Shown here piece by piece: positions 1-64,000 of a DNA stretch of 64,000 nucleotides. This stretch comes from Candidatus Saccharimonadota bacterium. GTDB taxonomy: Bacteria; Patescibacteriota; Saccharimonadia; Saccharimonadales; Saccharimonadaceae. The stretch is taken from NCBI GenBank assembly GCA_017433765.1, contig JAFRGO010000005.1:1-64000 (forward strand), written 5' to 3'. The notes beneath the pieces are model-generated. The model saw only the letters and a program-made list of their open reading frames with translations, had not been told where the DNA came from and searched no databases. The position numbers and the translations under genes were made by a program. Position 1 is the stretch's first letter. Each line of letters starts with the position of its first letter.

Positions 1-1152
1 CGTAAATTCTAAAGAATTGAGGATACTTTCAACTTTTTCGTGAAGCTCATCCTTGGTGATTGAGAACTTACACTTACTTCTGCGACATTTGTATCGACTA
101 TATTTCTTCGTACTTACCCCATTTGTGCTAGCATAACCCACTAATTTGCTTCTGTCGCTCTTACCAATCCTCCCCGCCTTTTCTTCCTCTTCGTGGCATT
201 CTTTATGGCGAGTAATAATGTTTAGCAAAAAATCTGGGTTACCATTTTTGCGCTTCGGACCTTCGCAATGTTTAGATTTATGATTAACCAAATCTAAAAT
301 GTATAGATGTTGCTCCTTTGTAATCAGGGCTTCATGTTTCCCATGCTCGCACCGAGCTTTTATATACTTACCATTCTTCTCAACGATTCCTGCATAATAT
401 GGGTCAGAAACTACTTTTTTCCATCTGTCGAAAGTATAGCCTTTCTGTTTTCCGCTTTTAACATACGGAGTATTGTTGTATTCTTCCATAGATTTGTGAA
501 GAGATATAAGCCCATTTCCTAATCTCGTCAAAATATTCTTTAGATAGGGCTTTAATTCTGGAATAGGCACATGTACTCCAGGCTCAGTACCTTTCATATA
601 CCCAAATTTTGGCATAAATGGATAACGACCGTCTTTTATTGCGGCAGTTTGTCCACTTACCGCCTTATTAAATCGCTCCATGTTGCTATTTTGCGCAAAA
701 TAATACTGCATTGAACGTTGAAAATCTATAAAATTACGCTCTTGCTCTGTAGAATCGTCGCTATAATTCAGCTCCGGATTCTTTGCAAATAAGACAACTA
801 CACCGAGCTTCGCAAACTCTACTTCATAATAATTCGCTTCTTTCATGGAGCGCATAAACCTATCGGGTTCGTTTATAAAAATATATCTAATTCGCCTGTA
901 TTTCTTACAAACATCCAGCATTTCTCGTAAATCCTTACGCGATACATTTTTACCCTGCCGACTTGACTGTACCCCAATCCACCAACCACCGCCTTTTCTT
1001 CCAACTTCTAACTCGTTAGGGATATGAGCGTTATATTGTTCGGCAATCTTTTCTATATTTTGCCTCTGGTGCTCTAGGCTATCGCTGTCTTCCTGAGCCC
1101 AAGAAGACACGCGACAGTTTGCTAAAGCCCAGACATCACTCCGGGTGGACAT
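1..1152 (-). CDS. Large serine recombinase (3' end cut by window edge)
   Basis: Read directly from the minus strand: about 384 codons are open from the ATG at 1152 to the window edge, with no stop reached. The N-terminus has the serine-recombinase signature CRVSSWAQEDSDSLEHQR, with the presumed nucleophile Ser in RVSS, followed by the usual region ending in the EPDRFMR segment. A recombinase domain with SDPYYAGIVEKNGKY and a Cys-containing stretch (RYKCRRSKCKF) follow, as in large serine integrases and transposon recombinases. Such enzymes cut and rejoin DNA through a phosphoserine link to move mobile elements. The stop codon of the upstream fragment touches this ATG (TAAATG), so translation is probably coupled. 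It is likely the mobility gene of the AT-rich island. The family is clear; the target site is not visible. Confidence 0.88.
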   Translation of the reverse strand, partial: MSTRSDVWALANCRVSSWAQEDSDSLEHQRQNIEKIAEQYNAHIPNELEVGRKGGGWWIGVQSSRQGKNVSRKDLREMLDVCKKYRRIRYIFINEPDRFMRSMKEANYYEVEFAKLGVVVLFAKNPELNYSDDSTEQERNFIDFQRSMQYYFAQNSNMERFNKAVSGQTAAIKDGRYPFMPKFGYMKGTEPGVHVPIPELKPYLKNILTRLGNGLISLHKSMEEYNNTPYVKSGKQKGYTFDRWKKVVSDPYYAGIVEKNGKYIKARCEHGKHEALITKEQHLYILDLVNHKSKHCEGPKRKNGNPDFLLNIITRHKECHEEEEKAGRIGKSDRSKLVGYASTNGVSTKKYSRYKCRRSKCKFSITKDELHEKVESILNSLEFT

Positions 1153-1393
1153 TTACTGAAGCCTTTCTTGGCTTTCAGGAAAAACTAGTGTAATTCCCAA
1201 GTCATTAAATTTTGCTTCAAAATATTGCAACTCATATAGGCTACGTGCGAAACGTAAATCCTCATTGCTTAGAAAGACGCGTTTAATGTCTGTCTTATAT
1301 TCCATGCACGCTTTTAATAGGTTGCTCATTTTTTTTACTAAAATTAACGCAATCGATGGGTTTAATATTGGTTGTAAAAGAGTTCAAATTCAT
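1153..1393 (-). pseudogene. Resolvase-like fragment, frameshifted at a run of eight A
   Basis: Two short minus-strand frames together resemble the middle of a serine-recombinase catalytic domain. The first starts at ATG 1393 behind an AGGAG ribosome site (MNLNSFTTNIKPIDCVNFSKK) and closes at 1295. The second is open from ATG 1329 to TAA 1153-1155 (58 residues) and aligns by eye with the catalytic domain of the neighbouring recombinase (KRVFLSNEDLRFARS versus RYIFINEPDRFMRS). The frames meet at eight T on the plus strand (1329-1336), where skipping one base joins them. The active-site Ser region is missing, so it is either a decayed copy or a catalytically dead accessory protein made by slippage. 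Its stop abuts the recombinase start. Confidence 0.55.
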
Positions 1394-1545
1394 TTTTTAT
1401 ACTCCTAATTATTATATGAACTTTTTTAGGTAAGTTCCACTTAACCTTATTTTTAGCACTATCCATTTAGTGATATTGCTCGTGTTTCCAAACATCATAT
1501 ATAAATGAGAAAAAATCATAGATAGAATCAACTTTGGATTCGGAA
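1394..1545. other. AT-rich intergenic stretch with a possible minus-strand promoter
   Basis: No gene is seen here. On the minus strand a TATAAT-like box (1408-1417 region, CATATAAT) followed by AGGAG lies just ahead of the ATG at 1393 and probably drives the recombinase fragment and recombinase. Confidence 0.35.
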
Positions 1546-1797
1546 TTAGAGGAGCGTGATGGCATCGCTAAAAGCTCCCCTTCTTCCTTCTTCATCATCC
1601 TCAGCCCATCCAATAGGATTGCGTTCGTCCTCAAAAGACATTCTCGTAGCTTTACGACCGTAATATTTACTTCTTACCCCATTGTCCGGCTTCCATTTTA
1701 GAGGAATATAGTCAATTTTATCCTCAAAAGTTTTTCTCAATCCTTCATTCTTATCGTCTGAATACCCTAGCATAGGCTCTTGTTGCTCGTGAAACAT
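1546..1797 (-). CDS. Hypothetical protein, 83 residues
   Basis: A small charged protein with no signal peptide or membrane segment and no family that I recognise. It is rich in Asp, Glu, Lys and Arg and contains the segment PIGWAEDDEEGRRGAF. The start ATG at 1797 lies just behind a very strong Shine-Dalgarno (AAGGAGGGG) and only nine bases after the stop of the ATPase gene, so the two form one minus-strand operon. Position suggests an accessory gene of the mobile element, for example a small regulator or replication partner, but nothing in the sequence shows the role. Confidence 0.6.
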   Translation of the reverse strand: MFHEQQEPMLGYSDDKNEGLRKTFEDKIDYIPLKWKPDNGVRSKYYGRKATRMSFEDERNPIGWAEDDEEGRRGAFSDAITLL

Positions 1798-1806
1798 AGC
1801 CCCTCC

Positions 1807-3402
1807 TTAATTTGCAGTTAGACTGAGGTTAGATTCTGTTTTATATTGCTCAGGCTGAATACTAGCGACACGCTTGCGCTCGTCCATTTCGTCCTCAGTT
1901 AGAGGGTGTCCATCTTTACTAAAGCACATAAACGGTACATTTTCTGGGAAAGGGTAGTTCCTATCAACAAAGTAAGTTGTACGGACATTATTTTCCACCC
2001 CGAAAGTCATTTCGATATTGGCTTCTTTAAGCATACCTTCTGCCCGGCGAAGCCTTTTGCCAATCTGGCTCGAATCTTTAGGCCAATTTGGGTGGCTTGA
2101 CAACAAGTGAATCTCCTCAAGTCTTGAATCTTGATGAATCAGATAAGGAGACAGTTCAATGTCCCTAGCACTACCTTTCCAACGGACAAGATTATTCGTC
2201 ATATACTTGACAAGTTTGGCGATGGAGTCCGCTTCGATACTTTCTTCAATCTGCCGTTCCTTATTCCCAATAAGCAACTTCTGGAATTCCGAAAAAGACT
2301 GGTTGTTAATGGCAGAATAGATTGCGCACCCCCACCTCCCAAAGTCAGCCATTCTTGGAAGACCGCTAGTTGGTGTTTCCGGAAAAATCTTCATGGCTTG
2401 AGACAAAACGGTAAAAATTGCGCCTAATATTTGAGGTTTTTCCTCATTGAACTTACCCCAAAGTTCCAGCTCCGTTAGGCGCTTTTCTTCAGGAATGCGC
2501 TCAACATTTAAGATTAACGCTCTATCAAGCAAGTCAGCTTGTGTGATGAAATTGTTAATCCCATTCAACATTAGCGGGCGCTTAAAGTTATATATTACTT
2601 CGTCATCGTCACTATATAAACGGCGCTTCGAGAATCCGTCGCCCGTAATCAGCCGACATAGGACATCAGAGTTATCCTTTTCAAGAAACGACAGGTTATC
2701 GAAAAACAATAATATGTGGCGATTCGCCAAACGAGCAAGTTCCGCTTCGTTCGTAATTTTGCCTGCGCTGACAAGTTGTGATGGGTCTGCTAAATCTTTC
2801 AACATTCTCATTGGCGTGCTCTTGCCTGCACCCTGCGAACCATTTATTACTAAAACTGGCTTCGGGATATCAGGTATAAAACAAGCGACGACGAAAGCTA
2901 AAAACAGATTCCAATCCTTTTCGTCAACAATATTAGTAAATTTGCGAAACGACTGAATATTACCACCCTTTACGGGCTCGACCTGCGCCTTTTGATGACT
3001 GAATCGCCTAAATATAATTGGTGGATTTTCTACTACTTCCCAACCTTTTGACGAGATACGAACCGCCTTCTCCCCTAAGTCGTACCATATTTTATCGCCA
3101 ATCTTGCGAAGTCGTGGTTCTAAACTAAGTTCGCAGTCTTTTCCGTAAAGCGCGAACCCTTCAAGCGCGCGTCTAATATCAGTGGCCTGATTGTTTTTCA
3201 AAATTACGCGATAGTTATAATATGCGTAATTGTTTAGCCACCCAACAAAATCTCGCGAATTGATATTTAATACTTTTGACCCATTTCCGTTGACTGCGAT
3301 ATACGCTTCGCCGAATTGGTCGTGAAAGAGTTTATTGCTTTTGGCAATTTCGCCGACAAAACTGTCCGTCGGCAATCTGAGCACCTTCTTATCTTCGCTC
3401 AT
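1807..3402 (-). CDS. Replication-type P-loop ATPase of a mobile element
   Basis: A 531-residue protein. Residues about 188-196 form a Walker A loop (GSQGAGKST) preceded by beta-strand VLVI, and residues about 229-236 form a Walker B strand (HILLFFDN). The arrangement, with an N-terminal region of about 150 residues that touches no catalytic primase motif, resembles the helicase-like C-terminal half of bifunctional primase-polymerase or D5-type proteins of phages and plasmids. These ATPases unwind DNA at element origins. The start ATG at 3402 follows GGAGGAAAA. It lies in an operon with the 83-residue gene. A helicase role is inference; the ATPase fold is well supported. Confidence 0.72.
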   Translation of the reverse strand: MSEDKKVLRLPTDSFVGEIAKSNKLFHDQFGEAYIAVNGNGSKVLNINSRDFVGWLNNYAYYNYRVILKNNQATDIRRALEGFALYGKDCELSLEPRLRKIGDKIWYDLGEKAVRISSKGWEVVENPPIIFRRFSHQKAQVEPVKGGNIQSFRKFTNIVDEKDWNLFLAFVVACFIPDIPKPVLVINGSQGAGKSTPMRMLKDLADPSQLVSAGKITNEAELARLANRHILLFFDNLSFLEKDNSDVLCRLITGDGFSKRRLYSDDDEVIYNFKRPLMLNGINNFITQADLLDRALILNVERIPEEKRLTELELWGKFNEEKPQILGAIFTVLSQAMKIFPETPTSGLPRMADFGRWGCAIYSAINNQSFSEFQKLLIGNKERQIEESIEADSIAKLVKYMTNNLVRWKGSARDIELSPYLIHQDSRLEEIHLLSSHPNWPKDSSQIGKRLRRAEGMLKEANIEMTFGVENNVRTTYFVDRNYPFPENVPFMCFSKDGHPLTEDEMDERKRVASIQPEQYKTESNLSLTAN

Positions 3403-3499
3403 TTTTCCTCCAATTTAGATTGTTAATATTGGAGAAAACAGCGCTGTTACTCTCGGCTACCGCTGCATCCCGGTAGTTAGCACCATTTTATATGAGAGA

Positions 3500-4438
3500 T
3501 TATTTTTGCTCATTAGACAGAATTTTGCCAATTTTCTGTCCATTATTTATGTCAGACCTGTACTCAGGATTACGATTTTTTGCCCGCCTTACCTTCTTGG
3601 CAATCCTGTCCGTCGTCTTCATATGAGCCATAGTTTTTGTCATCAACGGGTCATTCATAGTCTCGGCTTCATATTCATTGCTATATTCCTGTTTTGCCAG
3701 TTCTCGATAAGATTTTTTATTTTCGCCAGAATTATCGAATTGATGAACTAAAAGATTTGATTCAGTATTTTTTGATAAAAGTTCGGTCGGAATATCAAAA
3801 TTCAGAAATACCTGAAAAACGTCGCCAATGACTTCAAGGTCTTTTTTTGACACCCCTTTATCAATGCGCAAAAAAATTGATTTATTATTGACGCCTTCGA
3901 CGCTGATACGTTTATTTAAATCATCGACAATCTTTAAATTTTTGCCAATTCTCTTAGGGTTCAAAATATACGCAATTATAAATGTGCGCCAACCATCAGG
4001 CAAATTATATTTTTCAATTAAATCTGAAACCTCGACATATACTGAATTTCTTACTACATCTTCCGCCACTTCCCGGCTACTATGACCATTATGTTTTCCA
4101 GACCAACAATTTATGACATAGGCAACCAAAAAATCTTCTGCCTCGTCGTAATCGCTAAAATTCATTATGGGGCAATCTTCATAAATCGGCACATCAAGGC
4201 AGTCCTTACCACGAATCTTAGAAATAAGCATTTTGAAGTCATCGTCTTTAACGATGCTTTTCAAATCTGAGGTTTTCCAATCACCAATACTTCGTTTACG
4301 AGACTCCTCGAAGTAAATTTTGGCACCAAAATCAAGTCGATTGGCAATTTCACGAAATTTTTCCTCATCCGACTTATTTGATTTTTTAACTTCTTTCAAA
4401 AAATCCTCAATATATGCTCGCATTGACGCTATGGACAT
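3500..4438 (-). CDS. Hypothetical protein, 312 residues
   Basis: A soluble, charged, mostly helical protein that I do not recognise. It has no clear catalytic motif; a basic patch near the C-terminus (RIAKKVRRAKNR) could contact nucleic acid. An upstream TTG would add 40 residues, but I chose the ATG at 4438 because an extended -10 box (TGG then TATAAT on the minus strand, 4445-4450) sits exactly six bases upstream, the leaderless pattern used by many genes here. The longer form would need translation through the promoter. It belongs to the AT-rich island between the ATPase and the structured RNA. Confidence 0.6.
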   Translation of the reverse strand: MSIASMRAYIEDFLKEVKKSNKSDEEKFREIANRLDFGAKIYFEESRKRSIGDWKTSDLKSIVKDDDFKMLISKIRGKDCLDVPIYEDCPIMNFSDYDEAEDFLVAYVINCWSGKHNGHSSREVAEDVVRNSVYVEVSDLIEKYNLPDGWRTFIIAYILNPKRIGKNLKIVDDLNKRISVEGVNNKSIFLRIDKGVSKKDLEVIGDVFQVFLNFDIPTELLSKNTESNLLVHQFDNSGENKKSYRELAKQEYSNEYEAETMNDPLMTKTMAHMKTTDRIAKKVRRAKNRNPEYRSDINNGQKIGKILSNEQK

Positions 4439-4444
4439 ATATAC

Positions 4445-4450
4445 ATTATA
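4445..4450 (-). promoter_or_regulatory. -10 box of a leaderless promoter
   Basis: On the minus strand CGTGGTATAAT lies six bases before the ATG at 4438, an extended -10 element that places the transcript start at or next to the start codon. Confidence 0.6.
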
Positions 4451-4601
4451 CCACGGACTACCCCTGATAAAATAGCTGTTCTCCCTTAGTCTCCCATAGC
4501 TCTCCCGCTTTCTCCGGTAAAACCTTATAAAAAGTGTTAACTCAGTCAGAATTCGCAAGAGAAGAAAAACATAAACAATAGTTTTCTTAGCCCAAATATG
4601 A

Positions 4602-4607
4602 TATAAT
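4602..4607 (+). promoter_or_regulatory. -10 box for the structured RNA and 436-residue gene
   Basis: TATGATATAATT is an extended -10 sequence. Seven bases downstream, at 4614, the long stem of the structured RNA begins, so promoter and RNA 5' end agree. Confidence 0.6.
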
Positions 4608-4613
4608 TAAATT

Positions 4614-4757
4614 GTTCTGAATTTCAACTCTATAGCAAGTCTATCCCCGACGAGATAGGCAAAGAGTTAGACTCCAAGTGGAGCACTCGCTCCAGTCAGC
4701 CTAACCGCTTGCTGTAGAAAATGAAGTTCAGAACACTCCATAGCGAGTGTTCCACTT
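4614..4757 (+). ncRNA. Structured leader or small RNA upstream of a membrane-protein gene
   Basis: The first predicted transcribed bases (4614-4639) pair with 4708-4734 to form a long interrupted stem: GTTCTGAA with TTCAGAAC, TTCA with TGAA, and TATAGCAAG with CTTGCTGTA. Inside are a hairpin CTATC/GATAG (4641-4658) and an irregular hairpin GTTAG-ACT-GGAGC closed by GCTCC-AGT-CTAAC (4666-4705). A further hairpin lies at 4732-4751. A competing pairing is also possible: 4677-4691 (AGTGGAGCACTCGCT) can pair over 15 bases with AGCGAGTGTTCCACT at 4742-4756, followed by TTGTTT. Mutually exclusive folds suggest an attenuator or riboswitch-like leader. I know no matching RNA family. Confidence 0.6.
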
Positions 4758-4795
4758 TGTTTATGGAAGCTAATTTTAAAAAATAAGGAGTAAAT

Positions 4796-6106
4796 ATGGC
4801 TAGTGCTGGTAGAGCTAAAGTGCAAGAGCTTAAAGAAAAAATCTCTGAACAAAAGGAGAAAATTGAAGCCCTCGAAAACAATTACGAGGAAAAAATTGAT
4901 AAGCTAGACAATAAGAAACAGGCTCTAGAGCTCAAAGCGTCTGGCTTAAAGTTTATTCCCGGTGCAGGTAGAAAAGCCGACCAAAAGTTAGATGAGATGA
5001 AAGCAGTTTCTAATGAGCTGTCCGCGTTGAAGAAAAAGAAGCGCGAAGAACTCGCTGAAGCTAAGAAGGAACTTGAAAAATTAAAAAACGAATATAACGA
5101 CGCTAAAGAAGAACTGAAGGCAAAGAAAGTCGAAAGTGTAAAAGCGACTGAAAGCAAAACAAAAACCAAGAAGAAAAGCCAAATTGATTTATTTAAGGTA
5201 AGCATTATAATTGGCGTTATTGGCTTACTTATTTTTATACCGTCAAGTTTTACCGCTATAGGAAATGGTAACGCTAAGGGAGTAGGCGGTTTTGGTATTT
5301 TCGTGGGTTTAGTTGCAGTTGCACTTTCAATTTGGTTGCTTCTTCAGGCAAAAAAGCAAGGCGAAAAACTCATTAAACCGATAATAGCACTTGGTTTAGC
5401 TGGTGTTGTAGCATTGGGCTGTCTTATCGCCGTTATAGCCGACCCAATTGCCGTGAACTTAAAATGCTCCGCATATAATAGCGTTGAAGAGATGAAAATT
5501 AGTGATTCTTCGCTCTGCAAAGATAGAGTAGTAGAATTAGAAAAACAGAAACAAGATGAAGAGAATGCGAAAAAAGAGGCTATCGCTAAAGCTAAAGATG
5601 AGTGTTCGGCAAAGAACTACAGCTGGAATTCTAGCGCAAATCGTTGCAACACTGAAGAAGAGCAGAGGAAAGAAAACTCGGAAAAGGAAGCAAAAAGCAG
5701 TTGTTCCGCTAAAAATTACGACTGGAACTCTAGTGAAAAACGATGTAATACAGATTCTGAGCAGCAAGTTGCAAATCAAAAGAAAGCCGAGGAGGAAGCT
5801 AAACGCGCTGAAGCGAACAAAACAACAACATATACCGGAACCGACCACGATGAAAATGATTCTGCTGGAAGATATGCAAAAATCACTGACGCCTGTCTAG
5901 ATAGATTAGACCATCATTATCCTGGAACCTTGCCACTCGGAAGCTATGACGGATACACTATTTATTACAGTGTCACTTTGAAAGGTGATGGAACTCTAGT
6001 TGAAGGATTTATGAACGGTTACCACAAAACCAAAAATGGGCAAAAAATCCTCAGCTATAAGTGTATATATGAAAATGGCTCGGCTAAAATCCAAGGTTTA
6101 GACTAA
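4796..6106 (+). CDS. Coiled-coil membrane protein with SAKNY/CNT repeats
   Basis: A 436-residue protein of unknown function. Residues 1-120 are strongly charged heptad-rich helix, a probable coiled coil on the cytoplasmic side. Three hydrophobic segments follow near residues 135-155, 165-185 and 195-215. The C-terminal half carries two near-identical units, CSAKNYSWNSSANRCNT and CSAKNYDWNSSEKRCNT, whose Cys pairs could form disulfides if this part is outside the cell, and then a compact final domain of about 80 residues. The start ATG follows AAGGAG. It lies downstream of the 180-base structured leader and immediately upstream of a small hydrophobic gene. A surface-sensing or exclusion role for the mobile element is only a guess. 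Confidence 0.75.
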   Translation: MASAGRAKVQELKEKISEQKEKIEALENNYEEKIDKLDNKKQALELKASGLKFIPGAGRKADQKLDEMKAVSNELSALKKKKREELAEAKKELEKLKNEYNDAKEELKAKKVESVKATESKTKTKKKSQIDLFKVSIIIGVIGLLIFIPSSFTAIGNGNAKGVGGFGIFVGLVAVALSIWLLLQAKKQGEKLIKPIIALGLAGVVALGCLIAVIADPIAVNLKCSAYNSVEEMKISDSSLCKDRVVELEKQKQDEENAKKEAIAKAKDECSAKNYSWNSSANRCNTEEEQRKENSEKEAKSSCSAKNYDWNSSEKRCNTDSEQQVANQKKAEEEAKRAEANKTTTYTGTDHDENDSAGRYAKITDACLDRLDHHYPGTLPLGSYDGYTIYYSVTLKGDGTLVEGFMNGYHKTKNGQKILSYKCIYENGSAKIQGLD

Positions 6107-6108
6107 AA

Positions 6109-6252
6109 GTGATTATAGTAATAATCGCAATCGGAAGCCTACTTTTGCTAAGTTATCTTTTAATTCAAGTAATTTTACCACTAATTATGTTTATAGTTAG
6201 CAGTGCGATAATTTTAATAAAAAAATTATTCCTAAAAGGAAGAAGTCAATAA
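6109..6252 (+). CDS. Small hydrophobic membrane protein, 47 residues
   Basis: A GTG-started frame begins two bases after the stop of the coiled-coil gene and ends at TAA 6250-6252. The product is one continuous hydrophobic stretch (rich in Ile, Leu and Val, residues about 2-38) ending in the basic tail KKLFLKGRSQ, the typical look of a small one- or two-span membrane protein. There is no separate ribosome site, so it would depend on translational coupling with the upstream gene. Composition supports it as a real small gene, but no family is recognised. Confidence 0.42.
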   Translation: MIIVIIAIGSLLLLSYLLIQVILPLIMFIVSSAIILIKKLFLKGRSQ

Positions 6253-6288
6253 CTGGATTTACTCTTTAGAAGTTCATATAATTTTGAT

Positions 6289-6546
6289 ATGAGCGACCCA
6301 AAAGCAGAACGGCTAATCCAGCAGTTCTTCACCAAAAAGCCGACCGAGTTCACCAATTCGGCTAAATCCGTGACTATTATGAAGTATTTAGGCTCTGATA
6401 ATTCTTATCATTTTAGAGTTTTAGATAAATTTGATATTGAAGACGAAGTAGAACGCTTAGATTATATGAATTTTTTAAAAGAAAAAATGATTGAATCTGG
6501 TGAGATGAAGAAGCATTTATGGACGAAGGAAACGATTTTGTTCTGA
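6289..6546 (+). CDS. Hypothetical protein, 85 residues
   Basis: A soluble acidic protein of unknown function that ends in TGA. A TATAAT box at 6274-6279 lies shortly before the ATG at 6289 with no Shine-Dalgarno, so the message is probably leaderless or nearly so. It stands directly upstream of the DNA methyltransferase. A controller protein of the restriction-modification system was considered, but no helix-turn-helix is obvious. Confidence 0.5.
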   Translation: MSDPKAERLIQQFFTKKPTEFTNSAKSVTIMKYLGSDNSYHFRVLDKFDIEDEVERLDYMNFLKEKMIESGEMKKHLWTKETILF

Positions 6547-6573
6547 TTTTTCCACAAAAACGTAAGCTATATA

Positions 6574-6602
6574 TTGCGGCGCGCCGCGATTTTTGTTATA
6601 AT
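6574..6602 (+). promoter_or_regulatory. Promoter of the methyltransferase gene with an overlapping palindrome
   Basis: TTGCGG (6574-6579) and TATAAT (6597-6602) are 17 bases apart. The perfect palindrome GCGGCGCGCCGC (6576-6587) covers the -35 box and part of the spacer. In an AT-rich island this GC block stands out and may be an operator, or a target of the encoded cytosine methyltransferase for self-regulation. Confidence 0.5.
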
Positions 6603-6634
6603 GGTTATGTTGATAATATAAAGCGAGGTAATCC

Positions 6635-7612
6635 ATGAAAAAACTAAGTTGCGCTTCTTTCTTTGCCGGCGTCGGTGGGATTGATAAGGGCTTTGAGAAG
6701 ACAAATCATTTTAAGACTATTTATGCAAACGAATTCGACCCATATCCCTGCGAAACCTTTGACTTAAATTTTGATATCAAGTCTGATTGTCGCGATATCC
6801 ATATAATTGAAGCTGACGAAATACCGGATTTTGATGTCCTATTAGCCGGCTTTCCTTGTCAGGCATTCTCAATTGCTGGCTATCGTAAAGGTTTCGAAGA
6901 CGAAAAAGGACGCGGAACTTTATTCTTTGAACTAATTAGAATTATTAAAATAAAAAAACCGAGTATTGTATTTCTTGAAAATGTCAAAAACCTGGTCAGC
7001 CACGATAACGGCAATACTTTCCGCGTTATTCTTGAAGAATTGGAAAAAGAAGGCTACAGCGTAAAATATCAGGTGCTCAACGCTATGGAGTATGGCAACA
7101 TTCCGCAAAACCGAGAACGCATTTATATTGTAGGTTTTAAAGATAAAGAAGTTTATAAAAACTTTGAATTCCCACACCCTCTACAACTTACAAAAAATCT
7201 AGAAGATATTATAGATTTTGATTCAAAGTTGGATGACAAATACTATTACACTGAAGGCAAATACAAAGGCGACATTTACGAAAAACTCGTAGAAGCAATG
7301 GATGACGACAGGGCGGTATATCAATGGCGTAGGCACTATGTTAGGAAAAATAAAAGTGGCGTCGTCCCAACACTTACGGCAAATCAAGGTGAGGGTGGAC
7401 ATAATGTTTGCTTAGTGAAGACAAAGTACGGCATCAGAAAAATGACACCACATGAATGTTTTAATACGCAAGGCTTCGACAAAGATTTTAAATTACCGAC
7501 CAAACAATCCGAGTCCAGACTCTACAAACAAGCCGGAAATTCTGTATGCGTTTCCGTTATAAAACGTATTGCTGAAAAAATAGTTGAGGCTATTGAAGCT
7601 ACAAAAGACTAG
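6635..7612 (+). CDS. DNA (cytosine-5) methyltransferase
   Basis: A 325-residue C5 cytosine methyltransferase that transfers methyl from S-adenosylmethionine to cytosine in DNA. The conserved motifs are all visible: motif I FFAGVGGIDKGF (9-20), motif IV GFPCQAFS with catalytic Cys75, motif VI ENV (about 115), motif VIII QNRERIYIVGF (158-168) and motif X YKQAGNSV near the end. The target recognition region is short. The start ATG follows a GAGG ribosome site. Its 3' end overlaps the convergent nuclease gene by four bases, an arrangement typical of type II restriction-modification. The sequence recognised cannot be read from the protein. Confidence 0.93.
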   Translation: MKKLSCASFFAGVGGIDKGFEKTNHFKTIYANEFDPYPCETFDLNFDIKSDCRDIHIIEADEIPDFDVLLAGFPCQAFSIAGYRKGFEDEKGRGTLFFELIRIIKIKKPSIVFLENVKNLVSHDNGNTFRVILEELEKEGYSVKYQVLNAMEYGNIPQNRERIYIVGFKDKEVYKNFEFPHPLQLTKNLEDIIDFDSKLDDKYYYTEGKYKGDIYEKLVEAMDDDRAVYQWRRHYVRKNKSGVVPTLTANQGEGGHNVCLVKTKYGIRKMTPHECFNTQGFDKDFKLPTKQSESRLYKQAGNSVCVSVIKRIAEKIVEAIEATKD

Positions 7613-8775
7613 TCTTCCGAATCGTCATCTTCATCGATATCTTCGCCAGCGTCTGAATTTGTGCCCATAAACTCATCATAACTTCCTATCTTAGCGAAGG
7701 TGATGGAATACTTATTGTCGCTTTGTTTAGCAATCTTTACTGAATCGACGCCAAAATTTTCAAGCATATCGTAAGTTATGTGGGTATCTGGTGAAATCTT
7801 CAGCACATCATCTATGAGCCAATGGCCTAAAACTTTGTTAGGATTTGACATTAAAGCCTTATCATTATCCTGACAAACTTTAGCAGAAATAACTGCGCCA
7901 TTTGGCATAGCTAATTCAAAAGCCGTATCTCTTGCCGGGAAGAAACTTCTATGAAGCTTATTAAACTCGCTAGAGATACGAATAGAAACCTCGTAAGGAT
8001 TGCGCTCTCTCCCGCCCGCAAATCTCAGATTTAAGCCATTTTTATCTGGCACATATTTACCCTTAGCTTTTGTAAATGAATAAAGTGGAAGATAAACTGA
8101 ATCTTTTTCAGGCTCACTTGTAATGCCTTCGACTACGCCCAATAATTTTTCCTCAAGCAGACTAAACGGGTCATCATAAATTTTTACACTTAAAATCATC
8201 AATGCTTCAACTGAAGAAAAATCTTTATAAAGCGTACTTTTTGAGGTATTGAAAGAATATTTATTGATTCCGTCACTAAAGGTAATCACATTTTTCTTGC
8301 GATTTATGTTTGAGATATGCTCTAAATCGATAGGAACGAGAGGACATTCTACAATCTTGATAATGCCTTTTTCACGAATCGTACAATGATAAATCATGCT
8401 AGAAAGACCATATGCTCTCATAGTGAAGCTGATTCGTTCATTACGCAATTCGGCAATTCTAAGAATCATTTGTTCGTCATCGAGATGTTCATATGTAGGC
8501 TTTTGAGAATTAAATTCGGCAATCTTTTGCAAGCTAGAACCAGTCCAAGTCTTAATACCTATACCAATCCCATCCTTCCTAGCGTCTGCCGTTATATCGG
8601 AACGAGACAAATTTTCCGCCCTCAAACAGCGACAAAATAAGTTTTCCGTAATCCTAGAAGCTAAATACGGATTTTTGCTATTAGAGAAGAGATTTGAAAG
8701 TGACCCTATTAAAACGAGCAGTTTTTCATAATAATCTCGTTCTTCTTTAGTGGTGTTTTCCAAATAAAAAGACAT
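7609..8775 (-). CDS. Probable type II restriction endonuclease
   Basis: A 388-residue protein convergent with, and overlapping, the cytosine methyltransferase, so a partner nuclease is the best reading. Residues 60-77 (SDITADARKDGIGIGIKTW) contain acidic residues followed by GIGIK, compatible with the D...(D/E)xK metal-binding core of PD-(D/E)XK nucleases, with Asp68 and Lys75 as candidates; this is inference. I cannot place it in a named recognition family. The C-terminus is a short acidic tail. The ATG at 8775 lies eight bases downstream of an extended -10 box (TGGTATAAT), so it is read from its own promoter with little or no leader. Confidence 0.7.
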   Translation of the reverse strand: MSFYLENTTKEERDYYEKLLVLIGSLSNLFSNSKNPYLASRITENLFCRCLRAENLSRSDITADARKDGIGIGIKTWTGSSLQKIAEFNSQKPTYEHLDDEQMILRIAELRNERISFTMRAYGLSSMIYHCTIREKGIIKIVECPLVPIDLEHISNINRKKNVITFSDGINKYSFNTSKSTLYKDFSSVEALMILSVKIYDDPFSLLEEKLLGVVEGITSEPEKDSVYLPLYSFTKAKGKYVPDKNGLNLRFAGGRERNPYEVSIRISSEFNKLHRSFFPARDTAFELAMPNGAVISAKVCQDNDKALMSNPNKVLGHWLIDDVLKISPDTHITYDMLENFGVDSVKIAKQSDNKYSITFAKIGSYDEFMGTNSDAGEDIDEDDDSED

Positions 8776-8931
8776 CTAGCAAAATTATACCACGAAAAGC
8801 ATAAAACCGCTAGACAACGAGAAACATACCTTCTCCCTTTAATCCCTTAACGCTCCTAACTGTCTCAGACCAAACACTAGTCCTTATCAAATCACAAAAC
8901 TACTCTACGCCTAAATCAATACTACCACTGC
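8776..8931. other. Intergenic stretch between nuclease and 87-residue gene
   Basis: It holds the minus-strand extended -10 box of the nuclease gene (8784-8789). I see no open frame and no clear terminator for the 87-residue gene. Confidence 0.4.
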
Positions 8932-9195
8932 CTACTCCTCTTCTAACTCACCCTCTTCCTTAGTTTTAACCCACTCTGTTGTTAAAAGAAAAGAATCCAT
9001 ATACTCCCCAACTTGCCAACGATTATATTCTGGCGTGAGAATAGAGTACCACCTCTGTAATTCATTTTTAATTTTTAAAATTTCTTCCTTATTTACTGTA
9101 TCTCCTGTATTTACCGCATTAGATTTTTTTGATATAATAGTGTCGTGTGGCGATACATCTAGAAGTGTAGAACTTTTAGTCGTATTGTCCACCAT
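8932..9195 (-). CDS. Hypothetical protein, 87 residues, overlapping cotH end
   Basis: A small acidic protein with no recognised family, ending in a Glu-rich tail. Its ATG at 9195 lies inside the last codons of the upstream CotH-like gene, a 20-base overlap in another frame, so it could be translated by coupling. Base composition changes sharply here: this gene is AT-rich like the island while CotH is GC-rich, so the junction of acquired and native DNA lies at or very near 9150-9200. The first ~25 residues may not be genuine if the true start is internal. Confidence 0.45.
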   Translation of the reverse strand: MVDNTTKSSTLLDVSPHDTIISKKSNAVNTGDTVNKEEILKIKNELQRWYSILTPEYNRWQVGEYMDSFLLTTEWVKTKEEGELEEE

Positions 9196-10429
9196 TTTTG
9201 TGCACGGTGGAAAAGTATTCTATGCGGTTGAGGACCCAGTTTTGGAGTTTTTGGGCCTCGATGTCGAAGTTGCCGCTACCCCAAGTGAGATTATTAGCAA
9301 TAGCCGAGGCGCGAATAGCGTCTTTTTTGTGGTCGAGATAGGAGAGGATTTCTTCTTCGCGGAGGACGATAGTTTCGAGGTAGATTTCGCTCACGCGGTC
9401 GGAAAATTCGGGGAAATCGAGGAGGTCGTAGATGATTCTCGAATCGCTGTCGTAGTTGGCGCGGCGGGAGATGAGGCTATCCGAGGGGCCGAGGTCGAGG
9501 AGGCCGTCGAGGCTGTTGGAGTTGCCGAAGGCGAGGTCGAAATCCCAGGCGATGTCGGCGTGGATTTTGTCGGTGGCGTCGCGCTTGTAGAGATAGAAGC
9601 TAGTTTTGTAGGCATCGACGTTTTCGGAAAATTCGGAGAGGAGGCAGTAGCGGGCGAAGGAATCAACGTCGATGAGGGATTCGACGGCGGAGTAGTCCTG
9701 GGCGGCGATGGCGGAGAGGAGGGAGTTGTAGGAGTCGGTGAAAGATTCGAGCAGGGCGAGCTGGGCGGAGGGGTCTTTCTCGGGGGTGTCGGCGAGGGAG
9801 AGAGCGTCGGAATTGTCCGCGCGGACGTAGAGATCGGTCGGGTCGAGGTGGATGTTGGAGATTTCGACGATGAGGGAGGTGGGATCCTTTAGATTGGTGG
9901 TGGTGGAGTTGATTTTGGGCATGAGATAGTAGAGGCCACGATAGTTGCCATCAACGAAAAGTTCGACGTATTCGCCGCGGAAGGAGCGAGAGAAGCCGAC
10001 AGTTTCGGCGAGATATTGGGCGAAATCGTTGCGGAGGTGGGTGGGGTCGTAGGCGTTGGCGACGAGAATCCAAGTCCGAGAACGGCCGAGGCCGAAGAGT
10101 TCGGTCTTCGTCGGGAACTTTAGCTGGTAGGATTTTTTCTCAGTGAGCCAAGAAGAGTTGCCGCGGGTGTTGAGCTCGACGTTTTCGTAGGTGTAAACTT
10201 TGTCGGCGAGGGAAAAAGTGAGGGTGTTGGCGGGGAATTTAATTCCCTTTTGTTCCTCGAGAGTGGCGAGGGTGGTGTCGGCGAGGGAGAGGTCGAGGCG
10301 GGGGGAGAAGTCTCCCAGGGCGCGAGCCTCGAGGGAGGCGATTTTCTGGAAGAAGAGGTCATTTTCGACGCCGAAAGCAAGAATGAAGACGAAAACCGCG
10401 ACAGAAAAGCGACGGAAAAAGCGAAGCAT
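9176..10429 (-). CDS. CotH-like kinase family protein, secreted
   Basis: A 417-residue protein with an N-terminal hydrophobic signal or anchor (residues about 5-22) followed by a CotH domain. Family landmarks are NTRGNSSW near residue 90, the nearby Lys-containing strand YQLKF, and the metal-binding motif WDFDLAFGN near residue 295. CotH proteins are atypical kinases first known from spore coats; in non-spore-formers they are cell-surface proteins with unknown substrates. The ATG at 10429 is six bases downstream of TATAAT on the minus strand, so the message is leaderless. The 3' end borders the AT-rich island and may have been altered by its insertion. Confidence 0.85.
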   Translation of the reverse strand: MLRFFRRFSVAVFVFILAFGVENDLFFQKIASLEARALGDFSPRLDLSLADTTLATLEEQKGIKFPANTLTFSLADKVYTYENVELNTRGNSSWLTEKKSYQLKFPTKTELFGLGRSRTWILVANAYDPTHLRNDFAQYLAETVGFSRSFRGEYVELFVDGNYRGLYYLMPKINSTTTNLKDPTSLIVEISNIHLDPTDLYVRADNSDALSLADTPEKDPSAQLALLESFTDSYNSLLSAIAAQDYSAVESLIDVDSFARYCLLSEFSENVDAYKTSFYLYKRDATDKIHADIAWDFDLAFGNSNSLDGLLDLGPSDSLISRRANYDSDSRIIYDLLDFPEFSDRVSEIYLETIVLREEEILSYLDHKKDAIRASAIANNLTWGSGNFDIEAQKLQNWVLNRIEYFSTVHKNGGQYD

Positions 10430-10445
10430 AGGAATATTATAGCAT

Positions 10446-10470
10446 AAAAAAGCCCCGCGTGGGCGGGGCG
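10446..10470 (-). terminator. Rho-independent terminator
   Basis: GCCCCGC (10452-10458) pairs with GCGGGGC (10463-10469), followed on the minus strand by six T. It ends the transcript of the 122-residue gene. Confidence 0.85.
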
Positions 10471-10483
10471 GGAACGAAAAAGG

Positions 10484-10852
10484 CTAGTCTGGGCGCCAGC
10501 GGTTGAAGGTGGTGAGGTAGAGACTGCGGATGTCGTCGGGAGAACCTTTGACGATTTTTTCTACTTCGGCGCGGAGATTGGCGAGGAATTGGTTGAGCTC
10601 GATGAGGAGTTCTTCTTCGAGACGGAGTTTTTCGTCGGGGTCGAGTTTTTCGTCTTCGGCGATGGCGAGAATCTTTGTATGAGTCTCGCTAATGGTGGTG
10701 TCCCAATCTTCGAAGAACTTCAGGAGGAGTTCTTTTTCCATTTTGAAGAGGTAGTATTCGTCGGGATAGCGGATTCGCATCTGTAAGCTCATTATTGTCA
10801 CCAAAAGTTTGGAGCGCAGGATGAGAAATAAGGCCTTTAGTTGTTCTAGCAT
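10484..10852 (-). CDS. Hypothetical helical protein, 122 residues
   Basis: A soluble, almost entirely helical protein rich in Leu, Glu and Lys, with no recognised domain. The start ATG at 10852 follows a strong ribosome site (AAGGGGGTG, spacing about seven bases). Longer versions reaching back to 11146 run through the promoter and leader and are not credible. The gene has one of the best promoters in the window, a structured 95-base leader and its own terminator, so it is a single-gene unit that is probably well expressed. Confidence 0.7.
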   Translation of the reverse strand: MLEQLKALFLILRSKLLVTIMSLQMRIRYPDEYYLFKMEKELLLKFFEDWDTTISETHTKILAIAEDEKLDPDEKLRLEEELLIELNQFLANLRAEVEKIVKGSPDDIRSLYLTTFNRWRPD

Positions 10853-10947
10853 TAAGGTGCACCCCCTTGATTGGATTATCGAAGTAGTAAAACTACTGCT
10901 CCGAATGATACAATCAGGGCTTGGGCGTGTAGGCCGTAAGGGGCCTA
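10853..10947 (-). promoter_or_regulatory. Structured 5' leader of the 122-residue gene
   Basis: Between the promoter and the start codon the transcript holds a perfect hairpin GTAGGCC/GGCCTAC (10926-10945). A second, longer stem (GATTG...CAATC) encloses AGTAG/CTACT, and the ribosome site follows directly after it. In a region where most genes lack leaders, this suggests translational control. Confidence 0.5.
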
Positions 10948-10954
10948 CCTTTCT

Positions 10955-10983
10955 ATTATAGCACACTTGCTTAAAAATGTCAA
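10955..10983 (-). promoter_or_regulatory. Strong sigma-70-type promoter
   Basis: On the minus strand TTGACA (10978-10983) and TATAAT (10955-10960) are separated by exactly 17 bases. The spacer ends in AAGTGTGC, shared with other strong promoters here. Confidence 0.88.
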
Positions 10984-11113
10984 GAGGGAGGGGGGTGGAC
11001 AGGGGCGAGAGGCTCGGCAGGAGGGCGGACGAGAGGGGTGGAATAGGGAGGAGAGAGGGCGGGGAGTGGACAGGGGTGAGGGACGGTGGTAGGGGTCTGG
11101 TTTGGCAGGAGAA
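10984..11113. other. G-rich intergenic stretch
   Basis: About 130 bases that are very G-rich on the plus strand, with no convincing gene. The phrase GTGGACAGGGGYGAG occurs twice (near 10994 and 11068). Runs of G could form a G-quadruplex, but no function is evident. Confidence 0.35.
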
Positions 11114-11144
11114 TAAAAGACCCCGCAGAAGTGGGGCGAAGGTC
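11114..11144 (-). terminator. Terminator after tRNA-Ala
   Basis: On the minus strand CCCC and GGGG (11121-11124 with 11133-11136) form a hairpin followed by TTTTATT, just downstream of the tRNA. Confidence 0.55.
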
Positions 11145-11156
11145 AAAAAGAATTGT

Positions 11157-11232
11157 TGGTGGAGCAGATCGGACTCGAACCGACCACCTCAGCAATGCGA
11201 ATGCTGCGCTCTACCAGATGAGCTACTGCCCC
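11157..11232 (-). tRNA. tRNA-Ala (CGC)
   Basis: The minus strand reads GGGGCAGTAGCTC through to CTGCTCCACCA, a complete cloverleaf of 76 bases. The acceptor stem has the G3:U70 wobble that is the alanine identity element. The anticodon loop TTCGCAT gives anticodon CGC, reading GCG codons. The CCA end is encoded. The GGTTCGAGTCC T-arm is canonical. Confidence 0.95.
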
Positions 11233-11268
11233 AACCAACATTATTATAGCACGGACTTGCGAAAAAGA

Positions 11269-12606
11269 CTAGTTTTCGTCGATTCCCGGGACGGGGAATT
11301 TCAGGGCGAGGGCGCGGACCTCGGAGCGGAGTTTTGCGCTCGGGCCATTGACCGCAACCTCTTTCATCCAACCGGCGATAGTCTTCATTTCCTTTTCGCC
11401 GAGGCCGCGGGTCGTAATCGCCGGAGTGCCGAGGCGGACGCCAGAGGGACGGAAGGCGCCGCCCTTGTCGCTTGGAAGGGCGTTGGCGTTCAAGGTGAGA
11501 CCGATTTCGTCGAGGTCGCGTTCGAACTTCTTCCCTTCGATACCGAAGCTGGATTGCATATCAATCAAGATGAGGTGGTTGTCGGTGCCACCGCCTTGGA
11601 GGACGAAACCGAGATTCTTCAACTCGGTGGCGAGAGTCTGGGCGTTTTTGACGATATTTTTCGCGTAAGTCTTGAACTCGGGCTGGAGAGCTTCGCCGAA
11701 AGCGACGGCCTTGGCGGCGATGATGTGCTCGAGGGGGCCGCCCTGGGTGCCCGGGAAGACGGCGCGGTCAATCAAAATCGGGATGTTGGCGAGCTTTTTC
11801 TCGGGGCGCTTCAAGGGAGAGGCGACGTTGCCTTTCGAGAGGATGAGGCCGCCACGGGGACCGCGGAGGGTTTTGTGGGTGGTGGTGGTCATGACGTTGA
11901 AGCCGAAATCGAGGGGGTTCGGGTGGACGCCGGCGGCGATGAGGCCGGCGACGTGGGCCATGTCGGCCATGAGGAGGACTTCGTGGCCAGATTGCTGCTC
12001 GACCTGGTCAGCGATTTTGCGGACGCGGGCGAAATCGGGGATTTTCATGAAGGCGGAGTAGCCGACGAGAATTAGATTCGGCTCTTCTTCGAGGGCGACG
12101 CGCTCCATCATGTCGTAGTCGATGTCGCCGTCGGGGGTGACGCCATAGGCGACGAAATTATAGATGTGGGCGGAGCGGGTGACGGGGGAGCCGTGGGTCA
12201 GATGGCCGCCGGAGCCGAGGTCCATGGCGAGGATTTTGTCGCCCGGTTCGCACCAAGCCCAATAGACGGCTTCGTTGGCGTTGGCGCCAGAGTGGGGCTG
12301 GACGTTGGCGTGGTCGGCGGAGAAGAGACGACAGGCGCGGTCGATGGCGAGGCGCTCGATGCGGTCGATGTTGACTTGGCCGCCGTAGTAGCGGTAGTTC
12401 GGGAGGACGCGGTCGGCGATGTCCGCTTCGGAATCGCCTGGGACGCCGTCGAAACTGGGGTAGCCTTCGCTGTATTTGTTGGTCAAAATACTGCCGGCGG
12501 CGGAGAGAACGGCGGCGGAAACGTAGTTTTCGCTAGGAATAAGTTCGAGGCCTTCGCGCTGGCGAGTTTTTTCGGCGTCAATAAGAGTAAAAACTGGGTC
12601 TTGCAT
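11269..12606 (-). CDS. glyA: Serine hydroxymethyltransferase
   Basis: A 445-residue PLP enzyme that converts serine and tetrahydrofolate to glycine and 5,10-methylene-tetrahydrofolate. Landmarks are LIPSENYVS near the N-terminus, YSEGYPSFDG in the substrate region, VQPHSGANANEAVY, DMAHVAGLIAAG, and TTTTHKTLRGPRGG with the PLP-binding Lys in HKT. Length is normal. It is the last gene of thyA-folA-glyA, an order that closes the thymidylate cycle: GlyA makes the methylene-folate that ThyA consumes and FolA regenerates tetrahydrofolate. The gap to folA is 14 bases and contains an AAAGG ribosome site. Confidence 0.97.
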   Translation of the reverse strand: MQDPVFTLIDAEKTRQREGLELIPSENYVSAAVLSAAGSILTNKYSEGYPSFDGVPGDSEADIADRVLPNYRYYGGQVNIDRIERLAIDRACRLFSADHANVQPHSGANANEAVYWAWCEPGDKILAMDLGSGGHLTHGSPVTRSAHIYNFVAYGVTPDGDIDYDMMERVALEEEPNLILVGYSAFMKIPDFARVRKIADQVEQQSGHEVLLMADMAHVAGLIAAGVHPNPLDFGFNVMTTTTHKTLRGPRGGLILSKGNVASPLKRPEKKLANIPILIDRAVFPGTQGGPLEHIIAAKAVAFGEALQPEFKTYAKNIVKNAQTLATELKNLGFVLQGGGTDNHLILIDMQSSFGIEGKKFERDLDEIGLTLNANALPSDKGGAFRPSGVRLGTPAITTRGLGEKEMKTIAGWMKEVAVNGPSAKLRSEVRALALKFPVPGIDEN

Positions 12607-12620
12607 GGGGTAACCTTTCT

Positions 12621-13100
12621 TTAGATACGTTGATAGGAGGTGATGGCGAAAGCTAAATCATTTTCCTTTCCTTTCTTTAGCACGGTTTTTTTGAAACGGG
12701 ATTTGTCAAAGGGTGGAAAAAAGACGTCGGCGGCGGGGTCGGAGGCGGAGATTTCGGTCAGGAGAAGCTCGGAGGCGTAGGGGAGGGATTTTTCGTAGAC
12801 GGTAGCGCCACCGATGACGAAGAGAGTTTCGGGGGAGGTGTGGTATTTTTCGAGAAAAGCGTCGAGGTCGGAGACGGGGGTAACGCCGGACGGGAGAGCA
12901 GAAGGGTCGTGAGTAACGACGAAATTCTCGCGGTGGGGGAGGGGGCGGCCGATGGAGGCGAAGGTTTTGCGGCCCATGAGGATTTTGTGGCCGGTGGTGG
13001 TCTCGCGGAAGAAGCGCATGTCGTCTTTCAGATGAAAAATCAGGTCTCCGGACTTGCCGAGCTCGCGATTCTCTCCGATGGCGGCGATGAGTTTAATCAT
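12621..13100 (-). CDS. folA: Dihydrofolate reductase
   Basis: A 159-residue enzyme that reduces dihydrofolate to tetrahydrofolate with NADPH. The N-terminal pattern MIKLIAAIGENRELGKSGDLIFHLKDDMRFF matches the family's active-site loop and acidic residue (Asp in LKDDM), with Phe in place of the usual Trp of the PW motif. GHKILMGRKTFASIG is the NADPH-binding segment, and the C-terminal FVIGGATVYEKSLP is also typical. It sits between thyA and glyA with short gaps, so it is expressed with its metabolic partners. Confidence 0.95.
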   Translation of the reverse strand: MIKLIAAIGENRELGKSGDLIFHLKDDMRFFRETTTGHKILMGRKTFASIGRPLPHRENFVVTHDPSALPSGVTPVSDLDAFLEKYHTSPETLFVIGGATVYEKSLPYASELLLTEISASDPAADVFFPPFDKSRFKKTVLKKGKENDLAFAITSYQRI

Positions 13101-13126
13101 GGTTGCTCCAAAGTTTAGGCATGGCG

Positions 13127-14083
13127 CTACTCCGTTACCGGCATGATGATACGGCCGAGGTTCTGGTAGTCGTCGAGGCGGATGTCTTTCAGCTCCCGTG
13201 AGTTGTCGAAGGCGTAGAAGTCCTTGATTTCCGGGTTGAGCCAGAGGGTGGGGGCGGGAGGAAGGGTGCCAGAAGACTTCGCCTCGTCGTAGCGGCGGAT
13301 TTGTTCGCGGATACCGTCGATTTGGTTGGCGTAAATATGGGCGTCGTTGGTAACGAAGGTGAACTGGCCTGGACGGACGCCGAGGACGTGGGCGATGAGA
13401 TAGCAGAAGGTGGCGTATTGGACGATGTTGAAGGGGAGGCCGAGGGGGACGTCGGAGGAGCGGGAGGTGACGAGGAGGTTGAGGCGGCCGTCAACGAGGT
13501 TCCACATCGAGTTCCAGACGCAGGAAGGGAGAGCGGCGGTGGGGAGCCACTCGTTTTGCCAGAGGGAGAGAACCATGCGGCGGTTGCCGGGGTTTTGTTT
13601 CAAAGTTTCGAGGAGGTTCTCGACGAGGGAGTAGCGGCGGACAATCCAGCCGTAGGCGGTGCCGATGGTGCCGACGGGGCTCTCGGAGAGGCCGGCTTTT
13701 TTGTATAATTTCTTGAAATCGCGCCCCTGGTAGATGCCGGAGGCGGGGATTTCCCATTCGTTCCAAATTTTTACGTTGCGGTCATGGAGCCAAGAGACGT
13801 CGTTGGAGGCGACTTGGTAAATCCAGAGAAGCTCGAGGACAGCCGTCTTGAACCCGACTTGTTTGGAAACGAGAATTGGGAACTCTTCTTCGAGGTTGAA
13901 GGAGAGGGTTTCGTGGGGGAGGCGGAAGGTGGTGGCGGCGGAAGAAGCCTGGGCGGCGTGGTCGGGGATAGAGGAGGAAGTCGCGGCGGAGCGAGAGTCG
14001 ACCTTTTTGTAGTTCGTGATTTTCTCGCCATGGTCGAGGATGCGGCGACAAAGGTCGATATATTGGTCATCAAATCTGCTCAT
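13127..14083 (-). CDS. thyA: Thymidylate synthase
   Basis: A 318-residue enzyme that methylates dUMP to dTMP with methylene-tetrahydrofolate. The catalytic Cys is Cys188 in the segment ALPSCVWNSMWN. The phosphate-binding pair of Arg (NRRMVLSLW, 167-175), RSSDVPLGLPFNIVQYA and FVTNDAHIYANQ are all recognisable. The usual His after the catalytic Cys (PCH) is replaced by Val, a variation also tolerated in some other lineages. It is the first gene of thyA-folA-glyA; an ATG at 14083 follows CGGAGG, with GTTATAAT upstream as promoter. A dCMP deaminase elsewhere in the window can supply its dUMP. Confidence 0.95.
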   Translation of the reverse strand: MSRFDDQYIDLCRRILDHGEKITNYKKVDSRSAATSSSIPDHAAQASSAATTFRLPHETLSFNLEEEFPILVSKQVGFKTAVLELLWIYQVASNDVSWLHDRNVKIWNEWEIPASGIYQGRDFKKLYKKAGLSESPVGTIGTAYGWIVRRYSLVENLLETLKQNPGNRRMVLSLWQNEWLPTAALPSCVWNSMWNLVDGRLNLLVTSRSSDVPLGLPFNIVQYATFCYLIAHVLGVRPGQFTFVTNDAHIYANQIDGIREQIRRYDEAKSSGTLPPAPTLWLNPEIKDFYAFDNSRELKDIRLDDYQNLGRIIMPVTE

Positions 14084-14181
14084 GGTACCTCCGTTTTCTT
14101 TATTATAACACGTTGCTTATTAGCGGAAAACTTTTTCGTAAATAAAACTTATTGCGGAGACGCGAGAAAAGAGGAAAATTG

Positions 14182-14231
14182 TCGGAAGTTTCGTACGCGC
14201 TTTGATGACCCCTGTTGGCTCTCTGGAGGGA
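14182..14231. repeat. Dispersed intergenic repeat, copy 1
   Basis: The plus-strand phrase GACCCCTGTTGGCTCTCTGG, with a related 25-base flank (TCGGAAGTTTCGTACGCGCTT), lies between thyA and metG. A second copy occurs at 30217-30263. Confidence 0.6.
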
Positions 14232-14233
14232 AA

Positions 14234-15652
14234 TTAGGCGGATTTGGGGAAGAGGGGGGTGGAGGGGGGAGTGATTTTTTCGGCGGTGAAGATGGTGCGG
14301 ATGCGCTCGGTGGCGTCGGGGAGGAAGGGGGTGAGTTCGAGGTTGGCGTGGAGGAGGTCGTCAACGAGGCTAGAGAGGACGGCGGTCAGCTCCGCGGTCT
14401 TGCCCTGCTTTGCAAGCTCCCAGGGTTTCTCCTCGTCAATGCGACGGTTCAGAGCTTGGACGTGCGCCCAAGCGTGCTCGAAGGCGAGGTTCAGGTTATA
14501 TTCGGCGAAAGCTTGGTCGTAGGCGGGGGAAAATGTTGTATTTTTTACAACATAGGTGAGATTATTCTTCGCGCAGAGGGTGGCGAGGCGCTGGACGAGG
14601 TTGCCGAGGTCGTTGGCCAGCTCGGTGTTGTAGGCGGTGTCGAATTTCTCGTAGGAGAAGTCGGAATCGTCGAAGGTGTCGATGTGGCGGAGAAAGAAGT
14701 AGCGGAAGGCATCGCGGCCGTGGCGGTCGAGAACCTCGAGGGGGTCAACGACGTTGCCGAGGGATTTGGACATTTTCTGGCCGTTATTATTGATGAAGCC
14801 GTGGGAGAGGAGGGTGCGGGGGAGCGGGAGGTCGAGGGCGAGGAGCATGGCGGGCCAGATGATGGCGTGGAAGCGGAGGATGTCCTTGCCGACGATTTGG
14901 AGGGTGGCCGGCCAGTAGTCGGAGATGTCGCGGTCGGGGTAGCCGAGGACGGTGATATAGTTCGCGAGGGCATCAATCCAGACGTACATGACTTGGTCGT
15001 CGTCATCGGGGACGGGGACGCCCCAAGAGAGGTTTTTCTTCGGGCGAGAAATCGAGACGTCGGGGGTATCCTCGAGGAGGTGGAGGATTTCCTTCTTGCG
15101 AAAATCGGGGAGGATGTGGAGCTCGTCAGACTCGATGCGACGGGCGATTTCGTCACGAAAATCGGCGATGCGGAGGTAGTAGTTCGTCTCGGAGAGGCGC
15201 TCGTAGGGGGACTGGTGGTCGGGACAGAGGCCGGCGTTGTCTTCGACTTCTTTGTCGGTCACGAAGCGCTCGCAACCCTGGCAGTACCAACCTTCGTAAG
15301 AGGCGGAATAGATATGAGGTTTCAACTTCAGCCAGATCTTCTGGCAGCGGCGTTCGTGGTCGGGGTCGGTGGTGCGGATGAAATCGGTGGGGTGGACGCC
15401 GAGGCGAGCGATGAAATCGCGGAACTTCTGGGCGTTCTCATCGACGTAGGCCTGGGGGTCGAGGCCGAGAGAGGCGGCCTTGGCGAAAATCTTGTTGCCG
15501 TGTTCGTCGGTGCCGGCTTGGAAGCGGACGTCGTTCCCTTTCAAAGCCTGGTAGCGGAAGAAGGTGTCGGCGAGGAGAGAGTCGAGGGCGTGGCCGATAT
15601 GGGGGGCGCCGTTGACATAGGGGATAGCGGTAGTAAGGTAGGGTTTAGTCAT
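14234..15652 (-). CDS. metG: Methionyl-tRNA synthetase
   Basis: A 472-residue class I enzyme charging tRNA-Met. It has the HIGH motif in VNGAPHIGHALDS (near residue 20) and KMSKSLGN near residue 295. A zinc knuckle inserted in the catalytic domain (CQGCERF...GLCPDH) supplies metal ligands. The C-terminal anticodon-binding helical domain is present and no extra tRNA-binding domain follows, giving a short form of the enzyme. The coding sequence carries one copy of the 17-bp palindrome (14535-14551), read as YVVKNTTF in a variable linker. The next gene upstream ends ten bases away. Confidence 0.97.
   Translation of the reverse strand: MTKPYLTTAIPYVNGAPHIGHALDSLLADTFFRYQALKGNDVRFQAGTDEHGNKIFAKAASLGLDPQAYVDENAQKFRDFIARLGVHPTDFIRTTDPDHERRCQKIWLKLKPHIYSASYEGWYCQGCERFVTDKEVEDNAGLCPDHQSPYERLSETNYYLRIADFRDEIARRIESDELHILPDFRKKEILHLLEDTPDVSISRPKKNLSWGVPVPDDDDQVMYVWIDALANYITVLGYPDRDISDYWPATLQIVGKDILRFHAIIWPAMLLALDLPLPRTLLSHGFINNNGQKMSKSLGNVVDPLEVLDRHGRDAFRYFFLRHIDTFDDSDFSYEKFDTAYNTELANDLGNLVQRLATLCAKNNLTYVVKNTTFSPAYDQAFAEYNLNLAFEHAWAHVQALNRRIDEEKPWELAKQGKTAELTAVLSSLVDDLLHANLELTPFLPDATERIRTIFTAEKITPPSTPLFPKSA
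14535..14551 (+). repeat. 17-bp palindrome, copy 1 (one mismatch)
   Basis: GTTGTATTTTTTACAAC inside metG. Consensus of the seven copies is GTTGTAATTTTTACAAC, arms GTTGTAA and TTACAAC around TTT. Confidence 0.75.
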
Positions 15653-15661
15653 GGGAACCTC

Positions 15662-16249
15662 TTAGGATAAAACAATAAAGAAGATGGCGCCGAGGGCGAG
15701 AATGGCGATGGCAAGGAGGGCGATGAGGACGAGACGGGTGGTGTTGGCCTTTTTCGGGGCGGGAGCGGGAGTTTCGACAGGGGTCGGGGCGGGCTGGACG
15801 GGGGCCTCGGAGACGCCAGCGTTGACGAAGTTGGTCTCGATGGAGGGGGTGGGCTCGGGGGCAGGAGCGCTCGGCTCAGAGGCAGGGGCAAGAGGTGGAA
15901 ATTCGGGTTCGGGAGGCAAAGGAGGCTCACTAGAGGCCACAGGAGCCTCGCTGGCGGACGGAGAGGCGGGAGTGGGGTCAGAGGGCGCCGCGGCCGGAGC
16001 GGGGGCTTCTAGGGGCGCTGAGGAGGCCTCGACAGGAGGCTCCGCAGGGGTGTCAACAGGGGTAGCCTCGGGGGCGGGCTCGATGGGGGTGGCAGAGGCG
16101 GAGGGGTCAACAGGGGAGGCGACAGGGGCCGCCGGCTCGGGAGCGGTGAGATCGGGAGCGGGGGCCTCAACAGGGGTAGCCTCGGGGACGGGCTCTGGAG
16201 TGGGAGCCGGGGTGGCTTCTGGGGTGGGGTTGGTGTCGCTTGGATTCAT
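15662..16249 (-). CDS. Pro/Ala-rich tail-anchored membrane protein
   Basis: A 195-residue protein whose first ~160 residues are low-complexity Pro, Ala, Glu, Thr and Val in repeating phrases such as TPVE and APAPE, followed by a basic KKANTTR and one hydrophobic segment (about 173-193) at the very C-terminus. This is a tail-anchored layout with a long flexible arm, its side of the membrane uncertain. Function is unknown. The reading frame is supported by the membrane anchor and by codon phase; the GC-rich opposite strand also looks open, which is an artefact of the repeats. It lies just upstream of metG. Confidence 0.65.
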   Translation of the reverse strand: MNPSDTNPTPEATPAPTPEPVPEATPVEAPAPDLTAPEPAAPVASPVDPSASATPIEPAPEATPVDTPAEPPVEASSAPLEAPAPAAAPSDPTPASPSASEAPVASSEPPLPPEPEFPPLAPASEPSAPAPEPTPSIETNFVNAGVSEAPVQPAPTPVETPAPAPKKANTTRLVLIALLAIAILALGAIFFIVLS

Positions 16250-16297
16250 AATTCCTCCATTAAAAATAATAAAAATAGTGTGTTCGTTAAGATAATT

Positions 16298-17065
16298 CTA
16301 AAACTTTTTGGCTAAAATCGCAAGAGTTTTCCAATCGTCGAGAGAGAGGTCCTCGGGACGGGCGTTCGGAGAGAGATTTGCCGTCTGGAGCCATTCTAAG
16401 GCCTTCTCGCGCGAGATAGCCTCGGAGCGCACTAGGTTGGCAGTCAATTTCTTGCGGGGCATCTGGAAGGCTCTGCGCGCGAAAGCGAGGATTTCCGGCT
16501 CTACGAGGGGAGTTGCGCGGGGGACAAAGGAGATGATTTCGCTATCGATCTCTGGAGGAGGCGTGAAAAGGCTACGTTCGACGAGATCGCCGAGGGTGAC
16601 GGTGGCGTAATTTTCGCAAAAGAGGGCGAGAGGGGAGTTTTTCGTGCCGCTTTTTGCGATACGGTCGGCGACCTCTTTCTGGATGAGGAGGGTGATTTTC
16701 TCGGGCTTGGGGTCGGCGAGGAGGAGTTTTTCGATGATGGGGGAGGTGATGTAGTAGGGGATGTTGGCGGCGACAGAGTAGGGGGCGGGGACGGTGGAGA
16801 GGTCGAAGGTGAGGAAGTCGGCGGTGATGACGGTCAGGTTCTTCCCTGGGAAGGAGGCGGGGAGTTTGCGCGCGAGGTCGGCGTCAAACTCGACAGAGAT
16901 GACCTCTGGATAGACGCGGAGGAGGGCGGAGGTGAGGGTACCGAGACCGGGGCCGATTTCGAGACAGCGGGCCTGCGTCGTGCCTTCGGCGGAGAGGGCG
17001 GCGATTTCATCGAGAATGAAGCGGTCTTTGAGCCAATGCTGGCCGAGGGATTTCTTATTCTTCAT
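16298..17065 (-). CDS. rsmA: 16S rRNA dimethyladenosine transferase
   Basis: A 255-residue KsgA-type enzyme that dimethylates two adjacent adenosines near the 3' end of 16S rRNA during small-subunit assembly. The start is MKNKKSLGQHWLKD, the family's N-terminal signature. The SAM motif is CLEIGPGLGTLT, and the catalytic NIPYYITSPII follows near residue 100. A longer frame upstream is not credible because it runs antisense-like through the preceding gene. The ATG at 17065 lies just past the stop of the YabE-like gene, and yabE-ksgA adjacency is a known arrangement in Firmicutes. Confidence 0.95.
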   Translation of the reverse strand: MKNKKSLGQHWLKDRFILDEIAALSAEGTTQARCLEIGPGLGTLTSALLRVYPEVISVEFDADLARKLPASFPGKNLTVITADFLTFDLSTVPAPYSVAANIPYYITSPIIEKLLLADPKPEKITLLIQKEVADRIAKSGTKNSPLALFCENYATVTLGDLVERSLFTPPPEIDSEIISFVPRATPLVEPEILAFARRAFQMPRKKLTANLVRSEAISREKALEWLQTANLSPNARPEDLSLDDWKTLAILAKKF

Positions 17066-17066
17066 C

Positions 17067-18164
17067 TTATACTCCGTTAGGGTTAGTCCAGTCGGTCGCG
17101 AGGTCGAACTGTTCAGGATTGGTGGTGGCGAAGGTGCCGGTGTCGTAAACTTTGCCTGGGCCAAGAGAGGTTGAAACGACGGAACAGAGGGGGTAGCGGT
17201 CGAGGTTGGCAGCGACGAGGACATAGCCTTCGTGGTCAACCTTCACGCCGTCGGCGCGGACGGAGTAGGTGCCGTCGCCACAGCCGTCACGGAGGCGGTA
17301 GCGCATGACGAGGCCCATGGGGAGGTCGTAGTAGGTTTCTTGGCGCTCGATGATGGAGCCGTCGGGCCGAGTTACGGTGTAGCGGTTGCGGCCCATAGAG
17401 GCGGTCAAGGGGTGCATTTCGATGGGGTCGGCGCCGATTTTTACGATGCGGGTGACGGGCTCGCGGGTGATGGTCTCGGAGACGAGCTCGCGAGAGACCT
17501 CAAAGCCGTTCTTCGTCTTGACCTTGTAAACCAGGGTTTTTTCACCGTCTTCGCCGAGCTGGACGACGGAGGATTTACCGGAGCCAAGAGAGAAATCTTT
17601 TTCGCTAATCTCGGTAAAGGGGATTTTTTCGGTGAGCGTAAGGGTAGCGCCTTCGCCGCGAATCACCTCGAAGACCGAGGCGGCGCCGAATTCGAGGAAT
17701 TGGGCGTTTAGGAGGGGTTGGACGGAGTCGCCGTCGTAGATGGTGAGGCCGGCCTCGGTGGCGATGGTCTTGGGGTCGTAGGAGCTGGTCATCAGATAGC
17801 GACTGGCGAGGCCGTCGATGACGACGGCGGGGCGAGAGCGGTAGATGTTGATGAAGAAGTTGTCGGCGTTGATGGCGGAGTCGAGAGAAGGTTCGACAGT
17901 ATCGGTGGCGGAGACGAGGATTTTCGCTCGAGAGAGAACCTCGGCGACGGTGGGAGCGTCGGTTTTGACGGTCAGCTTTTCCCCGCTGTCGTAAATCGTG
18001 ACGTGGCGGAAGTCGGGGTAGTCGGAGATGTCGGAATCGTCAGAACTTTCTTCCGCGGTCGCAAGCGAAATCACCCCTGGAAGACCAAAAAAGAGGCCGA
18101 CAAGAAGCAGGACAAAAATCGAGCCAGCAATAATCAGGAGAGACTGGTTGGATTGGAGTCTCAT
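17067..18164 (-). CDS. YabE-like surface protein: DUF348, G5 and 3D domains
   Basis: A 365-residue exported protein. Residues about 8-35 form a signal or anchor helix. Two ubiquitin-like DUF348 units follow (HVTIYDSGEKLTVKTDAPTVAEVL is the clearest), then a G5-like strand-rich region (ISRELVSETITREPVTRIVKIG) and a C-terminal 3D-type double-psi barrel (YVLVAANLDRYPLCSVVSTSLGPGKVYDTG). Related proteins (YabE, resuscitation factors) act on peptidoglycan; a cell-wall role is inferred. The expected C-terminal Asp motif of the 3D domain is only partly conserved. The ATG at 18164 is eight bases from a TATAAT box and lacks a ribosome site. Confidence 0.78.
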   Translation of the reverse strand: MRLQSNQSLLIIAGSIFVLLLVGLFFGLPGVISLATAEESSDDSDISDYPDFRHVTIYDSGEKLTVKTDAPTVAEVLSRAKILVSATDTVEPSLDSAINADNFFINIYRSRPAVVIDGLASRYLMTSSYDPKTIATEAGLTIYDGDSVQPLLNAQFLEFGAASVFEVIRGEGATLTLTEKIPFTEISEKDFSLGSGKSSVVQLGEDGEKTLVYKVKTKNGFEVSRELVSETITREPVTRIVKIGADPIEMHPLTASMGRNRYTVTRPDGSIIERQETYYDLPMGLVMRYRLRDGCGDGTYSVRADGVKVDHEGYVLVAANLDRYPLCSVVSTSLGPGKVYDTGTFATTNPEQFDLATDWTNPNGV

Positions 18165-18190
18165 ATAGGGAAATTATAGCATAAAAAGGC

Positions 18191-19555
18191 TTATTGCGCT
18201 AGCGATTCGTACCAGAGGCGGAGCTCTTCGACGATGAAGTCGTTGGCGGGGTCTTTCGCGAGTTCTTCGAGACCGGCGAGGAAGGCGGGCTCTTGGCGCT
18301 TCAAACGGGCGACGCGGTATGCTTCCCATTTCTGCGCCTCGGACTCGTCGAGGGAGGAGGGGAAGTTTTTCGCCTTGTAGTGGAGGAGAAGCTCGGGGAG
18401 GCGCTCGTCAACGAAATTGGGGTGGAAATCGGCGAGGGAGTTGGCGTCGGCGTTGCGGACGGCGTTGAGGCGGACTTTGTCGGAATCGGGAGTGAAGCTG
18501 TCGTAGAGGGCGGACTCGGGGTCGGGAGCGGGCGGAAATTCGGTGCGGTGCTCGAACTGGGTGCGCATTTGCTCGGCGAAATCGGGGTGGAGATAGAGAG
18601 AGGCGAGGTTGTCGTCAATTTGCTGTTTCGATAGAGAAATCTTCGCCCAGCCATCGAGAGCGTCGAGGACGCCAAGAGGAGCGACGGCGGGGCATTTGTT
18701 GTAGGCGAGTTCCTTTACGATGGGATAAAACTTATCTCGACCCTCTTCGTCGGGGAGGGCGAGGAGGTCGTCGAGCTTGTAACGAAGGTCGAAGACGAGG
18801 AGGTTGCCGTTGCGCCCCGGGGCGAGGGGGTAGCAGACGGTGGTGTGATTGAACTCGCTCGGGTAGCGACCAGAGGCATAGACGAAGGGCTTGGGCTGGT
18901 CGAGGTTGATGAGTTTTTTCACGGAGCGTTTGTCGCGGATAGAGAAGAGATAGTCGTAGAGGCGGGGTTGCTTTTCCTTAATCAAGCGGGTGACGTCGAT
19001 GAGGGCGTTGACGTCGGAGAGAGCGTCGTGGGCGGACTCGTGGGAGATGCCGTTAAGTTTGGTGATCAGTTCGAGGCGGTTGGTAGGTTTGCCATCAGGG
19101 CGAGTGGGCCAGTTGATGCCCTCGGGACGGAGGGCGCGGGTGAGGCGGACGACGTCGAGAAGGTCCCAGCGGGAACGGCCGTCGGCCCATTGCCATTCGT
19201 AGGGGTCGAAAAAGTTGCGCCAGAAGGTGTGGCGCATAAATTCGTCGTCGAAGCGGACGGAGTTGTAGCCGGTGGCGATGGTGCCTGGGGTGAAAATCTC
19301 GTCCATGACGTAGTGGCAAAACTCGGCTTCGGTCAGGCCGTCGGACTGGGTGGATTGGGGGGTGATTTTCGTGACGGCGATGGCGCCCGGAGAAGGGAGG
19401 GTGTCGTTGGCGGTCTTGAGCAGCAAATTAACGGGGTCGCCGAGGGGGCGGAGGTGCATATCGGTGCGCTGGCCGGCGAATTGCATAATGCGATCCTCGC
19501 GCGGGGAGAGGCCAGAGGTCTCGAGGTCGTAAAAGAAGAAAGTTGGGGTCGCCAT
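18191..19555 (-). CDS. sbcB: Exodeoxyribonuclease I
   Basis: A 454-residue 3'-5' single-strand DNA exonuclease of the DEDDh type. Exo I is FFFYDLETSGLSPRED (Asp and Glu metal ligands), Exo II lies at GYNSVRFDDEFMRHTF, and Exo III is HESAHDALSDVNALIDV with His and Asp. The C-terminal part matches the ExoI-specific domains rather than a proofreading subunit. It acts in recombination and mismatch repair. The start ATG at 19555 is exactly six bases from a minus-strand TATAAT, so the transcript is leaderless. It is separated from recO by only 12 bases but has its own promoter. Confidence 0.92.
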   Translation of the reverse strand: MATPTFFFYDLETSGLSPREDRIMQFAGQRTDMHLRPLGDPVNLLLKTANDTLPSPGAIAVTKITPQSTQSDGLTEAEFCHYVMDEIFTPGTIATGYNSVRFDDEFMRHTFWRNFFDPYEWQWADGRSRWDLLDVVRLTRALRPEGINWPTRPDGKPTNRLELITKLNGISHESAHDALSDVNALIDVTRLIKEKQPRLYDYLFSIRDKRSVKKLINLDQPKPFVYASGRYPSEFNHTTVCYPLAPGRNGNLLVFDLRYKLDDLLALPDEEGRDKFYPIVKELAYNKCPAVAPLGVLDALDGWAKISLSKQQIDDNLASLYLHPDFAEQMRTQFEHRTEFPPAPDPESALYDSFTPDSDKVRLNAVRNADANSLADFHPNFVDERLPELLLHYKAKNFPSSLDESEAQKWEAYRVARLKRQEPAFLAGLEELAKDPANDFIVEELRLWYESLAQ

Positions 19556-19567
19556 AGGCTAATTATA

Positions 19568-20245
19568 TCATAGATTGTTAACGGATTTGGCGATGAAGGT
19601 GGTGGAGGGGAGGAGTTTTTTGTAATCTTTCAACTTCGCGACGCTAGAGAGAGAGGAGGCGAGCATGTAGCGCATGAGTTTGATTTCGTTGACGCCGATG
19701 AAGCCGCCCATCTGGGGGCGGAGGGCCTGTTCGCGGGCGTCCCAGACGTAGGTCATATCAGGGGCGAGGGCGCGACCGGTGGTGTCGCGGAGGAGGTTGA
19801 TGTCTTCGCCACCGATGCGAGCGAAGTTGAAGAGGAACCAAGTTTCGACGAGGGCGAGGTCGGTGCCGGAGTTGATGGCGCGGAGGGACTCGAGGACGAG
19901 GTCGAAATAGCCTGGGCCTTCGGCGAATTCGGCGACTTTGGAAACTTTCTTTAAGAGGGAGGAGGCGAGCTCGAGCTTCTCGATGTGGACAGGGATTTGG
20001 TTGTAGTATTCGAGCATACGGGCGGAGGTGAGGATGCCGAGGTTGGCGTTGGGGTTCTCGTGGTAGGTGATTTCGCTCAAGGTGAAAAGTTCGATGCCGC
20101 CGGCGAGTTTGGACTTTTCTTTGCGGACACCTTTGGCGAGGACAGAGACGGCGCCGTTCTCGGTCAGGAGGTTCAGAATCCGGTCGGATTCGCCGATGTT
20201 GGTGCGACGGAGAACGAAAGTTTTAGTGCGTATATCGGTGGACAT
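19568..20245 (-). CDS. recO: DNA repair protein RecO
   Basis: A 225-residue RecO, which loads RecA on SSB-coated gaps together with RecR. The N-terminal OB fold begins with TKTFVLRRTNIGESDRILNLLTENGAV and KGVRKEKSKLAGGIELFT, both diagnostic. The rest is the helical domain; the Cys zinc motif of some RecO proteins is absent. Its first 23 bases overlap the end of the response-regulator gene in another frame, so it is the last gene of the kinase-regulator-recO operon, an uncommon partnership. Confidence 0.9.
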   Translation of the reverse strand: MSTDIRTKTFVLRRTNIGESDRILNLLTENGAVSVLAKGVRKEKSKLAGGIELFTLSEITYHENPNANLGILTSARMLEYYNQIPVHIEKLELASSLLKKVSKVAEFAEGPGYFDLVLESLRAINSGTDLALVETWFLFNFARIGGEDINLLRDTTGRALAPDMTYVWDAREQALRPQMGGFIGVNEIKLMRYMLASSLSSVAKLKDYKKLLPSTTFIAKSVNNL

Positions 20246-20591
20246 AGTAGAGAACCTCCTTTGGGGTTAGTGTATCTTTGGCGAGGCAGGCGACGACGCC
20301 GTAGGCGGAGAGGTCGCGGTTTCGTAAGTCGAGAGAGCTGACGATGACGATAGGGATCGCGGCGGTGTCGGGGTAGGAGACGAGTTCGTTGAGGAGGGTG
20401 AAGCCGTCGGGGCCGGTCAGGAGGACGTCGAGGAAAATCAGGTCGGGGAGGGGGGAGTCGAGGTGGTTGATGACGTCGATGATGTTGGAGAAGATGGCGG
20501 TCTGGGCGGGGGAGCAGTAGGAGGCGAGGCAGCGAGCGAAGGAATCGTCGTCTTCGATGATGTAGATGAGGGGGATTTTGGGACTACTCAT
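20223..20591 (-). CDS. Response regulator, receiver domain only
   Basis: A 122-residue single receiver domain. Acidic pocket residues are EDDD (13-16), the phosphorylated Asp is Asp55 in LIFLDVLL, the conserved Ser lies in VIVSSLD and the Lys in CLAKDTL. There is no output domain, so it works through protein contacts or phosphate transfer. It overlaps the kinase gene upstream by four bases and recO downstream by 23 bases, so the three are co-transcribed and co-translated. Confidence 0.88.
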   Translation of the reverse strand: MSSPKIPLIYIIEDDDSFARCLASYCSPAQTAIFSNIIDVINHLDSPLPDLIFLDVLLTGPDGFTLLNELVSYPDTAAIPIVIVSSLDLRNRDLSAYGVVACLAKDTLTPKEVLYYVHRYTH

Positions 20592-21274
20592 GCAAATAAA
20601 CTCACTTGTCTAGAGACGGGAAAATCGACGAAAAAGCTGGTGCCGTCGCGGTGACGAATCGCGCCGACATGGCAGTGCATATAGCGGGAAAAACGAGAGG
20701 CGATAAAGAGGCCGAGGCCGGAGGAACCTGGGCGCATGGCGATGGAGGTCGGGCGTTCGAGCCAGCCGCGTTTCATTTCGCGCCAGACGTCGGCGGGGAG
20801 GGCGGGGCCGTAGTCGCGAACAGAGAAGCGGACGCCGCCTTTGTAGTCTTTCACGACGAGCTCGGAGAGGGTCTCCTCGGTGGAATAGTGCATGGCGTTG
20901 AGGCAGAAATTATAGACGACAGAGTAGAGGAGTTCGCGGTTGGCGAGGACGAGGCGGGAGTGGTTGGAATATTTCTTCTGGAGGTCGCGGTTGTTGTAGC
21001 GGAAGAGATAGGCAAGCTCGGAGGTGACTTCGTCGCAGACGCCACGAATCGAGACGGGTTCGAGAGCGAAGAGGCCGTCCTCGAGGCGGGCGATTTTGGT
21101 GAGGTCGTTGACTTGGCGCAGAGCGCGGTCGGAGACGGAAATCATTTCGTCGCGAATACCGGCTCGGCCCTGTTCATCAGCGTAGTCGAGGGAAAAAGCG
21201 AGCTGGCGCAGGAGCGAAAGAGGCGCCTTCAGGTCATGCGCAGCGACAAGAATACCGTTTACCTCACTTTCCAT
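20588..21274 (-). CDS. Soluble histidine kinase
   Basis: A 228-residue kinase without membrane or sensory domain. The H-box is VAAHDLKAPLSLLRQ with phospho-acceptor His13. The N-box is VYNFCLNAMHYS, and the G2 box is SGLGLFIASRF. The G1 box VRDYGPALP lacks the second Gly of the usual DxGxG, so ATP binding may be atypical. The start ATG at 21274 is six bases from TATAAT, giving a leaderless operon kinase-regulator-recO. With no sensor part it probably receives its signal from a partner protein. Confidence 0.85.
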   Translation of the reverse strand: MESEVNGILVAAHDLKAPLSLLRQLAFSLDYADEQGRAGIRDEMISVSDRALRQVNDLTKIARLEDGLFALEPVSIRGVCDEVTSELAYLFRYNNRDLQKKYSNHSRLVLANRELLYSVVYNFCLNAMHYSTEETLSELVVKDYKGGVRFSVRDYGPALPADVWREMKRGWLERPTSIAMRPGSSGLGLFIASRFSRYMHCHVGAIRHRDGTSFFVDFPVSRQVSLFA

Positions 21275-21297
21275 GGGGTAATTATAGCACAGAGAAA

Positions 21298-22083
21298 TTA
21301 GTTATTGAAAGTCAAAACGGAAAGAATGCGATCGAAATCGGCGCCGAAAACGTAGGTGGAGTCGGTCTGGAGGATGACGGTCTTGTCGCGGATGGCGAAG
21401 ATGGCGACCGCGCCGTGGTTGTCGGAGGGGAGAGTACCACGGTAAACGTTGGCGGTGGATTTGCCGCCGTTGATGGAGACGACGGACATTTTCATATCGC
21501 CGCGGTCAACGAGGCTGTCGTAGGAGGAGATGTTGCGCTCGAAGGTGTTGCTATTGATATCGACACGGAGGGCGAAGACGGCATCGCTAGAGACGGGGCC
21601 GACGGCGGAGGGATTGAGATAGGCGGTATAGTTGCCGCCGCTAGAGGCGTCACGTTCGACGTAGAGTGACCAAGTGCGGGGGTAGGAGAAGCTGAGGTTG
21701 CCGTAGTTCTCGGGGCCGGAGAAGGTAGAATAAGGGGTCTTTTCCCGCTCGGCGAATTCATCCTCGAGGCGGGTGGCCTCTTCGTTGACGGCGACGGCGA
21801 CGGCGGACTTAATCTGGCTCTCGACGTCGGCGGAGGCGTCGGACCATTTCGTGAACATCCAGATAAAGAGGCCGATGAAGGCGACAGAAACGAGGGAGAG
21901 GACGACGATAAGGATGGTCTTCACGGGGCTCTCTTTCGAGAAGGTCGGGAGAGTCGGCGCGGGCTGGGTCGGAGCGACGACGGAGGGGGAGTTGGCGGGG
22001 GCGGAGTAGCCGTTGGAGTAGAGATTCGGCGCGGGGGAGTAGCTAGGGTTGACGGGGCGAGAAGAATAGCGATTTGGATTCAT
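21298..22083 (-). CDS. Membrane-anchored protein with PsbP-like external domain
   Basis: A 261-residue protein: a Pro/Ser/Tyr-rich cytoplasmic N-terminus of about 50 residues, one membrane helix (KTILIVVLSLVSVAFIGLFIWMF, described as residues about 55-77), a short helical linker, and a C-terminal beta-rich domain starting near LSFSYPRTWSLYVE that resembles PsbP/DUF1795-type lipid or surface domains (weak, by eye). The ATG at 22083 lies six bases from TATAAT and shares its intergenic region with the divergent xseA. The longer frame upstream would cross the promoter. Function unknown. Confidence 0.65.
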   Translation of the reverse strand: MNPNRYSSRPVNPSYSPAPNLYSNGYSAPANSPSVVAPTQPAPTLPTFSKESPVKTILIVVLSLVSVAFIGLFIWMFTKWSDASADVESQIKSAVAVAVNEEATRLEDEFAEREKTPYSTFSGPENYGNLSFSYPRTWSLYVERDASSGGNYTAYLNPSAVGPVSSDAVFALRVDINSNTFERNISSYDSLVDRGDMKMSVVSINGGKSTANVYRGTLPSDNHGAVAIFAIRDKTVILQTDSTYVFGADFDRILSVLTFNN

Positions 22084-22119
22084 AAGCTCATTATAACAGT
22101 TTTGTGTTAAAATAGCTAC

Positions 22120-23214
22120 ATGGAAAACGAAGTGAGGTTGACAGTTAGCGATTTTAATGCAGTAGTAAACCAAAATCTGGAGTATGCCTACACGGGGGTG
22201 ACGGTGGTGGGCGAGGTGGCGGAATATAAGACGAGCCAGGGGAAGTGGGTGTTTTTTAACCTGAAGGACGAGAGGGCAACGATAAGTTGTTTTCTGCCTA
22301 TCTTTCAGCTACGGATGGCGCTAGAGGACGGAATGAAGGTGGCGGTCAAGGGGACGCCGAAGTTGACGAACTGGGGGAGATTTTCTTTCACGGTCACAAA
22401 TATCCAGCCGATAGGCGAGGGGAGTATCAAGAAGTCGTTTGAGCTACTCAAGGCGAAGCTAGAGAAGGAAGGGCTGTTTGCGCCAGAGAAAAAGCGGGCG
22501 ATAGCGAAGGGGGCGGAGAAAATCGGAGTGATTTCGAGTCCAGAGGCGGCGGGCTATGCGGATTTTGTGAAGATTCTAAACGAACGCTGGGGCGGAATGA
22601 AGTTGCAGGTGGCACGGGTGCAGGTGCAGGGGGCGGCGGCGCCAGACCAGATTATACGGGCGCTGGAATATTTCAACCAGCGGAGCGAGGTGGAAGTGAT
22701 CGCGATTCTGCGCGGGGGCGGGTCGAAGGACGACCTGGCGGCGTTTAATGACGAGAAGTTGGCGCGGGCGATTGCGGGGTCGAAGATACCGGTGATTACG
22801 GGGATAGGACACGAAGTCGATACCTCGCTGGCCGACCTGGCGGCGGACGTGGTGGGTTCGACGCCGTCGAACGTGGCGCAGATTTTAACCCGGGACAAGC
22901 GGGAGATAAAAGCGAATATCTACGAGAGGTTTTATGCGCTGGGTGATATAATTTCCGCGAAAATCGAGCAGGAGAAAAATCGCGTTCGGACGCTGACTGC
23001 GGGAGCGGCTAGGGAGATTGTTGTAAAAATTACAACACTTATAGAGAGGGTTTTGGAGAAAAAGCGGGTGATTGAGAGCCTGAATCCGGAGAGAGTGCTA
23101 GAGCAGGGTTATGCGATACTACGGGGGAATATATCACCTGGCGAATATTTACAGATAGAAACGAAAGATAAAATAATCGAAAGTGAGGTGAAAAATGTCA
23201 GAGCAAGAAAGTAG
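22120..23214 (+). CDS. xseA: Exodeoxyribonuclease VII large subunit
   Basis: A 364-residue catalytic subunit of the nuclease that trims single-stranded DNA from both ends. The N-terminal OB fold (VVGEVAEYKTSQGKWVFFNLKDERATISCFLP) and the catalytic domain with GVISSPEAAGYADF, VIAILRGGGSKDDLAAFNDEKLARAI and PVITGIGHEVDTSLADLAADVVGSTPS are diagnostic. It is shorter than the usual 400-450 residues because the helical arm is reduced. The ATG is six bases from a TAAAAT box. One copy of the 17-bp palindrome (23020-23036) is read as IVVKITTL in the helical arm. It overlaps xseB by 20 bases. Confidence 0.95.
   Translation: MENEVRLTVSDFNAVVNQNLEYAYTGVTVVGEVAEYKTSQGKWVFFNLKDERATISCFLPIFQLRMALEDGMKVAVKGTPKLTNWGRFSFTVTNIQPIGEGSIKKSFELLKAKLEKEGLFAPEKKRAIAKGAEKIGVISSPEAAGYADFVKILNERWGGMKLQVARVQVQGAAAPDQIIRALEYFNQRSEVEVIAILRGGGSKDDLAAFNDEKLARAIAGSKIPVITGIGHEVDTSLADLAADVVGSTPSNVAQILTRDKREIKANIYERFYALGDIISAKIEQEKNRVRTLTAGAAREIVVKITTLIERVLEKKRVIESLNPERVLEQGYAILRGNISPGEYLQIETKDKIIESEVKNVRARK
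23020..23036 (-). repeat. 17-bp palindrome, copy 2 (exact)
   Basis: The plus strand reads GTTGTAAAAATTACAAC inside xseA, the exact consensus in reverse orientation. Confidence 0.85.
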
Positions 23215-23404
23215 GGGCATCAACAAGAAGCTCGAGGAGCTGGAGGCGAAGATAAATTGGTTTTATGGGGAGGAGTTTCGGCTGGACGAGGCGACGGCGA
23301 AGTACAAGGAGGCGAAGGGCTTGGCGGAGGAAGTGCTGAAGGATTTGGACGGGCTACAGAACGAGATAAAGGTGCTGGCGGAGGATTTCACGAAGGAGAA
23401 ATAG
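23195..23404 (+). CDS. xseB: Exodeoxyribonuclease VII small subunit
   Basis: A 69-residue helical protein matching XseB in size and pattern (KKLEELEAKINWF, then FRLDEATAKYKEAKGLAEE). Several copies wrap one XseA. The gene overlaps the end of xseA by 20 bases, the usual arrangement, so the two are translated together. No clear terminator follows on the plus strand. Confidence 0.9.
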   Translation: MSEQESRGINKKLEELEAKINWFYGEEFRLDEATAKYKEAKGLAEEVLKDLDGLQNEIKVLAEDFTKEK

Positions 23405-23477
23405 GCGTCTGGGCGGGGTTAAACGTCCTGGGTTGGGGTTTTGGAGCTTTGGAGTTTAGGGTCTGAGGTTTGTTGAA

Positions 23478-23504
23478 ATAAAAATCCCCGACAGAGTCGG
23501 GGGA
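23478..23504 (-). terminator. Terminator after the HD-domain gene
   Basis: CCCCGAC (23486-23492) pairs with GTCGGGG (23496-23502), followed on the minus strand by ATTTTTATTT. Confidence 0.82.
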
Positions 23505-23514
23505 GGGGGAGTTG

Positions 23515-24276
23515 TTAGGTGAGTAAATAGTCGGGAACCTTGCCATAGACGAGGCGGAAGGCTTCGCGGAGGATTTTGACGAAGGGCTGAGCCTCGACGG
23601 GGTAGGACTGGCAGATGTTGTAGAAATTGAGACCCCAGTTGGGGGCGATTTCGGTGGAGCCAGTGACCTCGATGCAGGCGCGGTCCTGGGCGGAGAGGCC
23701 GCCATAGGGGGTGCCGCGAAACTTGGTGTCCTTCACATTGCCGTCGCCGGGGTGGCGGTTCTTGGCATAGACGAGGGCTTGTCCGACAGCCTCGAATTTG
23801 TCACAGAGGTAGAGGACGCGACCGAGCCGTTCGTCTTTGCTATTGAACCCGCCGTAGAGGTCGCGGATACGATGGCGCTGGGCGGTCGGCAGGTTGCGGA
23901 TGAAGCGGGTGTAGGCCGAGGTCTCGAAGAGAATCTTGATGTCCTCGTTTTGGGTGCCGTCGGCGGGGGTGTCGCCGCCCATCACGCCCTCGGGGTAATC
24001 GTGGGTCAGGAGGACGAAGACGGCGATAGGGACAAGCTCGGGGGCAAGCCAGGTGTAGTAATCGGGGAAATGGTAATAGATGAGCAGGAACAGCAGGGCG
24101 GTGGCGGCTTGGTGTTCGAGGATGTTCTCGTCGCGGTTGGTGGGCAGAGGTCGAAAGAGCTCATCGACCGAAAGCTCGGGGACGCCATAGAGCGGGAAAC
24201 CGATGCGACGGACGGTACGACAGTTGTTCTTGTAAGCGAGATATTCTTCGGCGACGTATTTAGCGCGAAAATCCAT
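23515..24276 (-). CDS. HD-domain hydrolase
   Basis: A 253-residue protein with the metal-binding residues of HD phosphohydrolases: His in NILEHQAA, the HD pair and Glu in LLTHDYPEGVMGGDTPAD, and a later Asp in LCDKFEA. The HDYPEG...GD pattern resembles nucleotidase-like HD proteins such as YfbR, so hydrolysis of a nucleotide is plausible, but the substrate is unknown. The start ATG at 24276 follows an AGGAG ribosome site. It is a single-gene unit with its own terminator. Confidence 0.72.
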   Translation of the reverse strand: MDFRAKYVAEEYLAYKNNCRTVRRIGFPLYGVPELSVDELFRPLPTNRDENILEHQAATALLFLLIYYHFPDYYTWLAPELVPIAVFVLLTHDYPEGVMGGDTPADGTQNEDIKILFETSAYTRFIRNLPTAQRHRIRDLYGGFNSKDERLGRVLYLCDKFEAVGQALVYAKNRHPGDGNVKDTKFRGTPYGGLSAQDRACIEVTGSTEIAPNWGLNFYNICQSYPVEAQPFVKILREAFRLVYGKVPDYLLT

Positions 24277-24377
24277 AAAATCAACTCCTTTTAAAGTACT
24301 CCCCCTATCTGGTAGATTGTAGCATAAAAGAGAGAGATTTGATAGGGGTAAAATAGGGGTGGGGCGCGAGGTAGAAC

Positions 24378-24479
24378 GTAGTAATCGCGCGGGGACGGTC
24401 GGGATTAACGGAGATGAAGTGTAGGGCGAGATAAAGTAGTCGCGTGCGATGGTCGGGATTAACAGGGGTGAAGCGTAAG
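24378..24479. repeat. Two imperfect direct repeats of about 44 bp
   Basis: The phrase GGTCGGGATTAAC with similar flanks (GTAGT...CGCG before, TGAAG after) occurs twice, at 24378-24426 and 24436-24479, between the HD gene and the promoter at 24484. No gene is evident here. Confidence 0.55.
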
Positions 24480-24483
24480 TATA

Positions 24484-24512
24484 TTGACTTTTTCGACAAA
24501 GTGTGCTATAAT
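24484..24512 (+). promoter_or_regulatory. Strong sigma-70-type promoter
   Basis: TTGACT (24484-24489) and TATAAT (24507-24512) are 17 bases apart, and the spacer ends in AAAGTGTGC. It drives the DUF218 gene through a 40-base leader. Confidence 0.88.
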
Positions 24513-24556
24513 AGGGGGAAGTACCTTAAAAAACTACCGAACAGGGGGAGTTCAAA

Positions 24557-25207
24557 TTGAACAAACGCCAGTTTTTCACAAACGTGGTGGGAGGGTTTCT
24601 CTATCTCTTGCCACGGTCTATCAAAAATCGGCTCGAAAGAGCGGTGTTTATGCACGACGACGACAAATTGCCGCCAGATGACCCGTGCGACGTCGGAATC
24701 GTCTTTGGGGGCGAAGGCCGAGGTCGAGCAGCGAAAGCGCTCGAAGGCTACGAAGAAGGCGTGTTTGACAAGATTCTCTGCGTAGGGGGAGTAGGAGTGT
24801 TGAACCACGACTCGGGAGAGCCGGAAGCGAAGGAAATCCACGATTTTCTCGTCGCGGAAGGTGTGCCAGATTATGTGATTCTAATCGAGACGCGCTCGAA
24901 AAACACGGTGGAAAACGCGGAATACTCTCTAGAGCTGATGGAAGAAGTCGGAATCGTGCCGAGAGAATACCGGATTTGCGTGGTGACGAGTGATTTTCAT
25001 CTCAGGCGTTGCGTCGGGATACTCGGAACGGCGATTGGGTCGTATAAGAATGTCTATTGGATGTCAAGCAAGGAAGACGTCGCGAGCAGAGCGCGCTGGA
25101 GAAAGACGCCCGAGGGATGTTTCTTCGTCGCGAAAGAGGCGTTTCGGCTGTGGCAGTTTCGACTGCTAGGAAAAATCAGAGAGCCGAAGAAGTTCAAGCA
25201 AAGGTAG
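24557..25207 (+). CDS. DUF218 (YdcF-like) protein
   Basis: A 216-residue protein of the DUF218 family. The fold's landmarks are GIVFGGEGRGRAAKALEGYEEG, ILCVGGVG, a Glu-containing helix, VPDYVILIETRSKNTVENAEYS, and VVTSDFHLRRC, which is the characteristic (S/T)xxFHxxR motif. Members act on envelope or sugar-related substrates, with the biochemical activity mostly unknown. No clear signal peptide is present. The start is TTG at 24557, supported by GGGGGAG six bases upstream. It is transcribed alone from a strong promoter and ends at a terminator. Confidence 0.85.
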   Translation: MNKRQFFTNVVGGFLYLLPRSIKNRLERAVFMHDDDKLPPDDPCDVGIVFGGEGRGRAAKALEGYEEGVFDKILCVGGVGVLNHDSGEPEAKEIHDFLVAEGVPDYVILIETRSKNTVENAEYSLELMEEVGIVPREYRICVVTSDFHLRRCVGILGTAIGSYKNVYWMSSKEDVASRARWRKTPEGCFFVAKEAFRLWQFRLLGKIREPKKFKQR

Positions 25208-25209
25208 TT

Positions 25210-25238
25210 AAAAATCGCTCCGTCAAGGGGCGATTTTT
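25210..25238 (+). terminator. Terminator after the DUF218 gene
   Basis: AAAAATCGC (25210-25218) pairs with GCGATTTTT (25230-25238); the run of T follows on both strands. Confidence 0.85.
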
Positions 25239-25310
25239 CGTGGAAGTTTTTCGAGCTTTCAGCCGGGAAACGCGGAGCAAAAAAAGGTTTTCGCTTCCTG
25301 TTTCCCTCCC

Positions 25311-26867
25311 CTAAATTTCCGCGACCTTATACAAATATTTCGTGTTGCGAGGGGTGTTTTGGGCGAGGGATTGGAGGGTGCGGAGGCGGTCGGCGAGGGG
25401 TTTGATATTGCCGTTGAAGGCGGAGACGAGCTTTTCGACGGCTTGTTCGTCGAAGGTTTTCAGGCCAGATTTCAGCTGGACGGAGCCGGTGTAGAGCTGG
25501 GAGACGCCGTCGACGAGGGTGGAGGTCGAGGAGGCGAGGGTGTCGATACCAGCCTTCAACTGGGCGGTACCAGAGGCGAGCTCGGAGGCGCCAGCGGCGG
25601 CGAGGGCGACGCTGTCGAGGTAGGTCGAGAGGCCGTTATAGAACCGTTCGTAGGTGTCGATGGCGTTCAGGAGAGGGGTGAGGATGGGAAGGGCAGAGGT
25701 GAAGGGGTCGAGGACTTCGTGGTAGTTCGAGGGGGTGAGTTCGGGGATGTCGGTACAGACGGTATCGAGCTGAGCGAGGGTATCGGCGGGGAGCTTCGCG
25801 CGGAGGGCGTCGGGAATAGGGGCGGAACAGAAGTCGCTGACGAGGTCGCGGGCGAAGTTGAGAGTCGAGAAAATCAGGGTGTTGAGCTGGTCGGGGCCGT
25901 AGATGAGGTCGTCGTTATAAGAGGCGAGCTCGGAGAGGCCGGCGGAGAGCTGGTTCATGCCGTCGTTGATCTGATTCGCACCATCTTGGAGGGCGGAAAC
26001 ACCGGCGGGGAGGTCGGAAAGCTTGCTGTTCAGGAGGCCGAGGCCGTCGGAGAGGGCGGAGGAGCCGTCGATCAGGGAGGTCATGGCGCTGTCGAGGGTG
26101 GAAAGTTGGGCGGAAAGTTCGTCGAGGGAGTCGAGGCGGGAGAGATCGAGGCTAGAGAAGACTTCGGAGGTGGCGAGGGAGACGGACATACCGAGGGAGA
26201 AGTTGGTGACGTTGGCGGAGAACTCGAAGTAGTCGGGGATCTCGAGGGTGGAGGCGGGGAGGTCGAGGCTGGACTGGAGACCTGGGAAGGTGAGGCCGGC
26301 GACGATGAGGCGGCCGCCGTCGTTGAGGAGTTTGGCATTTTTTACCTCGACATTCTTGAAACTGCTACTGTCGAGGAGGAGGCCAGAGACGACGGCATAG
26401 GGGACGTAGTAGCCAGATTGGTAGTTGCGGTTGGAAAATTCGTAGCGGACGCGGACGGAGCCGGAGCGACCCTTGAGCTCGCTGGGAGAGAGTTCTTCGT
26501 CGTTAAGGTAGTAGTGAGCTTTGATGGCGATAGGGAGGGAGTCGGAGCTGGCGGAGGATTTTTCGTAAAAGTTGATGTCGAGGGCGGTGCGGAGCCAGTC
26601 GGAATTGACGACGTGGTCGATGGAGCCGTCGGAGTTGGCGAAGACATAAACGGTCTCGCTGACGAGGGCGGAATTGGCCTTGTCAACAGAGGTGTCGATG
26701 AGTTTTTCGCCGGAAAAATCGGCATTTTTTTCGGAACTTTGCTCCGCGCTTCCATAATTCCCTTCCGCGACGGAATTGGTGGCGAGAAAGATGGCGGAAG
26801 TGAGGCTCGCAGAGAGCAAAACCAAGGCGAAAATGGGAAGGAATTTAGATTTTTTAGTTTTTGACAT
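25311..26867 (-). CDS. YhgE-like exported helical partner of the MMPL transporter
   Basis: A 518-residue protein with an N-terminal membrane helix (about 8-28), a beta-rich region (about 80-230), and a long helical part from about 255 on with repeating units of the type SALSDGLGLLNSKLSD, GVSALQDGANQINDGMNQL and ELASGTAQLKAG. These heptad-like repeats are typical of YhgE/Pip-type proteins and of the external parts of MmpL-like exporters. It overlaps the MMPL gene by 14 bases, so the pair is made together and probably forms one envelope complex. There is no C-terminal membrane segment, unlike full YhgE. Confidence 0.72.
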   Translation of the reverse strand: MSKTKKSKFLPIFALVLLSASLTSAIFLATNSVAEGNYGSAEQSSEKNADFSGEKLIDTSVDKANSALVSETVYVFANSDGSIDHVVNSDWLRTALDINFYEKSSASSDSLPIAIKAHYYLNDEELSPSELKGRSGSVRVRYEFSNRNYQSGYYVPYAVVSGLLLDSSSFKNVEVKNAKLLNDGGRLIVAGLTFPGLQSSLDLPASTLEIPDYFEFSANVTNFSLGMSVSLATSEVFSSLDLSRLDSLDELSAQLSTLDSAMTSLIDGSSALSDGLGLLNSKLSDLPAGVSALQDGANQINDGMNQLSAGLSELASYNDDLIYGPDQLNTLIFSTLNFARDLVSDFCSAPIPDALRAKLPADTLAQLDTVCTDIPELTPSNYHEVLDPFTSALPILTPLLNAIDTYERFYNGLSTYLDSVALAAAGASELASGTAQLKAGIDTLASSTSTLVDGVSQLYTGSVQLKSGLKTFDEQAVEKLVSAFNGNIKPLADRLRTLQSLAQNTPRNTKYLYKVAEI

Positions 26868-28929
26868 GAGTCATCTCCTTTGTGGTTTTACAAATGATTT
26901 TATCGAAAATATAGAGCAGGGAGGGCAGAACGAGGATGACGAGGGCCATGGAAATCAGGGCGCCGCGGGACATGAGCATACAGATGGAGCGAATCATGTC
27001 CATACCAGAGACGAGGGAGACGCCGAGGGTGGCGAGGAAGAAGCCCATGCTAGAGACGATGATGGAGGGGATGGAGGTGGAGAGGGCGGTGAGAATGGCG
27101 GGCTTTTTCGTGGCGCCCATGATACGCTCGGTTTTGTAGCGGGTGGTCATAAGGATGGCGTAGTCAACGGTGGCGCCGAGCTGGATGGTCGAGATACAGA
27201 TGGGGGCGATGAAGTTCAGGGATTGGCCAGTCAGGGAGCAGAGGCCAAGGTTGATAAAGATGGCGAGCTCGATGACGGCGATGAGAATGAAGGGGAGAGA
27301 GAGGGAGCGTTCGACGATGGCGATGATAAAGAAGATGGCGACGATGGAGATAATATTGACGACGGCGAAGTCGGTGGCGGTGGTCTGGATCAGGTCTTTC
27401 GTGGCGGGGGCCTCGCCGATCAGGAGGCTGCCTGGGTCGCAGGCTTTGGTCAGGGCGTAGATAGAGTCGAGTTGGGTGCTAACGGCGTCGCTAGCGACAC
27501 CGTATTCGGAGCCGACCAGGAGGAGTTGGTAGTTGTCGCCTTTGAGTTTTGCGGTCAGGGAGCTAGGGAGGACTTCGGCGGGGATGCGCTCGCCGAGGAC
27601 AGACTCGAGGGCGAGGGTGTATCGGACGCCTGGGACGGAGTTGATGGAGGAGATGAGGGCGCGGACGTCGGACTCGGAGACGAAGGAGCTAAGGAGAAGC
27701 ATGTGGGTGGACTCCATGCCGAAATCTTCGGTTAGCTTCTTTTCGGCCTGAACATAGGGCATTCTCTCGGGAAGGGAGGAGCCCATGCTGTAGTAAACTT
27801 CGGAGTTGGTGCGGGTGTAGGCGAGGTAGGCGGGGGCGATGAGAGCGAGGAAGACGAGGGCGATGAGGGCGCGGGATTTGAGAACGAGGGCGGAAAATTT
27901 CGCCATCGAGGGGAGAAGGGGGCGATGGTGGCAGCGGGCGAGGAGCGGGTCGAGGACGAGGATGAGGGCGGGGAGGACGGTGACGCAGCCGAGAACGCCG
28001 AAGACGACGCCTTTGGCCATGACGAGGCCGAGGTCAAGGCCGATGGCGAAGGTCATGAAACAGAGGGCGACGAAGCCGGCGACGGTGGTGATGGAGGAGC
28101 CAACGACAGAGGAAAAGGTGGCGGAAATGGCGCGAGCCATGGCCTTTTTGCTATCCGGTTCGGTTTCGAGCTCTTCGTGGTAGCGGTGCCAGAGAAAGAT
28201 AGAGTAGTCCATGGTGACGGCGAGCTGGAGAACAGAGGCGAGGGCTTCGGTGATGAAGGAGATTTCGCCGAAGATGATATTGGAGCCCATGTTGAAGAGG
28301 ACCATGATGCCGATGGAGGCGAGGAAGACGAGGGGGATGAGGTAGTTGTCGAGGAAAATTTCCATCGCGACGAGAACGAGGACGACGGCGAGAATGATGT
28401 AGCCGAGCCTTTCGGACTGGCTGAGGTCGCGGAGGTCGGTGACGAGGGCGGTCATGCCAGAGACGAGAGCCTGGCTAGAGACGATGGAGCGGATTTCGCC
28501 GAGGGCGGCGAGGGTGCGGTCTTCGGAGGTGCCACTGTCGAAGAAAACGGCCATCATGGTCGAATTTTCGGTGTTGAAGGCGTCGTAGATTTCGGCGGGG
28601 AGGAAGTCCATAGGGGTCGAGAGGTCGAAAACGCTAGAATACCAGATGACCGAGGCGACGCCATCGACGCGCTCGATTTTTTGTTTGGCGAGCTCGACGT
28701 CGGTTTCGGGGACATTCTCGAAGATGACGAAGGAGAAGGCGCCGCGGCCGAATTCTTCCTCGAGCAGAGCGGCGCCGCGGACGGTGTCGATGTCTTGGGG
28801 GAGGTAGGAGAGCATGTCGTAGTTGGTGCGGGTGCGCGCCATGCCGAGCAGGGCAGGAATAGTCAAAACTAGAGCCGCAAAAAGAATGATTTTGGCGTGT
28901 TTGACGATGAAACCCGATAACTTTTGCAT
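26854..28929 (-). CDS. MMPL/RND-family transporter
   Basis: A 691-residue polytopic membrane protein with the RND layout of two repeats: one membrane helix (about 12-30), an external domain, then five or six helices, with the second half beginning near residue 365. The conserved intramembrane segments appear as TMDYSIFLWHRYHEE and TVDYAILMTTRYKTER; their Asp residues (DYS, DYA) are the proton-relay positions of MmpL proteins. Substrates of such pumps are lipids, siderophores or drugs; here unknown. The start is six bases from TATAAT. A partner with YhgE-like repeats overlaps its 3' end. Confidence 0.9.
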   Translation of the reverse strand: MQKLSGFIVKHAKIILFAALVLTIPALLGMARTRTNYDMLSYLPQDIDTVRGAALLEEEFGRGAFSFVIFENVPETDVELAKQKIERVDGVASVIWYSSVFDLSTPMDFLPAEIYDAFNTENSTMMAVFFDSGTSEDRTLAALGEIRSIVSSQALVSGMTALVTDLRDLSQSERLGYIILAVVLVLVAMEIFLDNYLIPLVFLASIGIMVLFNMGSNIIFGEISFITEALASVLQLAVTMDYSIFLWHRYHEELETEPDSKKAMARAISATFSSVVGSSITTVAGFVALCFMTFAIGLDLGLVMAKGVVFGVLGCVTVLPALILVLDPLLARCHHRPLLPSMAKFSALVLKSRALIALVFLALIAPAYLAYTRTNSEVYYSMGSSLPERMPYVQAEKKLTEDFGMESTHMLLLSSFVSESDVRALISSINSVPGVRYTLALESVLGERIPAEVLPSSLTAKLKGDNYQLLLVGSEYGVASDAVSTQLDSIYALTKACDPGSLLIGEAPATKDLIQTTATDFAVVNIISIVAIFFIIAIVERSLSLPFILIAVIELAIFINLGLCSLTGQSLNFIAPICISTIQLGATVDYAILMTTRYKTERIMGATKKPAILTALSTSIPSIIVSSMGFFLATLGVSLVSGMDMIRSICMLMSRGALISMALVILVLPSLLYIFDKIICKTTKEMTHVKN

Positions 28930-28935
28930 AGTTTT

Positions 28936-28987
28936 ATTATACTATGCTTATCTGTTTTAGTCAACTATTATACAATAAATAAGCATA
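28936..28987 (-). promoter_or_regulatory. Promoter and operator-like inverted repeat for the MMPL operon
   Basis: On the minus strand TTGACT (28959-28964) and TATAAT (28936-28941) are 17 bases apart. TATGCTTAT (28943-28951, in the spacer) is repeated inverted as ATAAGCATA (28979-28987). This 9-bp inverted repeat around the -35 box suits a repressor that senses the pump's substrate. Confidence 0.6.
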
Positions 28988-28997
28988 AGCGTAAAGA

Positions 28998-29849
28998 CTA
29001 GACGCCAACGGTAAGGTCGATATTGTAGTCGAGTTTGATGGTTTTTTCGATTTTTTCGGTCAAAATCATCAAATCGCGAGCTGACATATCGTCAGGGACG
29101 GTAATCTTTACTGTGCCATAAAGGCGAGTGGGGCCGTAATCGTGGACGCGGAGGGCGCGGACGGACTCGACCTCGGGAAAGTCGGAAATGCGAGCACGGA
29201 TTTTGCGGGCTAAACCGTCGTCGAGGCGACGGCCGAGGGTGTCAGCGAAGGCTTCACTCAAGATGGAGATGGCGGCGCGGAGGATGAAGGCAGAAATGAT
29301 GATGCCGATGGGGCCCTCGAGGGAGAAGTCGAACAAAAGCGAGGAGAGGGCGCCGATGAAGGTCGAGAAAGTCAGGGCGGCGTCGGCGAAGGCGTCGTAA
29401 CTATAGGCTTTGAGCGAGACGGAATTGGTGTCGCGGCTAACTTTTTTCAGATAGAGGCCGTAGAAGATTTTGATGAAGATTGTTGTAAAAATTACATCAA
29501 TTGCCAGAGGTGGGTAAGTGGTTTTTTGTGGAGAAAAGAGGAGTTGGACGCTAGGAATGAGGGCGCCGATGCCGACGACGAAGATGAAGAGGCCAACGAA
29601 GAGGGCGGCGAGGTATTCGATACGGCCGTGGCCGTGGGGGTGCTCGCGGTCGGGCTTTTTCTGGGAGAATTTGACGCTGATGAGGATGACGAGCGAGGAG
29701 AGGATGTCAGAGAAGTTGTTGGCAGCGTCAACGAGGACGGAGGTGGCGCCAGAAAGGGAGCCGACGAAAGTTTTGACGACGACGAGGGCGAAGTTGAGCA
29801 GAATGCCAAGGAGGCCGGCGCGGACGATTTTCTCATAGCGGTTGGACAT
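28998..29849 (-). CDS. Cation diffusion facilitator (zinc/metal efflux)
   Basis: A 283-residue CDF antiporter. It has the membrane domain with metal-site residues in DAANNFSDILSS (helix 2) and DAFADAALTF (helix 5), the His-rich REHPHGHGRIEY between helices 3 and 4, and the cytoplasmic C-terminal domain with VRALRVHDYGPTRLYGTVKITV. Start ATG at 29849 is six bases from TATAAT; longer frames upstream run through unrelated DNA. A near copy of the 17-bp palindrome (29482-29498) is read as DVIFTTIF in a membrane helix. Which metal is moved cannot be decided. Confidence 0.93.
   Translation of the reverse strand: MSNRYEKIVRAGLLGILLNFALVVVKTFVGSLSGATSVLVDAANNFSDILSSLVILISVKFSQKKPDREHPHGHGRIEYLAALFVGLFIFVVGIGALIPSVQLLFSPQKTTYPPLAIDVIFTTIFIKIFYGLYLKKVSRDTNSVSLKAYSYDAFADAALTFSTFIGALSSLLFDFSLEGPIGIIISAFILRAAISILSEAFADTLGRRLDDGLARKIRARISDFPEVESVRALRVHDYGPTRLYGTVKITVPDDMSARDLMILTEKIEKTIKLDYNIDLTVGV
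29482..29498 (-). repeat. 17-bp palindrome, copy 3 (one mismatch)
   Basis: The plus strand reads GTTGTAAAAATTACATC inside the CDF gene. Confidence 0.7.
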
Positions 29850-29925
29850 AAGATAATTATAACACGAAAAGCTATAAGCTTTTCCAGAAATATGGTAAAA
29901 TAGAGAAAATAAGCAAAGGATTTTT

Positions 29926-30177
29926 ATGGCAAAATCTAATACAAAGAACAAAAAGGTCGCCGCGAAGGGTGAGAAGTGTGGCTGTGGGTGCGGATGCTGC
30001 GGGTGCGGGAAGGGGAAATTTGTGGTTTTTGCGGTGATTTTACTGCTGACGGTGGCGCTGGGGATAAGCGTGGGGATAAATGTGATTTTTGCGCAGAATT
30101 TGTCAAAGGCTGATAATTGTGGCCTGCGTGAGCCGGCGAAGAATTGTCTAGAGGCACCGCAAGGCGAAGTAGAGTAA
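29926..30177 (+). CDS. Small Cys-cluster membrane protein, 83 residues
   Basis: A basic N-terminus ends in a dense cysteine cluster, KCGCGCGCCGCGKGK (residues about 17-31), followed by one membrane helix (about 32-52) and a short outer tail with two more Cys (NCGLREPAKNCLE). The cluster could bind metal or carry lipid; nothing proves either. It is divergent from the CDF metal exporter with a shared promoter region (TAAAAT box near 29898), so a link to metal handling is tempting but only inference. AAAGGA precedes the ATG. Confidence 0.6.
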   Translation: MAKSNTKNKKVAAKGEKCGCGCGCCGCGKGKFVVFAVILLLTVALGISVGINVIFAQNLSKADNCGLREPAKNCLEAPQGEVE

Positions 30178-30216
30178 AGTTTCAGAGGATATTTGCGCGG
30201 ATTTCTAGGGTTTTGT

Positions 30217-30263
30217 CGGAACTTTGCTCCGCGCTTGCTTGACCCCTGTTGGCTCTCTGGAGG
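30217..30263. repeat. Dispersed intergenic repeat, copy 2
   Basis: TCGGAACTTTGCTCCGCGCTT followed by GACCCCTGTTGGCTCTCTGG matches 14182-14231 with few differences. The first 21 bases also occur exactly at about 26731 inside the MMPL-partner gene. Confidence 0.6.
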
Positions 30264-30339
30264 GTTTTTGGTGGTTTTTATGTGGATTTTGGAGATTTTT
30301 AGGTCCACAGGACGGCTGGACTGAGTGGGGGCGATATGA

Positions 30340-30345
30340 TATAAT
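30340..30345 (+). promoter_or_regulatory. -10 box of tRNA-Leu
   Basis: TATAAT in TATGATATAATT lies eight bases ahead of the tRNA. The -35 region is weak. Confidence 0.6.
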
Positions 30346-30353
30346 TATTTTAT

Positions 30354-30438
30354 GCCCGTGTGGTGGAATTGGTAGACACGCTAGCCTTAGGAGCTAGTGC
30401 CTCACGGCTTGCTGGTTCGACTCCAGTCGCGGGCACCA
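30354..30438 (+). tRNA. tRNA-Leu (UAG)
   Basis: An 85-base type II tRNA with GCCCGTG...CGCGGGC acceptor arms, a D-arm AATTGGTAGACAC typical of leucine, anticodon loop CTTAGGA giving anticodon UAG, a long variable arm, a GGTTCGACTCC T-arm and an encoded CCA. Confidence 0.96.
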
Positions 30439-30452
30439 AGGATTTGATAAGA

Positions 30453-30477
30453 TGCGACGGAAAGGTCGCGTTTTTTG
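30453..30477 (+). terminator. Terminator after tRNA-Leu
   Basis: GCGAC (30454-30458) pairs with GTCGC (30465-30469), followed by GTTTTTT. Confidence 0.85.
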
Positions 30478-30501
30478 TTGTAAGCGTGGTATAATGGGGT
30501 T

Positions 30502-31428
30502 ATGGTATTTGAGACTTTTGGGGAGAGGAATAAAAACAATGGGGGCGGGGGGAAGGAGACGTATAAGTATATCGGGGAGAAGATAGAGAAAAATACGCCG
30601 CAGGAGCGGGATTTTACGAACGACCCGTATGAGACGGCGGAGATAAATCGCGACCTCAAGAGCATCGAGCAGTATCAGCAGAAGAAGAAAATCGAGAAGG
30701 AGCGTGGAATTGCGGACTCGAAAATCGAGGAATATGCCATCGTGAAGGGGCTGGGAGAGGATGATTGGTTCGGGGACTACCAGAGAGACGAGGACATTAT
30801 CGGTGAGAAGGGGCGGGACGCGACGACGTATTTTGCGTCGGAATATGATGATTTCACGAATCACATTGACGCCGTAGTGGTGGTGAAAAATGCGGACACG
30901 AAGTATAAGACCTTGCCGTTTGCGATAGATATGACTTATCGCGAGAACCTGAGTGAGCTGAACCAGAAGTTTGGCTGGAAGCACCGGAAGCTCGGACTGG
31001 CGGGGTTGGCGGAGGTGAAATATTTTGAGGATAGCGACGCGTTCGAGGAGCCAGAGATTCCGAAGGGGAAAATCGAGGTGTTGCCGAGGTTCGTGGTGGG
31101 GTTCAGCGAGAGCCTAGCGGACGAGCTGGTCAAGGGGGAGCTGGGGAGGTCGGATTGGGACAAGCTGGCGCTAGAGGAACTAGAGACGAAGGCGAAGTTT
31201 TGTGTGCTAAACGAGCTGAAAGACCAGGCGGGGCAGCTATTGGGGGTACTCGAGGACAAGAGGGAGGAGAGCCTAGAGATGCGGCAGCTCTATAATAAGG
31301 TGAGGCTGCTGGACGGGTATTTTGGGAACGCGCTAGAGACGGCGAGACAAGGTGACGTCAGGGGGCTGGAAGATTATATCGACGAGGATAGAGTGGCGAG
31401 AAGGCTACTGACGAGGAAGCTCGGGTAA
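30502..31428 (+). CDS. Hypothetical protein, 308 residues
   Basis: A soluble, charged protein with no membrane segment and no recognised family. The first 60 residues are disordered-looking (GERNKNNGGGGKETYKY). The middle contains a beta-rich stretch around DAVVVVKNADTKYKTLPFAID that could form a compact nuclease-like or ligand fold, and the C-terminal 100 residues are helical. The ATG at 30502 is exactly six bases from an extended -10 box (TGGTATAAT), with no ribosome site, so it is leaderless. It ends directly in a terminator. Confidence 0.7.
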   Translation: MVFETFGERNKNNGGGGKETYKYIGEKIEKNTPQERDFTNDPYETAEINRDLKSIEQYQQKKKIEKERGIADSKIEEYAIVKGLGEDDWFGDYQRDEDIIGEKGRDATTYFASEYDDFTNHIDAVVVVKNADTKYKTLPFAIDMTYRENLSELNQKFGWKHRKLGLAGLAEVKYFEDSDAFEEPEIPKGKIEVLPRFVVGFSESLADELVKGELGRSDWDKLALEELETKAKFCVLNELKDQAGQLLGVLEDKREESLEMRQLYNKVRLLDGYFGNALETARQGDVRGLEDYIDEDRVARRLLTRKLG

Positions 31429-31456
31429 AAAAATGTCCCGCTAGCGGGACATTTTT
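31427..31456. terminator. Bidirectional terminator
   Basis: AAATGTCCCGC and GCGGGACATTT form a perfect hairpin with A and T runs on both sides. It serves the 308-residue gene on the plus strand and the LPXTG gene on the minus strand. Confidence 0.9.
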
Positions 31457-31496
31457 GGGAATCGTAGTTGTAATTCTAGATTTTTGTGTTCTAGGA

Positions 31497-31973
31497 CTAG
31501 ACGCGACATTTGGCAACAGCGTAAGAGGTGGCACAGGTGGTTGCGAGACCAGCAAGGAGGGCGACGGGGAGGAACTCTGCGGCGCCGGTCTTGGGGAGCT
31601 CGGAAGTGGTCGAAGTGGCGGGAATGGAGGAGTTGGAGCTGGAAGAGGTAGAGGTCGAGCTGGAATTAGAGGTGGAAGTGGAGGCGGAGCTGGTTGAGGA
31701 TTTGTCGTTGGCGACCGGGGCGGCGTTGGAGGAGCTGGCGTCCTTGGAAGAGGTGGCGTCGGACTTATTGGTCGAAGATTGGGACTTAGTGTCCGAAGAA
31801 GTGTCAAGGGAAATCTCGCCAGAGTTGGTGTCGGAGGCGACTTTCTTTTGGTTGGTCTTGTTCACGGCGGTGACGATGACGGTGATGAGGAGGGCGATGA
31901 CGATGATGGCCATGACCGCGGTGACGATGACGACACGCTTTTTGTTGGGTTGTGGTTCGGTGTTGTATTGCAT
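31497..31973 (-). CDS. LPKTG cell-wall anchored small protein
   Basis: A 158-residue surface protein: a basic N-terminus and membrane helix (about 14-36), a long Ser/Thr/Asp-rich flexible stretch (about 40-120), then LPKTG (near residue 127), a hydrophobic segment and a short tail ending CRV. This is the sortase-signal layout, although the last residues are less basic than usual. A sortase is not in this window. The start ATG follows AAAGGGAATC, with GTTATAAT as promoter; TTCCC/GGGAA in the short leader can pair. Confidence 0.75.
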   Translation of the reverse strand: MQYNTEPQPNKKRVVIVTAVMAIIVIALLITVIVTAVNKTNQKKVASDTNSGEISLDTSSDTKSQSSTNKSDATSSKDASSSNAAPVANDKSSTSSASTSTSNSSSTSTSSSSNSSIPATSTTSELPKTGAAEFLPVALLAGLATTCATSYAVAKCRV

Positions 31974-32008
31974 AATGATTCCCTTTTAGTTGGGAACATT
32001 ATAACACA

Positions 32009-32566
32009 TTATTTACAATTTTGAAAGAAAATTATTGACGCGCGAGCATAATTTTTGCGCGAAATTAGCGTTAGAGCCTCGTAGGAGGGCGTAGGAGCGT
32101 CGGATGGTAGGGAGAGGCATAGGATAGCGCTTTTGTTTAAAAGACGCGTTAGCGGGGCTATCATGGCGTCGTTATAGAGGTCGTAGGGTGGGTCGGCGAA
32201 GATGATATCGAAGGACTGGTCTACAGATATGGCCTCTACGGCGCCTAGGAGGACCGTAGTTGAGTTTTTTATCAAAAGCTGGTCTTTTATAACATTTTTG
32301 AGGTTTTCTTGCAAAATACGGGCGATTTTGGGGGATTTTTCGACAAAAGTAACAGAGGTGGCGCCGAGGGAGAGGGCTTCGAGGCCGAGGGCGCCAGAGC
32401 CGGCGAAGGCGTCGAGGACGGATAGACCCGCGAGCGAAGGGGTGGGGAGGAGGCTTTTTAGAGAGTTGAAGAGGGCGAGTTTTTCGCGGGAGCCCATGGG
32501 GTGGACGCGGGGGTCGCGGGGAGATTGGAGCGGGGTGTGGCGATAAGTTCCAGAGAGAATTTGCAT
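32009..32566 (-). CDS. rsmD: 16S rRNA (guanine966-N2)-methyltransferase
   Basis: A 185-residue Rossmann methyltransferase that modifies G966 of 16S rRNA. The family start MQILSGTYRHTPLQSP, the SREKLALFNSL segment, the SAM motif VLDAFAGSGALGLEALSLGA and the catalytic DPPYDLY (about 131-137) are all present. It is the last gene of trmD-recG-rsmD; its start lies two bases after the recG stop. Confidence 0.93.
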   Translation of the reverse strand: MQILSGTYRHTPLQSPRDPRVHPMGSREKLALFNSLKSLLPTPSLAGLSVLDAFAGSGALGLEALSLGATSVTFVEKSPKIARILQENLKNVIKDQLLIKNSTTVLLGAVEAISVDQSFDIIFADPPYDLYNDAMIAPLTRLLNKSAILCLSLPSDAPTPSYEALTLISRKNYARASIIFFQNCK

Positions 32567-32567
32567 A

Positions 32568-34631
32568 TTAGTTGAGGGTGGTTAGTTGTTGATATTTTTG
32601 GATACAGGAGGCGAGTTCGGGGTATTTTTGGAATAATTCGGGGTCGGAGGCGAAGGCTCGAGCACAAGATTTGGCACTTTTCGAGGCCTTGGCGACGAGG
32701 TCGAGGTCGGTGAGGGTGGCGATATTGAGATTCAGGGCGCCATGCTGGAGGGAGCCGTAGATTTCGCCCGGGCCGCGGATTTTGAGGTCAACTTCGGCGA
32801 GATAAAAACCATCAGTGGAGTGTTCGAGCTCGCGGAGGCGGCGAGTGGGAGGATTGTCGCCAGAGGTGATGAGGTAGCAATAAGCAGGCTGGTCGCCACG
32901 ACCGACGCGGCCGCGGAGCTGGTGAATCTGGGCGAGGCCGTAGGATTCGGAGTCCATGATGACCATGAGGTTGGCATTGGGGACGTTGACGCCGACTTCG
33001 ACGACGGTGGTGGAGACGAGAATGTCGATTTTCCGCGCGGCGAAGTCGGACATGATGGCGTCTTTTTCTTCGGCTTTCATGCGGCCGTGGAGGTAGGCGA
33101 TTTTGGCCTTGGGAAAGATGGGTTGGAGATGGTCGGCCATCTTTTTGACAGAGGTGGAGTTGGACTTGCCTTCGATGGTTTTGCAAATCCAATAAACTTG
33201 TTGGCCGGTGGCGAGGAAGTTGTGAATTTTCGGGTAGAGGAGGTCGGTCATGGCGAGGTCGGGAAGGATAGTGGTGGTGATGGGCTGGCGGCCGGCGGGG
33301 AGCTCGTCGAGGGTGGAGACGGCGAGATCGCCGAAAATCGAGAGCTGGAGGGAGCGCGGAATAGGGGTGGCGGACATGGAGAGGAGGTGAGGAGCGGTGC
33401 CTGGGATGGAGGTCTTCGTCAGGAGTTTTTGGCGCTGGTTGACGCCGAAGCGATGCTGCTCGTCGATAATACAGAGAGCGAGGTTTTTGAAGTCGGTATC
33501 GTCGGTGATGAGGGCGTGGGTGCCGATAACGAGATCGACTTCGCCGTTTTTGATGCGCTCTTTGAGTTTGGGCTTGTTTTTAGTTGAGCCGATAAGGAGG
33601 GCGACGCGGACGCCAAAGGGAGAGAGAAGTTTGTCGAGCGAATCGGCGTGCTGGGTGGCGAGAATGGCGGTGGGGGCGAGGAGGGCGGTCTGGTAGCCGG
33701 CGTGGGCGACGGTGTGGGCGGCGAGGGCGGCAACGACGGTTTTGCCGGAGCCGACATCACCCTGGAGGAGGCGATTCATGGGCAAGTCGCGGCCGAGATC
33801 TTGGAGGATTTCCCAAGAGGCGCGACGCTGGGCGTTGGTCAGAGCGAAAGGCAGGCGAGAGACGAGGGATTTGGTCGCCTTTTGGTCGAAGGGGATGGGG
33901 AGGGATTTGAGTTTCGAGGACTCTTCGCGGTTCAGGTTGGCGGCAAGGATAAGCTCGAAAAGTTCTTCGTAGGCGAGGTAATGGCGACCAGTCTCGACGT
34001 CGTCGGAGTTTTCGGCGAAATGGACGCGATAGAGAGAGTCGCTACGGACGCCTGGCTTTACAAAGTCCGGAGTATCTTCTGTAATTGGCAATAAATCTGG
34101 AATATTGGCAAATTCGGAACGGAGGGAAGAGAAGATTTTTTGGAAGTTCTCGGACTTGAAGGAGCCTTTGGAGCGATAAATCGGCTTGAAACTACTGCCT
34201 TTTGCCTCGTCTTTCTCGACATCGCTGGCGAGGCGGGCGGTCGGAGAGGTGAGCTGGTAGCGATTGTGGCTGTAATCGTAGTTGCCGGTGAAAAAATATT
34301 CCTTGTCGGGCTCGAATTGTTTGGCGCGGTAGGGCTGATTGAACCAGACGGCACGGATGGCGTCGGATTTGTCGTAGATGACGCCTTCGGTGAGGTTGAG
34401 GTTGCGACGAGAGGTGTAGTTGACCTTTAGGTCGGTGATTTTGCCGCGGACACAGACGCGACCTGGGCGAATGTCCTTCAATGAGGTTGTGGCCTGGTAG
34501 TTTTCATAGGTGCGGGGGAGGTAGTAGAGGAGGTCGCGGATAGTCTTAATCCCGGCTTTTTCGAGAGAGGCGGCGGTTTTGGCGCCAACGCCTTTAATCT
34601 CGAGGACGGAGTCGCTAAGCGAGAGGGGCAT
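32568..34631 (-). CDS. recG: ATP-dependent DNA helicase RecG
   Basis: A 687-residue helicase that remodels stalled forks and branched DNA. It has the wedge/OB domain at the N-terminus and helicase motifs LLQGDVGSGKTVVAALAA (I), DEQHRFGVNQR (II), LSMSATPIPRSL (III), STTVVEVGVNVPNA (V) and QLRGRVGRGD (VI). The ATG at 34631 overlaps the trmD stop by one base (TAATG); an upstream in-frame ATG would extend into trmD and is less likely. It lies between trmD and rsmD in one operon. Confidence 0.96.
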   Translation of the reverse strand: MPLSLSDSVLEIKGVGAKTAASLEKAGIKTIRDLLYYLPRTYENYQATTSLKDIRPGRVCVRGKITDLKVNYTSRRNLNLTEGVIYDKSDAIRAVWFNQPYRAKQFEPDKEYFFTGNYDYSHNRYQLTSPTARLASDVEKDEAKGSSFKPIYRSKGSFKSENFQKIFSSLRSEFANIPDLLPITEDTPDFVKPGVRSDSLYRVHFAENSDDVETGRHYLAYEELFELILAANLNREESSKLKSLPIPFDQKATKSLVSRLPFALTNAQRRASWEILQDLGRDLPMNRLLQGDVGSGKTVVAALAAHTVAHAGYQTALLAPTAILATQHADSLDKLLSPFGVRVALLIGSTKNKPKLKERIKNGEVDLVIGTHALITDDTDFKNLALCIIDEQHRFGVNQRQKLLTKTSIPGTAPHLLSMSATPIPRSLQLSIFGDLAVSTLDELPAGRQPITTTILPDLAMTDLLYPKIHNFLATGQQVYWICKTIEGKSNSTSVKKMADHLQPIFPKAKIAYLHGRMKAEEKDAIMSDFAARKIDILVSTTVVEVGVNVPNANLMVIMDSESYGLAQIHQLRGRVGRGDQPAYCYLITSGDNPPTRRLRELEHSTDGFYLAEVDLKIRGPGEIYGSLQHGALNLNIATLTDLDLVAKASKSAKSCARAFASDPELFQKYPELASCIQKYQQLTTLN

Positions 34632-35302
34632 TAGTCCGCCTTTTTGGAGTGGGCGGCGCGCCATTTGGCGATTTCGCCGTGATTACCAGAGAGGAGAACG
34701 TCAGGGACGGTCAGGCCGCGGAAGTCGTAGGGTTTGGTGTATTGGGGGTATTCAATCTGGTCGCTATGTTCGGCGGAGAAGCTCTCGACGAGGGCGGAGT
34801 TTTCGCCACCGAGGACGCCCGGAATGAGGCGGACGACAGAGTCGATGATAATCAGGGCGGGCAGTTCCCCGCCAGTCAAGACGTAGTGGCCGAGGGAAAT
34901 TTGGTAGTCAACTAGGGAGAGGATGCGCTCGTCGTAGCCCTCGTAGTGAGGGCAGAGGATGATGTAGTGGTTAGTTTCGGCGGTGGTGGCGAAGGTGCGG
35001 GCGAGGGATTGGTTCCAAGTTTTGCCGGCGGGGGTGGGGAGGATGACTTTGGCGGTCGAGTCTTTCTCCAGGACGGATTCGACGGCGGCAAAAACCGGCT
35101 CGCAGCGGAGGAGCATGCCGTCACCACCGCCATAAGGGGTGTCATCGACGGATTTGTGGGGGCCGAGGCCAAAATCGCGGAGATTCACAAAATCAAACTC
35201 AGCGAGACCTTTGTCGGTCGCCTTCCACATCATCGAAGTCGAGAGGTAAGGCTCGAGAGCTTCGCGAAAGAGGGTGATGATGGTGAATTTGATTTTGGGC
35301 AT
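34631..35302 (-). CDS. trmD: tRNA (guanine37-N1)-methyltransferase
   Basis: A 223-residue SPOUT methyltransferase that makes m1G37 and prevents frameshifting. The knotted SAM site reads CPHYEGYDERIL...ISLGHYVLTGGELPALIIIDSVVRLIPGVLG, preceded by DDTPYGGGDGML. The start ATG at 35302 is exactly six bases from TATAAT on the minus strand, which favours it over an upstream TTG-like start. First gene of trmD-recG-rsmD, leaderless. Confidence 0.96.
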   Translation of the reverse strand: MPKIKFTIITLFREALEPYLSTSMMWKATDKGLAEFDFVNLRDFGLGPHKSVDDTPYGGGDGMLLRCEPVFAAVESVLEKDSTAKVILPTPAGKTWNQSLARTFATTAETNHYIILCPHYEGYDERILSLVDYQISLGHYVLTGGELPALIIIDSVVRLIPGVLGGENSALVESFSAEHSDQIEYPQYTKPYDFRGLTVPDVLLSGNHGEIAKWRAAHSKKAD

Positions 35303-35317
35303 AGGATAATTATAACA

Positions 35318-35345
35318 CAAAAATACCCCTTACGCTAGGGGTATC
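35318..35345 (-). terminator. Terminator after rpmA
   Basis: ATACCCC (35323-35329) pairs with GGGGTAT (35338-35344), followed on the minus strand by TTTTTGTG, between rpmA and trmD. Confidence 0.85.
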
Positions 35346-35358
35346 TCGGTGCTAATAA

Positions 35359-35415
35359 TTAGCGGACTTCGACGCGGGGATTTATTCCGGTCGGAGTTAG
35401 CGGACTTCGACGCGG
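35359..35415. repeat. 19-bp direct repeat of the rpmA 3' end
   Basis: TTAGCGGACTTCGACGCGG occurs at 35359-35377 and at 35397-35415. The second copy is the end of rpmA with its stop; the first is a duplicate 38 bases downstream and out of frame. Confidence 0.85.
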
Positions 35416-35669
35416 ACGCGCGGAAGGGATTTCCCAGAGAAGTGGGATTTCTTCGTCTTCACGAAGGTGACGACGCCGTCTTTTTGGGCGTGGATGGTGA
35501 AGTTGCGGGACATGTAGGTCCCGGGGCCGGCGATTTTGGTCGAGCCGGTTTGGCGGACGAGAACTTCGCCAGCTTTGACTTTCTGGCCACCAAAGCGTTT
35601 CACGCCAAGGCGCTGACCAGCATTATTATGGACGTTTTTGGCGGTACCGCCAGCTTTGACATGGGACAT
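35397..35669 (-). CDS. rpmA: 50S ribosomal protein L27
   Basis: A 90-residue L27, whose N-terminal tail reaches toward the peptidyl-transfer centre. AGGTAKNVHNNAGQRLGVKRFGGQ and GEVLVRQTGS...GPGTYMSRNFTIHA are the family signature. The N-terminus MSHVKAGG is close to the mature form, with no cleavable Firmicutes-type extension. The start follows AAGGAAATCC and lies one base after the stop of the Trm11-like gene. The usual rplU neighbour is not in the window. Confidence 0.95.
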   Translation of the reverse strand: MSHVKAGGTAKNVHNNAGQRLGVKRFGGQKVKAGEVLVRQTGSTKIAGPGTYMSRNFTIHAQKDGVVTFVKTKKSHFSGKSLPRVRVEVR

Positions 35670-35670
35670 G

Positions 35671-36804
35671 TTAGGATTTCCTTAATATTATTATCTCTCG
35701 AGCGACAATTTGACCCTCTCGATAATAGAGGAGGGGGCCGGTCGAGGTCTCAAGTTTCACTACATTATACCCCAGATTGGCAATATCGTCAAGGAGATTC
35801 AGGCGAGAATATCGACCGGAGGGGCGGAGCCAAGCCGGGACGGCAAGGACGACGGGGGTGTCTTTTGCGAGTTGGGGGGCGAGATTCTCGAGAAAGCCGA
35901 GGATAATCGTGCGGCAGGTTTGTTTCTCGGACTGGAGTTTTAGCTCGGAGGGCGGGGCGGACAGGGGTGAGCCGAGGTAGGTCTCGCAGGCGACCGCGGA
36001 GAGGTAGGGGGCGACGTTTTGCCAGTCAAAAACTGTGGCGTCGCCGACGCATATGTCTATTATATCACAGTCGGGCGGAAAAGTCAATAGTGGTTGTGCT
36101 TTGAGCCAGTCGAGGTTTTTCTTCGTATATTCGACCATACGGGGCTCGAGGTCGGAGCCGAGAACGGAGAAACCAGAGAGGAGGGCCTCCTGGAGGACGA
36201 CACCGGTGCCGCAGAAGGGGTCGAGAAGGATTTTCCTAGCGGAGAGGGGGCCACAGAGGTTGATGAGAATTTGGGCGAGCTTCGGGGGAAGCATGCCGAC
36301 ACGGGCGTCGCGGGCGGGGCGGACGCGGTCGCGGTGGGCGTAGGCGGTGATGTTTTGGACGGCGAGGACACGATACCAATCGTGGTTGAATTTAATCAGT
36401 TCGACGTGGTTCCGTTTCTCGGAAAGTTGGTTGTGGTGGGAGGTGGCGGTCGAGAGGACGGCGTCGCGGTTCTCGAGGACACGGACGGAGCGGGAGAGGC
36501 GGGAGAGAATCTTCTTCAACTTCAGCGCCTCGAGGGTGGCGGTGCGACGGGAGGCGCCGCGGGAAAAATCGGAAATACCGAGGGTGATTTTGCCTTCGGG
36601 GAGGGATTTCAGGTAGTCGAGGGGGGAGGAGTCGAGTTTCTCTGCGAGTTTCAGAGAACCGCCGAGGCGGGAGAGGTCGGGAGGGGTGGCAGAGTCGAAG
36701 GTCGCGAGGGTAGAAGAGAGCTGGCGGACGTGGGAAAATTGACGCTCGAGCTCGGCGAGCGAGAGGGCGGGGAGGCGACCGAGGACGGCGAGATAAGTTT
36801 GCAT
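35671..36804 (-). CDS. Trm11-like THUMP/Rossmann methyltransferase
   Basis: A 377-residue protein resembling tRNA guanine-N2 methyltransferases of the Trm11/TrmG10 type. The N-terminal ~150 residues would be the THUMP-like RNA-binding part. RDARVGMLPPKLAQILINL and the SAM motif ILLDPFCGTGVVLQEALLSG are clear, followed by GSDLEPRMVEYTKKNL and an acidic GDATVFDW. Where family members carry a catalytic DPPY, this protein reads ACETYLGSPL, so activity or base choice may differ. The ATG at 36804 is six bases from TATAAT; leaderless, co-transcribed with rpmA. Confidence 0.82.
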   Translation of the reverse strand: MQTYLAVLGRLPALSLAELERQFSHVRQLSSTLATFDSATPPDLSRLGGSLKLAEKLDSSPLDYLKSLPEGKITLGISDFSRGASRRTATLEALKLKKILSRLSRSVRVLENRDAVLSTATSHHNQLSEKRNHVELIKFNHDWYRVLAVQNITAYAHRDRVRPARDARVGMLPPKLAQILINLCGPLSARKILLDPFCGTGVVLQEALLSGFSVLGSDLEPRMVEYTKKNLDWLKAQPLLTFPPDCDIIDICVGDATVFDWQNVAPYLSAVACETYLGSPLSAPPSELKLQSEKQTCRTIILGFLENLAPQLAKDTPVVLAVPAWLRPSGRYSRLNLLDDIANLGYNVVKLETSTGPLLYYREGQIVAREIIILRKS

Positions 36805-36856
36805 GGGGTAATTATAACATTTTTTGCGAAAAGTTGAAAGCAAAGGCGGGTTAAGC

Positions 36857-36885
36857 TTGACTTTTCCCGCGAAGTGTGGTATAAT
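36857..36885 (+). promoter_or_regulatory. Strong sigma-70-type promoter
   Basis: TTGACT (36857-36862) and TATAAT (36880-36885), 17 bases apart, with GAAGTGTGG before the -10 box. It drives the 127-residue gene. Confidence 0.88.
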
Positions 36886-36956
36886 CAGGGGTGAGACGTA
36901 AGCGCGGCTCAGGGTTTTGAGTGCGTTTAGGAACTTTTATAAGGAGTGTGGTTAGT

Positions 36957-37340
36957 ATGGAAGCAATTGTGGTTGGTCTGTACACTGAGGAAAGTTCTCG
37001 AGAAATCGGGGAGTTGTGGAAGTTTTTTGACGAAAACCGCAGCGAGGCCCGCTTTCGGCTACGAGAATGTCGAGTGATTCTCAACGAGAGGGCGCTCAGA
37101 GACGCGGAGTTTGTCGCTCAGGGAGGGGTGAGAACTATTTTCACGATTGAGAGCGCGACTCTGGGTCATTCCATGCCGATTGCAAAGAACGACATCTCGA
37201 TTTTGCTCGCGTATCTCGGTGGAAACGGGAAAATTGAATATATCGGGAGGGCGATTGAGGAATTGAATGTACTGAGAAGAGAGGAATCGGAAAGAATTGT
37301 AAAGAATTGGATAGACGCTAACCGCGCAAATCCCCGCTAA
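36957..37340 (+). CDS. Hypothetical protein, 127 residues
   Basis: A small soluble alpha/beta protein with no recognised family. The N-terminus MEAIVVGLYTEESSREIGELWKFF suggests a beta strand and helix. I chose the ATG at 36957, which follows AAGGAG at ten bases; a GTG at 36921 lies ahead of that ribosome site. It has a strong promoter, a 60-base leader and its own terminator, so it is a well-expressed single gene like the 122-residue and DUF218 genes. Confidence 0.65.
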   Translation: MEAIVVGLYTEESSREIGELWKFFDENRSEARFRLRECRVILNERALRDAEFVAQGGVRTIFTIESATLGHSMPIAKNDISILLAYLGGNGKIEYIGRAIEELNVLRREESERIVKNWIDANRANPR

Positions 37341-37354
37341 AGCGGGGATTTTTT
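37328..37354 (+). terminator. Terminator after the 127-residue gene
   Basis: ATCCCCGC (37330-37337) pairs with GCGGGGAT (37342-37349), followed by TTTTTT. The stop codon lies in the loop. Confidence 0.9.
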
Positions 37355-37437
37355 ATGCGGTTCGTGCGGGAGTTTTGAGGTTTTTGGCAGGATTTTGGCG
37401 GGATTTTACAGGGGTGCGGAAGAAAGTTGGAGAGAAA

Positions 37438-37971
37438 TTACTCTATTTTGAGGATTTTGCCGGTGCCGTATTCGAGGTGGAGGAGGCGCTGGTTGCGGGA
37501 GCCGCGGAACTTTAGGGTCAGGTCGCGTTCGGCGAGAACGAAGCGGCCGTCGATGAGGGCGTCGAGGGACTTGAGGAAGTCCCAGGCGGCGCCGCCCCAT
37601 TTTTGGATTTCTTCGTAGGTGAAGCCGGAGAAAGACCAGATGTTCCAACCGAGTTCGGAGCGACAAAAGTCGGCGATTTCTTTGCAAGCTTCGGGCTGGA
37701 CGAAGGGCTCGCCGCCGCAGAAGGTGAGGCCGGCCTGGCCCTTGAACTCGGAGAGGCGGGATTTGATCTCGTCGATGGAGACAAGGAAACCGCCAGCGGG
37801 GTCCCAAGTTTCGGGGTTTTGGCAGCCTTCGCAGTGGTTGGGGCAACCTTGGGTCCAGAGGACGGCGCGGAGGCCGTAGCCGTTGACGATGTTGTCGTGC
37901 TCGAGGGGGCCGGAGAGGCGAATCATCCCCTCCGGCGCCGTGAAGTCGATTTGTTTGCTAGTTTTTGCCAA
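37438..37971 (-). CDS. nrdG: Anaerobic ribonucleotide reductase activating enzyme
   Basis: A 177-residue radical-SAM protein that puts the glycyl radical on NrdD. The cluster motif is CPNHCEGC (Cys43, Cys47, Cys50; C-x3-C-x2-C), and GGEPFVQPEACKEIADFC is the SAM-contacting GGE segment. The start overlaps the end of nrdD by 14 bases, so the pair is translated together under NrdR control. Confidence 0.95.
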   Translation of the reverse strand: MAKTSKQIDFTAPEGMIRLSGPLEHDNIVNGYGLRAVLWTQGCPNHCEGCQNPETWDPAGGFLVSIDEIKSRLSEFKGQAGLTFCGGEPFVQPEACKEIADFCRSELGWNIWSFSGFTYEEIQKWGGAAWDFLKSLDALIDGRFVLAERDLTLKFRGSRNQRLLHLEYGTGKILKIE

Positions 37972-40366
37972 GAGCAGCTCCTTGTTTAGATTTTTTCACT
38001 TCGCGGAGGTATTTCTCGTCAACGCTATAGACGCCGTCTTTGTCGTTGCGGAGCTCGGGGGAGCCGTGGATGGCTTCGGCTTCGGCGGTTTCGGTACTTT
38101 CAGGCAGAGAAACACTATGTTTGACACGGGCGGCCTCTTCGGCTTTTTTGCCGTCATTCCAGCGGTCGAGGGTGCCGACGAGGTAACCGGTGATGCGACG
38201 CAGGCGCTCGAAAGGAATGTCATCTTCGTGGCGGCCGCAGGACGGGCAGACGTTGCCAGAGATGATGCCGGAGAAACCACAGACGGGGTCGCGGTCAACG
38301 GGGTGGTTGACGGAGCCGTAGCCGATACCACAATCGTGCATTTTGCGGATGACGGCCTCGAAGGCTTCGATGTTTTGGGTCGGGTCGCCGTCGAGCTCGA
38401 TGTAGGAAATGTGGCCGGCGTTACAGAGATTGTGGTAGGGAGCTTCGATTTCGATTTTGTCGAAGGCGCTGATGGGGTAGTAAACGGGGACATGGAAGGA
38501 GTTGGTGTAGAATTCGCGGTCGGTGACGCCTGGGATTTCGCCGTATTCTTTTTTGTCAATCTTCGTGAAGCGACCAGAGAGGCCTTCGGCGGGGGTGGCG
38601 AGGAGGGAGTAGTTCAGCATATGCTTCTTTGAATACTCGTCGCATTTCTCGCGCATGTGAGAGACGATGTCAAGGCCGAGCTCGCGAGCTTCTTCGGATT
38701 CGCCGTGGTGTTTGCCAATCATGGCAACGAGGGTTTCGGCGAGGCCGATGAAACCGATGGAGAGGGTGCCGTGTTTAATGACGTCGCGGAGAGTGTCGTT
38801 TGGACCAAGCTTTTCTGAGCCAAACCAGTTGCCTTGCCCCATAAGGAAGGGGAAGTTGCGGACATGCTGGTTGGCTTGGAACTCGAAGCGCTCGTAGAGT
38901 TCGCCTTCGCAGAGATCCATCATTTTGTCGAGGTCGTCGAAGAAGCCGGTCCAGTCGGCCTCTTCGCGTTCGCCGAGGGCGATACCGTGTTTGATGCCGA
39001 GGCGGACGAGGTTGACGGTGGTGAAGGAGAGGTTGCCGCGGCCGGTGATGACGCCGTCGGATTCGGGGAAGACGGAAGCGAAGACGCGAGTGCGGCAGCC
39101 CATGGTGGCGATTTCGCTACGGTAGTCGCCTGGCTTGTAGTATTTCAGGTTGAAAGGCGCGTCGATGAAGGTGAAGTTCGGGAAGAGGCGTTTGGCGCTG
39201 ACTTCCATGGAGCGTTTGAAGAGGTCGTAGTTGGGGTCTTCTGGATTGTAGTTGACGCCTTCTTTGACTTTGAAAATCGAAATCGGGAAAATCGGAGTTT
39301 CGCCTTTGCCGAGGCCTCTGTCGGTGGCTTCGAGGAGCATCTTTGAAACGAGACGGCCGGCGGGAGAGGTGTCGGTGCCGAAGTTGATGGAAGTGAAGGG
39401 AACTTGGGCGCCGGCGCGGGAGTGCATGGTGTTGAGATTGTGAACGAAGCCTTCCATGGCTTGGAGGGTTTCGTGCTCGACGTCTTCGGTCGAAGCTTTG
39501 ATGACGGAGGCTGGGACTTTCATGCGCTCGAGCTTTTGGTCATCGCCGAATTCAATGAGTTCGGGGATTTCGATGGAAAGTTTTTCATTGGCGAATTGGT
39601 TGTAGCGGTCGAGGTTGCGCTTGAGAGCTTTGCGGAAGCTTTTGTCCACACCTGGGGCCATGGCGTAGTCGAAGTTTGGAATGGACTGGCCGCCGTGTTG
39701 TTCGTTTTGGTTGGCCTGGAGAATGATGGCGGCGAGAGCGGCGTAGGAGCCGATAGATTGCGGCGTGCGGAGATGGCCGTGACCGGTGTTGAAGCCGTGT
39801 TTGAAGAGGCGGAGCGGGTCGGTCTGGCAGCAGGTCAGGGTGCCGGTGGCGTAGAAATCGAGGTCGTGGATGTGGATGTCGCCGTTGTCGTGGGCGTGGG
39901 CATATTCGGGCTTCATGAGCAGGGTTTTAGCAAAGACTTTGGAGCCTTCGGAACCAAACTGGAGCATTTTGCCCATGGCGCTGTTGCCGTCAACATTGGC
40001 GTTCTCGCGCTTGCGGTCGAAGTCAGAAGCGTCTTCGATGGCGATGCGCTTGTAAACCTGCATGAGGTCGGATTTGCTGATGCGGATGTCGGAACGGTGA
40101 GCGCGATAGTCGGCGTAGGCGCGGGAAGTCTTCTTAAACCCAGCATCGCGAAGGACTTTTTCGACGACGTCTTGGACTTGCTCGACGGTGGGAATGCGGG
40201 ATTTCAGGACTTCTTGAGCGGTGGATTCAAACTCGACGGCAAGTTCTTTGGCGCGGTCAGCGTCAAATTCGCCAGTGGCGAGGCCAGCTTTTTTGATGGC
40301 GTTTTCGATTTTTTCGAGATTGAAGTCAACGATTTTGCCGTCGCGCTTGATAATTTTTTTGAACAT
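37958..40366 (-). CDS. nrdD: Anaerobic ribonucleoside-triphosphate reductase
   Basis: An 802-residue class III reductase that makes dNTPs without oxygen. Residues about 1-95 are an ATP-cone (KKIIKRDGKIVDFNLEKIENAI). The active-site region carries DLDFYATGTLTCCQTDPL. The C-terminal radical site is RRITGYLVGTLDRW, with the Gly of TGYL as radical carrier. In the zinc motif the first Cys of the usual two pairs is missing (DPVCGFSG...NVCPSCG), so only three Cys remain. The start follows AAAGGAGG; two NrdR boxes overlap the promoter. Together with nrdG this implies an anaerobic lifestyle at least part of the time. Confidence 0.96.
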   Translation of the reverse strand: MFKKIIKRDGKIVDFNLEKIENAIKKAGLATGEFDADRAKELAVEFESTAQEVLKSRIPTVEQVQDVVEKVLRDAGFKKTSRAYADYRAHRSDIRISKSDLMQVYKRIAIEDASDFDRKRENANVDGNSAMGKMLQFGSEGSKVFAKTLLMKPEYAHAHDNGDIHIHDLDFYATGTLTCCQTDPLRLFKHGFNTGHGHLRTPQSIGSYAALAAIILQANQNEQHGGQSIPNFDYAMAPGVDKSFRKALKRNLDRYNQFANEKLSIEIPELIEFGDDQKLERMKVPASVIKASTEDVEHETLQAMEGFVHNLNTMHSRAGAQVPFTSINFGTDTSPAGRLVSKMLLEATDRGLGKGETPIFPISIFKVKEGVNYNPEDPNYDLFKRSMEVSAKRLFPNFTFIDAPFNLKYYKPGDYRSEIATMGCRTRVFASVFPESDGVITGRGNLSFTTVNLVRLGIKHGIALGEREEADWTGFFDDLDKMMDLCEGELYERFEFQANQHVRNFPFLMGQGNWFGSEKLGPNDTLRDVIKHGTLSIGFIGLAETLVAMIGKHHGESEEARELGLDIVSHMREKCDEYSKKHMLNYSLLATPAEGLSGRFTKIDKKEYGEIPGVTDREFYTNSFHVPVYYPISAFDKIEIEAPYHNLCNAGHISYIELDGDPTQNIEAFEAVIRKMHDCGIGYGSVNHPVDRDPVCGFSGIISGNVCPSCGRHEDDIPFERLRRITGYLVGTLDRWNDGKKAEEAARVKHSVSLPESTETAEAEAIHGSPELRNDKDGVYSVDEKYLREVKKSKQGAALGKN

Positions 40367-40424
40367 AGAAAAATATACCTCCTTTATAGTATTTTCGGTT
40401 GAATTTTTATTTTCTTAATGTCTG

Positions 40425-40478
40425 ACCCTATATCTAGTGTCTTGCTACCATTATAGGACACTATATATAGCGTGTCAA
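40425..40478 (-). promoter_or_regulatory. nrdDG promoter with two NrdR boxes
   Basis: On the minus strand TTGACA (40473-40478) and TATAAT (40450-40455) are 17 bases apart. ACACTATATATAGCGT (40458-40473) fills the spacer and ACCCTATATCTAGTGT (40425-40440) lies just downstream. Both match the NrdR consensus ACACTATATATAGTGT with one and two mismatches, and their starts are 33 bases apart, three helical turns, the usual spacing. Confidence 0.93.
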
Positions 40479-40498
40479 TACAAAAATGCTTATTTTTT

Positions 40499-40515
40499 GT
40501 TGTAATTTTTACTAC
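40499..40515 (+). repeat. 17-bp palindrome, copy 4 (one mismatch)
   Basis: GTTGTAATTTTTACTAC between nrdD and the P-type ATPase gene, the only intergenic copy. Confidence 0.7.
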
Positions 40516-40557
40516 ATTTCTCGTAGCTTTTGGACTTTTATTCTCCGGAAAAGTTAG

Positions 40558-43086
40558 TTATCGGGTTTGGGGCTTTTGCTTTTTCTGATAGAAAAGTTTG
40601 TGAAGCTCGACGGTCAGGACTGGGACGATAAAGGAGAAGACGACAGCCAAAAGCAGGGCGAGAGGAGGAACGGGGACGGCGGAGACAAAGCTGGCGAGCG
40701 GGCCGAAGAGGGCGAGAATTTGGAGGCTAAAGGCGAAGATGAAGGCGAGAAGGAAGAGGAGGTTCTTGGCCTTGGTGAGGCGAGTCCAGCAGGATTCGAA
40801 GATGCCGCGCGTGGTGAAGGCGTTGGCCCATTGCATGACGACGAGAGCGACGAAGGCGAGGGTGTTGGACTCTGCGTGGGAGAGGAAGTGGCTGGCGGTA
40901 TAATAAACCGCGAGGGTGATGGCGGCCATGGTGACGGCGATGATGACGATGCGTTCGATGATGAGGCGCGGAAGGAGGGGGGTATTGTGGCCTTCGGGTT
41001 TTTGACGCAATAAGCGGGCTTCGGCGGGCTCGAGACCGATGGGGATAATCATGATGGAGTCGGTCACGAGGTTGACCCAGAGGATTTGGATGGGGAGGAG
41101 GAGTTGGGCGCGGCCGATGAGCAGGGCGCCGATAAGGGTGAGAACTTCGCCGGCGTTGGTCGAGAGGAGATAGAGAAGCATGCGACGAATGTTGGCGAGA
41201 ATGACGCGACCTTCGCGGATGGCGGCGGTGATGTTAGCGAAGTTATTATCGACGAGAACGATGTCGCCGGCGTCTTGGACGATGGAAGGGCCGTCGCCCA
41301 TAGCGATGCCGACGTGGGCGTTGGTCAGGGCGGGGACGTCGTTGACACCGTCGCCGGTCATTGCGACAATTTCGCTACGTTTCAGGGCGTCGAGGATGCG
41401 GAACTTATCTTCGGGCGTAACGCGAGCAAAGATGGAGGCGGACTTGGCCTTTTCGGCGAGAGTATCGTCGTCGAGAGTGTCGATTCTGGTGCAATCGAGG
41501 ACTTCTTCGGGAGTTTTGGCAAGGCCGAGGCTTTTGCCGATGGCGAAGGCGGTGCCGGCGTGGTCGCCGGTGACCATTTTGACCTTGATGCCGGCTTGTC
41601 TCGCGCGGGCGATGGCAGGCTTCGCTTCCCTTCTAATGGTGTCCGAGACGGCGCAGAGGCCGAGGAAGATGAATTTTTCGGACTTTTCGAGGCGAGAGAG
41701 CTCGTTGATGTCGTGGGCGGGAGCGACTTTGGCCAGAGCGAGGACTTTGTAGCCGAAGCTGGCGAATTCGTCGAGTTTTTGGATGGTGGTCTCGTAATCT
41801 TTGGCGGAAAGCCGACAACGTTTAAGGATGACTTCAGGAGAGCCTTTTAGGTAGATGATATTTTTCTTGGCGCGACCTTCGGCGAAGAGGTTGCCGGACA
41901 TACGAATAGATTGGTCGAAGGCGTAGGAGCGAAGGGGTGCACCCGGATTCGCGATTTTATTAGCGCTAGCATAGCGCCAGAGACAAATATCCATCGGGTC
42001 GCCAGTTTCGGAGGCGGGGAGGGCGGCGCGGACAAGATAGTCGCCGAGGTTGGTGGGGGATTTGGACCAGAGCTTTTGGAGAGAGAGGCGGTTCTCGGTC
42101 AAGGTGCCGGTTTTGTCGCTGGCAATGGTCGAGACGATGCCGAGAGATTCGATGGCGCGGAGTTCCTTGATTAGGGCCTTCTTCTTGGCGAGGCGAGTGG
42201 CGCCGATGGCAAGAATGATGGCAGTGGCGATGGGTAAATCTTCGGGGACGGCGGAGACGATGAGCGCCAGAGTGAATTCGGCCGACTCGAAGAAAGAGAG
42301 GCCTTCGAGGAGCTGGATGAGAAAAACTAGGACCGCAACAACGCCGAGGATAATCGCGATGCGGATGACGAGCTGGTTGATTTTTTCTTGAATCGGGCTC
42401 ATGACGGAGGCGCCGGAAGCCAGCGAGGCGATATGGCCGTATTCGGTAGAGTTGCCGGTCGCAACGACGACGATTTTGGCGCTACCGGTGATGACGAAGG
42501 AGCCAGAGAAAACCATGTTGCGTTGTTCGTAAATCTTTTTCTCGCCGGAGATAGCCTTGGCGTCTTTGGTGACGGAATCCGACTCGCCAGTCAACATGGA
42601 TTCGTTGGTCAGGAGGCCAGATTCGGAGACGATACGGCCGTCGGCAGGAACGCGGTCGCCTTCCGACAAGAGGACGATGTCGCCCGGGACGAGCTCGACA
42701 GCATCGAGCTCGAGTTCGGCGCCGTCGCGGAGGACGTGGATGTTTTGGACAGTGCGCTTCTTTAGGTTGCGAAGAACGCGCTCGGTCGAAAACTGCTGAA
42801 CGTAAAAAATCCCGGCGTCGCAAGCGATATCGATGGCGATGATAATAATCTCCGGAATCGAACCCTGGATAATCGCTAGAATAAGGGCGACGAGAAGAAT
42901 GACCATAAAAAGGTCCATGAAAGGTTCGAGGATTTTGCGCCAGAGAGGAGTGGTCTGGATGTTGATGGTGTTCTCGCCGTAAGTACGCTGGCGATATTTG
43001 ACCTCGGCGGAGGAGAGGCCACGATCGGGATTGGTGCGGAAATGTTCTAGGACTTCTTTGGACTTTTGGTTGTAGAAATTAGACAT
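40558..43086 (-). CDS. P-type cation-transporting ATPase (P2-like)
   Basis: An 842-residue P-type pump. The actuator motif is MLTGESDSV (TGES), the phosphorylation site is DKTGTLT with Asp324, and the hinge is VAMTGDGVNDVPAL. About ten membrane helices are visible, including the six-helix C-terminal block, as in calcium or Na/K-type P2 pumps. The helix-4 ion-site motif, normally PEGLP, reads PEDLP (281-285), placing an extra acid in the ion path. The ion cannot be assigned with certainty; calcium is the default guess. It lacks a ribosome site and follows an AT-rich promoter (TATAAT repeats). Confidence 0.92.
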   Translation of the reverse strand: MSNFYNQKSKEVLEHFRTNPDRGLSSAEVKYRQRTYGENTINIQTTPLWRKILEPFMDLFMVILLVALILAIIQGSIPEIIIIAIDIACDAGIFYVQQFSTERVLRNLKKRTVQNIHVLRDGAELELDAVELVPGDIVLLSEGDRVPADGRIVSESGLLTNESMLTGESDSVTKDAKAISGEKKIYEQRNMVFSGSFVITGSAKIVVVATGNSTEYGHIASLASGASVMSPIQEKINQLVIRIAIILGVVAVLVFLIQLLEGLSFFESAEFTLALIVSAVPEDLPIATAIILAIGATRLAKKKALIKELRAIESLGIVSTIASDKTGTLTENRLSLQKLWSKSPTNLGDYLVRAALPASETGDPMDICLWRYASANKIANPGAPLRSYAFDQSIRMSGNLFAEGRAKKNIIYLKGSPEVILKRCRLSAKDYETTIQKLDEFASFGYKVLALAKVAPAHDINELSRLEKSEKFIFLGLCAVSDTIRREAKPAIARARQAGIKVKMVTGDHAGTAFAIGKSLGLAKTPEEVLDCTRIDTLDDDTLAEKAKSASIFARVTPEDKFRILDALKRSEIVAMTGDGVNDVPALTNAHVGIAMGDGPSIVQDAGDIVLVDNNFANITAAIREGRVILANIRRMLLYLLSTNAGEVLTLIGALLIGRAQLLLPIQILWVNLVTDSIMIIPIGLEPAEARLLRQKPEGHNTPLLPRLIIERIVIIAVTMAAITLAVYYTASHFLSHAESNTLAFVALVVMQWANAFTTRGIFESCWTRLTKAKNLLFLLAFIFAFSLQILALFGPLASFVSAVPVPPLALLLAVVFSFIVPVLTVELHKLFYQKKQKPQTR

Positions 43087-43164
43087 ATATATTATATTAT
43101 AGCATTTTTAGCATGAGTTGTTTGGATTATTGCTTTTTGGCGCCAAATTCTGTAAGATATGGGT

Positions 43165-43701
43165 ATGATGTCTTGGGATGAATATTTTATAGGAATCGCC
43201 GACGAGGTAGCAAAAAAGTCCAAAGACCCGTCGTCGAAAAATGGCTGCGTAATCGTCGATGCGAAACATCGACCGGTTTCGTTCGGCTACAACGGAACGA
43301 TCCAGGGGGCGGATGAGAGCAAAATGACTCTCACGGAAAGACCGATGAAATATTATTTCGCGATACATTCGGAGATGAATGCACTGCTGTTCGCGCACCG
43401 CGATGTTTCGGGCTGTACGCTCTATAATCGAATGGCGACTTGCGAAAATTGTCTAAAATATTGCCTACAGGCCGGAATAAAACGTTTTGTTTATAAACAA
43501 CTGCGGGTTAATTCACACAAAAACGACAAAAATTCGTCAATGACGACAATCGACACGGACGAGGCGATTATCCGACTGCTAAAAGCCTGCCCAGAAGTGG
43601 AGACGCTAAATATCTCCAACGGGAAGACTTATATCGAAGATATCGTGGATTCGTATCCGGAGAACTCCGCCGAACGGAAACGCCTAGAAAAATGGCTATA
43701 A
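43165..43701 (+). CDS. Deoxycytidylate deaminase
   Basis: A 178-residue zinc deaminase that turns dCMP into dUMP, the substrate of thymidylate synthase. Zinc and catalytic residues are in HSEMNALLFA (His and Glu) and TCENCLKYC (two Cys), where the usual Pro before the first Cys is replaced. NGCVIVDAKHRPVSFGYNGT is the N-terminal signature. I chose the ATG at 43165 rather than 43159 because a TAAGAT box lies six bases upstream, the local leaderless pattern. It is divergent from the P-type ATPase and ends in a shared terminator. Confidence 0.88.
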   Translation: MMSWDEYFIGIADEVAKKSKDPSSKNGCVIVDAKHRPVSFGYNGTIQGADESKMTLTERPMKYYFAIHSEMNALLFAHRDVSGCTLYNRMATCENCLKYCLQAGIKRFVYKQLRVNSHKNDKNSSMTTIDTDEAIIRLLKACPEVETLNISNGKTYIEDIVDSYPENSAERKRLEKWL

Positions 43702-43733
43702 AAAAATAATCCCCCGCTGGGGATTATTGTTTA
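43702..43733. terminator. Bidirectional terminator
   Basis: AATAATCCCC (43705-43714) pairs with GGGGATTATT (43719-43728), flanked by A and T runs. It ends the dCMP deaminase transcript and the surface-protein operon. Confidence 0.88.
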
Positions 43734-44245
43734 ATCGTTCGATAAATCAAGATGCCGCCACCGACCATCATGGCTAGCAAAATCGGCACGCCGATAATCA
43801 TGGCAATCATAGCGGGCGTAGAGAACATATGCGCTTCGTATCGCTCGACGAGAGAATTCGTGAACTCGCCTAGCGGCTCGGTCTTGACGTCGCTAACGGT
43901 CGGGGCGGAGGAAATAGGCGCCCAAACGGCATACAGCGTAGTAACTCTATTCGTCGCGGTGAAATACGCTCCCGGCATGATAGTCTTCTCGCTCGTTGGG
44001 TCTAGCGCCCAACCAGAGAAAGAGAAGCCGTCTCTCGTTGGAGTTAGATTATTGACCTTCACGACGGCGTAGGTCTCGTTGCCGAGGACCGTCGCAGTCT
44101 CCGGCCCACTCACCCCGCCAGTAGTGTCGTAAACTACGGTGTACTCTACCGTCCCGCCGAGGTTGGACTCGGCAAAGACAGGGAGGCCAAGCCCCCCTGC
44201 GATAGTCAGACAAAGTATAGTTAGAACGAGACGGATACGTTTCAT
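43724..44245 (-). CDS. Small surface protein with one InlB-type B repeat
   Basis: A 173-residue exported protein: a signal peptide (MKRIRLVLTILCLTIAGGLGLPVFAE, residues 1-26), one Listeria-Bacteroides B-repeat (VVYDTTGGVSG...FSFSGWALDPTS...TTLYAVWAP), a linker, and a C-terminal membrane helix (about 145-167) with tail RTIKQ. The ATG at 44245 lies two bases from the stop of the large surface gene and follows GAGGAAAG, so both are made together. The B-repeat is a ubiquitin-like adhesive fold; host or episymbiont-partner contact is inferred. Confidence 0.8.
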   Translation of the reverse strand: MKRIRLVLTILCLTIAGGLGLPVFAESNLGGTVEYTVVYDTTGGVSGPETATVLGNETYAVVKVNNLTPTRDGFSFSGWALDPTSEKTIMPGAYFTATNRVTTLYAVWAPISSAPTVSDVKTEPLGEFTNSLVERYEAHMFSTPAMIAMIIGVPILLAMMVGGGILIYRTIKQ

Positions 44246-44246
44246 A

Positions 44247-46616
44247 TTAGGCTTCACTTTCCTCATCTTCCTTGTTGCGCTTCACGACGAAGAGGGTGGT
44301 GAGGGTCGTTACGGCGGCGGCAGCTCCAGCGGCGGCAGCAACTATCAAACCGGTGTTCGCAGCATTGCCCTCTAGCAAGGAGTAATAGGCAGCAAGAACG
44401 GCATTGTATTTCTGGATAAGCTCGGAGCTAATCATGGCTTTTTCTTCGTCGCTCAAGGCTTCGTATAGACTGCGGAGTCTCTCGATAGCTTCACCGTCGG
44501 CAAGCGTGATATCTTCGGGATTCGGCAAGGCACGAATCAATCTAATCACTTCGAGAACATTATCCGGAACGTTCAAAGTGTCTTCGCCGAGCGGGTTGGC
44601 GTTGCCGGAGCCGTTAGTCGAAGATGCGATACAGCGGACGGCATAACCGTTAGTCTTGGATTCGCTATTTCCGGAAAGTGCAGCCCCACTACCTGACCCC
44701 GAACCGTAATACACGGCGTAAGCATTGGCGGCGCTCACAGCACTCGAGGTCCAGAGATAGCCAGTATTGCCACTAATATAACTTCCGGTGCCGTCAACAT
44801 AGCCACCAAGCGGGAAGTTGAGCGGAGCGGAGGTATGGGCAGAGCTATTCATGGTCGTGGAGGTCGCACTACTCACGGCGTTGTATTGCGCCAGCAAGTA
44901 ACCAAACGAACCGCTCGCTACGCCATCAGCCGGAATAGTCCAACCCTTCGGGCAGATAGTGCCCTTGCCACCGGCAGTCGCGGAATAGTAATTATACAGA
45001 TAGCCACCACTAGCATAGCTGTTGCTACCGTTGTTCGCGGCGCCCGTGCGGAAGTCGGCACTAGTCGCGTCGCCAGTCCAGGAATTGTTGTCGGTCGCTT
45101 CCATAGTATAAGTACTGCTGACATCGGAGTTCGCCGTCGTTAAGTTCAGGCTCCAGCTCGTCGAATTATCTACGCCAAGGCGAAGGTTCTCAGTCATCCA
45201 GCAGTTGCCGTCGAGCAATTTCGCCACAGTGTAAGTATTGCCATCGCGAGTATCAACCAAGGAAATGGCCTGAGTATCGCCCGCGGCACCAGAAGTCGCA
45301 TTGCTAACCGAAGAGCAAATCTTCGCGGTCATGTCTTGCAATCTATAGACGCCGCCAACAGTCGTCGCGTTGGCTTTGCTAAACGCATCCTCAAAGGTCA
45401 CTGTCCCGTAAACAGCATACAGCGTCACGGTAGGATTATCTGACCGAACAGTAAAGATATCGCCCGGCTGATAAGAAGCCTCGGTCGCAATGGACGACGT
45501 CGCCCAACCCTTGAAGGTGCCAGCGTTCGACTCCGGAGAAACGTTTGGAATGGTGAAGTTGTGGCTACCGACATCCTCGGCGCTCATGCCCGCCGTAAGC
45601 GTGCCGGACGAATCCGTACCGCCAGCCAAGTTGAAGTTCAAAGTGAAAGTCTGGCCCCAGATAGCGTATAGTGTCGTCGAATAAGTGTTAACGTTCACGA
45701 CCGCGACGGTATTCCCATTCCCATCATCGCCATAGGTCGGCACCGTCCAGCTCCCATCCGAGGAATTATAAGCGTAGGCTGGAGAAGTCGAGCGCGAGCT
45801 AGTATCCCAACCCTTGAAGGTGTAACTTGTCCTAGCCGGAATCGTAGCCGTATCCAAAGGAATATAAACCGGTCCAGTATAGCTCGTGACGACGCTCTTC
45901 GTCGTCGAAGACGGGATATTGGTCACGGTATCGCTGGCGTTGCCGTTATAGCTCAAGGTATAATCGCTCGACACATCAGCGGCACTATTCGCCACAGCAG
46001 TCAAAATCAGCGTGCCGTCATACTTACCAAACAGCAAATCTTCGGTAATCAATGTACCAATATAAATATCAGTCTTCTCGTCAGTCGCCGCAGCGATAGT
46101 CTTCTTCAGCACGGTGTCGCTACTCGAGAGCGGGTTGAAGGTGCCAGACTGGCCGTTCTCGCTCCAGTCGGTACTCCAGCCGTAGGCGTTTTTCTCGTTG
46201 AAATACTGGCTATTGGCGATATCGACACTAATCGGCGCGGAAATAGACGAAATGTAGCTCTCGCTCGAGAAGTTGGAGTTGGAATTGACGAAATGGGCGT
46301 TGATATCCTTTGAGCGCATCGAAAGCTGGTAGCCGTAACTGTTCGCGGTGGTCACGGAGGCCTCGATACCGATTGTCTTGAATACGCCATTTTGACCCGG
46401 ATCGCGGACTTGGATGCTATAGCCGTTTGTCTCGTCGATGGGGCTGACCGAGAGCGTAACTGTGTTGCCCTCTTCCTCCACTTCGTCGGCATGGCTATCA
46501 TCGGCGAATTGGGGCACAAAAAGATAACCACAGACAAGAATAGCTAGACTCGCGAACGAGAAAATAGCAAAACTCCATACATCGGCGTATAGATTTAGCT
46601 TTTTACCCTTTTTCAT
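44247..46616 (-). CDS. Large surface protein: two B repeats, FISUMP domain, C-terminal anchor
   Basis: A 789-residue exported protein. Order: signal or anchor helix (about 10-35); a beta-rich N-terminal domain (about 50-205); two InlB-type B repeats (about 210-320 and 322-400, ending in TTLYAIWG and VTLYAVYG); a FISUMP-type domain (about 415-665) with VAKLLDGNCWMTENLRLG, YLYNYYSA and GTICPKGWTIP; a three-helix FIVAR-like unit with LYEALSDEEKAMI; and a final membrane helix with tail KRNKEDEESEA. There is no LPxTG. It is the first gene of a two-gene surface operon behind TTGTAA-17-TATAAT and AAGGAG. Likely an adhesin for contact with other cells. Confidence 0.85.
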   Translation of the reverse strand: MKKGKKLNLYADVWSFAIFSFASLAILVCGYLFVPQFADDSHADEVEEEGNTVTLSVSPIDETNGYSIQVRDPGQNGVFKTIGIEASVTTANSYGYQLSMRSKDINAHFVNSNSNFSSESYISSISAPISVDIANSQYFNEKNAYGWSTDWSENGQSGTFNPLSSSDTVLKKTIAAATDEKTDIYIGTLITEDLLFGKYDGTLILTAVANSAADVSSDYTLSYNGNASDTVTNIPSSTTKSVVTSYTGPVYIPLDTATIPARTSYTFKGWDTSSRSTSPAYAYNSSDGSWTVPTYGDDGNGNTVAVVNVNTYSTTLYAIWGQTFTLNFNLAGGTDSSGTLTAGMSAEDVGSHNFTIPNVSPESNAGTFKGWATSSIATEASYQPGDIFTVRSDNPTVTLYAVYGTVTFEDAFSKANATTVGGVYRLQDMTAKICSSVSNATSGAAGDTQAISLVDTRDGNTYTVAKLLDGNCWMTENLRLGVDNSTSWSLNLTTANSDVSSTYTMEATDNNSWTGDATSADFRTGAANNGSNSYASGGYLYNYYSATAGGKGTICPKGWTIPADGVASGSFGYLLAQYNAVSSATSTTMNSSAHTSAPLNFPLGGYVDGTGSYISGNTGYLWTSSAVSAANAYAVYYGSGSGSGAALSGNSESKTNGYAVRCIASSTNGSGNANPLGEDTLNVPDNVLEVIRLIRALPNPEDITLADGEAIERLRSLYEALSDEEKAMISSELIQKYNAVLAAYYSLLEGNAANTGLIVAAAAGAAAAVTTLTTLFVVKRNKEDEESEA

Positions 46617-46702
46617 CTAACTCCTTTTCTAGTTATGGTTTTATTATATATAAACTCAACCGTTTTTACAAGACTTTATTTATAGATTTTTTAAGCCATT
46701 TT

Positions 46703-47350
46703 TCACCATTTTATAGGGGTTTTACCGTGAGAAACAAGATAGGAATTGGCCTTGCTAAATGGCCGGCTGCCAAAGAAGCCGTTGTGGGCGGAAAGAGGCG
46801 AAGGATGGGCGGATTCGAGAATGAGATGCTTGCTTTCGTCGATGAGATGTTTTTTACTACGAGCGTCACGACCCCAGAGAATGAAAACTAGGTTCTCGCG
46901 AGTGTCGCTTAAATATTTGATGACCGCTTCGGTGAAAGTTTCCCAGCCGTAGCCACGATGGGAGCCAGCGTGGTGGGCTTCGACGGTCAAGACGTTATTA
47001 AGCAAGAGGACGCCTTGGTCTTGCCAGGATTTAAGATAGCCGGTTTTGTTCTCGTGGTGGCCGAGATCGGAGTCAATTTCTTTGTAAATGTTAACGAGCG
47101 AGGGTGGGATTTTCTCGGAAGGAGGCACGGAAAAAGCGAGACCGTGAGCAGCGCCTGGGGTGTGGTAGGGGTCTTGACCAAGAATGACGACTTTAATGGC
47201 TGTCAAATCGGTCGTAAAGGCCGAGAAGACTTTGGTTTTCTCGGGGAAGATAGTTTTGGTCGAATATTCGTATTTGAGAAATTCGGATAGTTCTTGGAAA
47301 TAGGGTTTGGCGAATTCGTTGTCGAGAAACTGTTTCCAAGAATCGTGCAT
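46703..47350 (-). CDS. ung: Uracil-DNA glycosylase
   Basis: A 215-residue family-1 enzyme that removes uracil from DNA. The catalytic Asp lies in VVILGQDPYHTPGAAHGLAFSVP, and the minor-groove loop is HPSPLSAHNGFFGSRPF with the conserved His. VLLLNNVLTVEAHHAGSH is also typical. Its start directly follows the gatB stop, so it is the last gene of the gatCAB operon. It complements the dUMP-making dCMP deaminase, which raises the risk of uracil in DNA. Confidence 0.97.
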   Translation of the reverse strand: MHDSWKQFLDNEFAKPYFQELSEFLKYEYSTKTIFPEKTKVFSAFTTDLTAIKVVILGQDPYHTPGAAHGLAFSVPPSEKIPPSLVNIYKEIDSDLGHHENKTGYLKSWQDQGVLLLNNVLTVEAHHAGSHRGYGWETFTEAVIKYLSDTRENLVFILWGRDARSKKHLIDESKHLILESAHPSPLSAHNGFFGSRPFSKANSYLVSHGKTPIKW

Positions 47351-48766
47351 TTAGCCGCCTAGCTTATCTTTAAGGATAGTTTGGACGGCCGAGGGGTTGG
47401 CTTTGCCTTGGGAGGCTTTCATGACCTGGCCGACAAGGAAGCCGAGAACCTTCGACTCGCCGTTTTTATAATCTTCCTGGGCTTTTTTAGTGGCGGGGTC
47501 GGCGAGGACGGAATCGACGATGGCGCCGAGAGCATCGAGGTCGTTTTCTTGGAGAAGGTTGAGCTCCTTGGCGATGGTGCGAGTGTCTTTTTTCGCCATG
47601 TCGGGGTCGAAGAAGCGGAGGAAGACTTCTTTCGTGGCGGTAGAGGAGAGCTCCTTTTGCTCGTTCATCGCCGCAAGGTCGGAGAGTTGGCGACTACTGG
47701 GGAGATGGTCGAGCATTTCGACGTATTTTTCTTCGGCGAGAAGGACGGTGACGAACAAGTTGGAGATGAGCTTAAGATGCTTAGTCTCGAGACTGGAGAC
47801 TTTTTCCATCAGACGCGGATAGTCGAGGAGAATCTCGAGAATGTCGGACGGAATAAGTTTCTCGTATTTGGCACGGTAATCAGACGGGAGGAGCGGAAAA
47901 TCGGCGAGCGCCTTGGAAATATAGGCTTCGGAAAGATTGAGCGGAGGAAGGTCGGGCTCGGGCATATAGCGATAATCTTGAGCCTCTTCTTTGGAACGCT
48001 GGGAAGTTGTCTCGCCCGTAGCGTCGGACCAGCCGCGAGTTTCTTGGATGACTTTTGCGCCGGAATCGAGAAGTTTAGTCTGGCGTTTAATCTCGTATTC
48101 GACAGCACGCTCGACGGAGCGAAAACTGTTGAGGTTTTTGATCTCGGCGCGAGTGCCGAGCTCGGCTGAACCCTCGGGGGCGAGAGAAATGTTGACGTCA
48201 AAACGCATATTGCCGTTATAGAGGTCGCCGTGGGTAACGCCGGCAAAAATCATTGCGCGCCATAGTTCCTTGCAGTAGTCGCGAGCCTCGACAGCGGCGT
48301 GCATGTCGGGCAGGGAGACGATCTCAAGCAGCGGAGTATCAACGCGGTTCAAATCAACAAGCGAGTAGTTGTCAAAATGCGACAATTTACCAGCGTCACC
48401 TTCGAGGTGGGCGTGTTCGATGTGGACTTTTTGGCCGTCGGCGAGCTGGATGTAGCCGGCGCCGATGATGGGCGAATAAAATTGTGTAATCTGGTAGCCC
48501 TTGGGGGAGTCGGGGTAGAAATAGTGCTTGCGGTCGAAGCGAGAATAGCCGTTGATTTGAGCATTCATGGCGCGGCCGGCGCGGAGAGCGAGGTGGACGG
48601 CACCTTCGTTGAGACGAGGAAGCATGCCTGGCAGGGCGTAATCGACGGGAGAGACGCAAGAGTTCGGTTCTTTGCCGACAGCGTCATTGTCGACTTCGGA
48701 GAAAAGCTTGGTTTTAGTTGCAAGTTGGACGTGACATTCTATACCGATGGTGGGATAGTATTTCAT
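47351..48766 (-). CDS. gatB: Asp/Glu-tRNA amidotransferase subunit B
   Basis: A 471-residue GatB, the tRNA-binding and kinase subunit that turns Glu-tRNA-Gln (or Asp-tRNA-Asn) into the amide form. IGIECHVQLATKTKLFS, NRVDTPLLEIVSLPDM, RFDVNISL and YRYMPEPDLPPL are diagnostic, and the C-terminal YqeY-like helical tail (residues about 320-471) is present. Start ATG at 48766 overlaps the stop of the unknown gene by one base. Confidence 0.97.
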   Translation of the reverse strand: MKYYPTIGIECHVQLATKTKLFSEVDNDAVGKEPNSCVSPVDYALPGMLPRLNEGAVHLALRAGRAMNAQINGYSRFDRKHYFYPDSPKGYQITQFYSPIIGAGYIQLADGQKVHIEHAHLEGDAGKLSHFDNYSLVDLNRVDTPLLEIVSLPDMHAAVEARDYCKELWRAMIFAGVTHGDLYNGNMRFDVNISLAPEGSAELGTRAEIKNLNSFRSVERAVEYEIKRQTKLLDSGAKVIQETRGWSDATGETTSQRSKEEAQDYRYMPEPDLPPLNLSEAYISKALADFPLLPSDYRAKYEKLIPSDILEILLDYPRLMEKVSSLETKHLKLISNLFVTVLLAEEKYVEMLDHLPSSRQLSDLAAMNEQKELSSTATKEVFLRFFDPDMAKKDTRTIAKELNLLQENDLDALGAIVDSVLADPATKKAQEDYKNGESKVLGFLVGQVMKASQGKANPSAVQTILKDKLGG

Positions 48767-49185
48767 TAGATGGCTCCTAGGTCTTTTAAGGCTTGTTTAT
48801 AGGTCGCGAGAGCATGGAGGGATTGGCGGTATTCGACGTGAAAACCGTGTTCGTGGGCGATTTGGTTGCGAAGTTTGTGGGCATACCAGACGGAGTTGAG
48901 CGAGGTGAATTTGTCGGCGGATTTCTTTAGACGGTCGCCCATGGTTTTGCCGGGGATGCCCATCTCGGAGAGGGCTTTGTCGAGCAATTTGTCAGCCTCG
49001 ACGAGAGAGAGGTCGTAGGTGGCGGGATTGTCACGGAGCAGGCCGTTCTCGATTTTTAAAAAGTCGGTCTGGTAGGCGATTTTATCGAAAGTGTAGGCGC
49101 GCTTCGAATTCAACATGACAGCAAGGAAGATGAAAATGCCAACAATCAAGACGGCGACACAAAAAGTGATAATAGAAAAGTCCAT
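48766..49185 (-). CDS. Membrane-anchored protein with HEPN-like motif, between gatA and gatB
   Basis: A 139-residue protein: an N-terminal membrane helix (about 5-25) and a helical cytoplasmic part. Residues about 105-118 read YAHKLRNQIAHEHGF, in which R-N-x3-H resembles the RxxxxH motif of HEPN ribonuclease-like proteins; this is a weak, by-eye likeness. Start and stop each overlap the gat genes by one base, so it is firmly within the operon. Whether it has a role in tRNA-linked functions is unknown. Confidence 0.65.
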   Translation of the reverse strand: MDFSIITFCVAVLIVGIFIFLAVMLNSKRAYTFDKIAYQTDFLKIENGLLRDNPATYDLSLVEADKLLDKALSEMGIPGKTMGDRLKKSADKFTSLNSVWYAHKLRNQIAHEHGFHVEYRQSLHALATYKQALKDLGAI

Positions 49186-50552
49186 TAGGCGAGCTCCTTT
49201 GAAAATTCAATTAGGGTTTTGTCGCTGCGGCGAGGGCCAACGAGCTGGAGGCCGAGGTCGAGGCCGGTTTTGGTCTGGCCGACGGGGACGGAAAGACCGG
49301 GGAGGCCGGCGAGGTTGACCGGAGTGGACATAACGTCTTCGAGATACATCGCGACGGGATTGGAGACTTTTTCGCCGAGCTTAAAGGCAGGGTTGGGCGA
49401 GACGGGAGACAGAATGAGGTCGCATTTTTGGAAGGCCTGGGCGTATTCTTGGCAAATTAGGGTGCGAGCTTTTTGGGCCTTGAGGTAGTAAGCGTCATAG
49501 AAACCGCTAGAAAGGACGAAATTACCAATCATGATACGGCGTTTGTTCTCGCGCATGAAACCTTCGTCACGGGTGTGTTCGTAGAGGTCGTCAAGAGAAG
49601 TGGAATGTTCGGAGCGAAAACCGTAGCGAACGCCGTCGTAGCGAGAGAGGTTGGAGGCGACTTCGGCGGGGACGACGACATAATAGACGGCGAGGGCGTA
49701 TTTCAGGGTCGGCATATCGAGGGGAACAATCTCGTAGCCCTTTTGTTTGAGTTTATCGGTGGCGGTTTTTAGCGCGGAGCGAATCTCGGGGTCAACGGAG
49801 TCGTTGTCGAATTCCTTGATGACGCCGACTTTGCGAACAGGCTTGGCTTCGCTGTCATAGAAATCGGGGAGGGTAGTCAGGTCCTTGGGGTCGCGATGGG
49901 CGCAGACTGACATCAGCAAATCGAGATCGGCGGCGGATTTCGTGAAGAAACCCATCGAGTCGGTCGAGGAGGCCATGGCAACAACGCCGTAGCGAGAAGT
50001 AGCGCCGTAAGTCGGTTTGAGACCGAAAACACCGTTGAAGGAGGCGGGCTGGCGGATACTACCGCCGGTGTCGGAGCCGGTAGCGAACTGAACGATATCG
50101 AGGGCGGCGGCGACGGCCGAGCCGCCAGAAGAACCACCGGCGACGCGAGTTTCGTCTTTGGAATTTTTGGTCGGGCCGAAATAGGAGTTCTCGGTCGAGG
50201 AACCGTGGGCGAAGGCGTCGAGGTTAGTCTTGCCGAGTAAAATTGCACCTTCGGCTTCGATCTGGTCGATAATCGTGGCGTTTAGCGGAGAGGCAAAAGG
50301 TTCAAGGATATGAGCGGAGGCAGTGGTAGTTCCCTCTTTGGTTAGGTAGTTGTCTTTGGCGGCGAAAGGGACGCCCGCGAGGCGACCAACGGGTTCGCCG
50401 TTTTTGATTTTTTGGTCTATAGCTGCGGCTTTTTGGAGCGCGGAATCAGAGAACAGCGAAGTGAAAATGTTGTAATTTTTACAACATTCGGCTTTGGCGA
50501 GAGCTTCTTTGACAAGAGAAACAGCGGTGGTATATTTATCAGCGATTTTCAT
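49185..50552 (-). CDS. gatA: Asp/Glu-tRNA amidotransferase subunit A
   Basis: A 455-residue amidase-signature protein that frees ammonia from glutamine or asparagine. The Ser-cisSer-Lys triad lies in GVPFAAKDNYLT (Lys), VAGGSSGGSAVAAA and ATGSDTGGSIRQPASFNG (Ser). Length is normal. The 17-bp palindrome (50469-50485) is read near the N-terminus as ECCKNYNIF. It overlaps gatC by one base. Confidence 0.97.
   Translation of the reverse strand: MKIADKYTTAVSLVKEALAKAECCKNYNIFTSLFSDSALQKAAAIDQKIKNGEPVGRLAGVPFAAKDNYLTKEGTTTASAHILEPFASPLNATIIDQIEAEGAILLGKTNLDAFAHGSSTENSYFGPTKNSKDETRVAGGSSGGSAVAAALDIVQFATGSDTGGSIRQPASFNGVFGLKPTYGATSRYGVVAMASSTDSMGFFTKSAADLDLLMSVCAHRDPKDLTTLPDFYDSEAKPVRKVGVIKEFDNDSVDPEIRSALKTATDKLKQKGYEIVPLDMPTLKYALAVYYVVVPAEVASNLSRYDGVRYGFRSEHSTSLDDLYEHTRDEGFMRENKRRIMIGNFVLSSGFYDAYYLKAQKARTLICQEYAQAFQKCDLILSPVSPNPAFKLGEKVSNPVAMYLEDVMSTPVNLAGLPGLSVPVGQTKTGLDLGLQLVGPRRSDKTLIEFSKELA
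50469..50485 (+). repeat. 17-bp palindrome, copy 5 (exact)
   Basis: GTTGTAATTTTTACAAC inside gatA. Confidence 0.85.
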
Positions 50553-50839
50553 TAGAGAACCTTTGGGACTTTGATTTGATTATCTTTGGCGACCTTTGTG
50601 AGACGAAGTAAATCTTCGCGCGAAGCGTCTTGAGCAAGAATCTCGTCGGGACGGAAGACATTTTCCATCTCGAAGCACTGGTAGGTGGGTTCGACGCCGG
50701 AAGTGTCGAGTTCGTCGAGCTGGGAAATATAGTCGAGGATGTTTTCGAGATCGGTTTTCAGGGCGGCGGCTTCGGATTCTTTGAGAGAAAAGTTCGAAAG
50801 TTTCGCCAAGTGGTCAATGTTTGCGCGAGTGATATTCAT
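50552..50839 (-). CDS. gatC: Asp/Glu-tRNA amidotransferase subunit C
   Basis: A 95-residue GatC that clasps GatA and GatB. ITRANIDHLAKLSNFSLKESEAAALKTDLENILDYISQLDELDTSGVEP is the family pattern (quoted as adjoining parts 3-22 and 23-52). The ATG at 50839 is seven bases from TATAAT, so the five-gene operon gatC-gatA-unknown-gatB-ung starts with an almost leaderless message. Upstream frames run through the promoter. Confidence 0.93.
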   Translation of the reverse strand: MNITRANIDHLAKLSNFSLKESEAAALKTDLENILDYISQLDELDTSGVEPTYQCFEMENVFRPDEILAQDASREDLLRLTKVAKDNQIKVPKVL

Positions 50840-50892
50840 AGTGATGATTATAACACTTTTGAGTCCCAAAAAAAAGTTCGAGCGGAACGTGG

Positions 50893-50898
50893 TATAAT
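50893..50898 (+). promoter_or_regulatory. -10 box of the leaderless uvrB promoter
   Basis: CGTGGTATAAT is an extended -10 element exactly six bases before the GTG start of uvrB; no ribosome site and no -35 box are visible. Confidence 0.65.
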
Positions 50899-50904
50899 GG
50901 TTTT

Positions 50905-52899
50905 GTGAAGTTTGAACTCGTAAGTAAATACAAAGCGACAGGCGACCAGCCAGAGGCGATACGCCAGCTTTATGATGGACTGAAAAAAGGCTTTCGTGAG
51001 CAAACGCTGCTGGGCGTGACCGGCTCGGGAAAGACATTCACGATGGCGAGCGTTATCGAGAAGTATCAGAAGCCGACACTAGTGCTAGCGCACAATAAAA
51101 CCCTGGCGGCGCAACTATATTCGGAGTTTCGGGAGTTTTTCCCGAAAAACGAGGTGCATTATTTTGTTTCGTATTTCGATTATTATCAGCCCGAGGCTTA
51201 TATCGCTTCGACGGATACCTATATCGAGAAAGATTCGCTAATAAACGAAGAAATCGACCGGCTGCGCCACGGAGCGACGGAGGCGCTGTTGACGAGGCCA
51301 GACGTAATCGTAGTGGCGAGCGTGTCGTGTATTTACGGGATAGGTTCGCCAGCGAACTATACCGAGATGTCGATGGCGCTCAAGAAGAAAAACGGAGTCT
51401 GGGTCGAGGTCGGCAACAACCGAGAGCCGATTCGCCAGCGGGCGTTTATGGAAAAGTTGGTAAAAATCCAGTATAGCCGAAACGACATTGCGTTCGAGCG
51501 GGGGAATTTCCGCGTGATGGGTGATACGATTGACCTCTTTCCGGCGAGTGGAGAATGGGGGTATAGGTTTGAATTCGGTTTCGATAATCTCGAGGAAGTA
51601 AAAATTATCGACCCGCTGACGGGCGACCTGCGCGAGAAGCCCGAATATATTCATATTTTTCCGAATACACATTATGCGACGCCGGATGCTTTATTGGCGT
51701 CGGCACTGGTGAGCATACGGAAGGAATATGAAGAGAGATTGGATTATTTTGAGCGACACGAGAAGTTTCTAGAAGCACAGAGATTGTCGCAGAGGGTAAA
51801 ATATGACCTCGAGATGCTAAAAGAGACAGGATTCGTCAAGGGTATTGAGAATTACTCCCGACATCTCGAGGGAAGGAAGGCCGGGGACCCGCCTTCGACA
51901 TTGATTGACTTTTTCCCAGAAGATTTCTTACTACTAGTCGATGAGTCGCACATGACTTTACCACAACTACGGGGAATGTATAATGGCGACCGCTCGCGAA
52001 AAGAGACTTTGGTGGAATATGGTTTTCGGCTGCCGAGCGCACTCGACAATAGACCATTGACGTTCATGGAGTTTGACAAGAAAATCCATCACGCGATTTA
52101 TGTTTCGGCGACGCCCGGAGAATATGAGCTGGTACATTCGCCAAAGCCAGCGGAGCAGGTAATACGTCCGACGGGGTTGCTCGATCCGGAAATCGAGGTG
52201 CGGCCGCCGGAGGGACAGATTGACGACCTGATGGAAGAAATCGATAAGAGAATTGCGAAGGGGCAGAGGACGCTAGTTACGACTCTAACAAAACGGATGG
52301 CGGAGGATTTGACCGACCACCTCAAGGAGCGCGGAATAAAGACTGCTTATATTCATTCGGATGTCGATACGCTCGAGAGAGGGGATATTTTGCGAGACTT
52401 GCGCGCCGGGAAATATGATGTGCTGGTGGGGATCAACCTACTACGCGAGGGGCTGGATTTACCAGAGGTGTCGCTGGTGGCGATTATCGATGCGGACAAG
52501 GAAGGGTTCTTGCGAAGCGAGTCGGCGCTGATTCAGACGATTGGGCGGGCGGCGAGAAATGTCGAGGGGCGGGTGATTATGTATGCCAAAAATATCACGG
52601 GGACGATGGAGCGAGCGATTCGCGAGACGAATCGGCGGCGCGAGATACAACAGGAATATAACGAAAAGCATCATATCACGCCGAAATCGGTATCGAAGGA
52701 GATTTCGGCGGGGCTACGGGCGGTGATACCAGAGAAGGAGCAGGTCTCGAAACTCGACATACGAAAAGTGCCACCGGAGGAAATCCCGAATATCATTAAA
52801 CAACTGACGAGCGAGATGAAGCTGGCGGCGGCGAATCTGGAATTTGAGAAGGCGGCAGCGATTCGGGACGAAATCGAGAGGATAAAAGCGGAGAAATAG
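50905..52899 (+). CDS. uvrB: Excinuclease ABC subunit B
   Basis: A 664-residue nucleotide-excision-repair helicase-like protein. It has Walker [13 protein letters not shown], the Tyr-rich beta-hairpin [15 protein letters not shown], the DESH-type Walker [34 protein letters not shown] and QTIGRAARN (motif VI). The C-terminal UVR motif ([25 protein letters not shown], residues about 635-660) contacts UvrC. Start is GTG at 50905, supported by the -10 box six bases upstream. It is divergent from gatC. Confidence 0.97.
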
Positions 52900-52967
52900 G
52901 GGGGCGGTTGGGATTGGGCTGGGGCTTTTTGAGTTTTGGTGGGTTTTATTGGGCTTTATTTCGCGGC

Positions 52968-52993
52968 ACAAAAACCGGGTCCTAAGACCCGGT
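52968..52993 (-). terminator. Terminator of the small RNA
   Basis: ACCGGGTC (52974-52981) pairs with GACCCGGT (52986-52993), followed by TTTTTGTG on the minus strand. It also lies 70 bases past uvrB. Confidence 0.85.
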
Positions 52994-53110
52994 GACTGAT
53001 GCGCGCCCACCCTCGGGCACATTGTTTTGTTTTAATCCGCTGTTTGTTTTAGCATAGTCTCCACACTCCACTAGAAAAATCAGTGGAACCCGGTGAAGCG
53101 TATCAGCTTG
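52969..53110 (-). ncRNA. Probable independent small RNA, about 140 bases
   Basis: A complete transcription unit without a gene. The promoter is TTGACA (53140-53145), 18 bases, TAATAT (53116-53121). A closing stem pairs 53098-53106 with 52996-53004 (GATACGC-type arms with one mismatch). Inside are a hairpin CCACT/AGTGG (53068-53086), an A-rich unpaired stretch (53018-53054) and GCCC/GGGC (53003-53016). A terminator ends it. CACCGGGTTCC near the 5' end can compete for the terminator arm. It lacks the SRP, 6S, tmRNA and RNase P signatures that I can check by eye. Confidence 0.6.
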
Positions 53111-53145
53111 AGCCTATATTAGCATAAGCTCAAGCTGTTTGTCAA
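53105..53145 (-). promoter_or_regulatory. Promoter of the small RNA within an inverted repeat
   Basis: AGCTTGAGC (53105-53113) and GCTCAAGCT (53128-53136) form a perfect 9-bp inverted repeat that encloses the -10 box TAATAT; TTGACA is at 53140-53145. This looks like an operator placed across the promoter. Confidence 0.62.
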
Positions 53146-53164
53146 GGCTTTTATGTTATTTTAA

Positions 53165-55051
53165 TTATTTATCAACTACTTCGCCTTCGACGGGCTCGTC
53201 GGAGTCGGACTTGGAGTCGGATTTTTTATCGCCCGATTGATCGGCGGCGGACTGGTAGAGTTTAGCGCCGATGGGCATGATTTTTTCGTTCAGCTCCTTG
53301 GTCGCGCTCTCGAAAGCGTCTTTGTCGGAAGACTCATCCTCGAGGACTTTTTTGGCATCCTTGACGGCGTCTTCGATAGTTTTCTTGTCGTCGTCGGAGA
53401 TTTTGTCCTTGTACTCGCTAGGCATTTTTTCGGCTTGGTAGATGGTATTCTCGAGATGGTTCTTGGCGTCGATTTTCTCGTGGCGCTTCTTGTCTTCTTC
53501 GGCGTGGAGCTCGGCTTCTTTTTGGGCCTTTTCGATATCTTCTTTGCTCATGTTACCGGAGTTTTGGATGGTAATCGACTGTTCCTTGCCGGTACCCTTA
53601 TCCTTCGCCGTGACGTTCAAGATGCCGTTAGCATCGAGATTGAAGGTGACTTCGATTTGGGGAATACCGCGGGGAGCGGGGGCGATACCGTCGAGGATAA
53701 AGCGGCCGAGAGATTTGTTATCGGCGGCAAATTCGCGTTCACCCTGGAGGACATGAATCTCGACCTGGGGCTGGTTGTCGGAAGCGGTGCTAAAGACTTC
53801 GGACTTGGAAGTCGGAATGGTAGTGTTGCGGTCGATGAGTTTTGTGCAAACGCCGCCCATGGTTTCGATACCGAGAGAAAGCGGGGTAACGTCGAGGAGG
53901 ACGATGTCTTTGAAGTCGCCTTGCATGGAGCCAATTTCGACGGCGGCACCGAGAGCCACGACTTCGTCGGGGTTGACACCCTGCATCGGGTCTTTGCCAA
54001 AAATCGATTTGACTTTTTCGACGACGGCCGGCATACGGGTCATACCACCGACCATGACGATTTCGTCGATGTCGCTGGTGGAGAGTTTGGCGTCCTTGAG
54101 GGCGTTGCGGACGGGCTCCTCGAGACGGTCGAGCAGGTCGGAGACGAGCTCTTCGAGTTTGGCACGGGTGAGGGTATATTCAAAATGTTTCGGGCCATCA
54201 GCGTCGGCGGTCAGGAAGGGGAGGTTGATATCAGTCGAAGTGGCAGAAGAAAGTTCCTTTTTAGCCTTTTCAGCCTCGTCTTTGATGCGTTGCATGGCAG
54301 CGGCATCGTTTTTGATATCAACTCCGGATTCTTTTTTGAATTCGTCGCAGAGGAAGTTGACGATGACGTTGTCGAAATCTTCGCCGCCGAGATGGGTGTC
54401 GCCGTTGGAGGACATCACCTCGAAGACGCCGTCGCCAATATCGAGAATGGAAATATCGAAGGTGCCACCACCGAGGTCGAAGACGGCAATCTTCCCTTCC
54501 TTTTTGGAGTCGATGCCGTAGGCGAGAGCCGCGGCGGTCGGTTCGGGGATGACGCGCTTGACTTCGAGGCCAGCGATTTTGCCGGCGTCTTTGGTGGCCT
54601 GGCGTTGGGAGTTATCGAAGTAGGCTGGGACGGTGATGATGGCTTCGGTGACTTTTTCGCCGAGGAAGGCTTCGGCGTCAGCCTTGATTTTCGAGAGCAC
54701 CATCGCAGAAATCTGCTCTGGGGTGTATTTTTTGCCGTCCATTTCGACCGCGACCGAGTCGCCTTTTTCGACAATCTTGTAGGGCATGATGTCGAGGTCT
54801 TTTTTGACTTCTTTGTCGCTATATTTGCGGCCGATGAGACGCTTGATACCGTAAATCGTATTCTTGGGGTTGGTAACGCGCTGGCGTTGGGCAACTTTGC
54901 CGACGAGACGTTCGCCCTTCTTCGTGACGGCGACGACAGACGGGGTGGTGCGGTCGCCTTCGGCGTTGGTGATAATTTCTGGTTTGCCGGCGAGCATGTA
55001 AGCAAAGGCAGAGTTGGTCGTTCCGAGATCAATACCAATAATTTTTGACAT
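53165..55051 (-). CDS. dnaK: Chaperone protein DnaK
   Basis: A 628-residue Hsp70. The ATPase domain has [30 protein letters not shown] and [12 protein letters not shown], then the linker [10 protein letters not shown] and the substrate domain; the lid ends in an Asp/Ser/Lys-rich tail. Neither grpE nor dnaJ is beside it, so the operon is split compared with most bacteria. The start follows GTGAGGA; two CIRCE-like operators surround the promoter, indicating HrcA control. Confidence 0.98.
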
Positions 55052-55080
55052 TTTTCCTCACTTTCTTTTATTGATTCATT

Positions 55081-55154
55081 CTAGCAGTCGAGGTAGTCGA
55101 GTGCTAATCTGACTCTAGTATAGCAAACTAGCAGTCACATGTCAAGAGTGCTAA
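55081..55154 (-). promoter_or_regulatory. dnaK promoter with two CIRCE-like operators
   Basis: On the minus strand TTGACA (55140-55145) and TATACT (55117-55122) are 17 bases apart. Two CIRCE elements, TTAGCACTC-N9-GACTGCTAG, lie at 55128-55154 (over the -35 box) and 55081-55107 (downstream of the -10 box). The left arms are perfect; both right arms differ from GAGTGCTAA at the same two positions. Confidence 0.92.
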
Positions 55155-55175
55155 ATTGTTTTTTATGAAATTCGT

Positions 55176-56453
55176 TTACCAATCTTCGACTAGGGTAAAC
55201 TCTCGGCCGGCGATGCGGATAATAGACTCGGGAGTGGCGCCAAGAGAGGTCAATTCGGCGCGAATACCAAGTTTTTTTATAATGTCACGGAGACGGTTGA
55301 GCGAGGCGTAGTTCTCGAAATCGGTGCGGCGGGCGAATTTTTCGATTTTTTCGCCATGGACAACGAAGATGTCGCCGTCTTTTTCGACTGAGAAGGCGTC
55401 GCGGTAGGCGCTGGGGGAAAGCTGGATGACATTCTCTGGTGTTGTAATTTTTACAACATTTTCGTTTTTGCGGTAAGTTTCGACGTGGTGTTTCAGAGAG
55501 CGAAGAAGTTCGTCGAGGCCGAGATGGGCGGCGGAAGAAATAGCGAAAATCTCGGCATGGGGGTTAGCTTTCAGAATAGCGGACTTTTGCATTTCGATTA
55601 GCTCGGAATCGAGGCCTTCGCATTTGGTAAGAGCGACGACTTCGGGGCGGGATTTGAGGTCGGAATATTGCTCGAGCTCGTGACGGATAGTCTGGTAGGC
55701 AGCGCCGGCATCGTCGTTGTAAGCATCAATGAGGTGGAGGAGAACAGAGGTGCGGTCAACATGGCGGAGAAAATCGTGGCCGAGGCCCTTGCCCTCAGAG
55801 GCGCCCTCGATGAGGCCCGGAATGTCGGCGATTAAGATGTCTTTGTTGTCGATAGTGGCGACGCCGAGATTGGGAGTGATGGTAGTGAAGGGGTAGTTGG
55901 CGATTTCGGGGCGGGCGTTGGAGACGACGGAGAGAAAAGTCGATTTGCCAGCGTTGGGGAGACCAACGAGACCGACATCGGCGAGGAGCTTGAGCTCGAT
56001 TTCGGCTTCGTAGCTCTCGCCTGGCTCACCGACTTCGGCGATGAGGGGGGCTTGGCGAGTGCTAGATTTGAAATGGGCGTTGCCAAATCCGCCATCGCCA
56101 CCGCGAGCGACAACTGCTTCTTCACCGTCGTGGGTCAAATCGGCAACGACTTCGCCATCTCTCTTGACGATGGTGCCGATTGGGACTTCGACGATATAAT
56201 CTTCCCCGCTGCGCCCAGCGGAGCGGGTGCCAGAGCCATTCTTGCCATCTTCGGCGGAAATTTCGGGAGTGAAGCGCAGGTCGAGGAGCGAGCCGGTATC
56301 CTTGTCGGCACGAAAAATAATCGAGCCACCGCGACCGCCATCGCCACCATCTGGGCCACCCTTGGGGATGTAGATTTCGTGGCGAAAAGAAACGGCGCCG
56401 TCACCGCCTTTGCCGGCTTTTAGCTTTACCTTAACTTTATCGACGAATTGCAT
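55176..56453 (-). CDS. obgE: GTPase ObgE/CgtA
   Basis: A 425-residue ribosome-associated GTPase. The Gly-rich Obg domain (VKLKAGKGGDGAVSFRHE, GGPDGGDGGRGGS) precedes the G domain with GLPNAGKSTFL (G1), the switch (ANYPFTTITPNLG), DIPGLIEGA (G3) and a TKCE-type G4. A C-terminal OCT domain (about 350-425) ends the protein. The ATG at 56453 is six bases from TATAAT. The exact 17-bp palindrome (55441-55457) falls in the linker between G and OCT domains, read as NVVKITTPE. Confidence 0.97.
   Translation of the reverse strand: MQFVDKVKVKLKAGKGGDGAVSFRHEIYIPKGGPDGGDGGRGGSIIFRADKDTGSLLDLRFTPEISAEDGKNGSGTRSAGRSGEDYIVEVPIGTIVKRDGEVVADLTHDGEEAVVARGGDGGFGNAHFKSSTRQAPLIAEVGEPGESYEAEIELKLLADVGLVGLPNAGKSTFLSVVSNARPEIANYPFTTITPNLGVATIDNKDILIADIPGLIEGASEGKGLGHDFLRHVDRTSVLLHLIDAYNDDAGAAYQTIRHELEQYSDLKSRPEVVALTKCEGLDSELIEMQKSAILKANPHAEIFAISSAAHLGLDELLRSLKHHVETYRKNENVVKITTPENVIQLSPSAYRDAFSVEKDGDIFVVHGEKIEKFARRTDFENYASLNRLRDIIKKLGIRAELTSLGATPESIIRIAGREFTLVEDW
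55441..55457 (+). repeat. 17-bp palindrome, copy 6 (exact)
   Basis: GTTGTAATTTTTACAAC inside obgE, in an interdomain linker. Confidence 0.85.
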
Positions 56454-56485
56454 ATATATATTATAGCATAAAATCGGCGAAGATG

Positions 56486-57601
56486 CTAGTGGATGTAGTT
56501 AAGCGAGGCGGCCGTGGCGGCGGAAATTTCGGCTTCGGTGACGGTATAGGCGCTATAGTTATAGTTCATCTCGCGGATAGTAATCGAACCGTCGGCGTGA
56601 ACCGCCATGACGTAGCCGACGTGGCCGTACCAGCCACTACTAGTCTGGAAGACGGCGCCAGCTTCAGGGGTATGATCGACGCGATAGCCGGCGGCGGAGA
56701 GCTGGTAGGCCCAAGAGTTGGCGTTGCCGAGGCCACCCGGAAGAGTGCCGAGTGAATTGGCGTCGGTGGAGCGCATATACCAAGCATACCAGGTGCATTG
56801 ACCGGGGACGCCGGGGTTGCCGGCGGAGGGGACATAGAAGCCATAGGCGAGGTAGCGTATGTTTTGGCGACTACCGTTGGAGCCGGCGTAGGTGTAGGTA
56901 TAGACAGGTTGGATGACGACGGGAGCGACATATTCGGGGCGCTCGGTTTCGGGGAGGGTACCTTGGGGGAGGACGAGTTTTTGGCCCTCGACTAGCGAGG
57001 AGTCGGTCTCGAGGTCGTTGTAGGTCGTGATTAGTTCGGCGGAAGAGCCATAGCGCGAGGCAATAATGGCAACGTTGTCGCCAGATTTGACAGTATAAAT
57101 AATGCCGTTGACGTTCGGGAGATAGAGAGTCTGACCTTCGTCGAGGGCGGTGGTTTTGAGGCCGTTTGACCAGCGGACTTGGTCGGTGGTCAGACCATAG
57201 GCCGCGGCGATGGCTTCCATGGACTCGCCAGCTTTGACGGTGTAGGTGATAATCCCACGAGAAAGATGGGAGGTGTTGACAATGGTGGGCTTTTCGATTT
57301 TCTCGGTCGAACTCTGGCCGGACTCGAGCATACTAGAGACGACGACGTAGTTGGAGGCGACAATTTCGCTGGAGTTGAGATTGAGTGAGTTGGCTAGAGA
57401 AGCGACGACGTAGAACTCGGAGAGCTGGTCGGCAGAGACAGAGAAGTCGTTGCTAGCAATCGAGGCCATAGATAGGGAGCTGGTACTAGAGGCGGTTTTG
57501 TTGACGGAGCCAAAGAAAACGAGGGCAAAAATCGCGAGCCCAGCCAAAATATAGGGGACGGCGCCCGTATTGAAGATGTTTTTTGCTTTGGGGACTTTCA
57601 T
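56486..57601 (-). CDS. LysM-LysM-CHAP cell-wall hydrolase
   Basis: A 371-residue exported protein. A signal or anchor helix (about 14-34) is followed by two LysM repeats (IITYTVKAGESMEAIAAAYGL and IIYTVKSGDNVAIIASRYG, about 120-225) that bind peptidoglycan. The C-terminal CHAP amidase/endopeptidase domain has the catalytic Cys in VPGQCTWYAW and His in WYGHVGYVM. The ATG at 57601 overlaps the TGA of the upstream gene (ATGA), so it is translated with the transglycosylase. Together they form a wall-remodelling operon. Confidence 0.9.
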   Translation of the reverse strand: MKVPKAKNIFNTGAVPYILAGLAIFALVFFGSVNKTASSTSSLSMASIASNDFSVSADQLSEFYVVASLANSLNLNSSEIVASNYVVVSSMLESGQSSTEKIEKPTIVNTSHLSRGIITYTVKAGESMEAIAAAYGLTTDQVRWSNGLKTTALDEGQTLYLPNVNGIIYTVKSGDNVAIIASRYGSSAELITTYNDLETDSSLVEGQKLVLPQGTLPETERPEYVAPVVIQPVYTYTYAGSNGSRQNIRYLAYGFYVPSAGNPGVPGQCTWYAWYMRSTDANSLGTLPGGLGNANSWAYQLSAAGYRVDHTPEAGAVFQTSSGWYGHVGYVMAVHADGSITIREMNYNYSAYTVTEAEISAATAASLNYIH

Positions 57602-59172
57602 AGTGAAGCGTCGCAGAGAGATTGGCAATAGGTCGCGCGGTTGGAATTGTGCTCGTCTGCGGTGTTACCATAATACATCTTACCGTCGTCACCTGTCAAG
57701 AAGTAGAGATAGGAGCTATCGGCGGGAGAGGCGACGGCACGGAGAGCGGACAGGCCTGGGTTGGAAATCGCACCACAGGGAAGGCCAGCATGGCCGTAGT
57801 TTTCGCCGGTATTATAGCAGCTATCGGCGGCCAGCGCGGAGGCGTTATCGGAGTAAGTCGAACGATTTTTGTCAACTAAATCAAGGTAGTATTTAATCGT
57901 GGCGTCGGAGCCGAGGTGCTGGCCGATGGCGAGGCGATTATAGAAAACGCTGGCGACTAGAGCCATATCGTCGGCGGTGGCGGCTTCTTTCTGGACTACG
58001 GAGGCGAGGATAATTCCCTCGTGGAGGCTGAGGCCGTGTTCGCGGAACTTCGCCTCTAGATTATAGGAAATAACATTCTTGTATAGTTCATCCAGATAGG
58101 ACTTGATAATAGACTCGACCGAAGCGCCTTTGTGGTATTCGATAGTCTCGCCGAAAATGTAGCCCTCGAGCGAGGCGTCAGCAGGCTTGTCTTTCAAAAC
58201 CGGATGGTCATATTCGGCGGCGAAGGCTTCTTCGATTTCGGTCTCGGAATAGCCGTTGTGGAGCAGAGTTTTACGAAAATCGTCGAGTGTCGCACCTGGT
58301 AGAGTCGTGAGGCGGAAAGTAACTACGCCAGCACTACCGTCAACGATGGTGGCGACGATATCTTGGACGGAAGATTGCTTGTTGAAACTATAGCGGCCGA
58401 CTTTTAGCTGGCTGGCGAGGCCGTGGAGTTTGAGATAAATTTTGAAGGTGAGGGGGTTTTTAATCAAGTCCTTTTGTTTTAAGAGGGCAGAGATGGTATC
58501 GACAGACATGCCATCTTCGATAGTCAGAGTCTTATACTGGCAAGACTCGAGGTTTTTGGCGATAGCCTCGTCGTTAGAGCAGTCAACTCCACCCGCGACC
58601 GGAGTAAGCGAACTAGCGTAGGAAACGACTAATGTTGTAAAAATTACAACAATCACCCCTAGAGCGGAGGCAATGATGCGCTTGGTTTTCTTCTGGAGGC
58701 GTTTTTTGCGCTCGACCTTGGGCATGACGCCGGTCGAGGAATATTCTGGGGTCTTGAGTTTGCCGTTGGCGAAATTTTCGAGGAAATCTTGGAGGATAAT
58801 TGCGGCGGCTTCGGAATCGACTTCACCTTTTTCGATGGAGAATTTTTTCTTGCGGGATTTGAGGCGAGTTTCGGCTTCGACGGAGGTCAAAGATTCGTCT
58901 TGGAAGGCAACCTTGGCGCCGTGGATTTTGGACTTGAGCTTCTTCGCGAACTCTCGAGAATATTGGCTCTGGGCGGTCTCTTCGCCGTTGTTGTTGCGAG
59001 GGAGACCGACGACGAAAAAGGTAGTGCCGTGGACACGAGCGAGGCGAGCGAGTTGTTCGAACTCGGTGCCGTCAACGGCGATGGTGCCCTGGGGGACAGC
59101 AATCCGGACGGCGCTGTCTGCCTTGGCGACGCCGATGCGTTTGGTTCCGACATCTAGCCCGATGAGTTTCAT
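57598..59172 (-). CDS. RuvX (YqgF) domain fused to MltG endolytic transglycosylase
   Basis: A single 524-residue frame. Residues 1-140 are a RuvX/YqgF RNase-H-like resolvase domain (LIGLDVGTKRIGVA with Asp7, FFVVGLPRNNNGEE, FQDESLTSVEAE, VDSEAAAIILQDFL). After a basic linker comes a membrane helix (about 166-188), then an outer MltG/YceG domain with LEGYIFGETIEY and ASVVQKEAAT, whose Glu396 is the expected catalytic residue. RuvX processes rRNA or DNA junctions; MltG cuts new glycan strands. The two genes are neighbours in other bacteria. Met150 could allow a separate MltG, but no ribosome site precedes it. The 17-bp palindrome (58634-58650) encodes part of the membrane helix. Confidence 0.88.
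   Translation of the reverse strand: MKLIGLDVGTKRIGVAKADSAVRIAVPQGTIAVDGTEFEQLARLARVHGTTFFVVGLPRNNNGEETAQSQYSREFAKKLKSKIHGAKVAFQDESLTSVEAETRLKSRKKKFSIEKGEVDSEAAAIILQDFLENFANGKLKTPEYSSTGVMPKVERKKRLQKKTKRIIASALGVIVVIFTTLVVSYASSLTPVAGGVDCSNDEAIAKNLESCQYKTLTIEDGMSVDTISALLKQKDLIKNPLTFKIYLKLHGLASQLKVGRYSFNKQSSVQDIVATIVDGSAGVVTFRLTTLPGATLDDFRKTLLHNGYSETEIEEAFAAEYDHPVLKDKPADASLEGYIFGETIEYHKGASVESIIKSYLDELYKNVISYNLEAKFREHGLSLHEGIILASVVQKEAATADDMALVASVFYNRLAIGQHLGSDATIKYYLDLVDKNRSTYSDNASALAADSCYNTGENYGHAGLPCGAISNPGLSALRAVASPADSSYLYFLTGDDGKMYYGNTADEHNSNRATYCQSLCDASL
58634..58650 (-). repeat. 17-bp palindrome, copy 7 (exact)
   Basis: The plus strand reads GTTGTAAAAATTACAAC inside the RuvX-MltG gene, exact consensus in reverse orientation. 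Confidence 0.85.
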
Positions 59173-60947
59173 TCTTCGACCGTCACAGATACGCTAACTT
59201 TATTCGGGTCGGTCGGGACAGAGGAAACCCAGAAGTAGGATTTTTTAATTTCGACAGAGGAAACGCCATTGATAGACTTCAGAAGAGATTGGACTTCGCC
59301 GATTTTGCGACCAGAGGCCTTCTCGAGGACGTCCATCTCGGTCACTTTCGGCCCAACCTTATAGGTAGTCTTCAGCTTACCAGTATATCCGTCTCCAGAC
59401 TCGAGGAAATATTCGACGAAAGGATTGCCGATGGCGTAAATCTTCTGATCGTTGGCGAGGGTGGCCTTGGCGGTAATATATTCCTCGATGCGAACTTTAT
59501 CGACGGTGAAGACCTTGAAGGTGGCCTTCTGGGTGGCGGTAGGAGTCGTGCCTTCGGGGACTTGTTCGCCGACGGTAACGTTAACGCTAGAGTCAGAGTT
59601 CTCGGCCTTGAAAGTGTCCTCCAAAATCAACATGGAATCGGAAATTTTGGCGAGGAGCTTTTTCTTCCCTTCCGAGGCGGTCATAGTGTCGGAGAGTTTT
59701 TGGCGGGCATTATCGACGTCTTCTTGGGAGACAACGGTGACAACATTGGTCGTGCCGCCGCTAATCTCGGTTGTATTGTAGGCAGAAGCAACACCGACAG
59801 TATCAGGGACAGACCAGTCGGATTTACCCTTGGCGAGATCGTATTTGGCGCCCGGTTCGGCGGCGATGATGTTGATTTTGATGCTAATCAGACAGCCGAC
59901 GCCAGAGATTTCGTTAATGTTGCTATTTTCGCATTTTGAGAGGGTTTTGCCGTCCCATTTAATGATGTTTGACTCGGTAGACAGATAAGCATAGTCGCCG
60001 TAGACGAATTTGCTATTCGCCGGTACGGTCAAAGAATGCTCGGCCTTGTTATACTCGAAATAAGTCGCAATCGAGAGTTCGCCCTTGGCGCGCTCGCCGA
60101 TGTCCTTTTTGCCGGTGGCCTCGAAGGTGACGGTCGGCTCGTCGGTCAGGACTTCTTCGTGGAGGTAGAACTTACCAGAGGTAGCGTCTTCGGCGGACTG
60201 TTCACGGGTGAAGGTGACGGATTCGCTGAAATTATTAGAAGTGGTGCGGATAGAGACGGAGATATCGACGGCGGGGGCGAAGGCAAAGGCCCAGACGAGG
60301 AAGGCAACGAGAAGAACTAGGCCGAGACCACCAAAGACGAGGAGTTTCCAATGTTTCGCAACCCAGGGGAATTTCTGGGCGAAGGGGGAGGGGAGGTCGG
60401 ATTTTTTGGACTTGGACTGTTTTTTGCTACGGATACGAGCCTCGGGATCGTCGTCTTCGGGGTCGGAAGCGTCGTCAGAAGAGGTGGATTTCACGGGAGA
60501 TTTGTCGGGACTTTCTTCCGCGCTTTCATCCTCGTCAACAGAGGTGGAAGAAGCGTCGTCGTCGGCGATGTCCTCGGAAATCTCGTCGAGCACGACGTCG
60601 GAGACTTCGTCGGCGTCAGAGACGAATTCTTCGGCGACGGGGTTGGCGGACTCTTCGGCGGCGGAAGCGTCGGAGGGGATGTAGGGCTTCGAGGTCAGAG
60701 AATCGGCGACATGGAGGTCGAAGTTCATGGCGAATTTCAGGAGGGCGGGGTCGGTCGTGACGAGGACGGGAATCTTGCCGGCCTCTTCGGCGGTCTTGAC
60801 GATTAGGCGGATATTGATGGCGCTGCGGAAGATGCTCGCAGGCTTCGGCGGGACGATGGCGACGATTTTATTGGAGGCGGATTTGAGCGCTCCGATCACG
60901 TCAGTAATATCATCCTCGGGAGAAACATTTATGACGTCTTTGTTCAT
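59169..60947 (-). CDS. CPR-type single-span membrane protein, 592 residues
   Basis: The N-terminal ~90 residues (ITDVIGALKSASNKIVAIVPP, LIVKTAEEAGKIPVLVTTDP) form an alpha/beta domain seen, as far as I recall, at the start of many Candidate Phyla membrane proteins, sometimes annotated baseplate-J-like. A long Asp/Glu/Ser-rich stretch (about 95-185), a membrane helix (about 208-232) and a beta-rich outer region of 350 residues follow. Function unknown. The ATG at 60947 lies beside an AT-rich -10 box; its stop overlaps the RuvX-MltG start by four bases, so it leads a three-gene envelope operon. Confidence 0.68.
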   Translation of the reverse strand: MNKDVINVSPEDDITDVIGALKSASNKIVAIVPPKPASIFRSAINIRLIVKTAEEAGKIPVLVTTDPALLKFAMNFDLHVADSLTSKPYIPSDASAAEESANPVAEEFVSDADEVSDVVLDEISEDIADDDASSTSVDEDESAEESPDKSPVKSTSSDDASDPEDDDPEARIRSKKQSKSKKSDLPSPFAQKFPWVAKHWKLLVFGGLGLVLLVAFLVWAFAFAPAVDISVSIRTTSNNFSESVTFTREQSAEDATSGKFYLHEEVLTDEPTVTFEATGKKDIGERAKGELSIATYFEYNKAEHSLTVPANSKFVYGDYAYLSTESNIIKWDGKTLSKCENSNINEISGVGCLISIKINIIAAEPGAKYDLAKGKSDWSVPDTVGVASAYNTTEISGGTTNVVTVVSQEDVDNARQKLSDTMTASEGKKKLLAKISDSMLILEDTFKAENSDSSVNVTVGEQVPEGTTPTATQKATFKVFTVDKVRIEEYITAKATLANDQKIYAIGNPFVEYFLESGDGYTGKLKTTYKVGPKVTEMDVLEKASGRKIGEVQSLLKSINGVSSVEIKKSYFWVSSVPTDPNKVSVSVTVEE

Positions 60948-60996
60948 ATATTTAATATAACACAAAATGAGCCGCTTGTGTTAAAATAAATACATA

Positions 60997-62574
60997 ATGG
61001 GTTTGTTTAATTTCAAAAAGGCTGGCGCACCCCAAGCAGCACCAGTAGTCTATAACCAGATGATGCCGACGATGACGGCGGCGGCGCCGGCGGCGAGTAG
61101 TGGGAACTCGAATTTGGCGCAGTTGGCCTTTAGCGCGATTCAGGACGGGATAATTATCGTGGACGGGAAGCGCGTGATAAAGATGATAAACCCAGCGGCG
61201 ACGAAGATGACCGGGAATCTCGACGATAGTTTCGCGTTGGGGATAGATTTGGCGCTGATTTTTAAGCTAGAGACGGACGAGGGGCGGCCAATTGCGGATG
61301 CGCAGAATCCGGTGTTTCACGCGATTGAGACGAACCAGGAGTTTAAATCGAGGGATTTTGTGCTGGCGGCGAAAGATAGCGACAAAAAATACCCGCTAGA
61401 GATAAAAGTCGTCCCGACGAAGAGTCCAGAGGGCGACAGGATTGTGACTTTTCGCGATATTCAGAAGGAACTAGAGGAGAGTAAGGAGCAGTCGGAGTTT
61501 ATTTCGACGGCGAGCCATGAGATGCGGACGCCGGTGGCATCGATTGAGGGCTATCTCGGGCTGACGCTGAACCCCCAGACGGCGACGATTGATGAGCGGG
61601 CGCGAAAATATCTCGAATCGGCGAGAGAGGCGAGCCGACATCTGGGGAAGTTGTTCCAAGATTTGCTGGACGTGACGAAGCTCGACGACCGGAAGATAAA
61701 GCCCCATTCGGTGCCGGTGGATTTGGCAGAGGTAATCAAGAAAATCTCCGACGGATATATAGATAAGTTCAAACAGAAGGAGATAAACTACGGCTTCGGG
61801 ACGAGCAAGGCGAAGCACGGCCTGCACTCGGTGGAACAGAAGATATATTCCTTTGCGGACGTAGATTTCTTACACGAGATTATGTCGAACCTAATCGAGA
61901 ACGCGATAAAATACAGTCCCCAGGGCGGGTCGATTTGGGTGAGCGTCAACGGGGAGGACGAGCGGGCGATTATTTCGGTGGCGGACACGGGGATTGGGAT
62001 ACCGCAGGCGGATTTGGAGCATATTTTCCAGAAGTTCTATCGAGTAGATAATAGCGCCACAAGGGAGATTGGGGGGACGGGGCTGGGGCTTTACCTAGTA
62101 AAGCAGCGGACGACGTCGATGGGCGGGGCGGTCTGGGTGGAGAGTATGCTGGGGAAGGGTTCGACGTTCTTCGTGGCTTTGCCGAGGATTTCGCAGGACG
62201 AATACGAGAAGCGCAAGATTGCGATGGCGAATTATATGCAGGCGGTGCAGGCGAAGCGGGCGCAAGAGACGGATGAGGCGATGGCGGCGCTACGGGCGGC
62301 GCAGGTACAACAGGCGCAGAAGATTCTCGCGACGGCACCGAAGGCAGTGACGGCGCCGGTAGCGACGACGGCGGCAGCGACACAGCTGGCGGTAGCACAG
62401 CCAGCGACGACCGAGACGACTACACCGGCACCAGTAGCACAGCCAGTGGCGCAAGCGACGGTGCCAGCCCAGCCGGCACAGACTGTTCAGGTGACGGCGC
62501 AAGCCAAGCCGACACAGACGGCGCAGCCGACGGCGGCGACTGATTCAACAACGACAAATAATATGATAAAATAA
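60997..62574 (+). CDS. Soluble PAS-domain histidine kinase with low-complexity tail
   Basis: A 525-residue kinase without membrane helices. A PAS-like domain spans about 40-155. The H-box is FISTASHEMRTPVASIEGYL with His174, the N-box LIENAIKYS, G1 VADTGIGIP, F-box FQKFYRVD and G2 GGTGLGLYLVKQ. Residues after about 415 are a Thr/Ala/Pro/Gln-rich tail with no known fold. TAAAAT lies nine bases before the ATG. It pairs with the response regulator 16 bases downstream and is divergent from the CPR-type membrane protein. Confidence 0.9.
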   Translation: MGLFNFKKAGAPQAAPVVYNQMMPTMTAAAPAASSGNSNLAQLAFSAIQDGIIIVDGKRVIKMINPAATKMTGNLDDSFALGIDLALIFKLETDEGRPIADAQNPVFHAIETNQEFKSRDFVLAAKDSDKKYPLEIKVVPTKSPEGDRIVTFRDIQKELEESKEQSEFISTASHEMRTPVASIEGYLGLTLNPQTATIDERARKYLESAREASRHLGKLFQDLLDVTKLDDRKIKPHSVPVDLAEVIKKISDGYIDKFKQKEINYGFGTSKAKHGLHSVEQKIYSFADVDFLHEIMSNLIENAIKYSPQGGSIWVSVNGEDERAIISVADTGIGIPQADLEHIFQKFYRVDNSATREIGGTGLGLYLVKQRTTSMGGAVWVESMLGKGSTFFVALPRISQDEYEKRKIAMANYMQAVQAKRAQETDEAMAALRAAQVQQAQKILATAPKAVTAPVATTAAATQLAVAQPATTETTTPAPVAQPVAQATVPAQPAQTVQVTAQAKPTQTAQPTAATDSTTTNNMIK

Positions 62575-62590
62575 GAAAAATGGAGGAAAT

Positions 62591-63406
62591 ATGACCAAGG
62601 TAATGGTAGTTGAGGACGATAACAGCCTCAGAGAAATATACAGCATTCGCTTGACCGCAGAGAACTACGAGGTAGTCTCGGCGGGGGACGGCGAGGAGGC
62701 GCTGGCGGTGGCGGTGCGAGAAAAGCCGGATTTGATTCTCTCGGATGTGATGATGCCGAAGATTTCGGGCTTTGATATGCTAGATATTTTGCGCCAGACG
62801 CCAGAGACGGCGAACATCAAGGTCGTGATGATGACGGCGCTATCGAGCGAAGACCAGAGAGCGCGGGGTGAGGGGCTAGGGGCGGACAGGTATCTCGTCA
62901 AGTCGCAGGTGGGGATTGAGGACGTAGTGAACGCGATTCATGATGTGCTGGGCGACAAAGCTGGGGCGGAGCCGGCCGAACAAGCGGCGACGACAGCTAT
63001 GCCAGAAACGCCGGCGGCGTCTGCGCCAGAGGTGGCGTCAGCCGTACAAGCGCCGGTCGAAGTAGCCCCTGCGCCGGCAGAACAGTCAGGGGCGACACCA
63101 GTTGAACAGCCGGTAGCGGCTCCGGTTACGCCGGAAGCGGTGGCTCAGCCAGCGCCGGAAGTGGCGCCAACGGCGGAAATTCCTGCTGTGCCGGAGGTAG
63201 CACAAGCACCAGTCGAGGCGCCGGTCGCGCCCGCGCCGGCTGCGCCAGAGGTAGTTTCTATACCTTCCGCACCAGAAGTAGCAGCACCAACGGAGGCGAC
63301 GCCTCAGCCAGCGCCGGAAGAATTGCAAGATTTCAACGCCAAGAGAGTAGAAGAACATACGATTCCCGTCCCAGAGGAGATGAGTGGACTCGGTACGGCT
63401 CAATAA
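62591..63406 (+). CDS. Response regulator with Ala/Pro/Val/Glu-rich tail
   Basis: A 271-residue protein. Residues 1-120 are a receiver domain: EDD at 8-10, phospho-acceptor Asp52 in LILSDVMMPKISGFD, Thr in VVMMTALS and Lys in RYLVKSQV. Residues about 125-271 are low-complexity APVE/PAPEV repeats with no DNA-binding domain, ending in a short conserved-looking stretch EEHTIPVPEEMSGLG. GGAGG precedes the start. It is co-transcribed with the PAS kinase. The output is unclear; the tail may tether it to partners. Confidence 0.85.
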   Translation: MTKVMVVEDDNSLREIYSIRLTAENYEVVSAGDGEEALAVAVREKPDLILSDVMMPKISGFDMLDILRQTPETANIKVVMMTALSSEDQRARGEGLGADRYLVKSQVGIEDVVNAIHDVLGDKAGAEPAEQAATTAMPETPAASAPEVASAVQAPVEVAPAPAEQSGATPVEQPVAAPVTPEAVAQPAPEVAPTAEIPAVPEVAQAPVEAPVAPAPAAPEVVSIPSAPEVAAPTEATPQPAPEELQDFNAKRVEEHTIPVPEEMSGLGTAQ

Positions 63407-64000
63407 ATTCTTGGCCGAAAGGCTGGGGATTTCGCGGCGCGAAGCGGACGAGTTGATTGCCCGAGGTGAAGTTTTGGTGAACGAAAAACCAGGGGTAATC
63501 GGGCAAAGAGTTGACAAATCTAGCAAAGTGTGCTATAATGGAAGGATAGTGGCATTTATGCCCGCATATCTTTATGTGGCCCTCAATAAACCGGAGGGCT
63601 ATGTTTGTTCAAGGAAGCAACAGGGGGAGGCGCCAACGATTTATGCGATTTTGCCGAAAAAATACCAAGAGCTGAAGACGGTGGGGAGACTGGACAAAAA
63701 TTCGTCAGGATTGATATTGATGACAAACGACGGGGATTTTGCGTTCAGAATGACGCACCCGAAATTTTACAAAGACAAGAAATATATTGTGACACTTGAC
63801 CGCGAGCTGGAACCGTTGCACCAGCAGATGATAGCGGATTTTGGGATAGAAATCGGGGATGGGGTGTCGAAGATGGGGCTAGTGAGGCTGGACGAGACGC
63901 GGAGGAAGTTTGAGGTGACGCTGCACGAGGGGCGAAATCGGCAGATTCGGCGGACTTTTTTGGCGCTGGGATATAAAGTAGAGAAGTTACACAGGATTAG
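63384..64000 (+). CDS. rRNA pseudouridine synthase, RsuA/RluB family (3' end cut by window edge)
   Basis: About 205 codons are open to the window end. The S4 RNA-binding domain comes first (VRLNKFLAERLGISRREADELIARGEVLVN, given as adjoining parts), then the catalytic domain with LNKPEGYVCS, VGRLDKNSSGLILMTNDG holding the catalytic Asp, and EGRNRQIRR. It isomerises a uridine in rRNA. The start is GTG at 63384, overlapping the regulator gene by 23 bases, behind GAGGAG at a spacing of four. A perfect-looking promoter lies inside the S4 part. Confidence 0.92.
   Translation, partial: MDSVRLNKFLAERLGISRREADELIARGEVLVNEKPGVIGQRVDKSSKVCYNGRIVAFMPAYLYVALNKPEGYVCSRKQQGEAPTIYAILPKKYQELKTVGRLDKNSSGLILMTNDGDFAFRMTHPKFYKDKKYIVTLDRELEPLHQQMIADFGIEIGDGVSKMGLVRLDETRRKFEVTLHEGRNRQIRRTFLALGYKVEKLHRI
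63511..63539 (+). promoter_or_regulatory. Promoter-like sequence inside the pseudouridine synthase gene
   Basis: TTGACA (63511-63516) and TATAAT (63534-63539), 17 bases apart, with CAAAGTGTGC before the -10 box as in the strong promoters at 24484 and 10955. An in-frame ATG at 63558 begins at MPAYLYVALNKPEG. Confidence 0.6.

What the first reader, a model, noticed from the sequence alone, without database searches (positions are those of the whole stretch)
4614..4795. Structured 180-base leader with two competing folds
The first transcribed bases form a long stem (4614-4639 with 4708-4734) enclosing two hairpins, while a 15-base alternative pairing (4677-4691 with 4742-4756) followed by TTGTTT is mutually exclusive with part of it. 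This is switch-like design ahead of an unknown membrane-protein operon on a mobile island, in a region where most genes have no leader at all.
Basis: partly seen in the sequence, partly recalled or inferred. Interest (0 to 1): 0.75.

Follow-up and report, generated by a model that had tools for sequence, protein, structure and literature searches.

The report
New switching leader RNA in Saccharibacteria
The 155-base stretch is a real, previously uncatalogued RNA switch that sits at the start of many unrelated, often mobile, genes in tiny parasitic bacteria (Saccharibacteria and relatives), where it probably decides whether transcription stops or continues.

Summary
Bases 4614-4768 encode a conserved RNA. 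I examined 92 copies: about 50 in one ruminant-gut Saccharibacteria genus (37 of 174 genomes), the rest in about 20 other genera and a few other Patescibacteria families. Neither the window copy nor 13 distant loci match Rfam. Nearly every copy starts about 6 bases after an extended -10 promoter and lies a median of 37 bases before a start codon. The genes behind it fall into about 35 unrelated families, often accessory ones (DNA methylases, restriction-like, membrane proteins). The long stem and both alternative pairings show compensatory changes. Segment C (4743-4756) pairs either with A (4677-4691) or with B (4731-4738). In distant copies B:C plus a U-tract is a textbook terminator, and A is also held by an upstream strand in a pseudoknot. 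The best reading is transcription attenuation: A sequestered means terminator (off), A captured by C means antiterminator (on). The ligand or protein that sets the switch is unknown, and no RNA data exist. In the window's genus the U-tract is interrupted, so the output there is less certain. The leader rides on an island of at least 9.2 kb, 99.95% identical in another species.

The parts
4599..4607 (+). extended -10 promoter TGATATAAT, 6 nt before the RNA's first base
   Evidence: -10 box at 5-8 nt (mostly 6) before the RNA in 91 of 92 copies, TGn extension in 74; the same test is met in 74 of 276 control windows further upstream
4614..4768 (+). conserved leader RNA (whole element)
   Evidence: covariance model hits in 37 of 174 genus genomes and in other genera, families and classes; no Rfam match
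4614..4626 (+). P1 5' strand; the first four bases GTTC have the same sequence as GTTC in segment C
4722..4734 (+). P1 3' strand, overlapping segment B
   Evidence: 12 of 13 pairs with two-sided changes
4629..4639 (+). P2 5' strand
   Evidence: 11 of 11 pairs with two-sided changes
4708..4718 (+). P2 3' strand
4640..4659 (+). P3 hairpin
   Evidence: 6 of 6 pairs with two-sided changes
4666..4705 (+). P4 stem with apical hairpin P4b (4680-4684 with 4689-4693), followed by the conserved CAGUC (4693-4697)
   Evidence: P4 7 of 7 pairs and P4b 3 of 5 pairs with two-sided changes
4677..4691 (+). segment A: pairs within P4b or with segment C (candidate antiterminator)
4731..4738 (+). segment B (GAACACTC): pairs with 5' GTTC (P1) or with segment C (candidate terminator, left arm)
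4743..4756 (+). segment C (GCGAGTGTTCCACT): pairs with A or with B
4755..4762 (+). U-rich tract CTTTGTTT, interrupted by a G here; longest T-run 5 or more in 31 of 41 copies outside the genus
4796..6106 (+). downstream gene: 436 aa protein with three membrane-like segments and a DUF4407 match
1..9194 (.). mobile island carrying the leader (serine recombinase-like, ATPase-like, C5 DNA methylase, NgoFVII-like endonuclease); left end lies outside the window
   Evidence: 99.95% identical to a contig of species G007; backbone about 70% identical; Pfam; recombinase-like reading frame

Best explanation
A new class of cis-acting leader RNA that controls the gene behind it by transcription attenuation. 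RNA polymerase starts at about 4614. The 5' domain (P1-P4) folds first and holds segment A inside P4. In the window's genus A is held by the local hairpin P4b; in other genera it is held by an upstream strand X1 in a pseudoknot. When segment C is made it has two partners. If A stays sequestered, C pairs with B and forms an intrinsic terminator, stealing the last four base pairs of P1: gene off. If A is available, C is captured by A, in distant copies together with the U-tract, and the terminator cannot form: gene on. Shown here: the conserved element, its fixed position between promoter and gene, and covariation of P1-P4, A:C and B:C, and of X1:A in distant copies. Inferred: that B:C terminates and A:C antiterminates, the on/off direction, and that a ligand, protein or folding-rate signal sets the choice.
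For: Fold z -6.35. 52-sequence alignment: 95.7% of cells paired, 41 of 46 pairs with two-sided changes, score 0.570 against 0.224 shuffled and at most 0.10 when slid. The structure also holds on a structure-blind MAFFT alignment. A:C: 12 of 17 pairs with two-sided changes; native -27.5 against swapped -19.1 kcal/mol, p <= 2e-4. B:C: 5 of 8 pairs, -10.1 against -7.8, p <= 2e-4. In 31 non-redundant distant copies X1:A, A:C, B:C, P4 and P1 each beat swapped partners at p <= 2e-4; the control B with A does not, and the control X with C only reaches p 0.017. Terminator shape is explicit in distant copies, e.g. L181 GGACAGTC gatagt GGCTGTCC TTTTTT and L171 GACACC tagagcg GGTGTC C TTTTATTTT. -10 box at near-fixed spacing in 91 of 92 copies. 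Start codon a median of 37 nt after the RNA.
Against: No RNA-seq or in vitro transcription. In the genus the tract after C is usually CAYTTGGTTTT or CACTTTGTTT, with a longest T-run of 2-4 in 44 of 51 copies, so terminator strength there is doubtful. A:C abuts or includes the U-tract and is stronger than B:C in every copy, so the roles could be reversed. A:C and P1/P2 cross, and the pseudoknot energy was not computed. In some distant copies with a GTTC P1, B:C is only about 5 bp with a mismatch. The swap tests ignore relatedness.
Confidence: 0.63

Rival explanations
1. Same element, reversed roles: A:C is the terminator stem (its A-rich 5' flank faces the U-tract) and B:C, or P1 holding B, is the antiterminating state.
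For: A:C is the strongest pairing in every copy (median -27.9 kcal/mol) and runs directly into the U-tract; in L173 it is 15 perfect pairs AAAAAGGACACCGTG/CACGGTGTCCTTTTT.
Against: A lies inside the P1/P2 domain that is made earlier, so A:C would be a long-range pseudoknot rather than a local hairpin; B:C is local, with a short loop and a U-tract just behind it.
Confidence: 0.15
2. The two folds control translation or mRNA stability rather than termination, for example by burying or freeing the 5' end (GTTC, paired in P1, freed when B:C forms) for RNA decay.
For: The 5' terminal four bases take part in the strand exchange and covary with B and C (L097, L098, L107). In the genus the U-tract is poor.
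Against: Distant copies have explicit terminators. The ribosome binding site lies beyond the RNA and is not consistently paired with it; the linker:D pairing that would reach towards it is not supported (p 0.19).
Confidence: 0.13
3. A processive antitermination element read by RNA polymerase or an elongation factor (like put or EAR) that lets foreign operons be transcribed through.
For: Unrelated, horizontally moving genes share the leader directly after the promoter.
Against: Only one NusG gene per genome in 10 genomes, with or without a detected copy of the RNA, so no dedicated NusG relative. The C-A/B exchange and the U-tract would have no role. No Rfam match.
Confidence: 0.05
4. A DNA-level recombination module (attC-like folded site or exchangeable promoter-leader cassette) rather than a regulator.
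For: L024 and L025 are 99.5% identical up to the exact end of the RNA, then carry different genes, then match again; L026 and L081 share 98.5% over promoter plus leader only.
Against: Fixed -10 spacing, fixed orientation, alternative pairings and U-tract are RNA features. Exchange at the boundary is equally explained by homologous recombination between conserved leaders.
Confidence: 0.04

Closest known systems
Pseudoknot riboswitches with terminator platforms (fluoride/crcB, ZTP/pfl)
   Same: From general knowledge: a loop segment in the 5' domain pairs with a downstream strand as a pseudoknot, and the competing terminator hairpin uses a strand of the folded domain.
   Different: No sequence or covariance-model match; different helices; here the downstream genes share no pathway, so no ligand is suggested.
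Classical attenuators (anti-antiterminator / antiterminator / terminator)
   Same: Same three-part logic: X1 or P4b (anti-anti), A (anti), B:C (terminator).
   Different: No conserved leader peptide: an SD-preceded reading frame of 8 or more codons starts inside the RNA in only 31 of 92 copies. No T-box or ribosomal-protein leader match in Rfam.
Leader elements of mobile or horizontally acquired operons (ops/JUMPstart-RfaH, EAR-LoaP, put)
   Same: A shared 5' element in front of unrelated accessory operons.
   Different: Contains its own terminator-like hairpin and competing strand; no dedicated NusG paralogue found.

Membership tests
Conserved structured RNA (general) | fold more stable than shuffles and compensatory changes in homologues | tested here: met
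Transcription attenuator | two mutually exclusive helices sharing one strand, both conserved by covariation | tested here: met
Transcription attenuator | intrinsic terminator (GC-containing stem followed by U-tract) | tested here: inconclusive
   met in distant copies; in the genus the T-run is interrupted; terminator-like site at 4731-4752 found but several such sites are expected by chance in the region scanned
Transcription attenuator | condition-dependent premature termination | not testable with these tools
   needs transcripts
Riboswitch | direct binding of a small molecule by the leader | not testable with these tools
   no ligand suggested; downstream genes fall into about 35 unrelated families
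Any Rfam 15 family (incl. fluoride, ZTP, T-box, EAR, ribosomal-protein leaders) | covariance-model match | tested here: not met
   window; 13 distant loci, E up to 0.5: only tRNAs
Peptide-leader attenuator | conserved translated leader peptide | tested here: not met
   31 of 92 copies only
LoaP/RfaH-type antitermination | specialised NusG paralogue | tested here: not met
   one NusG per genome in 10 genomes
Integron attC site | integron integrase and attC core sites next to cassettes | not tested
   serine recombinases, not integron integrases, were noticed nearby; no systematic search

The most novel reading that the evidence does not exclude
A phylum-wide orphan RNA switch of Patescibacteria (CPR) that travels with mobile accessory genes and places dozens of unrelated newly acquired genes (restriction-modification, surface and membrane proteins) under one shared cellular signal, such as host contact or a general metabolic or growth cue, i.e. 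a common RNA gate for foreign genes in ultrasmall epibionts.
Probability: 0.33. Interest if true: 0.88.

Novelty: new variant of a known kind. Interest (0 to 1): 0.76.

Why it matters
Saccharibacteria and other CPR bacteria are widespread, mostly uncultivated epibionts whose gene regulation is little known; my literature searches found no cis-regulatory RNA reported for them (open-access papers only). A leader with two covarying alternative folds, shared by unrelated accessory genes and carried on islands moving between species, would give a regulon readable from sequence alone, a ready-made expression switch for CPR genetics, and an unusual riboswitch-like case in which the downstream genes do not reveal the signal.

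Tried and rejected
(1) A known RNA: Rfam at gathering and relaxed thresholds, window and 13 distant loci: nothing. (2) Regulation specific to the membrane protein: the protein occurs in 4 of 99 genus genomes at E <= 1e-3, in only two at full length, while the RNA is in 37 of 174. (3) A fourth pairing between the B/C linker (about 4738-4745) and the downstream TATGG tract (about 4760-4766): good in some copies but no better than swapped partners (p 0.19). (4) Leader peptide: not conserved. (5) A phage element: no similar phage or plasmid DNA; seven IMG/VR pattern hits are chance, since the model finds nothing there; two further viral scans empty. (6) NusG-paralogue antitermination: one NusG each. 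(7) Free-standing small RNA: rejected because a start codon follows at a median of 37 nt in nearly all copies. (8) A rapidly spreading repeat (MITE-like): the three copies in G007 match the window query at 100, 82 and 77% and lie before different genes, unlike a recent burst.

Full report
What was checked. The leader folds at -54.9 kcal/mol against -31.3 +/- 3.7 for dinucleotide shuffles (z -6.35). The alternative helix alone is -28.8 against -11.3 +/- 3.2 (0 of 2000 shuffles). Rfam 15 has no match.

Homologues. A DNA search of 100 related genomes found the element in other species of the genus, several times per genome in some, at 74-100% identity. The downstream protein was found at full length only in the window's genome and in G007, with two weak partial matches elsewhere. 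A covariance model (R1) found 52 copies in 37 of 174 genus genomes. A second model (R2) found it in 48 of 393 genomes of the class, across 19 genera, and a third (R3) in several Patescibacteria genomes outside the class. Nine loci of that last search, four of them outside the class, were read by eye and have the same layout, with the gene weakest for L197. Large searches use stricter filters, so these counts are lower bounds. A pattern scan of named genomes places the genus-type copies in Candidatus Saccharibacteria MAGs, mostly from goat, sheep, roe deer and yak gut. The contig length of 12,319 bases identifies G007 contig C2 with RGIG2340 (goat ileum).

Anatomy. Numbering the RNA from 4614: P1 (1-13 with 109-121), P2 (16-26 with 95-105), P3 (27-32 with 41-46), P4 (53-60 with 85-92) with apical hairpin P4b (67-71 with 76-80), then conserved CAGUC. 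Segment A is 64-78, B is 118-125, C is about 130-143. On the 52-sequence alignment (51 from the genus, one from outside) 95.7% of cells pair and 41 of 46 pairs show two-sided changes (score 0.570; shuffled 0.224; slid partners at most 0.10). That alignment was fitted to the model. On the structure-blind MAFFT alignment of 15 copies, the same helices including A:C still give 91.3% paired and 0.377 against 0.214 shuffled, and RNAalifold finds P1, P2, P4 and P4b by itself.

Two folds. A:C is 90.3% paired with 12 of 17 pairs changed on both sides. B:C is 96.9% paired with 5 of 8. One position shows the three-way link: where C has A or G, both A and B change between U and C. The four bases GTTC at the 5' end recur in C, and B (GAAC) can pair with either; L097 (GCTT/AAGC/GCTC), L098 (GTCC/GGAC/GTCC) and L107 (GTCT/AGAC/GTCT) change them together. 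Pairing each A or B with C from another copy costs energy: A:C -27.5 native against -19.1 swapped, B:C -10.1 against -7.8, both p <= 2e-4 on 60 non-redundant copies. This test does not correct for relatedness. A fourth helix, linker with the downstream TATGG tract, failed it.

Distant copies explain the logic. Outside the genus the tract behind C is a clean U-tract (longest T-run 5 or more in 31 of 41 copies), so B:C looks like an intrinsic terminator (e.g. L181 GGACAGTC-gatagt-GGCTGTCC-TTTTTT). A becomes AAAAGGGCACCG, complementary to C plus the U-tract. A further strand X1, just before P4, pairs with A across P4 as a pseudoknot (L171 GTTGAA/TTCAAC, L181 GATGTG/CACATC, L193 GAGTGATTG/CAATCACTC). 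X1:A, A:C, B:C, P4 and P1 each beat swapped partners at p <= 2e-4 in 31 distant copies; the control B with A does not, and X with C only reaches p 0.017. This is the arrangement of an attenuator: X1 holds A, A competes with B for C, B:C terminates. In the window's genus P4b takes the place of X1, and the tract behind C is interrupted (CACTTTGTTT in the window), so whether it still terminates transcription there is the weakest point. L034-L036 of the genus keep six Ts.

Position and genes. A -10 box lies 5-8 nt, mostly 6, before the first base in 91 of 92 copies, with the TGn extension in 74 (control windows 74 of 276). The start codon follows at a median of 37 nt. The first genes fall into about 35 sequence-unrelated groups: EcoRI-type methylase, N6 methylase, HsdR-N and PD-(D/E)XK proteins, DUF4352 proteins, P-type ATPase, epimerase, YbjQ, PNPOx, TM2-like and many unknowns. 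Membrane-like segments are somewhat more frequent than in upstream control genes (48% against 29%, p 0.016). No pathway is shared.

Mobility. Window 1-9194 is 99.95% identical to a contig of species G007, whereas 33-36 kb is about 70% identical. The island carries a serine recombinase-like gene (1-1152, minus), the leader with the DUF4407-like gene, a C5 DNA methylase and an NgoFVII-like endonuclease. Both genomes are metagenome assemblies, so cross-binning of one element cannot be excluded. In G009 and G059 the 99.5% identity ends exactly at the end of the RNA and a different gene follows.

Mechanism and confidence. That this is a conserved cis-acting RNA with two real alternative folds: about 0.93. 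That it works by attenuation with B:C as terminator and A:C as antiterminator: about 0.63. Reversed roles, or control of decay or translation, remain open. The signal is unknown; the conserved unpaired GAAACAGUNGG (CAGUC in the genus) is where I would look for a binding site. Literature: searches of the open-access library for Saccharibacteria or CPR with riboswitch, structured RNA, transcription start site or antitermination found no report of this element. Absence there is weak evidence.

Noticed in passing
window 1-9194: A mobile island is 99.95% identical to contig C2 of another species (G007, goat ileum) while the chromosome backbone tested is about 70% identical: very recent transfer, or one element binned into two MAGs.
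   Followed up: partly
window 6635-8775: C5 cytosine DNA methylase (6635-7612) and, convergent and overlapping by a few bases, an NgoFVII-like endonuclease (7609-8775): a likely restriction-modification pair on the island.
   Followed up: partly
window 1-1152 (minus): Large serine recombinase-like reading frame running off the window's left end, probably the island's integrase; a 73% identical relative lies in rabbit-gut locus L129, which also carries the leader and a similar downstream protein.
   Followed up: partly
L024 and L025, end of the leader: 99.5% identical DNA stops exactly at the RNA's 3' end, a different gene follows, then identity resumes: genes appear to be swapped behind a constant promoter and leader.
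   Followed up: partly
L026 and L081: Promoter plus leader 98.5% identical (-45 to +159) with unrelated single-membrane-segment genes behind them, then conserved flanking DNA again.
   Followed up: no
L025, L030, L031, L082, L084, L092 between leader and start codon: A second small hairpin (e.g. GCGG..TTCGC) ends just before the ribosome binding site in many but not all copies.
   Followed up: no
L129: A contig binned as 'uncultured Bacilli' from rabbit gut carries the RNA and island genes of Saccharibacteria type: probable mis-binning.
   Followed up: no
window 4720-4788: An ATG inside P1's 3' strand opens a short frame across B, C and the U-tract; in L024, L030 and L037 such a frame runs into the downstream gene in phase. 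No ribosome binding site precedes it in the window.
   Followed up: partly
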